From: an uncultured Arenicella sp.
Lineage (GTDB): Bacteria; Pseudomonadota; Gammaproteobacteria; Arenicellales; Arenicellaceae
Reading direction: 5' to 3'
Assembly: GCA_938045295.1 (NCBI GenBank)
Contig: CALINO010000023.1
Location: 1 to 48,034, forward strand
DNA length: 48,034 bases
Shown here: one piece after another, positions 1 to 48,034 of the stretch
How the letters are laid out: each line of letters begins with the position of its first letter
How positions within the stretch are numbered: position 1 is the stretch's first letter
Made by a program: the position numbers and the translations under genes
Notes under the pieces: generated by a model
Seen by the model: only the letters and a program-made list of their open reading frames with translations
Told to the model about the DNA's origin: nothing
Database searches by the model: none

Positions 1-77
1 CTACCACCCTTCTTCTGCTAAATAGTCATACTAAAAACGAATACCATTATTAATGTTTTCGGTTTTTTCTTGTATTA

Positions 78-92
78 AAAAGCTTAGCTTTT
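78..92. repeat. Perfect 7-bp inverted repeat just before the first gene
   Basis: AAAAGCT-T-AGCTTTT lies 2 bases before the ATG at 95, where the ribosome binding site should be. In RNA it could fold with a one-base loop only if inner pairs open. It may be a protein site or chance in AT-rich DNA. Confidence 0.3.
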
Positions 93-94
93 AA

Positions 95-2134
95 ATGGAC
101 TCAAAGTTTGTGAATAATAATTCAGCTAAACAATATTTTCCTGCTATAGATGGCTTAAGGGCACTTGCAGTTCTACTTGTCGTACTATTTCATTTTGATT
201 TTGAAAAGCTTGCTGGTGGGTTTGTAGGAGTCGACGTATTTTTTGTTATATCGGGGTACCTAATTACAAGAAATATTCAATCTGGCATTGAACTTAAAAC
301 ATTTTCTTTTTGGGGCTTCTACCGTTCTCGAATTCGGCGCCTCTATCCCGCACTCCTAGCGACGATAGCAATTACTCTAGTAGTTTCAATGTTGCTTCTT
401 TCTCCAGATCACTTGGAGCTAGCAAGCAGGTCTTCAATTTCAGCGACACTTTCTGTTGCAAATTTATACTTCTGGAGCGAAGCAGGCTACTTTGATGTAG
501 ATGCAATTTTTAAACCTCTCCTTCATTTTTGGTCTCTCTCTGTTGAAGAGCAGTACTACCTGTTCTGGCCTGCAGCTCTTGTTCTAATATTAAAAACGAC
601 TAAACGTCGATATACGCAGGCGCTTATTTTTTCAGTTTTTTTAATAGCCAGCTTATTTTACACAGAATCATTAATCCATTCGGAACCATCGAAAGCATTT
701 TACTGGTTTCACGCAAGAATTTACGAGTTTCTTATAGGCGCAATATTAGTATATTTCCCTAAAAGAAATATCAATAATGCTTTGGAAATATTTATAACGA
801 TTTTAGGAATCTCAATGATTCTATATTCAGGGATGTTTTATGACAAATCAACGCTATTTCCTGGGGTTAGTGCATTGTTGCCATGCATTGGGGCTGCACT
901 TATAATTTTAACAAGAGACAGTAAGTCCTCACGTTTTTTTCTAGCAAACCCAGTAATGGTATGGCTCGGTAAAGTTTCTTATTCAATTTATCTTGTTCAT
1001 TGGCCGATTTGGGTGCTTTATAGTTATTGGAAGTTCGATCAAATTTCAAGCATAGAAAAATTTTTTCTTGGACTTTTGACATTGATTATTGCTGGCTTTA
1101 TGTATTATTTAGTTGAATCAAAATTCCGATTCAATGTAAGAAAAAATAACAATAAGTTTTATCTTTTAACAGCAACTTCGGTTATATCGATCCTTGTAGC
1201 GTCAGCCTTAATTATTTCGTTAAATGGGTTGCCATCGCGCATTAAATTTAAGTTCGATACTGGTTTAATGTCAAAAATAAATTGTGAACTGGTAGAAAAT
1301 AGTAATCCTAAAATTAAAGAGAAGCGGTGTACTTACGGGAGTAGTTCAAGTGACGCCAAGAAAATACTTTTGTTGGGAGATAGTCATGCAGGCCATTTGA
1401 ATACAGGCTTAAGAAGGCTGGGTAAAGAAAAAAATCTTTCATTTGAGTCCTGGACATTTAGTGGCTGTCCGCCAATATGGGGAGCATATAAAGCTTACGA
1501 TGTTAAATTTAAAAGACTTAGTCATAAGGAAAGTCACTGCAAATCATTGGTTTCTAAGTGGCAAAAATACGTAAAAGAGAACGAGTTTGATTTGATAATT
1601 CTGGCTTCTCGGTGGGCTTTGCTTACAGAGCCAACATTTTATACTCCGACAAGAGAATTCCGTCGAGATTTTTTGGTTGATCTAGATAGTCCTGTTTTTA
1701 CATTGGAGGCCGCTCGAAAGACGTTCAAAAACAAGCTCGCTTATACGGCACTAGAGATATCTAACTCTAAAAGCAAACCGAAAGTGATAGTAATTGGTCA
1801 AGTTCCAGTGCTAGGAAAAAATATTCAAGGGTGTGATCGTGTCCCTAAATACTTTATAAGCAATGAAAGGTTGAAAAAGAGATGCCAATCAAAGGTGGCG
1901 TATAATGATGCAATGGGCAGATTAAACTTCACCAACGACGTCATTGCTGGGCTTGAGAGCGAGCGTATATTGCCAATATTGCCGTCAAAGTTTTTATGCT
2001 CTAAAGCCGATGAAATTTGTAAAACTGTTATCAAGGGAAATTCTGTCTATTTAGACGATAACCATTTAAATGTCAGAGGCTCACAGTATTTTATAGAGTC
2101 AATAGGAAGCCAAATTCTTGAGTTTATTGAGTAG
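95..2134 (+). CDS. Membrane O-acyltransferase with C-terminal SGNH domain (OafA/YrhL type)
   Basis: Likely acetylates a surface glycan: the membrane domain would pass an acyl group across the inner membrane and the periplasmic SGNH domain would transfer it to sugar. The first ~370 residues form an acyltransferase-3 domain with many hydrophobic segments; it has the N-terminal IDGLRALAV motif and His33 in LFHF. The C-terminal part has the SGNH block I (GDSHAG, Gly428-Ser430) and the block V Asp/His pair (Asp654, His657 in DDNHLN). At 679 aa it is full length for this two-domain class. No good ribosome binding site precedes the ATG, but the start fits the family N-terminus. It converges with a second acyltransferase of the same architecture at 2480-4489. 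The exact substrate is unknown; O-antigen or exopolysaccharide is inferred from the neighbours. Confidence 0.88.
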   Translation: MDSKFVNNNSAKQYFPAIDGLRALAVLLVVLFHFDFEKLAGGFVGVDVFFVISGYLITRNIQSGIELKTFSFWGFYRSRIRRLYPALLATIAITLVVSMLLLSPDHLELASRSSISATLSVANLYFWSEAGYFDVDAIFKPLLHFWSLSVEEQYYLFWPAALVLILKTTKRRYTQALIFSVFLIASLFYTESLIHSEPSKAFYWFHARIYEFLIGAILVYFPKRNINNALEIFITILGISMILYSGMFYDKSTLFPGVSALLPCIGAALIILTRDSKSSRFFLANPVMVWLGKVSYSIYLVHWPIWVLYSYWKFDQISSIEKFFLGLLTLIIAGFMYYLVESKFRFNVRKNNNKFYLLTATSVISILVASALIISLNGLPSRIKFKFDTGLMSKINCELVENSNPKIKEKRCTYGSSSSDAKKILLLGDSHAGHLNTGLRRLGKEKNLSFESWTFSGCPPIWGAYKAYDVKFKRLSHKESHCKSLVSKWQKYVKENEFDLIILASRWALLTEPTFYTPTREFRRDFLVDLDSPVFTLEAARKTFKNKLAYTALEISNSKSKPKVIVIGQVPVLGKNIQGCDRVPKYFISNERLKKRCQSKVAYNDAMGRLNFTNDVIAGLESERILPILPSKFLCSKADEICKTVIKGNSVYLDDNHLNVRGSQYFIESIGSQILEFIE

Positions 2135-2479
2135 CCGCGCTCTGGGGAGGGTTAACTTAGGACTAAAAGCTTTGTATCCGAAGTGTTAATGTTTGTTATG
2201 ACTTTGAAATTATAGCGATGAATTGTTCGAAGTCATTCAGGTGAACTGTGGTTTAGTTAATAGGAATCAGTCATATATGGATTCGCTATGCCTCTATAAA
2301 TTTGACGTTTATGTCGACTGTAAGAAATTGCATCAATAAATGAGCTTGTTACAAACATAGTAATAAAAAGTGTCACGCTTTATGTTTTCCAGAAAAACGG
2401 GTAGTCTGAAGCTTATATTTAACGAATCAATTGAATGTGTATAGTTTTTCTACGTGAGTTCTTTCAGGGATCAAAAATA
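2135..2479. other. Intergenic gap between convergent acyltransferase genes
   Basis: These 345 bases separate the 3' ends of two convergent genes. I see no convincing open reading frame, no RNA gene and no GC-rich hairpin with a T-run on either strand. The DNA is AT-rich like the flanking genes. Confidence 0.5.
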
Positions 2480-4489
2480 TTATTTACTTACGTTAACTAT
2501 TTGTTGAGCTAATTTTTTTGTTTTAGGTGAATTCGCTAAAAAGCTAGCCCCAAAAACGCTCAAATGAGAATTGTCAGTATAAAGTGAGTTTTGGTTTTCA
2601 TCAGTAATTTTGCACTTATGGGGACATAATGTGTCGTATATGTCGAAAAATATTATGTTGCTAAAGCTGTTTGCTGATTGTTTTAATTTTTCGTTGTAAT
2701 CTTTTTGAGAAAAGTTACTTCGCCGATGATGTAGTATGTTAGTGCTTATTTCAGAAGGTATTTTCTTTGTGGCTTGAGATTCTAGTAACCTAGGTATGCT
2801 TTCTTTGAAAAACGGCCTTATACCAAAAAGATATATTGGTTTACCAAGGTTATTAATTTCTTTCAAGGATGATGACATTTCCTCGAGAGTCAGATTTTTT
2901 GCATACCAGTTTCCTGAAATAATAATGGCATCATAGTCGCCTTTATGTAGCAAATTTTTTAGTAGTGTTTTAGACCATGGAAACCCTGACGGCGTTCTAC
3001 AAGCTTTTAAGTTCCTTTGCATTAATTTGATTTGTTTATCATTTTTGCCAAAGTATGGAGGACAGCCTGCTAGTGTAATGCTGTTGATTAGAAAATTGTT
3101 ATTAAGATTATCAAAAGTCACTCTTATGCCATTGTTGAGGCTGTCACCGATTAATAAAATGTGTTGTGTATTTTTTGTGTTTTTTTCGAAGCACTCTTCT
3201 TGAAATTTTTGTGTGTTGTTGAGGTAGCGTTTTAATGGAATATGACACGACAAATCACTCATCTTTTTTTTCTTTAAGGCTTTTAATTGAGCTGCGTCAA
3301 TCACACCCATTTCGTTAGATTGATATTTTTTATGAGCTTCTATTTTATAAAAAAGTGATAATACTAAACAGCTTAGTGCTAAACATATAGTGATGATCAG
3401 TGCATTTTTCCGCTGATTTTTCTTTTGTCCAGTTGGTCGTAGGGGGTTGTCTATGAAATGATAAAGCACCATACCCAATAGGAAACTTGCAATTAATGCG
3501 ATTCCTTTTAACTCTATTGATTGGTAATAGTTGCCTTTTGAAAAATAAAATAGCCACACAATAATTGGCCAATGAACAAGGTAAATTGAATAAGAATAGT
3601 CACCGATTTTTACTAGCAGAGTATTGCTTAAAAAACCTTTTTCACTATGTGAGTTTTTTTTTGTCGAAAGGAAGCAGCCAAAGCTAACTAAAAGAGCGGT
3701 CATGAACTGTATTAAGGTTTGCTCTTTTCCCGGCGCATAGCTTTGAGTGCAAAATATAATTAAAGTAGTGGGAAGAGCGTAATGAAGCAGTATTTTGTTT
3801 ATTTTCTTGAACTTGGTGTCTTTGCATCTTATGGCCGCAAAAGCAAAAAAAGCGCCGAGTAAAAACTGGTAAGCTCTGTATGGTGATAAATAGAAAACGT
3901 GATTTGCCTGTAATGAGCTGTTCCAAAAGTTAATCGACAAACATATTAGGCAAATCAGCAAAATGATTTTAATGTTTGTTGCTGTGTTGCCATAACGTAA
4001 TAAAAGTCCGACAAACACTGGATAAAGTAAGTAAAATTGCTCTTCAACTCCTAATGACCATGTGTGTAATAACGGTTTATAAATCGAGTCGCTGCTGAAG
4101 TATCCAGAATCTAGGAAGAAGTAAATGTTCGAGACAGAAAGCGTAGCGGCTATGGCTGAGTTGGCTAAATGTATCAAATCATTATTTATGCCAAAGGTTA
4201 CGCGAAAAATGATGAGAGTGAACAGAATGGTGGTAAATAGAGAGGGTAATAAGCGAGTTACTCTAGATAAATAAAAGTCTTGATAAGTAAAAGTGTTGTC
4301 GTATTTTCTTCTATAGATTAATAAAGTAATGACGAATCCGCTAATTGCGAAAAATGCATCGACTCCAAGATAGCCGGAAGGCAGTATGTTGTGATCAATA
4401 TGAAAGATTAATACCGTGATAAGACTAAGAGCCCTTAGTCCTTGTATCGCTGGAATTTTTTTAAATTTATGTAGGGTTTCGTCAGGCAA
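2480..4489 (-). CDS. Second membrane O-acyltransferase with SGNH domain
   Basis: Same architecture as the gene at 95-2134: an acyltransferase-3 membrane domain over about residues 10-360 (IQGLRALSLI, His30 in LIFH) and a periplasmic SGNH domain (GDS at residues 448-450, Asp639 and His642 in DNSHLS). At 669 aa it is full length. The start is a TTG; an in-frame TAG lies four codons upstream and no in-frame ATG is nearby, so this start is effectively forced. The two acyltransferases differ clearly in sequence, so they are not a recent duplication and may modify different sugars or positions. The gene lies downstream of the sugar transferase on the same strand, separated by about 420 bases, so it probably has its own promoter. 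Confidence 0.87.
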   Translation of the reverse strand: MPDETLHKFKKIPAIQGLRALSLITVLIFHIDHNILPSGYLGVDAFFAISGFVITLLIYRRKYDNTFTYQDFYLSRVTRLLPSLFTTILFTLIIFRVTFGINNDLIHLANSAIAATLSVSNIYFFLDSGYFSSDSIYKPLLHTWSLGVEEQFYLLYPVFVGLLLRYGNTATNIKIILLICLICLSINFWNSSLQANHVFYLSPYRAYQFLLGAFFAFAAIRCKDTKFKKINKILLHYALPTTLIIFCTQSYAPGKEQTLIQFMTALLVSFGCFLSTKKNSHSEKGFLSNTLLVKIGDYSYSIYLVHWPIIVWLFYFSKGNYYQSIELKGIALIASFLLGMVLYHFIDNPLRPTGQKKNQRKNALIITICLALSCLVLSLFYKIEAHKKYQSNEMGVIDAAQLKALKKKKMSDLSCHIPLKRYLNNTQKFQEECFEKNTKNTQHILLIGDSLNNGIRVTFDNLNNNFLINSITLAGCPPYFGKNDKQIKLMQRNLKACRTPSGFPWSKTLLKNLLHKGDYDAIIISGNWYAKNLTLEEMSSSLKEINNLGKPIYLFGIRPFFKESIPRLLESQATKKIPSEISTNILHHRRSNFSQKDYNEKLKQSANSFSNIIFFDIYDTLCPHKCKITDENQNSLYTDNSHLSVFGASFLANSPKTKKLAQQIVNVSK

Positions 4490-4908
4490 TTTTATTCTCT
4501 AGAAATTCGGGTTCTGTCCGAATTTTCACTTTCTTTTTGATTAGTTAAAGATTTAGTTATCTAATATTGAGACTCTTTAATTGTTGTTGATATTTGGTCA
4601 ACGACAAATCAATATTCATATCTGATGAAGAGGTAATTGAAATGACTTAGTGAGAATACTGGAGTTTTAATATTGCGTTCTTAGATTTTTATGTGTTTGT
4701 TCTAATTAATATTTTAACGTGTTTATCATTATTCTGTAAATAAATCATATGAGTACTGTGTTGTAATCATAATGGATGCTAGATTGTTGCTTTTGAGGCG
4801 TTAGGTTTTGTGTCTAAGCTCGTTTAACTAGGGTTTTATGCATGATGCCTTTTTGTAAGTCTGTGTGTGTCATTGTTGTGACATAGGTCTGTTAGCATTT
4901 AGAGCCTT
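4490..4908. other. AT-rich gap upstream of the minus-strand acyltransferase
   Basis: This is about 420 bases with no supportable gene. It must hold any promoter for the acyltransferase at 2480-4489, but I found no hexamer pair with acceptable spacing that I would defend. No terminator for the sugar transferase is evident. Confidence 0.45.
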
Positions 4909-6273
4909 TCATCTTCCTGCTCTCTGGAAAACCGTAAATGTTGTTCTTATCAGGATGTTGAGATCGAGTAGTAATGATTGGTTTTTTATGTAGTAGAGTT
5001 CATACTGCAGTTTCTTTAGGGAGTCATCTGTCGATGCTCCGTATGGGAAAATGACTTGTGCCCAGCCACTAACTCCAGGTTTGACTGTGTGTCTTAAGTC
5101 ATAGTAGGGTATGGATTCTGATAGTTTGGATGTAAACTCAGGTCTTTCTGGTCGTGGACCAACTATGCTCATATCGCCAACAAGAACGTTCCAGCATTGG
5201 GGTAGCTCATCTAAGCGAGATTTTCTTAGAAAACGTCCAATGGGCGTAATTCTGGGGTCTTTTTCTGTAGCCCATTGCGCACCATTATTTTCCGCATCAT
5301 TACGCATGGTGCGGAGTTTGTAAATAGTGAAAAGCTTGCCGTGTTGACCAACTCTTGTTTGTTTAAATAATGCTGGGCCTTTTGATGAAGCTTTGATTAA
5401 TAGGCCGAAAGCCAGAACGACTGGCGATAATGCTATTAGCAGCGTAATTGCGATAGTCACATCTATTGCTCTCTTTGCCCTTTGTGATGCAGAGTTTTCT
5501 ACCATTGAAAAGCCTTGAGAGCGAAGAAACCATTCGTCACTTATATGATTTACTGGAATCATGTGCCAGTTTAACTCATAGTAATCAGCAAGAGGTATAA
5601 TTGGAGTGCCTGATAATCTTGCTGATATTAGAAGGTTTCTCTCTCTCGAGTTTAATTTTTTTTGAGGGTCAATAATGATAGCTTGCCAGTTTTCAGCCAA
5701 AACTTTTTGATTTAATTCATCGTTGATTAGCTCAAGATTTTCGATGTGGTGTTTTGGTTGAGCTTTACTAAGAAGGTGCACCGAACGAGTTTCTGAATGG
5801 CTTTTGAGTTCACCCAAAAAAGCATCACAGCATCTAGAATAGCCAAGATATAAAAGAGATACCTCTTTTTCTTGATGGTGATAAATTTTGTTCACGGTGT
5901 ATCGAGTGAGCGTGGTGGTGATGCCCATGAAGATAGTGCCGGCAGGTAAAACACCCCGACCAAAATAATTGTTGAATTCAAGTGGGCCTAACAAGTAGAC
6001 CCATAGTATGCAAATTGCTCCTCCGCTCAAGCAAATAAAGAATGTGCGAATTGGCAAAGCAGGAGCGGAATTACTCCACTTCCTGAAGTATGTTCCAGAT
6101 AAGTATAGTGTTGTAATAAATGTGGATGTAATTAGCCATAAATCTACTGATGAATAGTCAGGCAGGCGGTCTAGTCTTACGTAGTAGAGCAATGAAAATA
6201 TGCATATGGCCGCCGCAATATCACACCCTAATATAATTAAACTGCGAATTTTTCTTATTGTTCCAAAACCCAT
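4909..6273 (-). CDS. Undecaprenyl-phosphate sugar phosphotransferase (WbaP/WcaJ-like)
   Basis: Initiating enzyme that moves a sugar-1-phosphate from a nucleotide sugar to undecaprenyl phosphate at the inner membrane. The 454-aa protein has four predicted N-terminal hydrophobic segments (about residues 10-130), a soluble middle domain, then a reentrant or membrane segment at about 268-295 and the catalytic bacterial sugar transferase domain. Visible motifs are KQTRVG, KLRTM (319-323), the Asp355-Glu356 pair in LDELPQ, and VGPRPERPEF (371-380). This is the long polyisoprenyl-phosphate hexose-1-phosphate transferase architecture rather than the short PglC form. It starts 9 bases after the aminotransferase stop, so the two are co-transcribed. 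The sugar specificity (glucose, galactose or an amino sugar) cannot be read from the sequence. Confidence 0.92.
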   Translation of the reverse strand: MGFGTIRKIRSLIILGCDIAAAICIFSLLYYVRLDRLPDYSSVDLWLITSTFITTLYLSGTYFRKWSNSAPALPIRTFFICLSGGAICILWVYLLGPLEFNNYFGRGVLPAGTIFMGITTTLTRYTVNKIYHHQEKEVSLLYLGYSRCCDAFLGELKSHSETRSVHLLSKAQPKHHIENLELINDELNQKVLAENWQAIIIDPQKKLNSRERNLLISARLSGTPIIPLADYYELNWHMIPVNHISDEWFLRSQGFSMVENSASQRAKRAIDVTIAITLLIALSPVVLAFGLLIKASSKGPALFKQTRVGQHGKLFTIYKLRTMRNDAENNGAQWATEKDPRITPIGRFLRKSRLDELPQCWNVLVGDMSIVGPRPERPEFTSKLSESIPYYDLRHTVKPGVSGWAQVIFPYGASTDDSLKKLQYELYYIKNQSLLLDLNILIRTTFTVFQRAGR

Positions 6274-6282
6274 TTAAGTTTC

Positions 6283-7413
6283 TCAATTCGCTAAGCAATT
6301 TATTATGGTGTCACAGACTGTTTCGATTTGCTCTTCTTTGAGGTAGGGATGCATGGGGAGGCTTAAAATTTTTCCTGCTACGCTTTCGCTTACAGGGAAA
6401 TCGTTAGGTTTGTACTTTAATTCAGCATATGCTGTGGACAAGTGTATGGGGGTTGGGTAGAAAATAGCGAACGGTATGTTGTTTTCTTGTAATGTGTTGC
6501 AAACCTTTTTTCTGTCAGGGACTTGTATGGAATACTGAGCCCAGACGCTCGTTTGTTCATTTGGTACGATGGGAGTTTTTACGTATTCTTGTAGGCGAGC
6601 AGAGTACAAATCAGCTATTGCGTTTCTTGCTTGCAGCTCTGATTCATAAAATTTAATTTTCTCTAGAAGTACAGCCGCTTGAATTGTGTCCATTCGCGCA
6701 TTTAAGCCAACTCTGGTGTTATCGTATTTGTTGCCTGAATGAGCTTGGCCGTGCACGCGTAATGAAATCATTTCTTGATGCATGCTGGAGTCGTTTGTGA
6801 ATATGGCCCCGCCATCGCCATAACACCCAAGTGGTTTGGCTGGATAGAAGCTGGTAGTCCCTACATCTCCAAAGCTGCATGCTTTTTTCCCACGATAGTT
6901 GGCGCCAAAGCTTTGGGCTGAATCCTCAATCACGAATAGGTTGTAGGTATTGGCAATTTTTTGAATTTCATCGTAGTTTGCTGTTATTCCGAATAGGTCG
7001 ACGGCTAAAATACCTCTAGGAGTCAATATTCCCTCGTTGCTAATTTTTTCTATCTTTTCTGCTAGTGACTTTGGGTCAATATTGTAAGTATCTGGGTCGA
7101 TATCAACAAATACAGGAGTTCCCCCAGCAAGGGTGATTGCTTCGGCTGAGGCAAAAAAAGTAAACGGGGTCGTAAAAATTGCGTCTGACCTTGTTAAGCC
7201 CTTTGTCATCATTGGTAAAACTAGAGCATCAGTCCCGCTTGAGCAAGTTAGGGCGTGGGAAACCCCAACGTAAGCGGCGAGTTTGGCTTCTAGCTCTTCG
7301 ATTTCTGGCCCCATGATGTATTGGCCGTGTGTCAGTACTTTTTGTATGGCCGCGTCAATAGAGCTTTTGTTTTCGATATATTGAGTCTTTAGATCAATAA
7401 ATGGGGTGGTCAT
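6283..7413 (-). CDS. DegT/DnrJ/EryC1 family sugar aminotransferase
   Basis: PLP-dependent enzyme that aminates a keto nucleotide sugar, supplying an amino-sugar precursor. From the start chosen here the protein is 376 aa and begins MTTPFIDLKTQY, the usual start of this family. The frame stays open to an upstream ATG at 7482, which would add 23 residues with no resemblance to the family; neither start has a strong ribosome binding site (a weak GAAG precedes the longer one). Visible are the cofactor-phosphate site SSGTDAL, the EDSAQ Asp that contacts the PLP nitrogen, and the Schiff-base Lys193 in SFYPAKPLGC. It is the first gene of the minus-strand pair with the sugar transferase, so it may make the sugar that transferase loads. 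Exact product unknown. Confidence 0.88.
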   Translation of the reverse strand: MTTPFIDLKTQYIENKSSIDAAIQKVLTHGQYIMGPEIEELEAKLAAYVGVSHALTCSSGTDALVLPMMTKGLTRSDAIFTTPFTFFASAEAITLAGGTPVFVDIDPDTYNIDPKSLAEKIEKISNEGILTPRGILAVDLFGITANYDEIQKIANTYNLFVIEDSAQSFGANYRGKKACSFGDVGTTSFYPAKPLGCYGDGGAIFTNDSSMHQEMISLRVHGQAHSGNKYDNTRVGLNARMDTIQAAVLLEKIKFYESELQARNAIADLYSARLQEYVKTPIVPNEQTSVWAQYSIQVPDRKKVCNTLQENNIPFAIFYPTPIHLSTAYAELKYKPNDFPVSESVAGKILSLPMHPYLKEEQIETVCDTIINCLAN

Positions 7414-7524
7414 AGGATTTTTGCTTGTGTAAAAATAGTCATTATACTTTCTCTGTCGCGGTTTGTTTAAAAAGAATGTCATCTTAATTTATCTTCGTCG
7501 TATTTATCTCTGTTTAAAAAACTG

Positions 7525-7530
7525 TATAAT
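7525..7530 (+). promoter_or_regulatory. Consensus -10-like TATAAT in the divergent intergenic region
   Basis: A perfect TATAAT lies in the AT-rich gap between the minus-strand aminotransferase and the plus-strand polysaccharide run. The matching -35 is poor (TTTATC at 7503-7508, 16-base spacer). It is a plausible promoter for the plus-strand run, weakly supported. Confidence 0.35.
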
Positions 7531-7614
7531 CGCGCAACTGTAAATGTTGTGATAATGTCAAACTTATTCACGTTTTTTGATTGGCTAGTAAGTCGAAATA
7601 TTAGAGATTAGTAA

Positions 7615-8775
7615 ATGAAAATTTTAATTTTAGGTGGTGATGGATTTTGTGGTTGGCCAAGTGCGCTTTATTTGTCAGAAAAAGGGCACGAAGTTCATAT
7701 CGTAGACAATCTATCTCGTAGAAATATTGATAATGAGTTAGAGGCTGATTCATTAACGCCTATATCTCCCATCGGAGTTAGGCTGCAAGCCTGGCAAGAA
7801 GTGTCAGGTAATAAAATAGAATTTACTAATCTAGATGTTGCTGAAGATTATGAAGAGTTGAGGCAGCTCTTGAGTGATTGGAGTCCTGATTCGGTTGTGC
7901 ATTTCGCTGAACAGCGTGCGGCACCTTATTCGATGAAGAGTGCTAAGCATAAGCGCTATACTGTTGATAATAATATTAGAGCGACACATAACCTCACTGC
8001 TGCGATTGTTGAGAATAACCAAGATACGCATGTTGTGCACTTAGGTACTATGGGTGTTTATGGATATGGTACTGCTGGAATGAAGATACCAGAAGGGTAT
8101 TTGTCAATAAAGGTGGCTACTGATGAAGGAACGCTCATTGATCAAGAGGTTCTTTATCCAGTGAATCCAGGTAGCGTCTATCATATGACTAAGACCTTGG
8201 ATCAGTTGATCTTTGCTTACTATGTTAAGAATGATCAGCTTCGTGTAACTGATTTACATCAGGGGATTGTTTGGGGAACTCAGACTGAACAAACTAAGAA
8301 AGACGAACGATTGATTAATAGATTTGACTATGATGGCGATTATGGGACTGTTTTGAATCGGTTTCTAATGCAAGCTGCTGTTGATTATCCTCTTACTGTT
8401 CATGGTACTGGCGGTCAGACTAGAGCGTTTATACATATATCAGATACGGTTAAATGTATTGAGCTTGCTGTCAATAATCCTCCAAGCAAAGGGGAACGAG
8501 CGCAGATTTTCAATCAAGTAACTGAGACTCATCGAGTGCGTGATTTGGCGGCTAAAATACAGGCGATGACGGGTGCTGAGATAGAAAATTTGGAAAATCC
8601 TCGTAATGAAGATGCAGAAAATGATCTGCATGTGAAAAATGACCAATTTCTAGAGTTGGGATTAAATCCAACTACATTAGATGAGGGCTTGCTTGAGGAA
8701 GTTCAAGAGATTGCTTCAAAGTATAAAAACCGCTGTGACTTGAGTAAAATTCCTTGCGTTTCTAAATGGAAGTAA
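7615..8775 (+). CDS. UDP-sulfoquinovose synthase-like enzyme (SQD1/SqdB/Agl3 family)
   Basis: Family enzymes convert UDP-glucose and sulfite to UDP-sulfoquinovose, a sulfonated sugar donor, through an NAD-dependent 4-keto intermediate. The 386-aa protein begins with the Rossmann motif GGDGFCGWP and has the family signature segments [31 protein letters not shown] and GTVLNRF. The catalytic set of plant SQD1 is kept: Thr145 in GTMG, Tyr189 and Lys193 in YHMTK. These matches run along the whole length, so the family call is strong; the reaction is inferred from it. In plants and cyanobacteria the product goes to sulfolipid, but here the gene heads a glycan assembly and export run, so the sugar may go into a polysaccharide, as in archaeal glycans made with Agl3. 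It is divergent from the aminotransferase. Confidence 0.85.
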
Positions 8776-8883
8776 TTTTCAACTGGTTGTTTGTTGAAAA
8801 TGTCTTTGTGCAGCAGTAATTTATTGTTTTTTGCTATAAATTAACATGTGTTTTACCTGAAAGAGCGTGTTAGGAGTTTTAGT

Positions 8884-9810
8884 GTGGATAAGGTTCTAGT
8901 GACCGGTGGATCTGGGTTTGTAGGCTCAAATTTAGTTAAGAGGCTCCATGAAAATGGGGCTTCTGTTCGTGTGTTGGATAATATGAGTCGTGGCCGCCTT
9001 TCGTATATATCTAGCTTGAGTGACGTTGAGGTTGTTGAGGCTGATATAAGAGATACTGAAAGTTGTAGAGATGCTTTTTCTGGCATAAGTCATGTAGTTC
9101 ATCTTGCTGCGTATGGTTCAGTTGTAGAGTCTATTGTAGACCCAAGAACAAATTTTGAAATGAATGTGCTTGGCACATTTAATGTTTTGAATTTGTGTGT
9201 CGAAAGTAATGTTGAAAAAGTGGTTTTTTCTTCAACTGGTGGAGCATTGATTGGAAATGCTCAACCTCCTGTAAATGAAGCTTCGTTGCCCAAACCTATC
9301 TCACCTTATGGAGCTGGCAAGCTGTGCTGTGAAGCCTATTGTCACGCATATTCCAAATCATTTGATTTGAATACAGTTTGTCTTAGGTTCGCTAATGTAT
9401 ACGGGCCTAATAGTTATCATAAAACCGGGGTTATAAATAAATTTTTTCACGCTGTAAAAGATAATGAACCATTTTTGATTTATGGTGATGGGTCATCATC
9501 AAGAGACTATATTCATGTTTCTGACCTGGTTCGTGGAATTGAGCTGGCCTTGAATAATAATTCGGTAAGTAATGATGTGCTTCATTTGGCAGCAGGTCGA
9601 GAAGTTTCTCTAAGTGAGCTTGCTGGTGTTGTGCGCAGTGCTGCGGGTAAGCCGGAGCATCCAATTGAATATTTGGCAGCTAGAAAAGGTGAAGTTGATA
9701 GGAATTTTGCCGATTACAAATATGCAAAACAAGTGTTAGGCTTTGAACCCTCGGTGAGTCTAGAACAAGGGATTCAAGATTTGTGGGATAATTATGACTG
9801 GAAAAAATGA
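8884..9810 (+). CDS. NAD-dependent nucleotide-sugar epimerase/dehydratase
   Basis: Extended short-chain dehydrogenase acting on a nucleotide sugar, most like UDP-glucose or UDP-GlcNAc 4-epimerases. The Rossmann motif TGGSGFVG is at the very N-terminus; the catalytic triad is seen as SSTGG and YGAGK. Later motifs are LRFANVYGP and DGSSSRDYIHV, typical of GalE-like enzymes. I place the start at the GTG at 8884 because AGGAG lies at 8872-8876 with 7 bases of spacing and the protein then begins VDKVLVTGG, normal for the family; a further in-frame GTG at 8848 has no such site. The length is 308 aa. It overlaps the next gene by 17 bases, indicating translational coupling. The substrate is not determinable. 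Confidence 0.88.
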   Translation: MDKVLVTGGSGFVGSNLVKRLHENGASVRVLDNMSRGRLSYISSLSDVEVVEADIRDTESCRDAFSGISHVVHLAAYGSVVESIVDPRTNFEMNVLGTFNVLNLCVESNVEKVVFSSTGGALIGNAQPPVNEASLPKPISPYGAGKLCCEAYCHAYSKSFDLNTVCLRFANVYGPNSYHKTGVINKFFHAVKDNEPFLIYGDGSSSRDYIHVSDLVRGIELALNNNSVSNDVLHLAAGREVSLSELAGVVRSAAGKPEHPIEYLAARKGEVDRNFADYKYAKQVLGFEPSVSLEQGIQDLWDNYDWKK

Positions 9811-12076
9811 TTCGCCGTTTATTCACCCTAGAACGCGAAGTGATGTTTTTGGGGCTGCTATATCCAGCCGTAAGTTTCCAGCTTTAAAGGAGGTTGTAGG
9901 ATCAAACTCTCCAAAATTTAAGCCATTAAGGATTTGTATTTTAACTCAAGACTTTGTGGGGCCTGTGAAAAATGGGGGTATAGGCACAGCTTATACTTAT
10001 GCTGCTCGTTCTTTGGCGAGTGCTGGCCATGAGGTTACAGTTTTATATACGATTAACAGTTGTGTAGACAAGACGCTTGGTTACTGGAGTGACTATTATC
10101 GTGAGTTAGGTATAAATTTTGTGGCATCTGGTGAGCCTGAGGTTTCTATTCAAAAAGGGCCTACTGCCGGAGGTATGCACACTCCTTATCGAGCATATGA
10201 ATGGTTGAAGAAGCGAGATGGTGACTTTGATATAGTCCATGCCTCTGAGTGGTGTGCAAATGCTTATTTATGCCTGCAAGCTAAACAAACTGGTTTGCAC
10301 TTTCAAGGTACAAAATTCGTCATAAAATGTTCTAGCCCTACACTTTGGAATCACATTGGAAATGCGCAGCCTATTGCAGATATAAAGACATTAACCACTA
10401 TGTTTATGGAGCGGCGCTCGGTTGAGATGGCTGACTACGTGATTTGCGGAAGTCAATACCTTTTGAACTGGATGGAAGATCAAGGCTATGATCTTCCTGA
10501 AGGTGTAACCTATGTTCAGCCGAATATATTTCCAGTCGAAGATTTAGTTGCCCGAAAATTTAACCAATTAGATAACGTAAAAGAATTAGTATTCTTTGGG
10601 CGACTTGAACCCAGAAAAGGAATACACTTTTTTATAGATGCTCTTATTCAACTAAAAGCTAGAGGTGTATTTAACGAAAATGCCGATATACCTCAGATAA
10701 CTTTCTTGGGTAAGCCTAGAGCTGGGTTTAATTTTAAAAAACAGTTGGCAAGATTAGAGAGTCAATTAGAGATTAAAGCGACTGTACTGAGTGACAAGCA
10801 TCAGCAGGAAGCCTTAGCCTATCTTTCTGAAGAAGGTTCCGGAAGAGTGGCTGTAATGCCATCATTGATGGATAATAGTCCGTTTGGGGTTTATGAGTGT
10901 CTTTCTTTAGGTATCCCTTTTATTACAAGTGATGCTGGTGGCGGGCATGAGCTTATTTCAAGTGAAGATAAAGTCGATGTGCTATTTTCTCCAACCCCAT
11001 CATCTTTAAGTAGTTGCATTGAGAAAATTTTGACTAAAGGTTGCGTTGTTGCTACTCCCTCATTTGATTTTTCGCAAAATATAGCGGATTGGATGCAGTG
11101 GCACTTGTGGGCGGCAGATCAGGAGGGCTTACCACCAGTAGATGAAGTAGAAAACAAAAGCCCATTGGTAACGGTCTGTATGGCTCATCATAATCGAGGG
11201 CCATTGTTAAACAACGCTATTGAATCTATTCAAGCGCAAAGCTATGAAAATGTGGAAATAGTTATTGTTGATGATGGAAGTACTGATGATGCAGCTATTG
11301 CGATACTCGATGAAATTGAAAATCGACAGTATCGATTTCCAGTTAGGGTTGTTCGTCAAAGAAATAAATATTTAGGGGCTGTTCGGAATAAAGGTATATC
11401 TAAAGCTAACGGTGAATTCATTCTCTTTATGGATGATGACAATGAGGCTAAACCAAGTGAGATAGAAACTTTTGTTAGAGTGGCTAAATTTTCTAAAGCT
11501 GAAATAATGACATGTTGGTCAGATTCTTTTTCTTCTGAGCGCCCAATAGCAAGCAATGGTAATAATCGTCGTATTGTGTTTCACGGAGAAAATTTGGCGA
11601 TGGCCTTGGTTCGAAACCCTTATGGAGATAGTAATTGTTTTGCAAAAAAAGATGCCCTTCTAAAATTGGGAGGGTTCTCAGAGCACTATAAGGTAGGTCT
11701 GGATGATAGTGAGTTTTTTACTCGGGCGATCCTTTCTGGTATGAAGGTGCTTTTAGTTCCCGAGGCGTTATATTGGTATCGAATTAATGAAGTAAGAATG
11801 CGTCATAATCAATATAATTTGTATGCTGGGCGAGTTAGAATGTCTGACCCATATGTCCAAGGTTTGCACCCTGATCTTGCAAATGTTGTTCGTTATGCAC
11901 AAGGAATGGGGTTTATTCACGGGCCTTGGATAAAGAAAAAAGCCAAAAATGCTGATAATGTGGCTACCTCAGATGTCCGTCTTCCAAATAAGGTGGTTTC
12001 AATAGGTAGGAAACTAGTTAATCGATTTCCTAGCCTTTATCCGCTTGCCAGATATGTGTATGGTAAACTTCGCTAG
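9794..12076 (+). CDS. Two-domain glycosyltransferase (GT4 fused to GT2)
   Basis: The 760-aa protein appears to carry two glycosyltransferases in one chain. Residues about 45-430 are GT4/GT-B: NGGIGTAYTYAARSL near the N-terminus, FFGRLEPRKGIHFF in the donor domain, and the E..7..E region (FGVYECLSLGIPFITSDAGG). Residues about 455-700 are GT2/GT-A: TVCMAHHNRGPLLNNAI, IVIVDDGSTDD and the metal-binding DDD near residue 546 (FMDDDNE). A short basic tail follows. The ATG overlaps the upstream epimerase gene and is preceded by GGGA at 5 bases. Such a fusion would add two sugars in succession, presumably at the cytoplasmic face, to a lipid-linked glycan. Donors and linkages are unknown; sulfoquinovose is a candidate donor given the gene two places upstream. 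Confidence 0.88.
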   Translation: MTGKNDSPFIHPRTRSDVFGAAISSRKFPALKEVVGSNSPKFKPLRICILTQDFVGPVKNGGIGTAYTYAARSLASAGHEVTVLYTINSCVDKTLGYWSDYYRELGINFVASGEPEVSIQKGPTAGGMHTPYRAYEWLKKRDGDFDIVHASEWCANAYLCLQAKQTGLHFQGTKFVIKCSSPTLWNHIGNAQPIADIKTLTTMFMERRSVEMADYVICGSQYLLNWMEDQGYDLPEGVTYVQPNIFPVEDLVARKFNQLDNVKELVFFGRLEPRKGIHFFIDALIQLKARGVFNENADIPQITFLGKPRAGFNFKKQLARLESQLEIKATVLSDKHQQEALAYLSEEGSGRVAVMPSLMDNSPFGVYECLSLGIPFITSDAGGGHELISSEDKVDVLFSPTPSSLSSCIEKILTKGCVVATPSFDFSQNIADWMQWHLWAADQEGLPPVDEVENKSPLVTVCMAHHNRGPLLNNAIESIQAQSYENVEIVIVDDGSTDDAAIAILDEIENRQYRFPVRVVRQRNKYLGAVRNKGISKANGEFILFMDDDNEAKPSEIETFVRVAKFSKAEIMTCWSDSFSSERPIASNGNNRRIVFHGENLAMALVRNPYGDSNCFAKKDALLKLGGFSEHYKVGLDDSEFFTRAILSGMKVLLVPEALYWYRINEVRMRHNQYNLYAGRVRMSDPYVQGLHPDLANVVRYAQGMGFIHGPWIKKKAKNADNVATSDVRLPNKVVSIGRKLVNRFPSLYPLARYVYGKLR

Positions 12077-12129
12077 CAGTTTTTCTAAAAATAACCTGTA
12101 TTTTTATATTTAAGTAAACTTAATTTTTT

Positions 12130-13329
12130 ATGCTTATTGTGCTTTCAATGCACCGTTCAGGGTCATCCCTGTTGGCTGGGATACTACATGATAATGGGTA
12201 TAGTGCTGGTGGTGACTCTAGTCTGATTTCAGGGGATGAACATAATAAAACAGGATATTTTGAAAGGAGAGATGTAGTAGATTTTAACGAATCATTGTTG
12301 AAATCTGAACCATTTAGTAGTTCCTTACCAAATACAAAGGCAACATTACAAGCTAACTCTTTACAAAAAAAAAAAATAAATGAGTTATGTAGAGGGTTGA
12401 AAAAAGACCAAGTACGGGTATTAAAAGACCCTCGTTTCTGTTTAACACTCCCTATTTGGTCTCCATTTTTAGAAGATATAAAGGTCGTTTTTTTATATCG
12501 TCATCCGTTAGATGTTGCTGAATCGTATGTTCGCCGACAGAGATATCCTTTTAATGGGGCTTTAGCTCTTTGGGAATATTATAATATTCAAGGGCTCAAC
12601 GGATCGAATGTTTGCAAGCGTTCTGTTTTATTTTTTGATGACTTGATCTCCAACCCCTTAAAGGAAGTAAAAAGACTGAATCAAGAATTAGATTTAGGTA
12701 TTGATGATAAAAATATAAACATTTCAATGGCAGACAAGTCTCTTGTACATGGGGCCGAGACTAGTCGTGAGCTTACAAGCTTAACAATGTCTCAATTGAC
12801 GTTATTTGAACGTCTGTCGAAAAATGATATAAACGGTAAAATTGATTTTTCTGAAAGCCTTATTTCATCTTTGAGTATTTTAACTGATTTCGCAGAAAAA
12901 GGTTTTGATGCCGGTACCGGCAAAATGGTCGATGCAACTACAAGCGAAAAGATGAAGGCCATGACAGAGCGAAATACATCCTTAAGAAAGCAAGTTCGAC
13001 ATTTAGAGCGTGTAACATCTCGTAAAACCGATGAATTAGATATCAGTATTCAGCAGTTAGGAATTCAAAAAGAGAAATTGTGTGAACAAAGCTCAATGTT
13101 GTTATCTAGAGAAAGCCAGCTTCTTGAATGTGAAGAAAATATCGTTGACCTAAAGAAAGAATTGGGGTTAATAGCAAGCCTTTACAACACAGTTTGTGAT
13201 TCTATTTTTGGCCAACTTGTTGTAAGGGGGGTGAAAATAATTGCAGTGTTTCGGCCAAGAGCTCCTCTTGGCCGACTTTTTCAAAAGCTAAACTCGATTA
13301 ATGCCAGCCCCGAAAAAACGGATGAATAA
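12130..13329 (+). CDS. PAPS-dependent sulfotransferase-family protein with coiled-coil tail
   Basis: Likely transfers sulfate from PAPS to a hydroxyl of the glycan in the cytoplasm. The 5'-phosphosulfate loop is at the extreme N-terminus (SMHRSGSSLLAGIL, residues 6-19), followed by KTGYFERRDVVDFNE. The 3'-phosphate site is LYRHPLDVAESY (about 122-133), with Arg124 and Ser132 at the usual eight-residue spacing. The catalytic domain ends near residue 265. Residues about 272-350 are rich in Glu, Lys, Leu and Gln with heptad-like spacing and look coiled-coil; a basic, hydrophobic tail follows (about 362-390), which might touch the membrane. The tail is unusual and may tether the enzyme to the other assembly proteins. 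The gene begins 53 bases after the GT4-GT2 gene; its end overlaps the next gene. Confidence 0.82.
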   Translation: MLIVLSMHRSGSSLLAGILHDNGYSAGGDSSLISGDEHNKTGYFERRDVVDFNESLLKSEPFSSSLPNTKATLQANSLQKKKINELCRGLKKDQVRVLKDPRFCLTLPIWSPFLEDIKVVFLYRHPLDVAESYVRRQRYPFNGALALWEYYNIQGLNGSNVCKRSVLFFDDLISNPLKEVKRLNQELDLGIDDKNINISMADKSLVHGAETSRELTSLTMSQLTLFERLSKNDINGKIDFSESLISSLSILTDFAEKGFDAGTGKMVDATTSEKMKAMTERNTSLRKQVRHLERVTSRKTDELDISIQQLGIQKEKLCEQSSMLLSRESQLLECEENIVDLKKELGLIASLYNTVCDSIFGQLVVRGVKIIAVFRPRAPLGRLFQKLNSINASPEKTDE

Positions 13330-14434
13330 AAGTAAAACAAGAGTTCTTGTTATTATCACTTCCTCTGATCGGGCTGGCGCGCAGAAGCATGTCGAATATT
13401 TAATGGCTGGCCCTCAAACTCAGTGTGCAGACTTCCACGTAGTAACTGGGGGGGAGGGCTATCTTACTGAAAAATGCAAAGAGTTTGATGTGCCTTTCAG
13501 TATTGTAGAGAACTTGATAAGAAAGGTTTCATTTTGGACAGATATAAAAGCTCTTAAGAGTATTTATAAATTAATTCAACTAGTAGAGCCTGATTTAATC
13601 CATGTGCACTCTGCAAAAGCTGGAACATTGGGTCGAATTGCGGGTCGAATTGCGAAAAAACCAGTTGTTTATACAGTGCATGGGTGGGCTTTTTCTGAGG
13701 GGAATTCATTTATTAAGCGCTCATTTTCATTGTTAATGGAAAGAGTGTTGTCGAGGTTGACTGCCAGCTACATCTTGGTGTCACAATACGATTGTGACCT
13801 TGGTATAAAAAAAAGAATTTTAAAGCAAGACACTAATTTTTCAGTGATACATAACGGAATTCCCAATGTTGCTCTAAATATGAAGGGATGGAGTTCTTCC
13901 TCTCCTGTTGAGTTGATAACAGTTACTCGATTTGCTAAGCAGAAGAATGTTAAATGCATGGTTAAAGCATTAAGTCTCTTAAATGGAGATGTTTCAATGC
14001 GCATTCTTGGTTATGGCCCTCTGGAAAAAGATATAAAAAAAGAGGTGTCTCGCTTAAATCTCGAGAATGTAGTGACCTTTCGCGGAGAAATAACTGATGT
14101 TACTAAGGATTTGAATGATAGTGATGTTTTCGTCTTAAGTTCCGATTGGGAGGGGCTTCCAATTGCTTTGATTGAGGCTGCTAGAGCCGGGCTGCCGATG
14201 GTTGCCACAAGAGTTGGAGGAGTCCCTGAAATTGTATCTCATGATGAGAATGGACTGCTTGTCGAACGAGGAGACTATCAAGGATTGGCAAACGCTATTC
14301 AAAAATTAATAGATAATCCAGTTATTCGAAAAAAACAGTCATTGGCTTCAAGAGGTGCCTTTGAAAAAAAATTTAATGCAGAAGTGATGTCTTCGAAAAC
14401 GATGAATGTATATAAGAAAACACTTGGAGCCTAA
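13322..14434 (+). CDS. GT4 family glycosyltransferase
   Basis: Retaining GT-B glycosyltransferase of the GT4 family, expected to add one sugar during assembly of the surface glycan. The acceptor domain shows GAQKHVEYLM and DLIHVHSAKAGTLGRIAG; the donor domain shows TVTRFAKQKN, LGYGPLEKDI and the E..7..E motif region EGLPIALIEAARAGLPMVA followed by GGVPEIV. The frame opens at an ATG at 13301, but I prefer the ATG at 13322, which starts MNKSKTRVLVIITSSD and overlaps the upstream sulfotransferase by 8 bases. Neither has a strong ribosome binding site, so translation is probably coupled. Length from here is 370 aa, normal for GT4. The sugar added is unknown. Confidence 0.87.
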   Translation: MNKSKTRVLVIITSSDRAGAQKHVEYLMAGPQTQCADFHVVTGGEGYLTEKCKEFDVPFSIVENLIRKVSFWTDIKALKSIYKLIQLVEPDLIHVHSAKAGTLGRIAGRIAKKPVVYTVHGWAFSEGNSFIKRSFSLLMERVLSRLTASYILVSQYDCDLGIKKRILKQDTNFSVIHNGIPNVALNMKGWSSSSPVELITVTRFAKQKNVKCMVKALSLLNGDVSMRILGYGPLEKDIKKEVSRLNLENVVTFRGEITDVTKDLNDSDVFVLSSDWEGLPIALIEAARAGLPMVATRVGGVPEIVSHDENGLLVERGDYQGLANAIQKLIDNPVIRKKQSLASRGAFEKKFNAEVMSSKTMNVYKKTLGA

Positions 14435-14450
14435 TAATGAGGATGTTTTG

Positions 14451-15248
14451 GTGACACACTATACTTTCATGCGCGGTGGCATTCGCGACCTGTTGTTAAG
14501 TGTCAAATTATGGCGTTACTGGTTATTCAAGTCATACTTGAGTTTTAGATTGTCTGTTAGTGGTACAAAGCTTGGCTTTTTATGGCCTAACCTATCATTA
14601 ATCTTGGTTGTTGCAGTTCTTGGGACCATTTGGGGAGTTGTTCTGAAAAATAGTTTAGGTATTCATTATTATCTATTTTTGCTGTGTGGCTACCCATTTT
14701 GGCAGCTAATTTCAAGTACTGTAAATAAATCGGCCAAAGGATTTTCTCAAATGGGAGCTGATGGTGCTCTTCCGATCTCTTATGTGCTTTTTGAAAAGAT
14801 CGCTAATTCAGCAATGTCTTTAATTGTGGTCACGCCGTTATTGTTTTTTGGAGTTTTTTTTATTTCACAAAACGCATTTTCTCATCTTGTTTTCTTTCCG
14901 TTAGCACTGATTTCAATTTTTTGTTGGTGTGTCGGTATATCGCTTATAACAGCAGTTACCGTTACGCTTTTGCCCGATATTAGGCATTTGATTTCTGCAC
15001 TAATGAGGCTGTCTTTTTTAGCAACACCTATTATCTGGGAGCCTACTCGGCTTGGCAGTTACATGGACTTCTTATGGTTTAATCCATTCTTTGCGCCACT
15101 TGAAATGATAAGGTACTCTTTGTCTGGAATACTTTATTTAGAGAGTGTTCGTTGGGTCGCGCCCATATACTCAATGTTGGTATTGGTTGTCGGAGTGCTG
15201 GCTTTTGTTTTCGGTTTCAATAAGGTGCGTTACAGAGCGGCAGCATGA
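14451..15248 (+). CDS. ABC-2 type polysaccharide export permease (Wzm/KpsM-like)
   Basis: Membrane half of an ABC exporter that moves a lipid-linked glycan across the inner membrane. About six hydrophobic segments are visible, preceded by the amphipathic stretch LLLSVKLWRYWLFKSYLS and the RLSVSGTKLGFLWP element common in these permeases. The start is taken as the GTG at 14451, which has AGGA at 14440-14443 with 7-base spacing and lies 16 bases after the upstream stop; an in-frame ATG at 14406 lies inside the previous gene without such a site. The protein is then 265 aa, as usual for Wzm. The stop overlaps the ATPase start (ATGA at 15245-15248), so the two halves are translationally coupled. 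Confidence 0.9.
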   Translation: MTHYTFMRGGIRDLLLSVKLWRYWLFKSYLSFRLSVSGTKLGFLWPNLSLILVVAVLGTIWGVVLKNSLGIHYYLFLLCGYPFWQLISSTVNKSAKGFSQMGADGALPISYVLFEKIANSAMSLIVVTPLLFFGVFFISQNAFSHLVFFPLALISIFCWCVGISLITAVTVTLLPDIRHLISALMRLSFLATPIIWEPTRLGSYMDFLWFNPFFAPLEMIRYSLSGILYLESVRWVAPIYSMLVLVVGVLAFVFGFNKVRYRAAA

Positions 15249-16636
15249 CTCCATCTAAAATTAAAGTAGAAAATGCCAGTGTCACATACAAGGTTGCGGA
15301 GCAAGGGAAGTTTGGATCAACGGGTAAAGCTGATTTTCACAGTATTCATGCCCTGAAGAATATTAGCTTTGAATTAACCTCTGGAGACAGGCTTGGCATC
15401 ATCGGAAAAAATGGTAGTGGAAAATCTACCTTGCTTAAAATGCTGGCTGGCGCTATTCCTCCTACAAATGGACGAATAAGCTCGCAAGGCGAGATGCTAG
15501 TTCTGCTTAATCGTAGGTCTGGAACAATGGGTAAAGCAATGCTCGAGGAAAATGCTTTATTAAAAGCGTATAGTCTTCAGCTTGTAGGAGATGAAGCCAG
15601 CTCATTTGTCGAAAACTGTTTGAAGGAAGCTGGCATGCAAGGCAGAAGGAAAGACCCTCTAAATAGTCTCTCTGCCGGAATGTCTGGTAGGTTCAATTTG
15701 GCCTTAAACTCTCAAATTGTAAAACCAATAGTGATTGTAGACGAGTGGATTGGTGCGCTTGATAATTATCAATCTAAGTCTGGTGGGGTGTTAAATCGAA
15801 TACAACTTGAGTCTCAAATACTGGTTATTGCAACCCATGATGAAAAGTTGCTTCGTAAATTGTGTAATAAAGTCATTTTATTAAATGATGGAGAAGTTGA
15901 TTATTTTGGTTTAGATTTTGATAAGGCTTTTAATTTAATGGATTCTGTGTCGAATGAGCCACTTGCGTTGGCTGGTGACAGTATTGATAACGAAGCTAAA
16001 GACATATTTCGCTTAAGGGTGATGAATTTAGGGCGTACTTCCATGCCCTATCTTAGCTCCCAGCTTCCGATAGAAGTTCAAAATGGTCTTGGTGTAAAGT
16101 TTCATGGATTAAACCATCGAATAAAATGGCTAAACCAGTCGTGGAGGGTGCTTATTGTATACCGAGATCCAATACGGCGATTCATTAGTGCATTTAATGA
16201 GCGCAAACGCCAAATAATGCTGTCTTCAAAGAACGCTAGTGCAGACGAGGTTGCATTATTTGACCGGTATAAAACAGTTAATGATCTTGCCGAAGCATTG
16301 GGTTTCGAAGAAAAAGAGAGTCAATATCAAGCTTCTCGAGCCATGATGGTTCTTAGGTTAGTAAGGCAAGATTTAAGTTGGTATTTTGCTGGAGTTGATT
16401 TGAGCGCCATTAGCGATTGCTCAAACAATTGGCTTTTTTGTAATTTCGATGACCGTCAAAGACTGTCAAGAATAATGAAAGTTGAACTGGGATTGTCTAG
16501 GCGTGAAGACTACACTGACCCAGATGAGTTTGATCTTACAAATATTGAGCTTACAAGTTGTGCGAAAAGTAATTTAGTTGCTTGGTTTTCAAAGGATTTT
16601 GAAATCATTTCGCATTTAGATAAATTGCATCAATGA
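15245..16636 (+). CDS. ABC exporter ATPase (Wzt-like) fused to a sulfotransferase-like domain
   Basis: N-terminal ABC ATPase for glycan export: Walker A GKNGSGKS (54-61), signature LSAGMSGR (142-149), Walker B IVIVDE (162-167), and H-loop His198. The nucleotide-binding domain ends near residue 235. Canonical Wzt proteins then carry a beta-sandwich glycan-binding domain. Here residues about 250-463 instead look like a sulfotransferase: VYRDPIRRFISAF (305-317) matches the 3'-phosphate PAPS motif with Arg307 and Ser315 eight apart, preceded by a HxxxxxL-type helix as in Sulfotransfer_2 proteins. A candidate 5' loop, NLGRTSMPYL (261-270), has Asn261 where the family usually has a Lys, so activity may be reduced or lost. 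No frame change or stop is seen between the domains; this is one continuous reading frame. Domain assignment of the C-terminus is inference from motifs. Confidence 0.82.
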   Translation: MTPSKIKVENASVTYKVAEQGKFGSTGKADFHSIHALKNISFELTSGDRLGIIGKNGSGKSTLLKMLAGAIPPTNGRISSQGEMLVLLNRRSGTMGKAMLEENALLKAYSLQLVGDEASSFVENCLKEAGMQGRRKDPLNSLSAGMSGRFNLALNSQIVKPIVIVDEWIGALDNYQSKSGGVLNRIQLESQILVIATHDEKLLRKLCNKVILLNDGEVDYFGLDFDKAFNLMDSVSNEPLALAGDSIDNEAKDIFRLRVMNLGRTSMPYLSSQLPIEVQNGLGVKFHGLNHRIKWLNQSWRVLIVYRDPIRRFISAFNERKRQIMLSSKNASADEVALFDRYKTVNDLAEALGFEEKESQYQASRAMMVLRLVRQDLSWYFAGVDLSAISDCSNNWLFCNFDDRQRLSRIMKVELGLSRREDYTDPDEFDLTNIELTSCAKSNLVAWFSKDFEIISHLDKLHQ

Positions 16637-16778
16637 TAAATCGTTATCACTTTAGAGTAAGTTTGGCCTGATTCATTCTAACCTTTTAAAATTCGAGTTG
16701 TGGCCAGAAGTGGTAAAGCGGTTTTGATCATCGCGCCAGGTCAAATGTAAAAATGCCTTATTTTCAGTAATTTCACAA

Positions 16779-16806
16779 TTGTCAAATTATGTCAATCAAG
16801 TATACT
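16779..16806 (+). promoter_or_regulatory. Sigma-70-like promoter for the secreted protein gene
   Basis: TTGTCA at 16779-16784 and TATACT at 16801-16806 are separated by 16 bases. Transcription would start near 16813, about 60 bases before the ATG at 16874. This separates the two small envelope genes from the polysaccharide run. Confidence 0.6.
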
Positions 16807-16873
16807 GTTGTAGTTGGAGGGGGCATTAAATATATTTTCAAAGTTAATACTTTTTGTAAACGGAGGTTTCAAA

Positions 16874-17506
16874 ATGAAGGGTCTTTTTTTGCTAGTTAGT
16901 CGTGTTTTTTTTGTTTTCACTTTATGCTTTTTTTTCATTGGCAGTAGCGCGTACGGTCAAGCGCTCTCTGATATAACATCAGACATAGAACAGTATGGGG
17001 TGGTGATTCCTGGGATCGCCTGTAAAACTAGAACCAATAATGAGGCGACAGTGAGAAATTTAGCTCATGGTGTTTGGAATCGAGATTCAAGTGCCCCAGT
17101 GGCATTAAACTGCGGTTGGCCTGCGCCCATGCCTTGGGTCTCTAACCGGTTTGGAGGGTCTAGAATTTCAGGTGAAATATATGCGCGCTTTGTTCGTACT
17201 GCGAATACTCCTATAGCCGTGGCAAATGAAACTGTTTGTAATGTTAGTGTAAGCAATGGAACCGATTCAGCTCAAAACCCGAGTACCAATGGGGTTTTGT
17301 TAGGCACATTTCAGCCTATATTTTCAGGTGCTGTGTCTCAAAATGAAAACCAATTTAGTTCCTTTTCTACCGAATTGATAAATTACCCAACTAATTTTAA
17401 TGTCGAAAACTTTATGTCCGCATTTTGTCTTCTACCTAGAGGGGTTAGGTTGCAAATTATAGTGTTAAATCCTACGGAGGTCACAAGCTTTTCCCCTGCG
17501 CCTTAA
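16874..17506 (+). CDS. Unrecognised secreted protein
   Basis: I do not recognise the family. From the ATG at 16874, which has GGAGG at 16862-16866 and 7-base spacing, the protein is 210 aa and begins with a clear signal peptide (MKGLFLLVSR, a long Phe-rich hydrophobic core, and a likely cut after SSAYGQA). The frame also opens at 16814, but that start would put 20 residues before the signal peptide and is less likely. The mature part of about 180 residues is Asn- and Ser-rich with four cysteines (Cys in GIACKT, LNCGWP, ETVCNV and SAFCLL), which suggests disulfides in the periplasm or outside. The tail is Pro-rich. It lies between the polysaccharide run and a membrane-anchored protein gene with which it may be co-transcribed. 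Confidence 0.7.
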   Translation: MKGLFLLVSRVFFVFTLCFFFIGSSAYGQALSDITSDIEQYGVVIPGIACKTRTNNEATVRNLAHGVWNRDSSAPVALNCGWPAPMPWVSNRFGGSRISGEIYARFVRTANTPIAVANETVCNVSVSNGTDSAQNPSTNGVLLGTFQPIFSGAVSQNENQFSSFSTELINYPTNFNVENFMSAFCLLPRGVRLQIIVLNPTEVTSFSPAP

Positions 17507-17579
17507 ATTATTTGTGATTAGAAAGCAGTAGCGTAAATTGCCCAAGAAACCATAATAATAGAAAGTAAGGATGCCATTT

Positions 17580-18326
17580 ATGAGTCGTCTTATTGTCGTG
17601 GCTGGGATATCAGCTTCAATATTGATAATGCTGGGCATGGTTTATTCGATTGATCGACAGCATCGAAATGAAGTAGGCCAGCTTCAATTAACAATTGGTG
17701 ATTTGGAAAAAAAACTGTTATTGCTTTCTAATCAAATGCAAACCATGGCTCGACCAAATGATAATCTAAATGGTTATTGGGCTACTCGAGAGTCAGAAGA
17801 GAATAACAAGGCTTTACAAAGTCAGGTCAAGGAAATTGACAGTATAGAGGTCGTTACCTCAAAAAAACCTAGTAAGCGCAGCTCTTTTAATGATGTGTTT
17901 GACGAAAGCGTTGATGATTATTTGCATGCTAACCAGCCACCAGAGACTGCCCAAGATTTTTATGAGAGGCTGCAACTTGCGATGGCTGGGGATGGCTATG
18001 TTGCTGAGCGGGCTGATGCCGTATCCACGGCAATATCTAATGTTGCATCCGATTATGGCGTTGGTATTGTTTACTCAGAACCTGTTTGCTCTGATTATCA
18101 ATGTCTGATTAAAAGTGACATCAGTGAATCTAAATTTTCCGTTCAAAGTTATTCTGAAGATGAGTTCTCGGCTACCGATAATTACACAATTTACGTGGGG
18201 AAATTAAATAAATCTTTGAGTAACCATTTGGGACGACCAGTACAAATTTCTATTGCAAGGTTTAATAATGAAAACGTAATTAGTATTCTGCCTAAGGCTA
18301 ATGGCGCAAGCAGTGGTGGGCGCTAG
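17580..18326 (+). CDS. Unrecognised membrane-anchored periplasmic protein
   Basis: No family recognised with certainty. The ATG at 17580 has AAGGA at 17567-17571 with 8-base spacing; the ATG at 17571 overlaps that site, so the later start is preferred (248 aa). An N-terminal transmembrane segment (about residues 4-23) is followed by a Glu/Leu/Gln-rich probable coiled coil (about 30-56), a polar linker, and a globular C-terminal half. That half contains the pair PVCSDYQCLI (two Cys four apart), a pattern often seen in periplasmic proteins of Gammaproteobacteria, probably a disulfide. It starts about 73 bases after the secreted protein gene and may share its promoter. Function unknown. Confidence 0.7.
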   Translation: MSRLIVVAGISASILIMLGMVYSIDRQHRNEVGQLQLTIGDLEKKLLLLSNQMQTMARPNDNLNGYWATRESEENNKALQSQVKEIDSIEVVTSKKPSKRSSFNDVFDESVDDYLHANQPPETAQDFYERLQLAMAGDGYVAERADAVSTAISNVASDYGVGIVYSEPVCSDYQCLIKSDISESKFSVQSYSEDEFSATDNYTIYVGKLNKSLSNHLGRPVQISIARFNNENVISILPKANGASSGGR

Positions 18327-18567
18327 CATTGGCCAGGTGCTGGTGTTCGGTGCTCAATGACTTCCGAGATTTTCTCTCTGGGGTTAATTTGCAAAAGAGG
18401 GTTTGAGTAGAACAGCGGCATTCGTTTTACGAATTGGTTGAGCGGTTCTTTGGTTTGTGTGTTTTTGTTGGTTGGTATTAGTGGAGGTCTTGTTTGATAT
18501 CGTTCAGCATCCATTGTGATTCTGGGGTATAATTTTTCTGTTAAAAAATCATTAAAATTAATGCCTA
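18327..18567. promoter_or_regulatory. Intergenic region upstream of gyrA with candidate -10
   Basis: TATAAT at 18528-18533 lies 35 bases before the gyrA ATG and is the best promoter element in this 241-base gap. No -35 with normal spacing is obvious. A 63-codon minus-strand frame here (18323-18514) lacks a ribosome binding site and is not called. Confidence 0.4.
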
Positions 18568-21153
18568 ATGACTGATCAATTCGCTAAGGAAACCATACCT
18601 GCCAATTTAGAGCAAGAGATGCGCCAGTCGTATCTTGATTACGCAATGAGCGTGATCGTTGGGCGGGCGTTGCCAGATGTTCGAGACGGCTTAAAGCCGG
18701 TGCATCGTCGTGCTTTATTTGCGATGTCGCAACTCAATAATGACTACAATAAGCCGTATAAAAAATCGGCGCGTATTGTTGGTGATGTAATTGGTAAATA
18801 TCACCCGCATGGTGATACCGCTGTCTATGACACTATTGTGCGCTTGGCGCAAGATTTCTCCATGCGCTACCCATTGGTTGACGGTCAGGGTAACTTTGGT
18901 TCGATTGACGGTGATTCACCGGCGGCCATGCGTTATACCGAGATTCGTCTTGAAAAAATCGCGCATGAAATCCTAGCTGACCTAGATAAAGAAACCGTTG
19001 ATTTCACTCCCAACTACGACGAAAGTGAACTGCAACCAACGGTAATGCCAACTAAAATCCCGACGTTATTGGTGAATGGTTCTTCAGGAATCGCGGTTGG
19101 TATGGCAACCAATATCCCGCCTCACAACCTAACTGAAGTTATTAATGGTTGTGTTGCAATGATTGATAATGAGGATATTTCCATTGAAGAGTTGATGGAG
19201 TATATCCCTGGGCCAGATTTCCCTACTTCTGGTTTTATTAATGGCGCCAAGGGCATTAAAGACGCCTACTTGACTGGGCGCGGAAAAATTTACATGCGCG
19301 CGCGCACCCATATTGAGACTAATGAGTCTAATGGGCGGCAAGCCATTATTGTCACTGAATTGCCCTACATGGTGAACAAGGCGCGCTTGTTGGAAAAAAT
19401 AGCGGAGCTGGTTAAAACCAAGAAAGTCGATGGTATTACAGAGCTGCGAGATGAGTCCGATAAAAGCGGCATGCGTATGTTCATTGCGGTGCGCCGCGGT
19501 GAAGTGGCCGAAGTAATTCTTAACAAACTGTTTCAACAAACCCAGTTACAGACGGTGTTTGGTATTAATACGGTTGCGTTGATTGATAATCAGCCTAGGT
19601 TGTTTAATTTGCGTGAGTTGCTTGAAGAGTTTATTAAGCATCGCCGTGAAGTGGTAACTCGCCGTACTATATACAACCTTCGTAAGGCTCGCTCTCGTGC
19701 GCATATTTTAGAAGGCTTGGCGATTGCGCTTAGTAATATTGACCCTATGATTGAGCTGATTAAAAATTCAGCCAGCCCGTCAGAAGCCAAAGAAAAATTA
19801 TTGGAGAAAACATGGGTGCCAGGGGTTGTGGCAGACATGATTTCTCGTGCAGGCGACGTGTCGTGCAAGCCTATTGGTCTTGACCCAGAGTTAGGGCTTC
19901 ATGGCAACACCTACAAGCTGTCAGAAAAACAAGCGCAAGCCATTTTAGACTTGAAACTGCACCGCTTAACTGGCTTGGAGCAGGATAAAATTCGTGAAGA
20001 GTACGCCGAAGTACTTGAGCGCATTGCCGAATATATCAATATTCTTGAAAACGTAGGCCGTTTAATGGAAGTGATTCGCGAAGAGTTGATTGCCATTCGT
20101 GAAGAATATGGCGATGAACGTCGCACCGAAATCATTAAAAATAAGCTTGATCTTACCTTAGAAGATATGATTGCTGAGGAAGACTTGGTGGTGACTCTGT
20201 CTCACGAGGGCTATGCTAAATCGCAACCTTTGAGTGATTATCGTGCTCAGCGTCGTGGTGGCAAAGGCAAGAGTGCGACGAAAACAAAAGATGAAGACTT
20301 TGTCGAGCGCATGTTTGTGGCTAATACCCATGACACCATTTTGTGTTTTTCGGACAAAGGCAAAGTGTATTGGCTGAAGGTGTATGAGTTGCCACAAGCG
20401 GGTCGAAATGCTCGAGGCAAACCTATTGTGAACTTGTTGCCTTTAGATTCAGGCGAGCATATTACCGCTATTTTGCCGGTTAAAGAGTACACCGAAGGTC
20501 ATCATGTGTTTATGGCCACCAGCGATGGCACGGTTAAGAAAACCTCACTGATGGATTTTTCACGCCCAAGAGCGAATGGCATCATCGCCTTAGACTTGGT
20601 TGAGGGTAATGAGTTGGTTGGCGTGGGCTTAACTGATGGCAATCAAGAGGTCATGTTGTTCAGCACTTCAGGTAAAGCCATTCGTTTTGCCGAGCAAGAC
20701 GTTCGTCAAATGGGGCGAACCGCCAGAGGTGTGCGAGGCATCAAGTTGCCAGAAGGTCATTCAGTTAATGCGATGATTATTTGTAATGCTGATGATGTTG
20801 ATTCGGCGGTATTAACGGTCACTGAAAATGGCTTTGGTAAGCGTACTTCGTTGGCCGAATACAATACCCAAGGCCGAGGCGGTCAGGGTGTGATATCGAT
20901 TCAAACCAGTGATCGTAATGGCAATGCCGTTGGCGCCATTTTAGTTGAAGATCATGATGAAGCCATGCTGATTACCAATGGTGGCACTCTTGTTAGAACT
21001 CGTGTGGCTGAAGTGTCGGTTGTTGGACGCAACACTCAAGGTGTTAAAGTCATTGGCGTGTCTAAGGGTGAGCAACTCATCAGTGTGGAAAAAGTAGCAG
21101 AATCCGACGAAGATGGCGGCGATGAGCCGGAAGAGGCCGTAGACGGCGACTAA
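18568..21153 (+). CDS. gyrA: DNA gyrase subunit A
   Basis: Breaks and rejoins DNA in the A2B2 gyrase that introduces negative supercoils. The 861-aa protein has the winged-helix/tower/coiled-coil breakage-reunion domain and a C-terminal beta-pinwheel. The catalytic tyrosine is Tyr123 in MRYTEIRL. The quinolone region reads [10 protein letters not shown]: Thr84 stands at the place of Escherichia coli Ser83, and Asp88 at the place of Asp87. The GyrA box needed for DNA wrapping is QRRGGKG at roughly residue 560. The acidic C-terminus is usual. The ATG has no clear Shine-Dalgarno sequence, yet the N-terminal sequence fits the family. It appears to stand alone transcriptionally. Confidence 0.98.
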
Positions 21154-21259
21154 ACGCCCAATTTTCACATTACTCTTTGTTTATCTGCTGTTTGCGCCAT
21201 TGCGCAAGGCGGGTTAGCGGCCTAATATGGATGAATTGTCAATCATTAGGTCTGTGAGT

Positions 21260-22264
21260 ATGAAAAAGGGGTATTTGTTTCGTTTTTTGATGGTCTCGGT
21301 TGGGTGCTTGTTATTGGTTGAGCACTCTTATTCACAGAGTCTTTCATTGTCTTGCGGTTCTGCTGATTATGAAAACGCTAAAAGAGCATTCGATTCCCTG
21401 ATTGAAAAACGCCTAAAGTCTCCCGAATCGATTGACTCTGCTGAGCTTGCTAAAGCGGCAAAAGCGTATTTGGCTGAAAACGAGCGCTGTTATGACCGTT
21501 TGTACGAGTCGGACGATCTGGCCGAGCAATCACTGAGCTCGCAAGCCATTGATCAGGGCGGCATTTGGTTTGACTCAATGCAATCAGGCCCTCAAAGTGA
21601 GAATTTTGTTACTTTCGGTACTAAATGGGGGGCTAACTCTCCGTTTCCTGATGGCACAAATAGAGCCGGCCCGCGAACCCCGGGAGGCGTGGTCACTTAC
21701 AGCTACATTGGCAACGGTGTGTCTCATGCGGCTGAAGGGGCGAGTTCGAATGTGTCTATATCCTCAATGTCCTCTTTCCAAAATTGTTTTTTTAATGAAA
21801 TAGAGTCTGCTTTTGTGCTCTGGTCAGCGGTGGCGGATATACAGTTTCGGCGTGTGTCCGATAACGGCGTGCCAACCAACTCTTCGGGTGCGTCTGGAGA
21901 TATTAGAATCGGCTCTCACAGCTTTGACGGAAGGTCGGGTGTGTTAGCGCATGCTTTCTTTCCGCCGCCGAATGGGAATACCATCTCCGGTGACATGCAT
22001 TTTGATCTGGCTGAGAACTGGACTTGCAATGCCAGTGGCATCGATATTGGCATTGTTGCTATCCACGAGCTTGGGCATGCAATTGGTTTGAGGCATGAGC
22101 AGTCAAATACGGCCATAATGAACCCTTTCTATAACCCCAATGTAGGTTCGTTGCGCACTGATGATATTAATGGCGCGGTGGCAATTTATGGGGCAGCCCC
22201 GGTTGTTGGTGCTGATGAGCCGCCAGTAGTGGCGCCAATATTGCCTTTGCTATTGGATGAGTGA
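21260..22264 (+). CDS. Secreted matrixin-like (M10-type) zinc metalloprotease
   Basis: Predicted secreted endopeptidase. The ATG at 21260 starts a signal peptide (MKKGYLFRFLMVSVG, cut near HSYSQS) and has AGG 9 bases upstream; the frame opens earlier at 21227, which would put 11 residues before the signal. The zinc site is HELGHAIGLRH (about residues 269-279 from this start), the three His ligands plus catalytic Glu of metzincins, followed by the Met-turn AIMNPFY. An ordinary cysteine-switch prodomain is not obvious, though about 100 residues precede the catalytic domain and include cysteines. The C-terminus is short and Pro-rich with no sorting signal seen. It sits alone between gyrA and serC. 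Substrate unknown. Confidence 0.85.
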   Translation: MKKGYLFRFLMVSVGCLLLVEHSYSQSLSLSCGSADYENAKRAFDSLIEKRLKSPESIDSAELAKAAKAYLAENERCYDRLYESDDLAEQSLSSQAIDQGGIWFDSMQSGPQSENFVTFGTKWGANSPFPDGTNRAGPRTPGGVVTYSYIGNGVSHAAEGASSNVSISSMSSFQNCFFNEIESAFVLWSAVADIQFRRVSDNGVPTNSSGASGDIRIGSHSFDGRSGVLAHAFFPPPNGNTISGDMHFDLAENWTCNASGIDIGIVAIHELGHAIGLRHEQSNTAIMNPFYNPNVGSLRTDDINGAVAIYGAAPVVGADEPPVVAPILPLLLDE

Positions 22265-22399
22265 CGGCTTTTTTAGTGATTGTTTCGCGTGATGTTTAAC
22301 TTTTGAGATTATCAATCGCGGATTAATCGCTAAAATCACAAAATGAGCCTAAAACAAGTGCAAAAATTATAGGGATTTTAATCGCGGCTTGTGTAAAAT

Positions 22400-22430
22400 A
22401 GCACGTCCAATCAATTGATGTGGGCGTGCT
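22400..22430. repeat. Near-perfect 31-base palindrome upstream of serC
   Basis: AGCACG-T-CCA-ATCAATTGAT-G-TGG-G-CGTGCT: the two arms pair along nearly their whole length with one wobble and one bulged base. It lies about 155 bases before serC and has no T-run after it on the plus strand. It could be an operator for the serC-rpsA run or a weak terminator for the protease gene. Confidence 0.5.
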
Positions 22431-22584
22431 AGAGATTCTTTCGCCCCGCTATCATAATTCGAATGAAGCCTGAACCTAATGCCACGCCAATGGTGACTAA
22501 CAACTTATACTGTAAATTAGTATCTACAGTTGTGCGTTCTGAGTCTGATCGAAGACCCAATTCTAAACTTTTCGAGGGCTTATC

Positions 22585-23667
22585 ATGAGTCGTATTTTTA
22601 ATTTCAGTGCAGGTCCTGCTGCGCTACCCGAGGCTGTGCTTAAAGAGGTGCAATCTGAATTGCTTGAATGGAATGGTGCAGGGGCTTCTGTTATGGAAGT
22701 TTCACACCGCGGTAAGCCGTTTATGCAAGCCGCTGCTCAAGCTGAACAAGACTTACGTGATTTGATGGGTATTCCAGATAATTACAAAATTCTGTTTTTA
22801 CAAGGCGGCGCAACTACGCAATTTTCGGCCATTCCATTAAATTTGAAATTTTTAGGCGCTAAGGCTGACTACGCTCATACTGGGCATTGGAGCAAGAAGG
22901 CCATCGCCGACGCAAAGCGTTTCGTGGATGTTAATGTGGTGTGCGACACCTCCGATGAAGGCTATAAACACGTTCCCGACGTGTCTCAATGGGCATTGAG
23001 CGATGATGCGGCTTACGTGCACATCACGCCGAATGAAACCATTGCAGGCGTTGAGTTTGATTGGTTGCCTGATACCGATAAGCCGATTTGTGCCGATTTG
23101 TCCTCAACCATTCTTTCACGCCCCATAGACGTTTCTAGATACGGCATCATCTACGCTGGAGCGCAGAAAAACATTGGGCCGGCTGGCATTACCATTGTGA
23201 TTGTGCGTGATGACTTAGTGGGCAATTTCCCTGATGACGCACCGCGCTTGATGGACTATCAAGTAATGGCCGACAGCGACAGCATGAACAACACGCCGCC
23301 TACATTTGCCTGGTATTTGGCCGGTAAAGTGTTTGCGTGGTTGAAAAGTAATGGCGGTGTTGAGGCTATGGCTAAAGTAAATCAAGCCAAAGCTGAAAAA
23401 CTTTATGGCTATATTGATGCCAGTGATGGTTTTTACACCAATCCGGTGGCGGTTGAAAACCGTTCATGGATGAATGTGCCATTCATTCTTGCAAACAGCG
23501 AGCTCGATGCCGCTTTTCTAGAACAATCACACGCAGCTGGGTTGCATGCACTGAAAGGGCATCGATCAGTCGGCGGCATGCGAGCCAGTATTTATAATGC
23601 ACTCGGTATGGACGCCATTGATGCTCTTGTTGACTTCATGGATTCTTTTAAAGCCGCTAACCAGTAA
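22585..23667 (+). CDS. serC: Phosphoserine aminotransferase
   Basis: PLP enzyme of serine synthesis (3-phosphohydroxypyruvate to phosphoserine), also used for pyridoxine synthesis in Gammaproteobacteria. The 360-aa length and the N-terminus [15 protein letters not shown] are typical. Other family segments: [20 protein letters not shown], and the PLP lysine in [17 protein letters not shown] at 22574-22578 gives a good ribosome binding site. First gene of a long same-strand run through rpsA; the next gene follows after 20 bases. The 320 bases between the protease and this start hold the palindrome at 22400-22430 but no promoter I would insist on. Confidence 0.97.
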
Positions 23668-23687
23668 TAGAGGCATCGGTTCAAATT

Positions 23688-24857
23688 ATGTATAAAATTC
23701 AGACTTTAAATAATATCTCACCAGTTGGTTTAGCTAAATTGCCTACTGAGTCGTACTCAATTGCGGACGACGTTGAGTCACCTGATGCCATCATATTGCG
23801 ATCTTTTAAGATGCATGAAATGGAAATACCAGCTTCATTGAAGGCTGTTGGCCGCGCGGGTGCGGGTGTAAATAACATTCCCTTAGATAAAATGACGGCC
23901 GCAGGCGTGCCTGTTTTTAACGCACCCGGTGCTAATGCAAATGCGGTAAAAGAGTTAGTGGTTGCGTCTATTTTTATTGCTGCTCGTAATATCACTGAAG
24001 CGGTTAAATACACTGAAGGGCTTGAAGGCGGTGATGCCGACCTATCAAAATTGGTTGAAGCCGGCAAAAAGAAATACGCTGGCTTTGAAGTGCCTGGCCG
24101 CACATTAGGTGTGGTCGGTCTTGGCGCCATTGGTCGTATGGTTGCAAACACATGCGTAGATTTAGGCATGAATGTGGTGGGTTTTGACCCAGGTTTAACG
24201 GTGGATGGTGCATGGCAATTGTCTTCAGAAATCACACGCGCAAACAGCGTTGAAGAAATGCTGGGCAAGGTTGATTTTCTAACCGTGCACGTGCCATTAA
24301 TTGACGCGACCCGTGGGCTTATTAATGCCGAAAATGTGGGTAAGTTCAAACAAACCGCGGTGGTGATTAATCTTGCACGAGGCGGCATTATTGATGACGC
24401 AGCGGTTTGCGATGCTATTGATGCCGGCAAGCTTGGTGGCTATGTGACTGACTTCCCGAATAATCGCACGAAGCAAACGCCTAAAGTGATTGGTTTACCG
24501 CATTTAGGTGCGTCTACCGGTGAGGCGGAAGATAATTGCGCGGTGATGGTGGCCGACCAAGTGAGAGATTATTTGGAAAATGGCAACATTAAGAACTCAG
24601 TCAATTTCCCTAATGTGTCGATGCCGCGCGGTACTCCTAACCGTTTGGTTGTGTGCAATGACAATGTGCCTAATATGGTTGGACAAATATCCACCATTAT
24701 GGCTGAAGCGGGTTTGAATATTAATGACATGATCAACCAGTCGCGTGGCGATATTGCTTACACGATTGTTGACTGTGACACACAAATACCGCAACAAGTG
24801 GTTGATACCATTAAGCAGCTTGATGGAATTATGATTGCTCGCGCGATTCAAGACTAA
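23688..24857 (+). CDS. serA: D-3-phosphoglycerate dehydrogenase
   Basis: NAD-dependent first step of serine synthesis. The 389-aa protein belongs to the short SerA type: a substrate domain, a Rossmann NAD domain (VVGLGAIGRMVA), then a C-terminal ACT-like domain (QISTIMAEAGLNINDM). Catalytic residues are visible as Arg in NLARGGIID, Glu farther on, and His in PHLGAST. It lies 20 bases after serC, so two consecutive serine-pathway enzymes are coupled here. In the Pseudomonas version of this gene order serA is elsewhere, so its presence between serC and pheA is notable. Feedback control by serine via the ACT domain is possible but not shown. Confidence 0.93.
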   Translation: MYKIQTLNNISPVGLAKLPTESYSIADDVESPDAIILRSFKMHEMEIPASLKAVGRAGAGVNNIPLDKMTAAGVPVFNAPGANANAVKELVVASIFIAARNITEAVKYTEGLEGGDADLSKLVEAGKKKYAGFEVPGRTLGVVGLGAIGRMVANTCVDLGMNVVGFDPGLTVDGAWQLSSEITRANSVEEMLGKVDFLTVHVPLIDATRGLINAENVGKFKQTAVVINLARGGIIDDAAVCDAIDAGKLGGYVTDFPNNRTKQTPKVIGLPHLGASTGEAEDNCAVMVADQVRDYLENGNIKNSVNFPNVSMPRGTPNRLVVCNDNVPNMVGQISTIMAEAGLNINDMINQSRGDIAYTIVDCDTQIPQQVVDTIKQLDGIMIARAIQD

Positions 24858-24887
24858 TTATCCAGCAGCTAAAAGCGTAGATACTGA

Positions 24888-24917
24888 CAGAAGGTAATGA
24901 GCCAGAAGGCAATGAGC
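24888..24917 (+). repeat. Tandem 15-bp duplication of the pheA ribosome binding site and start codon
   Basis: CAGAAGGTAATGAGC at 24888-24902 is repeated as CAGAAGGCAATGAGC at 24903-24917, one base different. Each copy carries an AAGG and an in-frame ATG (24897 and 24912), so the pheA product can start at either. Confidence 0.85.
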
Positions 24918-26033
24918 GATAAAATTCAACAAGATTCGGCTGAGCTGCTTGAGCTGCGCAAGCAAATTGATGCGTGTGATCAGCAAATACAGCGTTTGAT
25001 TCAAGAGCGTGTTTTGGTGGCAGGCCGAATAGCCAAAGCCAAAACAGCGGCCGATGCAGATGCTTCATTTTATCGCCCAGAGCGAGAAGCGCAGGTATTG
25101 CGCCGTGTACGTGAGCGTAATATTAAATTGCGTGAAGAGCTTGACGGTTTGGTTAGTGACGATGACATGGTGCGCTTAATGCGCGAAATTATGTCCATTT
25201 CGTTGGCGGCCGAAATGCCGTTAACGGTTGCTTATTTAGGGCCGGAAGGAACCTACACGCAAGCTGCGGTTGTTAAGCATTTCGGTAACGCGGTTAAGTG
25301 CGCGGATGTGAAAACCATTGCCGATGTTTTTCGAGTGGTTGAACAGCGCAAAGCGCAGTTTGGCGTGGTGCCGGTTGAAAATTCAACCGAAGGCGTGATC
25401 ACTCACACCTTGGATTGCTTTTCCTCATCCACGTTAAAAGTGTGTGGTGAGGTTCAGTTGCCAATTAATCATCAGCTGCTCAGTTTGGCTGATGGTTTGA
25501 CCAGCGTGACCAAGGTCTACGCTCACCCTCAAGCGCTGGCGCAGTGCCGAAACTGGCTAGAACGCTACTTGCCCGGAGTTGAAATACTCAATGCTAACAG
25601 TAATGCAGAGGCGGCTATTATTGCTTCTAAAGATAAGCATGTAGCGGCCATTGCCAGTGACATGGCTGCTCGGCTGTATGAGATTCCAATACTCGCCTCA
25701 GGCATTGAAGATGAACGCAATAACACCACGCGCTTCTTGATCATTGGTAATGACAGTTACGCTGAGAGTGGCGATGATAAAACCACCATTATGGTGTCGG
25801 CGCCGAACAAGGCGGGCAGCTTGTTTGAGTTGCTAAAACCGTTGTACGACGCCGGTGTTGACATGAGCCGCATTGAATCGAGACCCTCACGTCAAACCAA
25901 TTGGGAGTACGTGTTTTTTATTGACTTAATTGGGCACGTAAATGACCCTATAGTCAGTGATGCACTTGCTCAATTAGAACAACAATCGGCCTTTTTTAAA
26001 TTGATAGGCTCTTACCCTGTGGGCGCGTTGTAG
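24897..26033 (+). CDS. pheA: Bifunctional chorismate mutase/prephenate dehydratase (P-protein)
   Basis: Catalyses chorismate to prephenate to phenylpyruvate in phenylalanine synthesis. The first ~100 residues are the helical AroQ mutase (LLELRKQIDACDQQIQRLI, with RAR-like basic positions), then prephenate dehydratase (LGPEGTYTQAA, VVPVENSTEG, and the catalytic NTTRFLIIG), then a C-terminal ACT domain with ESRPS, the Phe-binding motif. At 378 aa it is full length. Two candidate in-frame ATGs, 24897 and 24912, lie in a tandem duplication of the start region; only five residues differ. The stop is 2 bases before tyrA. Confidence 0.96.
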   Translation: MSQKAMSDKIQQDSAELLELRKQIDACDQQIQRLIQERVLVAGRIAKAKTAADADASFYRPEREAQVLRRVRERNIKLREELDGLVSDDDMVRLMREIMSISLAAEMPLTVAYLGPEGTYTQAAVVKHFGNAVKCADVKTIADVFRVVEQRKAQFGVVPVENSTEGVITHTLDCFSSSTLKVCGEVQLPINHQLLSLADGLTSVTKVYAHPQALAQCRNWLERYLPGVEILNANSNAEAAIIASKDKHVAAIASDMAARLYEIPILASGIEDERNNTTRFLIIGNDSYAESGDDKTTIMVSAPNKAGSLFELLKPLYDAGVDMSRIESRPSRQTNWEYVFFIDLIGHVNDPIVSDALAQLEQQSAFFKLIGSYPVGAL

Positions 26034-26035
26034 GA

Positions 26036-26917
26036 ATGTTGGAACAAATCACGATTATCGGAACTGGCTTATTGGGTGGCTCGCTTGCTCGTGATGTGCG
26101 AGACCAGCAGCTGGCCAAACGCATTGTGGGTGTGTGCCGTTCACAGGCTACCGCCGACGCAGCCATTGAGGCTGGCGTGGTTGATCAAGTTTTGCCGCTA
26201 GTTGAAGCCTGTAAAGAGGCCAGCATGATTGTGTTGGCAACGCCCATGCAGGCAATGCCGGCCATATTAAAAGAACTGGAAGGCCAGCTCAGTGCAGACG
26301 TTATTTTGACTGATGTTGGCAGCGTGAAAACCGAGTTGTATTCGGCCATTCGTCAAAGCGCGCCTTCGTTGCTTAAGCAGTTTGTGTTGGCGCACCCGAT
26401 TGCCGGCGGTGAAAACTCAGGCGTGATGTCTTCTAAATTAGGCTTGTTTAATCGTAAGCATGTGATTATTACCGACACTGAGGAAGTGTCTGAAGATATG
26501 GCCGCGTCTGTGGCTGACATGTGGCGTGCTTTAGGGGCAAAAGTGTTGCATATGAGCTTGCAAGAGCACGATGCTATTTTTGCTAAAACAAGCCATCTAC
26601 CTCATGTTATTGCCTTCAGTTTGGTTAATTTTTTGTGTGAGCAGAGTGATAGAGCACGCCTGTTTGACTTGGCCGCCGCAGGTTTTTACGACTTTACTCG
26701 AATTGCCTCCAGTGACGCCGAGATGTGGCGAGACATTTGCATTACCAATCGCGACGAAGTGCTCAACGCGCTGGATGGCTTTCGGAATCAAATTGATAAA
26801 ATCAGACAAGATGTTGCTAACGCAGACCAAGATGCTATATTGGGCTACTTTGGCAATGCCAAAGCGGCGCGCGATGACGGGCTGTTGAAAAAAGCAGAGT
26901 CTATGGCGCAGGGCTAG
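26036..26917 (+). CDS. tyrA: Prephenate (or arogenate) dehydrogenase
   Basis: NAD(P)-dependent oxidative decarboxylation in tyrosine synthesis. The 293-aa protein starts with the Rossmann motif IIGTGLLGGSLA and carries DVGSVK, HPIAGGENSG and the downstream SHLPHVIAFSL helix, all standard for the TyrA domain. It is the monofunctional form with no fused mutase or AroA domain; in Pseudomonas the same place holds a TyrA-AroA fusion, whereas here aroA is a separate gene 100 bases downstream. Whether prephenate or arogenate is preferred cannot be read here. It begins 2 bases after pheA. Confidence 0.93.
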   Translation: MLEQITIIGTGLLGGSLARDVRDQQLAKRIVGVCRSQATADAAIEAGVVDQVLPLVEACKEASMIVLATPMQAMPAILKELEGQLSADVILTDVGSVKTELYSAIRQSAPSLLKQFVLAHPIAGGENSGVMSSKLGLFNRKHVIITDTEEVSEDMAASVADMWRALGAKVLHMSLQEHDAIFAKTSHLPHVIAFSLVNFLCEQSDRARLFDLAAAGFYDFTRIASSDAEMWRDICITNRDEVLNALDGFRNQIDKIRQDVANADQDAILGYFGNAKAARDDGLLKKAESMAQG

Positions 26918-27017
26918 TGTCCCGTAGGCAATAACGTAAGGGTTTGCCGACCTTTGCGTGTTTTCAAACCTAACCAAAGTGCTAACCGGCACTTAACCAG
27001 ATAAGCAAGAAGTAGAA

Positions 27018-28343
27018 ATGAGTTTAATTCTTAGCACGAAAAAGGCTGAAAGTGCCCTAACTGGAAAAATCCGAGTCCCTGGAGATAAGTCAATGTCGCA
27101 CCGTGCGGTGATGTTTTCTTCCTTGGCTAATGGCGTCAGTAACATTACCGGGTTGCTTGAAGGCGAAGACGTCATGGCAACCTTGGCCGCATTTCGCGCT
27201 ATGGGAGTGAACGCTGATGGCCCCGATAACGGAAAGTTGACCATTACTGGCGTGGGCATGCGAGGCTTAACCAAGCCCGAAAGTGATTTAGATATGGGCA
27301 ATTCCGGTACCGCAATGCGTTTAATGTGCGGAATATTGGCGGCGCAAAATTTTTCATCCAAGTTGGTGGGCGATGAATCTCTTTCTTCGCGCCCAATGCG
27401 GCGCGTTACAGTGCCGCTAACTTCAATGGGCGCGCGCTGCGTGACCGATGATGATGGCTGCCCGCCAATCCACATTCGCGGTGTTGAGAAACTAGAGCCC
27501 ATTGCCTATAACATGCCAATGGCCAGTGCCCAGGTTAAATCAGCGGTATTGCTGGCTGGTTTGTACGCCGATGGCGAAACCAGCGCCACTGAGCCTGCCC
27601 CCACGCGTGACCATACTGAGCGCATGCTAAAAGCCTATGGTTATGAGTGTAAGACTGAACGTCTTAACGACCAAGCCAGCACAATTACGCTTCAAGGCGG
27701 TGGCGAGTTGTCGGCCACTGACATAGATATTCCGGCTGATATTTCTTCGGCGGCGTTTTTTATGGTGGCGGCATCGATTATTCCTGGCTCCAAGCTTGAG
27801 TTGAGTCACGTGTGCGTTAACCCTACTCGTACTGGCATTATTGATATTTTGAAATCCATGGGCGCAGATATTCGTTTATTAAACCCCAGAGCGGTGGGCG
27901 GCGAGCCGGTGGCAGACATTCAAGTGAACTACGCAGGCTTAAAAGGCTGCGAGATCGACCCTAAATTAGTGCCATTGGCGATTGATGAGTTTCCGGTGAT
28001 TTGCATTGCGGCGGCCTGTGCGCAAGGCCAAACAACGGTCTCTGGCGCTGAAGAGTTGCGTGCCAAAGAATCAGACCGCATTTCAGTGATGGTGGAAGGC
28101 TTGCGTAACATTGGCGTTGATGTGGAAGAGCGCCGTGACGGTATGGTGGTTAACGGTGGAGCCATTAAAGGTGGTGTTGTTGAAAGTCATCATGATCATC
28201 GAATTGCCATGTCGTTTGCCATTGCCGGTGGTGTGGCAACTGACAGTGTCACCATTGAAGGTGCGGAAACGGTGGCCACCTCATTTCCTAATTTTGTAGA
28301 CTTGGCAACGCAGGTTGGCCTTAATGTTGCTCCTCTTAAGTAG
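27018..28343 (+). CDS. aroA: 3-phosphoshikimate 1-carboxyvinyltransferase (EPSP synthase)
   Basis: Joins shikimate-3-phosphate and phosphoenolpyruvate in the shikimate pathway. The 441-aa protein has VPGDKSMSHRAVMF, ITGLLEGEDV, SAQVKSAVLLAGL, TRDHTERML, the LRAKESDR motif and DHRIAMSF. These resemble class II (CP4/Bacillus-like) synthases more than the Escherichia coli class I form. The phosphoenolpyruvate loop reads GNSGTAMRL, with Gly at the place where the Agrobacterium CP4 enzyme has the insensitivity-associated Ala. It follows tyrA by 100 bases and precedes cmk by 28. Confidence 0.96.
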   Translation: MSLILSTKKAESALTGKIRVPGDKSMSHRAVMFSSLANGVSNITGLLEGEDVMATLAAFRAMGVNADGPDNGKLTITGVGMRGLTKPESDLDMGNSGTAMRLMCGILAAQNFSSKLVGDESLSSRPMRRVTVPLTSMGARCVTDDDGCPPIHIRGVEKLEPIAYNMPMASAQVKSAVLLAGLYADGETSATEPAPTRDHTERMLKAYGYECKTERLNDQASTITLQGGGELSATDIDIPADISSAAFFMVAASIIPGSKLELSHVCVNPTRTGIIDILKSMGADIRLLNPRAVGGEPVADIQVNYAGLKGCEIDPKLVPLAIDEFPVICIAAACAQGQTTVSGAEELRAKESDRISVMVEGLRNIGVDVEERRDGMVVNGGAIKGGVVESHHDHRIAMSFAIAGGVATDSVTIEGAETVATSFPNFVDLATQVGLNVAPLK

Positions 28344-28371
28344 TGTATAAATAGGCAGCAAGTCAATAGAT

Positions 28372-29043
28372 ATGAATAACCCCGTAATACCGGTATTAGC
28401 GCTTGATGGCCCCAGTGGCTCAGGCAAGGGTACGATTGGCCAAATTGTGGCGCTAAAGTATGGCTGGCATTACCTAGACAGTGGTGCTATTTATCGCGGT
28501 TTGGCGTGGTTGGCACATCAGAAAAAAGTCGCCAGCGATGATGTCAGCGGTTTGGTCGCGTTGGCCGACGCCATGACATTGGTTTGCCATGTGCGTGAAA
28601 ACGACGTGGCGCAAATAGAAATTAACGGCCAAATCATCACCGATGAATTGCGCAGCGATGATGCGGGGCAAATGGCAAGTGAAATTGCCCCCATTGCCCA
28701 GGTTAGGGCGGCTTTACTGAAAATGCAGCGTCGGTGTCTAAAAGCCCCAGGTTTGGTGGCGGATGGGCGTGATATGGGCACTACAGTGTTCCCAAATGCC
28801 GAATATAAGGTGTATTTAACCGCCAGCGCTGAAATAAGGGCAAAAAGGCGTTTTGATCAATTGAAATCGAAAGGGTTCGATGTTAATCTCGCGCGCCTGT
28901 TAGAGTCGATTCAGGCGCGTGATGTCCGAGATTCTAGCCGAGCCGAGTCGCCGCTTAAGCCGGCCGAGGACGCTATAGTGCTAGATACTTCTGAACTGTC
29001 TATTGACGAAGTCGTTACGCGAATTCTGAATCTTATAGATTAA
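28372..29043 (+). CDS. cmk: Cytidylate kinase
   Basis: Phosphorylates CMP and dCMP for nucleotide recycling and DNA precursor supply. The 223-aa protein has the P-loop LDGPSGSGKGT near the N-terminus, YLDSGAIYRGLAW, the DGRDMGTTVFP motif and the RAKRRFDQL helix. Length and motifs are standard. It lies between aroA and rpsA as in many Gammaproteobacteria; a GC-rich stretch (CCCCCGTCGGGCGGGG, 29050-29065) in the 80-base gap before rpsA may fold but has no T-run. Confidence 0.96.
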   Translation: MNNPVIPVLALDGPSGSGKGTIGQIVALKYGWHYLDSGAIYRGLAWLAHQKKVASDDVSGLVALADAMTLVCHVRENDVAQIEINGQIITDELRSDDAGQMASEIAPIAQVRAALLKMQRRCLKAPGLVADGRDMGTTVFPNAEYKVYLTASAEIRAKRRFDQLKSKGFDVNLARLLESIQARDVRDSSRAESPLKPAEDAIVLDTSELSIDEVVTRILNLID

Positions 29044-29123
29044 CGCTTTCCCCCGTCGGGCGGGGTGCGAGTTCAAAACAGTGCGGTTGGTGCCTTGCCA
29101 ACAACACTTAAAAGGTAAGAGTT

Positions 29124-30797
29124 ATGAGCGAATCTTTCGCTGAAATGTTTGAAGAGAGCCTAAAAGACACCGTAATGACCATCGGTGAGGTGATCAAAGC
29201 TGAAGTAGTAGCCGTAGACGGCGACTACGTTCTTGTTACAGCAGGCCTTAAATCAGAGGCTGAAATCCCACTATCTCAATTTGCTAAAACTGAAGGCGAG
29301 TACGATGTTCATATCGGCGACCTTGTTGAAGTGGCTATTGAGAGTGTTGAAGACGGCTACGGTCGTACTAAGTTATCTCACGACAAAGCTCGCCGCGTAC
29401 GCGTTTGGGCTGAGCTGGAAAAAGCACACGAAAACGAAGACATCGTTGTGGGTCAAATCACTGGCAAAGTGAAAGGTGGTTTCACTGTTTCACTGCAAAA
29501 TGTCCGTGCTTTCCTACCGGGTTCTTTGGTTGATGTGCGTCCTGTTAAAGATTCTGCGTATCTTGAAAACCGTGACCTAGAGTTAAAGGTTATCAAGATC
29601 GATAAAGCTCGCAACAACGTTGTTGTGTCTCGCCGTGCTGTGGTTGAGAATGAGCTGGGTGCTGAGCGTGAAGAGTTGCTTAAAACCATTGAAGAAGGCC
29701 AAATTGTTAAAGGTATCGTTAAGAACCTTACCGATTACGGTGCGTTCATCAACTTGGGCGGTATCGACGGCTTGCTACATATCACTGATATGGCGTGGAA
29801 GCGTGTTAAGCACCCATCTGAGATCTTAGAAGTAGGTCAAGACATTGAAGCTAAGGTTCTTAAGTTTGATAAAGAGAAAGCACGTGTGTCTCTAGGTATC
29901 AAACAAATGGGCGATGACCCATGGAAAGACTTGGCTCGCCGCTTCATGGTTGACACTCGTCACTACGGTAAAGTTACTAACATTACTGATTACGGTGCTT
30001 TCGTTGAGTTGGAAGACGGTGTTGAAGGTTTGGTTCACGTTTCAGAAATGGATTGGACTAACAAAAACATTCACCCAAGCAAAGTATGCCAAGTAAACGA
30101 TGAAGTTGAAGTTATCGTGCTTGAAATCGACCCAGAGCGTCGTCGTATTTCTCTAGGCATGAAGCAGTGTCGTGCTAACCCTTGGGACAGCTTCGCAGCA
30201 ACTCACAAGAAGGGCGACAAAGTGGTTGGCCGCATCAAATCAATCACTGATTTCGGTGTGTTCATTGGCTTAGAAGGCAATATTGACGGCTTGATTCACT
30301 TAAGCGACCTGTCTTGGAATGAAGACGGCGAAGAAGTGATTCGTAACTACTCGAAAGGCGATGAGCTAGAAGCAGTAGTATTGGCGGTTGATTCAGATCG
30401 TGAGCGTATTTCTTTAGGCGTTAAGCAAGTTTCTGGAGATCCATTCTCTGACTTTGTTGCGGCTAACGGCAAAGGCGCTGTTGTAAACGGTAAAGTGACT
30501 GAAGCCGACGCTCGTGGTATTACCATTGAGTTGGCCGATGGCATTGACGGTTACTTGCGCGCGGCTGAAATTTCACGCGATCATGTTGCTGACGCTTCTA
30601 TGCTGTTCTCTGTTGGCGATGACGTTGAGTCAAAAATTACGGCGATCGATCGTAAAACTCGTCGTATCTCACTGTCTATTAAAGCACTTGAAGCTCAGCA
30701 CGAAAGTGAAGCGATTCAAGAGTACGGCCGTGGTTCATCAGAAGAATCAAGCAGTAGCTTGTTAGCCGAAAAGTTAAAAGAGCAGCTTAATAAGTAA
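29124..30797 (+). CDS. rpsA: 30S ribosomal protein S1
   Basis: Binds mRNA on the small subunit and helps initiation on structured or weak-site messages. The 557-aa protein has six S1 (OB-fold) repeats, the usual number for Gammaproteobacteria; repeats are marked by segments such as [38 protein letters not shown] and [19 protein letters not shown]. Codon use is visibly different from its neighbours, with more C-ending codons, fitting high expression. AAGGTAAGAG precedes the ATG. A strong terminator follows at 30823-30867. Confidence 0.98.
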
Positions 30798-30822
30798 TTA
30801 TTAATCGGTTCCAGTGCTTTTG

Positions 30823-30867
30823 AAAAAGCCGCCGCAATCAAGTTAATTGATTCGGCGGCTTTTTTTA
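30823..30867 (+). terminator. Rho-independent terminator after rpsA
   Basis: AGCCGCCG (30827-30834) pairs with CGGCGGCT (30853-30860); an inner AATCAA/TTGATT extends the stem with one bulged base, and seven Ts follow. This ends the serC-rpsA run. Confidence 0.93.
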
Positions 30868-30956
30868 TGATTTACGTCTGAAATTTTCTTTCAGGTATGC
30901 TTTTTTATTATTGAAACAATATCAGTGGCTTAGAGGTATTTTTTCTGATATTTGTA

Positions 30957-30985
30957 TTGCAGTGTTGGCAATCGGCACCTATACT
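30957..30985 (+). promoter_or_regulatory. Sigma-70-like promoter for ihfB
   Basis: TTGCAG (30957-30962) and TATACT (30980-30985) are separated by 17 bases. A start near 30992 would give a leader of about 170 bases before ihfB. The rest of the 30868-31161 gap holds no gene I can support. Confidence 0.6.
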
Positions 30986-31161
30986 GGATTTGAAGGCCTA
31001 ATGGGTAATTGGGTTGGGTAGAGTTGGTGCTTTCCAAGTCTGGCAAATTTGTTCAGCTTTGGAAGATGATTTAAAGGTTTTAACACGATTAAAACATTGG
31101 GGGTTTAAATCGTACGTGCGTCAGCTGCAAACCGCATTAACAAGCAACATATAGGGTATTT

Positions 31162-31467
31162 ATGAGCAAAACATCTACAATTACACGCTCAGAGCTGATT
31201 GAAGTATTGATTGAAAAACAACCGCATTTAGACCGCAGGGACGTGGAGTTAGCGGTGAAGACAGTGTTGGATCGAATGGGTGGCGCGTTTGAAGAAGGTG
31301 AGCGCATCGAGATTCGAGGCTTCGGCAGTTTTTCTTTACATTACCGGCCTGCGCGCATAGGTCGTAATCCTCGAACGGGCGAATCGGTTGAGGTAGAAGA
31401 CAAGTTCTCACCACATTTTAAGCCTGGTAAAGAATTGAAAGAGCGGGTTGATTCGATTAACTCTTAA
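31162..31467 (+). CDS. ihfB: Integration host factor subunit beta
   Basis: Small DNA-bending protein that works as a heterodimer with IhfA in recombination, replication and promoter architecture. The 101-aa protein has the HU/IHF fold with [22 protein letters not shown], including the intercalating Pro in GRNPRTGE, and [12 protein letters not shown] at the N-terminus as in IhfB. AGGG lies upstream of the ATG. The place after rpsA is the usual one for this subunit, supporting beta rather than HU. Confidence 0.96.
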
Positions 31468-31516
31468 TTACTAAGGGCATCGTTCGACTCTTTATAACCA
31501 TCATTTTTGAAATCAC

Positions 31517-31822
31517 ATGAAGTATATTTTAGGTATCGTCATTTTGCTTGTGTTGTCGGTATTTGCCTATTCGGTGAACCTGCAAAACCCTGAACTAATC
31601 ACATTGAAATACTATTTTGGTATTGAGTGGTCTATCAAGGTGGCCACATTATTGCTGTGCACGTTCTTAGTGGGGCTCTTTGTTGGAGCGTTTGTGATGA
31701 GTTTGTCGTTAATTGGGCAAAAATTCAGAACCGGTAAAGTGTCTCGTAAGCTTAAAAAAGTAGAGCGAGAAGTGGAGAGCCTTCGTGCTGCACCACCAGC
31801 GCAAGCGTCACAAGAAGCGTAA
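31517..31822 (+). CDS. lapA: Lipopolysaccharide assembly protein A domain protein (LapA/YciS)
   Basis: Small inner-membrane protein linked to lipopolysaccharide assembly. The 101 aa include two transmembrane segments (about 3-21 and 40-65) separated by the short NLQNPELITLKYYFGIEWS stretch typical of LapA (formerly DUF1049), then a basic, Glu/Lys-rich cytoplasmic tail that may be coiled-coil. It stands directly before lapB, as in Escherichia coli, 49 bases after ihfB, so ihfB-lapA-lapB probably form one transcript. Confidence 0.9.
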   Translation: MKYILGIVILLVLSVFAYSVNLQNPELITLKYYFGIEWSIKVATLLLCTFLVGLFVGAFVMSLSLIGQKFRTGKVSRKLKKVEREVESLRAAPPAQASQEA

Positions 31823-31846
31823 AACAGCATTTATGTTGATAGCCTG

Positions 31847-33007
31847 TTGACTAATATACTCGAACATTGGAATTGGACGTGGCCAGCCTTAGCGCTGGCC
31901 TTTTGTTTGGGCGCGTTGGGTATGCGCTGGATTTATCGTAAGTTTGGGCTTGCCCGCAATAAAAACCTCAACAGTGACTATTTTAAAGGGCTTAATTTCC
32001 TTTTAAATGAAGAAACCGACAAGGCCATTGAAGCGTTTATTAAAGTGCTTGAGGTGGATGATGAGACTGTTGAGCTTCACCTAGCCTTGGGCGGCTTGTT
32101 TCGTCGCAAAGGGCAGGTGGACAGAGCCACCCGCATTCATCAGAATTTGATTGCCCGCACGAATTTGACTGAACGTCAGCGCTATGAAGCCATTCATGAA
32201 TTGGCTCAAGATTACTACAAAGCGGGCTGGCTGGATCGTGCCGAAGGCCTTTACGATGAACTTAAAGGTTCTGAAACCTATCGTTGTGCGGCCATTGATG
32301 GTTTATGCAGCATTTACCAACAGGAAAAAGAGTGGCTGCAAGCGATTGATATATTGAGACAGCATGATAAGGCTGAGCGTTCACAGCGGGCTAAGCAAAT
32401 TGCGCATTATTATTGTGAATTAGCTGAGACTTCCCTTGAAAACCTAGATTTAGACGCCGCTCAAGAGTATTTGTCAGAAGCGAGCAATGAAACCAAAGAT
32501 AACCCTCGAGTTACTCTGCTGCAAGGTGAGTTGTGTTACCAGAAAGAGGATTACTTAGCGGCAATTGCCTATTGGGAAAAGTTGCAGAGCTCTAACGCCA
32601 CCGCCTTGCAATTGGTGATGGCTAAGTTAATTACAAGTTACCAGCAAAGCAGTGATCATGCAGCCTTAAAACAGCAGTTGCTGGCCATCACGGCCATTCC
32701 TAAGCACGGTCAGGACTTTAAGGTTTGGCACCAAGCATTGGTTTCTGTGCTGGGTGAGCAAGAGGCGCAATCGACTGTTTTTAGCCGCGTTCAAGAAGAA
32801 GGTTTGAGTGGCCCGGCGGCAAATTATTTATACAATATTGTTGCAGAAAGCACAGCAAGTAATGATAGTATGTATCAGTTATTAAAAGAATTACTTCGTC
32901 ACGCCAAGAGAAAGCAAGTTGAGTATACTTGCCGTGGTTGCGGCTTTGATACAAAGTTGCTTTATTGGCATTGTCAGAACTGCGGTGAGTGGGATAGCTT
33001 TCGCTAA
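31847..33007 (+). CDS. lapB: Lipopolysaccharide assembly protein B (LapB/YciM)
   Basis: In Escherichia coli LapB brings LpxC to FtsH for degradation and so limits lipid A synthesis. The 386-aa protein has an N-terminal membrane anchor (about 12-28), TPR repeats (GLNFLLNEETDKAIEAF, LGGLFRRKGQVDRATRIH and others) and a C-terminal rubredoxin-like metal knuckle with Cys362, Cys365, Cys376 and Cys379. The C-terminus ends at WDSFR, about ten residues sooner after the knuckle than in Escherichia coli. The start is a TTG with no clear ribosome binding site; the ATG at 31834 is in another frame and stops at once. FtsH, its partner, is encoded at 43841 in this window. Confidence 0.93.
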   Translation: MTNILEHWNWTWPALALAFCLGALGMRWIYRKFGLARNKNLNSDYFKGLNFLLNEETDKAIEAFIKVLEVDDETVELHLALGGLFRRKGQVDRATRIHQNLIARTNLTERQRYEAIHELAQDYYKAGWLDRAEGLYDELKGSETYRCAAIDGLCSIYQQEKEWLQAIDILRQHDKAERSQRAKQIAHYYCELAETSLENLDLDAAQEYLSEASNETKDNPRVTLLQGELCYQKEDYLAAIAYWEKLQSSNATALQLVMAKLITSYQQSSDHAALKQQLLAITAIPKHGQDFKVWHQALVSVLGEQEAQSTVFSRVQEEGLSGPAANYLYNIVAESTASNDSMYQLLKELLRHAKRKQVEYTCRGCGFDTKLLYWHCQNCGEWDSFR

Positions 33008-33132
33008 TCGCTTGGTTTTTGCATTTTCTGTGGCGGTAAAAAAATAAGGTAGGGGTCGTTATGCTGGGTATTAAGTCGGAATTGTTAGTAAGGAAAACTT
33101 CGTATTTTCAGAATTTATAATAGTAGAGTGCT

Positions 33133-34458
33133 GTGTCCACAATAACTAAAAAAATTACCTTTAAAGGCCTAGAGAAGAAAGAGCAAATTCTGTTCAAGTC
33201 TTTTCTGAATCTTGTAAAAAACGATTTGGATTATAATGTTGAGTTAATCCAAGACCCAAATGCTCCATTTGATGGCATCGACATAGTCATTATGGATGCC
33301 GATTACCTACTTACACAAGACGAGAGTAAGCATACTTCGGTGGCTATTTTACGAGTGGGCAGTGATGCCGACGAAGGTAGAGAGAATTACGTTCTGCGGC
33401 CAGTTCAATGGAGTGATTTTAAAGAAGGCATTGCTCAGTTGAAGTTTCCCGAAAGCGATGAACTCTTTGAAGATCAGCGTGTGCTGCCTACTGAAATTGC
33501 GCTTGAAATTGATGAAGACGCCACGGAAGAGGAATCTCAGAGTGAATCATCCTCGCAAAGCTTTGAAGACGCTTCAGCGTATGAATTTTCATTAGGGCAA
33601 CTCAGTGTTGAAAACCAACACAGTTTCACCAGCAGTGAATATGTAAAGGTCGTTGAAGACGTCAAAGGGTTTGCTGAAGAGAAATCGGAAGTTACTGCGG
33701 CTGTGGTTTTAGTGAGTGACGATGAAAGCACCACCAGTAACAGTGTTTTGGTGATTGAAACCAACTCTTTAGATCGCTGGGAAATGAGCGCCTCTGAATT
33801 TGACGACATGCCATCGGAAACCCTTGAGGAGGCATCAGAGTTAGAGCTTCCAGAATTGTCGGCGAAGGAGCGTAAAAACGCAGAAAGTAAGCTTGCCGCA
33901 GGTCAACGAATTGAGCCTGAGTCTGAATTGTGGATGCAGAGCCAAGAAATTATTGCCGGAGCTCGCACATTGTTTTTTGTGCAAGCCGATGAACGTAAAG
34001 TCTATTCGCCACGCGAACCTGCAAAATGGATAAAGGCGTTGCGTAATAAAGAATTGAAATCGGTCGAGATTGACGCCGGTTGGACGCCAACCGAAGATTT
34101 GGGTGTTTACCCGATTGAGCGATTAATTTGGGTGAATGCCTTAGTTGGTCGCACCGATAAGCTCGACGGTGATTTTAATGATAATGAAGAATTCATGTTA
34201 GCGGCTTGGCCTCATTTTGAGCTGCTGGAATTGGATAATTCGCTGTTAAAAATGGCCACCATGTTATTTGTTGGCCCTGAAAGTGCTTACACCTTAATGC
34301 AAAAAACCGGTGAAGGCAGAGCGGTGGTGTACGGCATGCTCAATGCCTGCCGCGAATTGGATTTATTGGTTTCGCCTGAGCAGGTGGAGCAAAATAAATA
34401 CAAAGCACCGACGCAGGAAGAAGGCGTGTTTGGTAAAATAAAGGACGTATTTAGATAA
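33133..34458 (+). CDS. Unrecognised cytoplasmic protein with acidic linker
   Basis: Family not recognised. The 441-aa protein, started by GTG, has three parts. Residues 1-~110 look like a small alpha/beta domain with a buried-strand pattern resembling a degenerate receiver (DIVIMDADYLL), but no phosphoacceptor set can be confirmed. Residues ~115-250 are a long Glu/Ser-rich, acidic, probably disordered linker. Residues ~270-441 are a globular, Trp-containing domain (PIERLIWVNALVGR, LLKMATMLFVGPESAYTLMQ, NACRELDLL) that may be winged-helix. No signal peptide or membrane segment. TATAAT at 33116-33121 lies just upstream, without a good -35. It lies between lapB and dapB; a signalling or scaffolding role is speculation. 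Confidence 0.75.
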   Translation: MSTITKKITFKGLEKKEQILFKSFLNLVKNDLDYNVELIQDPNAPFDGIDIVIMDADYLLTQDESKHTSVAILRVGSDADEGRENYVLRPVQWSDFKEGIAQLKFPESDELFEDQRVLPTEIALEIDEDATEEESQSESSSQSFEDASAYEFSLGQLSVENQHSFTSSEYVKVVEDVKGFAEEKSEVTAAVVLVSDDESTTSNSVLVIETNSLDRWEMSASEFDDMPSETLEEASELELPELSAKERKNAESKLAAGQRIEPESELWMQSQEIIAGARTLFFVQADERKVYSPREPAKWIKALRNKELKSVEIDAGWTPTEDLGVYPIERLIWVNALVGRTDKLDGDFNDNEEFMLAAWPHFELLELDNSLLKMATMLFVGPESAYTLMQKTGEGRAVVYGMLNACRELDLLVSPEQVEQNKYKAPTQEEGVFGKIKDVFR

Positions 34459-34491
34459 TTTAGGTCTATAATTTGACCTCAGCTCAATTAG

Positions 34492-35343
<852 letters not shown>

Positions 35344-35447
35344 TCTATTTAAAGGGACTTTGCGTCGCGCATAGCTGCGTATCAAACTGCGGAACGGGCG
35401 TTTGCCCAATAAACAGTAAATATTTTCACAATTACGACTCTTTCACA

Positions 35448-35477
35448 TTGCATACTCTGAAGTGTTTAGCTTAGAAT
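35448..35477 (+). promoter_or_regulatory. Candidate carAB promoter
   Basis: TTGCAT (35448-35453) and TAGAAT (35472-35477) are 18 bases apart, giving a start near 35484. It lies upstream of the terminator hairpin at 35523-35562, so its transcripts must read through that hairpin to reach carA. Confidence 0.5.
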
Positions 35478-35485
35478 ACGCCCCG

Positions 35486-35518
35486 ATGAAAAGGCCACTA
35501 TATCAGCCGTACAAATGA
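35486..35518 (+). CDS. Possible 10-codon leader peptide before carA
   Basis: ATG to TGA encodes MKRPLYQPYK and ends 8 bases before the main terminator stem. It would start almost at the predicted transcript start, with no ribosome binding site, so it would need leaderless initiation. Its position between promoter and terminator is attenuator-like, but it may be chance. Confidence 0.25.
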   Translation: MKRPLYQPYK

Positions 35519-35522
35519 ATCC

Positions 35523-35562
35523 AAAAGGGAGAAGCCCAGACGCAGGGCTTCTCCCTTTTTTT
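35523..35562 (+). terminator. Perfect terminator hairpin between dapB and carA
   Basis: GGGAGAAGCCC (35527-35537) and GGGCTTCTCCC (35545-35555) pair over 11 bases, 15 with the flanking A/T pairs, around a 7-base loop; seven Ts follow. It either ends dapB transcription or acts as an attenuator for carAB. Confidence 0.93.
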
Positions 35563-35614
35563 AAATAAAATTTGGGTTTGCTGCGGTTCGATAGGCTTGG
35601 AAACTTAAGCACCT

Positions 35615-36772
35615 ATGGGCAATTACGTGAAATATACCGCATTATTGGCATTAGAAGATGGCACGCTCTTTTGGGGGCAGTCGGTTGGCGCAAACGGGCA
35701 GTCGGTTGGTGAGGTGGTGTTTAATACCTCAATGACAGGCTATCAAGAAATTTTGACAGACCCGTCTTACTCTCAGCAAATGGTTACCTTAACCTATCCA
35801 CATATTGGGAATACCGGTACCACCCCTGAAGATACTGAATCCAATAGTGTGCATGCCGCGGGGTTGATTATTCGCGATTTGCCGCGCTTGGCTAATAACT
35901 GGCGCAACACGCAAAATTTAGATGATTATTTAAAAGAAAATAATACCGTTGCGATTGCCGACATAGACACGCGCCAGTTGACTCGAATTTTACGAGAAAA
36001 AGGGGCGCAAAACGGCTGCTTGGTGGCCGGAGATGCCATTGATGCCGATGCCGCGGTAGCCGCGGCAAAACAATTTCCTGGCCTTAAGGGCATGGACCTG
36101 GCAAAAGAGGTAACCACGACTGATGCGTACCAGTGGGAACAATCAGTTTGGTCACTTGATCACGGTTATACCAACAAACCTGACGGTAAGTTCAAAGTTG
36201 TGGCGTATGACTTTGGCGTCAAGCACAATATTTTACGCATCTTGGTTGATTTAGGTTGTGAATTGATTGTGGTGCCAGCACAAACACCCGCCGCTGAAGT
36301 TTTAGCTGAAAACCCCGACGGTGTGTTTCTATCAAACGGCCCCGGCGATCCGGAGCCTTGCGATTACGCGATTAAGGCCACGCAAGAAATTATTCAGGCC
36401 GGCGTGCCCATATTTGGAATTTGCTTAGGGCATCAAATTTTGGCGCTCGCTTCTGGCGCGCGCACAGAAAAAATGAAGTTTGGTCACCACGGGGCTAATC
36501 ACCCGGTGCAAGACTTGGCTTCAAAGCAAGTGATGATCACCAGTCAAAATCATGGCTTTGCGGTTAAAGAAGACGACTTACCAAGCAACCTTGAAGTCAC
36601 TCACCGATCGTTGTTTGACGGCACCATTCAAGGCATTGCCCGTACCGACACTCCGGCGTTTTCGTTTCAAGGCCACCCAGAAGCCAGCCCAGGCCCGCGA
36701 GATGTGGCACCACTATTCGAGCGTTTTATTGAATTAATGCAGGCAAATGCCGAAGACAAGAAGGGTAGCTAA
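35615..36772 (+). CDS. carA: Carbamoyl-phosphate synthase small subunit
   Basis: Glutaminase subunit that feeds ammonia to CarB for arginine and pyrimidine synthesis. The 385-aa protein has the N-terminal domain ([29 protein letters not shown]) and a class I glutamine amidotransferase domain with the nucleophile Cys in FGICLGHQ and the His/Glu of [11 protein letters not shown]. The first ATG gives a slightly longer N-terminus than in Escherichia coli; the ribosome binding site is weak. carB begins 2 bases after the stop. Confidence 0.97.
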
Positions 36773-36774
36773 TC

Positions 36775-39700
36775 ATGCCAAAACGTAATGACATTCAAAC
36801 CGTACTCATCATTGGCGCCGGCCCTATTATTATTGGTCAGGCTTGTGAGTTTGATTACTCGGGCGTGCAAGCGTGCAAAGCCTTAAAAGAAGAAGGTTAC
36901 CGTGTGGTGTTGGTTAACTCCAACCCAGCCACCATTATGACTGACCCCGGCTTTGCCGATGCCACTTACATTGAACCGATCAGTTGGCAAGCGGTAGAAA
37001 AAATCATTGAAGTTGAAAAGCCTGATGCATTGCTACCCACTATGGGCGGGCAAACGGCATTGAACTGCGCGCTCGACTTAGAACGCGAAGGCGTGTTGGC
37101 TAAACACGGTGTGCAAATGATTGGCGCAACCAAAGAAGCCATCGATAAGGCCGAAGATCGTGATAAGTTTAAAGCAGCGATGACCAAAATTGGTTTGGAC
37201 ATCGCTCGTGGCGACATCGCTCATTCAATGGACGAGTCATTCGCTATTTTGGAAGATCTTGGCTTGCCAGTCATTATTCGCCCCTCATTCACCATGGGCG
37301 GCACCGGCGGCGGCATTGCGTACAACAAAGAAGAGTTTGTGGAAATTTGTGAGCGTGGCCTAGAAGCGTCACCCACCAACGAATTGCTGATTGAAGAATG
37401 CATCTTTGGTTGGAAAGAATACGAAATGGAAGTGGTTCGCGACCACAAAGATAACTGCATCATCATTTGTGCGATTGAAAACTTTGACGCAATGGGCGTG
37501 CACACTGGTGACTCCATTACCGTGGCACCAGCACAAACCTTGACCGATAAAGAATATCAAATCATGCGTGACGCCTCGTTGGCGGTATTGCGTGAAATTG
37601 GTGTTGATACCGGTGGTTCAAACGTTCAGTTCGCCATCGACCCTAAAACTGGGCGCATGATCATCATTGAGATGAACCCACGCGTGTCGCGATCATCGGC
37701 ATTGGCTTCCAAAGCCACCGGTTTTCCGATTGCAAAAGTGGCGGCCAAACTGGCGGTGGGTTACACCTTAGATGAGTTGCGTAATGAAATTACGGGCGGC
37801 TTAACGCCGGCGTCTTTTGAGCCCAGCATTGATTATGTTGTGACCAAAATACCGCGCTTCGACTTTGTGAAATTCCCACAAGCTGATAGCACCTTGACCA
37901 CGCAAATGAAGTCGGTTGGCGAAGCCATGGCCATTGGCCGTACTTTCCAAGAGTCATTGCAGAAAGCCATGCGCAGCCTAGAAATAGGCAGCCATGGTTT
38001 TGAACCGCAACTCGAAGGTTTAGAGGGCGACGCCCGTGCTCAACGTTTGAGCGAAGCGCTGCGCGTGCCTAAAGCGGATCGCTTGTGGTACATCGGCCAA
38101 GCATTCCGTGAAGGTTTAAGGATTGAAGATGTGCACGAAGCCACGGGTATTGAGCCTTGGTTCTTAGCTGAAATTGAAGACATTATTGCCACTGAAGGGC
38201 AAGTTGCGCAAACCTCATTGGCGGATTTAGATGCCGATCAGATGTTTGCGCTCAAGCGTAAGGGTTTTTCCGATGTACGCTTGTCTGAAATACTCAATGT
38301 GAGCGAAGATGATTTTCGTCATAAGCGTCATGAACTGAATGTTCGCCCTGTGTATAAGCGCGTGGATTCATGCGCGGCTGAATTTTCTACGGCCACGGCG
38401 TACATGTATTCAAGCTATGAGCACGAATGTGAATCTGAGCCGGTAGAGACCGATAAAATCATGGTGTTGGGCGGTGGCCCTAACCGCATCGGTCAAGGTA
38501 TCGAATTTGATTATTGCTGCGTGCATGCGGCCATGGCGTTGCGAGAAAATGGTTACCAAACCATCATGGTGAACTGTAACCCTGAAACCGTTTCAACGGA
38601 CTACGACACGTCTGACCGTTTGTACTTCGAGCCACTGACACTCGAAGACGTATTAGAAATTGTTCATAAAGAAAACCCCACTGGCGTTATCGTGCAGTAT
38701 GGTGGTCAGACGCCACTGAAGCTGGCTCGCCCATTAAAGGCGGAAGGCACGCGTATCATTGGCACTTCGCCAGAAGCCATTCACGACGCTGAAGACCGTG
38801 AAGAGTTTCAAGCCTTGTTAAACAAGCTAAACTTGAAGCAACCGCCTAACCGAATTGCGTCAAGCGAAGACACCGCTTTGCAATTGGCCGAAGAAGTGGG
38901 TTACCCACTGGTGGTGCGCCCCTCTTATGTTTTAGGTGGCCGAGCAATGGAAATTGTGCACGACAGTGCGGCGCTCAAGAACTACATGCACTCGGCTATT
39001 CAAGTGTCTAATGAGTCACCAGTGTTGCTTGATCGCTTTTTAAATGATGCCATTGAAGTTGACGTGGATGCTATCTGTGACGGTGAGCGTGTCGTTATTG
39101 GCGGCATTATGGAGCACATTGAAGAAGCCGGAGTTCACTCTGGTGACTCGGCGTGTTCATTGCCACCATTTAGCCTGTCTGATGACATTAAAGCGCAGTT
39201 GCGTGAGCAAACTAAGCAAATGGCTTTAGCGCTTAATGTGGTTGGCCTAATGAACGTGCAATTTGCGATTAAGGGCGAGACTATTTATGTGCTTGAAGTA
39301 AACCCAAGAGCCTCGCGTACCGTACCGTTTGTGTCAAAAGCCACATCGCGTCCATTGGCGAAAGTAGCGGCCTTGTGTATGGCTGGTATAAGCTTAGATG
39401 AGCAGGGTATTGGCGAAGAAATAATACCAAGCTATTATTCAGTGAAAGAAGCGGTGTTCCCGTTCGTTAAATTCCCAGGCGTCGACACCTTGCTTGGCCC
39501 TGAGATGAAGTCAACGGGCGAAGTCATGGGCGTAGGTCGTACCTTTGGCGAAGCGTTTGATAAATCGCAACAAGGCAGCGGTTCGGTAATACCGAAAACC
39601 GGTACCGCTTTGTTTAGCGTGCGCAACTCTGATAAAGAAGTGGCGGTTGAACTGGCTAAGTACTTAAGCGGTGCTGGTTTCAATATCGTTGCTACTCGAG

Positions 39701-39993
39701 GCACAGCGGCCATTTTTGAGGCGGCTGGCATCGAAACGCAGGTTACCAATAAGGTAACGGAAGGGCGGCCGCATATTGTGGATATGATTATCGATGGTAA
39801 GGCCGACTTGGTGATTAACACCACGTCAAGCACGTCTACGGTGCGCGATTCGTACACCATTCGCCGTGAAGCCTTGATGCATAAAGTGACTTACTACACT
39901 AACATTTCTTCGGCTCGTGCTATGGTTGCTGCACATAAAGCCATGTGCGAAATGCGTGTAAGCAAGTTGCAAGATTTGCACGAATTAATTTAA
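36775..39993 (+). CDS. carB: Carbamoyl-phosphate synthase large subunit
   Basis: Synthetase subunit that makes carbamoyl phosphate from bicarbonate, ammonia and two ATP. The 1072-aa protein has two homologous ATP-grasp halves (starts near [19 protein letters not shown] and [19 protein letters not shown]), the oligomerisation region between, and a C-terminal MGS-like allosteric domain (about 935-1072; [13 protein letters not shown]). Length is normal. It is coupled to carA and followed 33 bases later by greA. Confidence 0.98.
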
Positions 39994-40026
39994 CCATTGC
40001 CTAAACTATTAGACTAAAAAGTAAAA

Positions 40027-40506
40027 ATGGATCGAGTATTACTCACCGCCAAAGGGGCGGAAAAGCTGCAAGCTGAACTGAAAAATTTGAAAAGCGTGGA
40101 GCGCCCGAAAGTAATTGAGGCGATTGCCGAAGCACGAGCACACGGTGACTTATCTGAGAATGCCGAATACCACGCTGCTCGCGAACAACAAAGCTTTATC
40201 GAAGGCCGAATTAAAGAACTCGAAGGTAACCTCGGTGTGGCCGAGGTAATTGACCCTTCGAAGCTGAATGTCAGTGGTAAGGTGGTGTTTGGTGCCCTAG
40301 TAAAGCTTTATGACGTGGATGCTGATAAAGACGTGACTTATCAAGTGGTCGGCGACTTAGAAGCCGACATTGATCTTGGTAAGATCTCACTCAGCTCACC
40401 CATCGGTAAAGCCTTAATTGGCAAGCTTGAAGGTGACGAGTTTACCTTTCAAGCGCCCGCTGGTGAAAAAACCTATGAAGTGGTCACGGTTAGTTACGAC
40501 GCTTAA
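40027..40506 (+). CDS. greA: Transcription elongation factor GreA
   Basis: Rescues backtracked RNA polymerase by stimulating transcript cleavage. The 159-aa protein has the N-terminal coiled coil with the acidic tip ([20 protein letters not shown], including the Asp and Glu used in catalysis) and the C-terminal FKBP-like domain ([19 protein letters not shown]). Length and placement after carB are standard. Confidence 0.97.
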
Positions 40507-40817
40507 AGTGTGTTTCTTATAAGGTTTGTCTGGTTGTAATTGCTTGCCAGTAAAATTCTAAGCCAGCAAAGTGATGTCAGCTCTAAATATAAAAATCTCG
40601 ACTTAAGTGGATAGTTTACACAGTTTCATATATTTAAACGAAACGGTTGGTTTTATTATGCGATAACTGCCACGGCTCTATCGGGTAGTATCGTTGTCTC
40701 GGTGTGGTTTAGTGCAAAGTGTCTGAATGAGTCTCCAGGCGAGTTTACGAACGGTGCTTTTGTTTGGTCAAAATGGTATGGTATTATCGTTATTAAATCG
40801 ACAAGATTATTAGACGA
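40507..40817. other. Intergenic gap between greA and the repeat-protein gene
   Basis: These 311 bases contain no gene I can support and no clear greA terminator. Near the right end lies a candidate promoter (40759-40787). The DNA is more AT-rich than greA. Confidence 0.5.
40759..40787 (+). promoter_or_regulatory. Extended -10 promoter candidate
   Basis: TTTGTT (40759-40764), 17-base spacer, TATTAT (40782-40787) preceded by TGG, an extended -10. A start near 40794 would give a 24-base leader before the gene at 40818. Confidence 0.5.
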
Positions 40818-42260
40818 ATGGAAAAATTAAAAAGGATTCTGGCAGTTACTTTACTTGCATGTTTTTTTACTAGTGTTCATGCACAGCATTATCGAGCGAA
40901 AAGTACTCTTAATTCTGAATCGTATCGTTTGGAGCTACACGAAAAAGCATTGTTGGCACTAGACGATTCTAGTTTTATTAAACTGCATTATGGCAACTCT
41001 GAGCCAGGCTTTTATCGCTATAACGTCATTGATAAGTCTTTAGATCAAATACTCTCTGTGGAGCCAAAACGGAATTATTTTGAAGCCAGAGCTGATAATG
41101 TTTTAGGCAAACGTTTGGTTCGTTTTGGTAATCGAATCATTATTAATAGTGTCGGTAAGCTTTATATTTCCAACGGTACAGCCCAAGGTACCTCTTTGTT
41201 GGGTGATTTTGGTGTTACCTACGTTGGCGGTAGCGCCGGTGATTTTTATTCTAATGCTCAAGACATACAAGATGCAGGAAAAGGAGTTCTATATTTTAAT
41301 GTGGTTCAAGATCGATCTTTTCTTGAAGAATCTAACCAAATATGGCGAAGTGATGGGACAGCTATTGGTACTGCGCAAATTCAATTGCCTGACAATGGTG
41401 AGTTTATGTTATTGCCCGAAAGTGTCAATGGTGACGGATCCGCACTAGTTTTCGCTTATACACCTGAGAGCGGTTATTCATTTTGGAAACTTTCTAAAGA
41501 TTCAAACCAGCTGACTTTTATCACTGCTTTTGAAGGAGGTGAAGAGCGTGACTTTTCTATTCGGGGTGGAGTGCGCATGAAAGCCGGCTATGTTTTTTGT
41601 CGTTGGGCGGATGATGGGAGTTCAGCTTGGCGATTAAGAGGGTCAACCCTAACTCGTCTAGCAGATGAGTGTTCTCCATTTGACATTCACAAATTTGATG
41701 ATGGTAAAAAAATGGTCTTTACTTCTGACCTAGATTACCAACTTTGGTTTAGTGATGGCTCAACCGCAAATACTAAAAAAGTTGACTTTGATACTAATAT
41801 CCTCAAAGGAGAAACGTTTTTTGACTTTACCTGTTCTATTGGTGATACAGCATACTTGCGAGTTGCGCACAGCCCTAAGCAAAGAAAAAATAAATATGGG
41901 GACTACGTTGATTTCTATGAGACGGCAATGATGGCCGTAAGTGGGGCGTCTAGAGATGAAATATCTATTACTCTTGATGCTGAACCTCGAGGCTGCTTTG
42001 GTAATTCCCTTATTGTGAATGATGTTTTAACTAACAAACTTTCGGTTATTGATTTGGATACCGGCCAAAAATTACCAATATCCGGCCCTAATTCCCGATA
42101 TTCAATCTGTAATGATGATCGAACTAGAAGTCTGCTTATTCTGCAAAATAAAGCTTACTGTTCTCAAGGTAATGATGGCAGTGAAGTAATTGAGTTGAGT
42201 AAACATGAAGGAATATTTATGGCGCCTATGATACCTATCCTTGAGTTGCTTGCCCCATAA
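40818..42260 (+). CDS. Secreted protein with ELWxSDGTxxGT-type repeats
   Basis: The 480-aa protein has a signal peptide (MEKLKRILAVTLLACFF, likely cut after VHA at 22). Motifs of the kind ELWKSDGTxAGT, seen in many bacterial secreted beta-propeller-like proteins, occur as KLYISNGTAQGT (114-125), QIWRSDGTAIGT (174-185) and a degraded QLWFSDGSTANT (308-319), so the fold is probably a beta-propeller or repeat solenoid. Several cysteines are present. No catalytic motif, membrane anchor or sorting signal is seen. The gene breaks the usually tight greA-yhbY/rlmE order and uses AT-rich codons unlike carB or ftsH, suggesting insertion. Function unknown. Confidence 0.78.
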   Translation: MEKLKRILAVTLLACFFTSVHAQHYRAKSTLNSESYRLELHEKALLALDDSSFIKLHYGNSEPGFYRYNVIDKSLDQILSVEPKRNYFEARADNVLGKRLVRFGNRIIINSVGKLYISNGTAQGTSLLGDFGVTYVGGSAGDFYSNAQDIQDAGKGVLYFNVVQDRSFLEESNQIWRSDGTAIGTAQIQLPDNGEFMLLPESVNGDGSALVFAYTPESGYSFWKLSKDSNQLTFITAFEGGEERDFSIRGGVRMKAGYVFCRWADDGSSAWRLRGSTLTRLADECSPFDIHKFDDGKKMVFTSDLDYQLWFSDGSTANTKKVDFDTNILKGETFFDFTCSIGDTAYLRVAHSPKQRKNKYGDYVDFYETAMMAVSGASRDEISITLDAEPRGCFGNSLIVNDVLTNKLSVIDLDTGQKLPISGPNSRYSICNDDRTRSLLILQNKAYCSQGNDGSEVIELSKHEGIFMAPMIPILELLAP

Positions 42261-42644
42261 TCATTCGCCGCTGAAGAGATAATAAAATCATTGACATTAC
42301 TGAGCTTGCCGCGAACTCGGTATATTCAATCACACGTTTTACGATTAGCCAAGAATAAGTATGCTCAAATTGACGTTCTCTACAGAGATCGCGCTGGTTA
42401 GCCGATATTGCCTACCTGCTTTTGCTGGGGCTGGATTGCCTTAAATAAGCGCCTGACGAGAGTGATGGGTCAAAGAATGATGACTCCATACGCGTGTGTA
42501 ACTTTATTTTAAGTTCCTTCCCAACAATTCTGAATATAGTATGGTAGACATTGTCGTTAAGGAAACTAATGTGAGCAGTAATTTAGTGGTCTCGTAGGCC
42601 TGAAAGCCAGGTATCGCCAATTATTAACTAGGTATCGCCAATTA
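42261..42644. other. Gap between convergent repeat-protein gene and yhbY
   Basis: These 384 bases contain no supportable gene. The right end contains a tandem repeat (42609-42648) that runs into the yhbY stop. No clear terminator with a T-run is seen for either convergent gene. Confidence 0.45.
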
Positions 42645-42648
42645 TTAA
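42609..42648. repeat. Two copies of a 19-bp direct repeat, 21-bp period
   Basis: AGGTATCGCCAATTATTAA occurs at 42609-42627 and 42630-42648. The second copy includes the yhbY stop codon, so the last codons and stop of yhbY were apparently duplicated downstream. Confidence 0.85.
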
Positions 42649-42941
42649 ATAGTTGGAAGCGTGATTTTCGGTTCTTTGTTCGGACGATAGATTACTCCCA
42701 CGCGACCAATTAACTGCACAGGCTCGCTATTAGATTGCCCGGATATCTGTGCCAATAACGCCACTTTTTCCGGTTTGCTGTTGCTGGGCATTTTTATTTT
42801 CACCAACTCGTGTTGGTTTAATGCCAATTCAACTTCATTCATTACCGCGTCGGTCAAACCTTTGCCGCCGATCGTCACGATGGGGTTTAAATTGTGCGCT
42901 ATGCCGCGTAAATAGTTCTTTTGTTTTCCAGTCAGTGTCAT
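42645..42941 (-). CDS. yhbY: Ribosome-associated RNA-binding protein YhbY (CRM domain)
   Basis: Small single-CRM-domain RNA-binding protein that associates with pre-50S ribosomal particles. The 98-aa protein has LTGKQKNYLRGIAHNLNPIVTIGGKGLTDAVM and the GxxG-type loop region, then LIGRVGVIYRPNKEPKI at the C-terminus. Length is standard. It is divergent from rlmE across 118 bases, an arrangement kept in Escherichia coli. Confidence 0.94.
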   Translation of the reverse strand: MTLTGKQKNYLRGIAHNLNPIVTIGGKGLTDAVMNEVELALNQHELVKIKMPSNSKPEKVALLAQISGQSNSEPVQLIGRVGVIYRPNKEPKITLPTI

Positions 42942-43059
42942 TTAATGAGATAATCACGGGCTATTTTGTAGAAATTAAAACAGCCCTCAGCCCGCAGGCG
43001 AGTTACAGGCGCGTAATTCTACTTATTTTTGTAATAAAAACACCTTTATTCGAGACGAA

Positions 43060-43686
43060 ATGGCACGAAAAGGCAATAAAACAGGGGAATGGGCTCGCAG
43101 ACACCTCAATGACCCATGGGTTAAGAGGGCGGTGAGCCAAGGTTATCGTTCGCGAGCGGTTTACAAGTTCCAAGAAATCGATGAGCAAGACGCATTAGTG
43201 AAGCCCGGAATGGTAGTGGTTGACCTAGGTTCGGCTCCTGGAGGCTGGTCTCAATACATTAGCCGAAAATTCGGTGAAAAGGTTACCGTGATCGCCATTG
43301 ATTTATTGGATATGGACTACTTAGAGCACGTGCACTTTATTAAAGGCGACTTTCAAGATGAAGAGGTGTTAAGCCAGGTTGATAAGTTGCTTGATGGTCG
43401 TAAAATTGACCTTGTAATCTCTGACATGGCCCCCAATATTACTGGGGTGCGCAGTGTCGATGAGGCTCAATATGAGGGCTTGCTTGATTCGGTATTGTAT
43501 TTTTGCGAGCAGCGTTTGAAAGCCAACAGTCATTTGTTGGTTAAATTATTTGAAGGCTCTGCGGCGCATTACTTTCGTAGAGAAATTAAAGGCCGTTATA
43601 AGAGCGGTGTAGTAAGAAAACCGGCAGCCTCGCGGCCCAAAAGCCGAGAATTTTACTTTTTAGCGCGCCAACGTCTGAATCGTTAG
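43060..43686 (+). CDS. rlmE: 23S rRNA 2'-O-ribose methyltransferase RlmE
   Basis: Methylates U2552 of 23S rRNA in late 50S assembly. The 208-aa protein has the SAM site VVDLGSAPGGWSQ, the catalytic Lys-Asp-Lys-Glu set (Lys in VYKFQEID, Asp in ISDMAPN, Lys in LLVKLFEG, Glu near REFYFLA), and a basic N-terminus (WARRHLNDPWVKRA). Length is standard. ftsH follows, but 154 bases and a hairpin lie between them. Confidence 0.95.
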   Translation: MARKGNKTGEWARRHLNDPWVKRAVSQGYRSRAVYKFQEIDEQDALVKPGMVVVDLGSAPGGWSQYISRKFGEKVTVIAIDLLDMDYLEHVHFIKGDFQDEEVLSQVDKLLDGRKIDLVISDMAPNITGVRSVDEAQYEGLLDSVLYFCEQRLKANSHLLVKLFEGSAAHYFRREIKGRYKSGVVRKPAASRPKSREFYFLARQRLNR

Positions 43687-43694
43687 TTGGGTGC

Positions 43695-43728
43695 TATTGG
43701 GGGTTTGTTTGAGTGAAAACCCCCAATA
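43695..43728. other. Strong hairpin without T-run between rlmE and ftsH
   Basis: TATTGGGGGTTT (43695-43706) pairs perfectly with AAACCCCCAATA (43717-43728) around a 10-base loop. No run of Ts follows on either strand, so it is not a standard terminator. It may protect or pause the transcript before ftsH. Confidence 0.7.
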
Positions 43729-43840
43729 AATGTGTATTCGTACTCACAATATGGCCGTAGGTACTGATACACTCTAAGTCTAGTGCGCAATGATTGTTGC
43801 AGATGCGCGCATATTGAAGTTACACCATTAGGTATAAGCA

Positions 43841-45739
43841 GTGAATAAAATTTCTAATTACGTGATTATTGGGTTGGTGCTATTAATGATCGGCTCCTTT
43901 TTGGCTGATCGAAGCAGCAGTGGTATTAATGCGCCAAACGATGTGTCGTATTCAGAATTTATGAATATGGTTACTTCCGGTTCTGTTAATCGTGTTGTGC
44001 TGGACGAAGGCGAAAGGCGAATCATTGGTGAAGACAGCAAAGGCGGTAAATTTGTGACCGTGATGCCCTATGACGATCAATTGATCGATACATTGCTAAA
44101 ACGCGATGTGGCATTTGAAGTTAAAGCCCCTGAAGGGCGTTCGTTGTTGCAAGCTATTTTGATTAACACATTGCCGATTTTATTATTCATTGGTGTGTGG
44201 ATTTATTTAATGCGTCAAATGCAAGGCGGTGGTGGTAAAGGCGCCATGAGCTTTGGCAAAAGTAAAGCGCGCTTACTGAATCAAGAAAATAACCGCGTAA
44301 CGTTTGATGACGTTGCCGGCGTGGAAGAATCCAAAGAAGAAGTGCAAGAAGTGGTTGAGTTTTTGCGCGACCCGTCAAAATTCCAAAAACTGGGCGGCCG
44401 TATGCCCAGTGGCGTGTTAATGACCGGCAGCCCAGGTACCGGTAAAACCTTATTAGCAAAAGCCATTGCCGGTGAAGCGCAGGTGCCGTTTTTCTCTATT
44501 TCCGGTTCTGACTTTGTTGAAATGTTCGTGGGCGTAGGCGCATCGCGTGTGCGCGATATGTTCGACCAAGCCAAAAAGAACGCGCCGTGCATTATTTTTA
44601 TTGATGAAATTGACGCCGTAGGCCGACAACGTGGTGCCGGTATTGGTGGTGGCAATGACGAGCGTGAACAAACCTTAAACCAGTTGCTGGTTGAAATGGA
44701 CGGTTTTGAAGGCGGTGAAGGCATTATTGTTATTGCGGCCACTAACCGCCCAGATGTGCTGGACTCTGCATTAATGCGCCCAGGCCGTTTTGATCGTCAA
44801 GTGAATGTGCCATTGCCTGATATTCGTGGGCGTGAACAAATTTTAAAAGTGCATATGCGCAAAACACCGATTGGGCGTTCGGTTGATGCGGCCATTATTG
44901 CACGCGGTACGCCTGGTTTTTCAGGTGCTGACCTTGCTAATTTAGTTAATGAGGCGGCGTTGTTTGCCGCTCGTGCTAATAAAAAGTTAATCGAAATGGA
45001 TGACTTTGAACTGGCTAAAGACAAGGTCATGATGGGTGTGGAGCGACGCTCAATTGTGATGCCGGAAGATGAGCGTTTGAATACCGCTTATCACGAGTCA
45101 GGCCATGCGATTGTGGCTGAGGTGCTCAAAGACAATACCGACCCGGTGCACAAGGTAACAATTATTCCACGTGGGCGCGCTTTGGGCGTTACCATGCAAT
45201 TGCCTCAAGAAGATAAGTACAGCCATGATCGTGAATACCTGTTGGCTCGCATCGCGGTATTAATGGGCGGTCGTATTGCTGAAGAGATATTCATGAAACA
45301 AATGACCACCGGTGCCTCTAACGATTTTGAGGTGGCCACAGACATGGCTTATAACATGGTGGCTCGCTGGGGAATGAGTGATGAGTTAGGCCCGCGTGTC
45401 TATGCTGATACTGAGCAAGAGATGATGGCCGGCATACGCAAGCGTATGAGTAATCAAACGGCACAGTCGGTAGATGCTGAGCAGTCACGCATACTTAAAG
45501 AGCAGTATGATCGGGCTAGGCAAATTTTAGAAGATAATCGCGATAAGGTTGAGTTAATGACCAAGTGTTTGATCGATTGGGAGACCATTGATTCAACGCA
45601 AATTGCAGACATTATGGAAGGCCGTACGCCGAGACCGCCGTCGGATTTACCTACACCTAAAGATAATGATTCGGGTGATGACAATGAAGATAAGCCAGAA
45701 GTGAAGCCTCAATTGGACACTCCCGCCAGCGAATCGTAG
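43841..45739 (+). CDS. ftsH: ATP-dependent membrane zinc metalloprotease FtsH
   Basis: Hexameric inner-membrane protease that degrades LpxC, sigma-32 and misassembled membrane proteins. The 632-aa protein has two transmembrane segments (about 5-22 and 103-125) around a periplasmic domain, the AAA module with Walker [10 protein letters not shown], Walker [12 protein letters not shown] and the FVG pore motif in [12 protein letters not shown], and the zinc site HESGH (His418, Glu419, His422). The C-terminal tail is acidic and low in complexity. The start is a GTG. It is the partner protease of LapB, also in this window. Confidence 0.97.
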
Positions 45740-45798
45740 AGTGTTTGCTCATTCTCTGCCGATAAAGTCCGTATTTACTACTAAATGACTGAAAGCAA

Positions 45799-45832
45799 TA
45801 CCCCGCCATTTCTAAAGCAAAAGGGCGGGGTA
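45799..45832. other. GC-rich hairpin between ftsH and folP
   Basis: TACCCCGCC (45799-45807) pairs with GGCGGGGTA (45824-45832). No T-run follows. The right arm ends 5 bases before the folP ribosome binding site GAGG (45838-45841), so it could affect folP translation or mark a processing site. Confidence 0.6.
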
Positions 45833-45845
45833 AAGATGAGGCTGG

Positions 45846-46685
45846 ATGACTGAGTTGCGGCATGAAAAAATACGTCGTGGTTTATGTGGTAAGCCATCAT
45901 TAATCATGGGCATTGTTAATGTCACTCCAGACTCTTTTTCTGATGGCGGGCAATTTTCCAGTATTGATGGCGCTGTTAGCCATGCTCTGGCCTTGGTCAA
46001 GGAAGGTGCTGATATCTTAGATGTTGGTGGTGAGTCGACCCGGCCAGGTGCTGACGAAGTTAGTATTCAACAAGAGCTCGACAGAGTTATTCCAGTGATC
46101 GAACGGCTTAGCGCTGAGTCGGATACACCAATATCCATTGATACCTATAAACCTGAGGTCATGCAGGCGGCAGTATCGGCTGGCGCGCAAATGATTAATG
46201 ATGTTTATGGTTTGCGTGCAGAGGGTGCGGTTGAGTTAGTCTCTAAGCTGAAGGTGCCGGTTTGTTTAATGCACATGCAAGGCCAGCCCAAAACCATGCA
46301 GGCTGAGCCAACGTATCAAGACGTAGTGACCGAAGTGTTAGCGTTTTTTGATGAGCGATTGCGCGAATGCAGTGATCACGGCATTGATGCTGGCGACATA
46401 ATGCTTGACCCAGGTATTGGTTTTGGAAAAACCTTGGCTCACAATCTGTTGTTATTAAGGCACGTGCCTCAAATGGTGAATCACACTGGCTGCCCAATTC
46501 TGATAGGCGTGTCACGCAAATCACTGATTGAGCAACAACTGGGCCGTGACCTTAGTCAGCGTTTGCCGGCGAGTATTGGTTTGGCCGTGCAGTCTGTACT
46601 CAGTGGCGCTAAAATAGTGCGCGTTCATGATGTCAGAGCCACCTACGACGCGGTTCGTATGGTCGAAGCTGTTCGATATTCTTGA
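45846..46685 (+). CDS. folP: Dihydropteroate synthase
   Basis: Joins p-aminobenzoate and the pterin diphosphate in folate synthesis; sulfonamide target. The 279-aa protein has the TIM-barrel signatures IMGIVNVTPDSFSDGG and ILDVGGESTRPGA, DTYKPEVMQAA, LMHMQGQPKTMQ, DPGIGFGKT and the SRKS motif. Length and motifs are standard. GAGG lies 4 bases before the ATG. Usual neighbour of ftsH and glmM. Confidence 0.97.
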   Translation: MTELRHEKIRRGLCGKPSLIMGIVNVTPDSFSDGGQFSSIDGAVSHALALVKEGADILDVGGESTRPGADEVSIQQELDRVIPVIERLSAESDTPISIDTYKPEVMQAAVSAGAQMINDVYGLRAEGAVELVSKLKVPVCLMHMQGQPKTMQAEPTYQDVVTEVLAFFDERLRECSDHGIDAGDIMLDPGIGFGKTLAHNLLLLRHVPQMVNHTGCPILIGVSRKSLIEQQLGRDLSQRLPASIGLAVQSVLSGAKIVRVHDVRATYDAVRMVEAVRYS

Positions 46686-46750
46686 TGTAAATAATTAAAA
46701 CAATAAAAAACCGCAACTAAAAATCGCAACTATAGTTACTCTATAAAATA

Positions 46751-48034
46751 ATGACGAAATCATTTTTTGGTACAGACGGTATTCGCGGCGCTGTGGGTGT
46801 TGAGCCCATTACCCCGAAAACCATTGTTCACTTAGGCTGGGCGTTAGGCACGGTCATTAAAAAGCATTACGGCAAAGGCCGTATTTTGGTGGGTAAAGAT
46901 ACCCGGGTATCTGGTTATTTGTTGGAGTCCTCAATGGAGGCCGGTTTATCGTCAGCGGGTATGGACGTGGTGATGTTAGGTCCACTGCCCACACCGGCGA
47001 TTGCGTACTTAACTCAAACTGCGCGTGCCAGTGCCGGGGTGGTGATCAGTGCGTCTCATAATCATTACTCTGACAATGGTATTAAGTTTTTCTCTCCTTC
47101 GGGAGCTAAAATTTCAGATGAAATTCAAAATGAAATTGAAGCGCTCATGTCAGAAACCTTACAGGTTGTTGCATCGGAGCAGTTAGGCAAAGCTCATCGC
47201 ATGGACGATGCGGTTGGCCGCTACGTTGAGTTTTGTAAAGGCACTATTCCTCGGCGTATGGACTTTAAAGGCATGAAAGTGGCGCTTGATTGCGCCAATG
47301 GTGCGGCTTACCAATCTGCCCCCACGGTGTTTCATGAGCTGGGGGCTGAGTTAGAAATCATCAATAATAAGCCTGATGGTTTTAATATTAATAACCAATG
47401 CGGCTCCACCCATATTGAAGGCTTGCAAAAACGGGTGCTTGAAGCGAAATGTGATGTTGGTATTGCGTTTGATGGCGATGCCGACCGCGTATTAATGGTA
47501 GACGCACACGGTAATGTGGTTGATGGTGACCAATTATTATTTGTCATTGCCAACAGTCAAAAACAGCAAGGGCGTTTAAGCGGCGGTGTGGTTGGCACGG
47601 TAATGAGTAATTTTGGCATGGAAAAAGCATTGGCTGAGAGAGACATTCCCTTTGTGCGTGCCAAAGTGGGCGATCGCTATGTCATGCAAGAACTTAAAGA
47701 GCGGGGCTGGAGCCTGGGTGGCGAGTCCTCTGGGCACATTATTTGTTTAGATAAAACCACTACTGGCGATGGTTTAGTGTCGGCTCTGCAAGTGCTGACA
47801 CAAATTAAATTCATGGCGAAGCCCTTACACGAGCTGACGGCCGAAATGCCGATGTACCCGCAAACTATGATTAATGTGCGTTTGCCACAAGGTGCTAATG
47901 CCGCTCAAGTTGTTGAAATGCCTCAAATGATCGCGGCTGTTGGCGAAACAGAAACTGAACTTGCGGGTACTGGGCGAGTGCTATTGCGCCCGTCTGGTAC
48001 AGAACCTGTTATTCGGGTCATGGTTGAAGGGCAA
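46751..48034 (+). CDS. glmM: Phosphoglucosamine mutase, cut by window end
   Basis: Interconverts glucosamine-6- and -1-phosphate for UDP-GlcNAc, feeding peptidoglycan and lipopolysaccharide. The frame is open for 428 codons to the window edge; the family is about 445 aa, so only the last ~20 residues are missing. Visible: FFGTDGIRG at the N-terminus, the catalytic phosphoserine loop ISASHNHYSDNG (Ser102), the metal loop FDGDADR, the substrate loop GGESSGH and the phosphate-binding RPSGTEPVIRVM. The active loop has His105 where most members have Pro (SASHNP). Start ATG lies 65 bases after folP. Confidence 0.96.
   Translation, partial: MTKSFFGTDGIRGAVGVEPITPKTIVHLGWALGTVIKKHYGKGRILVGKDTRVSGYLLESSMEAGLSSAGMDVVMLGPLPTPAIAYLTQTARASAGVVISASHNHYSDNGIKFFSPSGAKISDEIQNEIEALMSETLQVVASEQLGKAHRMDDAVGRYVEFCKGTIPRRMDFKGMKVALDCANGAAYQSAPTVFHELGAELEIINNKPDGFNINNQCGSTHIEGLQKRVLEAKCDVGIAFDGDADRVLMVDAHGNVVDGDQLLFVIANSQKQQGRLSGGVVGTVMSNFGMEKALAERDIPFVRAKVGDRYVMQELKERGWSLGGESSGHIICLDKTTTGDGLVSALQVLTQIKFMAKPLHELTAEMPMYPQTMINVRLPQGANAAQVVEMPQMIAAVGETETELAGTGRVLLRPSGTEPVIRVMVEGQ

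Follow-up and report, generated by a model that had tools for sequence, protein, structure and literature searches.

An ABC glycan-exporter ATPase fused to an altered Sulfotransfer_2-type domain in an uncultured Arenicella sp.: a possible link between sulfation and export

The gene at positions 15245-16636 encodes the predicted ATPase of an ABC glycan exporter, joined in one frame to an altered Sulfotransfer_2-type domain. It lies in what we call the window, that is, the whole stretch of 48,034 nucleotides (contig CALINO010000023.1) that was analysed. The fusion, the homology of its second half to sulfotransferases, the changed residues and the surrounding operon are read directly from the sequence. 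On these we build the following proposal: the ATPase would act with the Wzm-like permease encoded at 14406-15248, its C-terminus would have gained the Sulfotransfer_2-type domain through gene fusion, and this domain, most likely no longer an efficient transferase, would link sulfation of the chain to its export. We put this reading forward tentatively, giving it somewhat less than an even chance. The features on which the argument draws are these:

7615-8775, plus strand: sugar-nucleotide enzyme related to UDP-sulfoquinovose synthase; at 343 bits it is well under the family cut-off of 575, so its substrate may differ
8848-9810, plus strand: epimerase/dehydratase-like protein (named by eye), with a relative in the syntenic locus of a congener (3.9e-119)
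9794-12076, plus strand: two-module glycosyltransferase, group 1 and family 2 (Pfam)
12130-13329, plus strand: Sulfotransfer_3 protein (29.4 bits, cut-off 27), candidate sulfate-adding enzyme
13301-14434, plus strand: glycosyltransferase, group 1, GT4 type (Pfam)
14406-15248, plus strand: permease partner, Wzm-like (galactan Wzm model NF050109, 2.1e-10, 40.6 bits, cut-off 380)
15245-15940, plus strand: ABC ATPase half (residues 1 to about 232) of the Wzt/KpsT type, lacking a carbohydrate-binding domain; it has Walker A, signature, Walker B and H-loop
15941-16003, plus strand: linker of about 20 residues, about residues 233-253
16004-16636, plus strand: altered Sulfotransfer_2-type domain of about 210 residues, about residues 254-463
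16025-16045, plus strand: NLGRTSM, residues 261-267, in the place of the 5′-phosphosulfate loop HxGKxxG; His, Lys and the second Gly are replaced by Asn, Arg and Met
16157-16195, plus strand: VYRDPIRRFISAF, residues 305-317, intact 3′-phosphate motif with Arg307 and Ser315

The fusion gene and its operon

The frame of the fusion gene runs on the plus strand from ATG to stop without interruption over 463 codons, and its start overlaps the 3′ end of the permease gene. Pfam ABC_tran covers residues 37-168 (E 8.8e-21 for the protein), the motifs GKNGSGKST, SAGMSGR, VDEWIG and THDE start at residues 54, 143, 165 and 197 and are intact, and the PADLOC matches of the protein fall on the ATPase part. 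The single open frame and the intact motifs bear out the original prediction that a complete ABC ATPase continues in frame into about 210 further residues. Could an assembly or sequencing error have joined two separate genes? The species is represented by one assembly, the closest ATPase (L002, from a congener) stops at 248 residues, and there is an in-frame ATG at 15938-15940 (Met232), immediately 5′ of the linker. However, just a weak AAGG lies upstream of this ATG and we see no convincing place at which the second half could start by itself, there is no frameshift or stop, G+C is flat across the junction, and the operon is uninterrupted, with the overlapping start already mentioned. We regard a joining error as highly improbable.

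The operon encodes a sulfotransferase besides the fusion protein. The Sulfotransfer_3 protein has canonical loops by eye and is the sole Sulfotransfer_3 match above the cut-off in the genome, one further match lying below it; an APS kinase is also present in the genome. Sulfated capsules whose clusters hold ABC-exporter, PAPS and sulfotransferase genes are described in portions of PMC11766843 and PMC11641403, so the setting of the window is ordinary; what is unusual is the fusion with its altered active site. Downstream, 3′ of the fusion gene, a 230-residue frame at 16814-17506 shows no Pfam match up to E 1.

Origin of the ATPase half

The best NCBIfam match of the ATPase half is the short Wzt/RfbE of galactan export (NF050108, 2.9e-28). 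Its tree neighbours are likewise ATPases of 248-257 residues, but at 98.7 bits, with the cut-off far above at 400, it is not an equivalog member, and it carries an extra domain. Among 61 genomes searched, the closest match besides itself is the congener's L002, a 248-residue ATPase with no extension. The window ATPase (P0001) pairs with L002 in both trees, with supports of 98/94 in the first and 99/97 in the second, and in the first tree the two are joined by further short ATPases, 248-257 residues long (98/96). In the second tree the clade uniting all short forms is poorly supported (39/27), and constraining P0001 to the 12 long forms makes the tree 20 log units worse and is rejected (p-AU 0.003). 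These figures concern two long branches, P0001 and L002, of which the tree program warns. Rows L003 and L026 stand outside the first tree, and L003, L024, L025 and L026 outside the second; L024 is a double ABC protein, not of the Wzt long-form kind.

The surroundings of L002 (L062) are syntenic with the window. They run in the order sugar transferase, DegT, UDP-sulfoquinovose-synthase-like protein, epimerase, one other gene, Wzm and short Wzt, with matches of 4e-164 for the sugar transferase and 8.9e-161 for DegT. The UDP-sulfoquinovose-synthase-like protein is common to the window and L062:9942-11102 (6.2e-245), and the permease also has its relative there (2.6e-23). A direct swap of a carbohydrate-binding domain for the sulfotransferase-like domain is rejected by the long-form constraint and by this synteny, the synteny being the firmer ground of the two. 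In the Pfam scan no match to Wzt_C (PF14524) is listed up to E 1 for the fusion protein. The same model is matched in four of the five long forms scanned (12 long forms are in the tree), in one case just under the cut-off; the long form L006 gave no Wzt_C match on the Pfam scan. The original prediction had the sulfotransferase-like domain standing in place of the Wzt glycan-binding domain, which has to be revised, as the nearest ATPases, including that of the syntenic congener, have no such domain. Since both the nearest and the syntenic ATPases are short and lack it, the domain was, judging from these comparisons, most likely added to a short ATPase at the present locus.

The resemblance to Wzt proteins with a carbohydrate-binding domain, as described in parts of PMC9445017 and PMC11231755 for E. 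coli O9a, Aquifex and Klebsiella O12, is one of layout: an accessory domain likewise follows the nucleotide-binding domain, and Wzm adjoins. In contrast with those proteins, the accessory domain of the window is sulfotransferase-like, has no Wzt_C match and is attached to an ATPase half that groups with short forms.

The sulfotransferase-like domain

With Pfam Sulfotransfer_2 (PF03567) the domain scores 15.7 bits (E 0.017) and does not reach the gathering score of 22. A profile built from 25 homologues, with the window left out, gives it 88.3 bits, and none of 1000 shuffles exceeds 12.9; the window was among the queries with which the homologues had been collected, and at least two homologues are pieces of broken copies. 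Comparison of 10 homologues with the domain by hhalign gave 98.6% (E 7.1e-16 for the pair), and in alignment A3 Sulfotransfer_2 is matched at E up to 0.1 in 9 of 12 rows, the window included, the best at 1.3e-8. The relation of the second half to sulfotransferases is beyond chance, and on the window-free profile the prediction of a sulfotransferase-like second half is upheld. A search of 369 genomes of the class with the domain by itself gave matches in three, its own genome among them. Its matches include two stand-alone genes with canonical loops by eye, L022 (30%, E 4.6e-10, 241 residues) and L023 (27%, E 9.8e-7, 258 residues). Compared with bacterial stand-alone members of Sulfotransfer_2 such as L022 and L029, the domain shares the 3′-phosphate motif and the stretch 284-461, but it falls below the gathering score, its 5′-loop is changed and it is fused to an ATPase.

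A plasmid search with the domain returned 23 records at E up to 1, with a sulfotransferase family 2 annotation in one of the 20 matches listed; an Ensifer plasmid match (L030) had E 0.3. No close relatives of the domain, of L022 or of L027 were found in viral contigs. Pattern scans yielded 12 stretches in the first (4 with a frame of more than 120 residues holding the motif), 6 in the second (one, L079, chance-like) and none in the third, all of them distant.

Structure prediction gave poor models: pLDDT 31 for the whole fusion protein modelled alone, and pLDDT 47 with pTM 0.43 for the domain together with five distant viral sulfotransferase rows, the latter of alpha/beta character. A Foldseek search with this weak domain model gave no match at E 0.001 or below; a sulfotransferase heads its list at E 1.0. 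Among the VIA rows the top seven are all heparan 3-O-sulfotransferases (Z 5.2-4.3, rmsd 5.8-7.8), and many G-protein chains come further down at similar Z. The sulfotransferase homology, the lack of a listed Wzt_C match and the alpha/beta character of the weak model all speak against a beta-sandwich.

Residue columns were taken from an alignment of 26 sequences, the window and its 25 homologues. The window keeps R307, P309, R312, S315 and F317, which are constant in all 23 homologues with letters there, and Ala363, constant in 25 of 25. Arg307 and Ser315 are the Arg and Ser, eight apart, that had been read as the PAPS 3′-phosphate motif, and this reading stands. At 261, 264 and 267, on the other hand, 22 of 22 homologues with letters there have His, Lys and Gly, where the window has Asn, Arg and Met, and at column 372 all 25 homologues have His and the window Leu. 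The original prediction placed Asn261 at the lysine position. The multiple alignments put it in the His column and Arg264 in the Lys column, and on this alignment we reject Asn261 as the lysine equivalent. For the loop 261-267 the register is given solely by these multiple alignments; the local profile alignments span residues 284-461 and, starting at 284, do not reach it. Its absence from them would fit a degenerate loop, and we are less sure of the exact register. We take the columns of the 261-267 loop and of 307-317 to be the binders of the 5′-phosphosulfate and the 3′-phosphate, respectively, as in sulfotransferases generally. No glycan-binding residue was identified in the domain.

Does the altered domain still transfer sulfate? 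It could be an active sulfotransferase, anchored to the exporter and adding sulfate to the chain during loading, with Arg264 replacing the catalytic Lys. The intact 3′-phosphate motif is in keeping with such an enzyme, His287 and His291 could act as base, and PAPS supply is possible, given the APS kinase in the genome. The operon's Sulfotransfer_3 protein has Arg at the Lys position too (HRSGSS, by eye), so some activity of the altered domain may be conceived; from this comparison Arg seems able to serve there in other sulfotransferases, and the loop need not be dead. Nevertheless, the residues at columns 261, 264, 267 and 372, which do not vary among the homologues, have all been replaced at once, and the operon already encodes a sulfotransferase of its own. 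We consider a tethered active enzyme, the chief competing reading, rather unlikely. The changed 5′-loop and the lost His tilt the balance, as far as residues can tell, towards reading or recruitment, and the domain would most likely have ceased to transfer sulfate efficiently, being either non-catalytic or weakly catalytic.

Related loci and the coupling of sulfation to export

The fusion is known from one genome and one sequence. Profile searches of 21, 398, 109, 1 and 295 genomes (overlapping sets) found no second one, and at the 25 loci with strong domain homologues the domain is joined to an ABC ATPase in none. Among the loci scanned for both parts, the frame of the window alone holds an ABC ATPase and a sulfotransferase domain. 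The Sulfotransfer_2 search took in 109 genomes from the order and 369 from the class (overlapping sets); for the 20 listed matches in frames of at least 400 residues, none of the 25 frames read there has an ABC match, and among 84 frames of at least 400 residues in the loci there is one ABC match, in a frame (L168) distinct from the sulfotransferase gene next to it. The Pfam Sulfotransfer_2 runs miss the window's own domain, so that equally divergent fusions may escape them, for which the profile searches compensate in part. A scan of named genome contigs returned three loci, each matching the ATPase half only. Nor does an ABC-sulfotransferase fusion appear in the titles and abstract openings of the mostly open-access literature searched. 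The original remark that no described exporter with this fusion was known agrees with the genomes and the titles and abstract openings searched.

In L113 a stand-alone relative of the fused domain directly follows Wzm, Wzt and a Sulfotransfer_3 relative. Such a Sulfotransfer_3 relative is found in 6 of the 25 homologue loci (L113, L114, L115, L154, L164 and L032) and in none of the other 19; in L114 it shares an open frame with the domain homologue. Three Wzm queries found nothing in 24 of the 25 loci (stretches of 3-31 kb; L116 with an annotated ABC permease), which, like the 19 loci with no Sulfotransfer_3 relative, counts against the reading that we favour. In L116, from Phaeobacter, an ABC ATPase (230-residue frame) and the annotated permease occur within about 11 kb. 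ABC-like frames, not necessarily of glycan exporters, were seen in L115, L152, L156, L157 and L161, and those of L115 sit among annotated amino-acid transporter genes.

The separate gene beside the exporter in L113, the changed active-site columns and the presence of the fusion in a single genome would all suit a structural or regulatory leftover of a neighbouring-gene fusion, in which an inactive domain does no more than stabilise the ATPase dimer or sense PAP(S). Yet about 210 codons have stayed open at about 30% identity or less to relatives, with the 3′-phosphate motif kept, which speaks for long selection, and we think a leftover unlikely.

Several further arrangements were met in these searches. 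On a Burkholderia arboris plasmid, Sulfotransfer_2-type and Sulfotransfer_3-type parts share one 831-residue open frame (L027:5947-8442, also L114:14947-17439); the Sulfotransfer_3-type part scores 19.5 bits, below the cut-off, the frame has a proline-free run of 281 residues, and its start codon is unsettled. A 509-residue frame (L129:631-2157) holds the same sulfotransferase subfamily after an apparent second sulfotransferase (by eye). In a congener, a 597-residue protein (L040:1093-2886) has Sulfotransfer_2 near its end at 17 bits, below the cut-off, and matches nothing else in Pfam at E 0.01. Two related sulfotransferase genes stand back to back beside a glyQ-like gene (by eye) in L061:7841-9628, one of them ending early at TAG, and the window's glycan and exporter queries had no match nearby.

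What might the operon's own sulfotransferase contribute? In Klebsiella and E. coli systems, the terminating enzyme is carried on a coiled-coil ruler and sometimes joined to glycosyltransferase modules (as outlined in parts of PMC11231755), and the cap is read by a domain at the end of Wzt (PMC11231755 and PMC9445017, in part). In the papers cited here, what marks a chain as finished for the exporter is a methyl, methyl-phosphate or Kdo end, which a beta-sandwich domain reads. Words beginning with "sulf" are absent from the main text of PMC11231755. Like the terminators WbdD, WbbB and Klebsiella O7 ORF6 described in sections of that paper, the Sulfotransfer_3 protein of the window carries a transferase at its N-terminus and behind it a long tail free of proline; unlike theirs, its transferase is a sulfotransferase, its termination of chains by sulfate is something we infer, and its coiled coil is putative. 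Using absence of proline as a proxy for coiled coil, the tail shows a run of 199 residues (177-375) after the transferase domain, and the longest runs in seven other window proteins are 51-125. The tail may thus resemble, by analogy, the coiled-coil ruler of known chain terminators, but the heptad test did not confirm it (3.24 against a shuffle maximum of 4.0, the gyrA control passing at 4.17 against 3.92).

The four short Wzm/Wzt loci of congeners (L109-L112) all encode a large protein that includes a part related to this Sulfotransfer_3 protein, less than 1 kb from Wzt in three and about 7 kb off in one. Pfam Sulfotransfer_3 is above the cut-off in L111 and L112 and is not listed at E 0.001 in L109 and L110. 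Like the known terminators joined to glycosyltransferases, these proteins add glycosyltransferase modules, family 2 in all four and also group 1 in L109-L111. In L110 a Sulfotransfer_2 gene (32.1 bits) lies directly upstream of Wzm. The proteins of 1178-1364 residues encoded less than 1 kb from short Wzt genes at L109:2381-6355, L110:5590-9126 and L111:4371-8462 combine the Sulfotransfer_3 relative, a proline-poor segment and two glycosyltransferase modules, and are candidate sulfate-terminating polymerases. Proline-free runs reach 327 residues in L110, 259 in L109 and 281 in the L027 frame, and a segment of 102 residues in L111 lacks both Pro and Gly, with 53% of its residues polar or charged; no unusual run was seen in L112, L028 or L064 (the last with masked residues). 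The heptad score exceeds all shuffles in the gyrA control, L111, L027 (inside the first sulfotransferase half) and, narrowly, L028, and does not do so in the window's Sulfotransfer_3 protein, L109, L110 or L112.

In the mechanism that we favour, sulfate would be added by the operon's Sulfotransfer_3 protein, which may also terminate the chain in the manner of the coiled-coil terminators of known systems. The fused domain would sit at the mouth of the exporter, where other Wzt proteins have their cap-reading domain, and there bind either the chain once sulfated or the enzyme that sulfates it, along with that enzyme's PAP(S), thereby coupling sulfation to export. That the nearest exporters have no cap-reading domain counts against this mechanism. 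A more specific version, in which a non-catalytic sulfotransferase-fold reader on the ATPase licenses export upon a chain-ending sulfate cap set by a ruler-bearing Sulfotransfer_3 protein, appears doubtful to us.

An exporter carrying a sulfotransferase-derived domain, together with a sulfotransferase in its operon, would extend chain-end recognition to sulfated glycans, and the fusion offers a small, testable protein with which to approach it. Beyond the single fusion, the loci of the congeners point to a pattern in the genus, in which the neighbours of exporter genes are proteins combining glycosyltransferases with a sulfotransferase-like part and a proline-poor segment.
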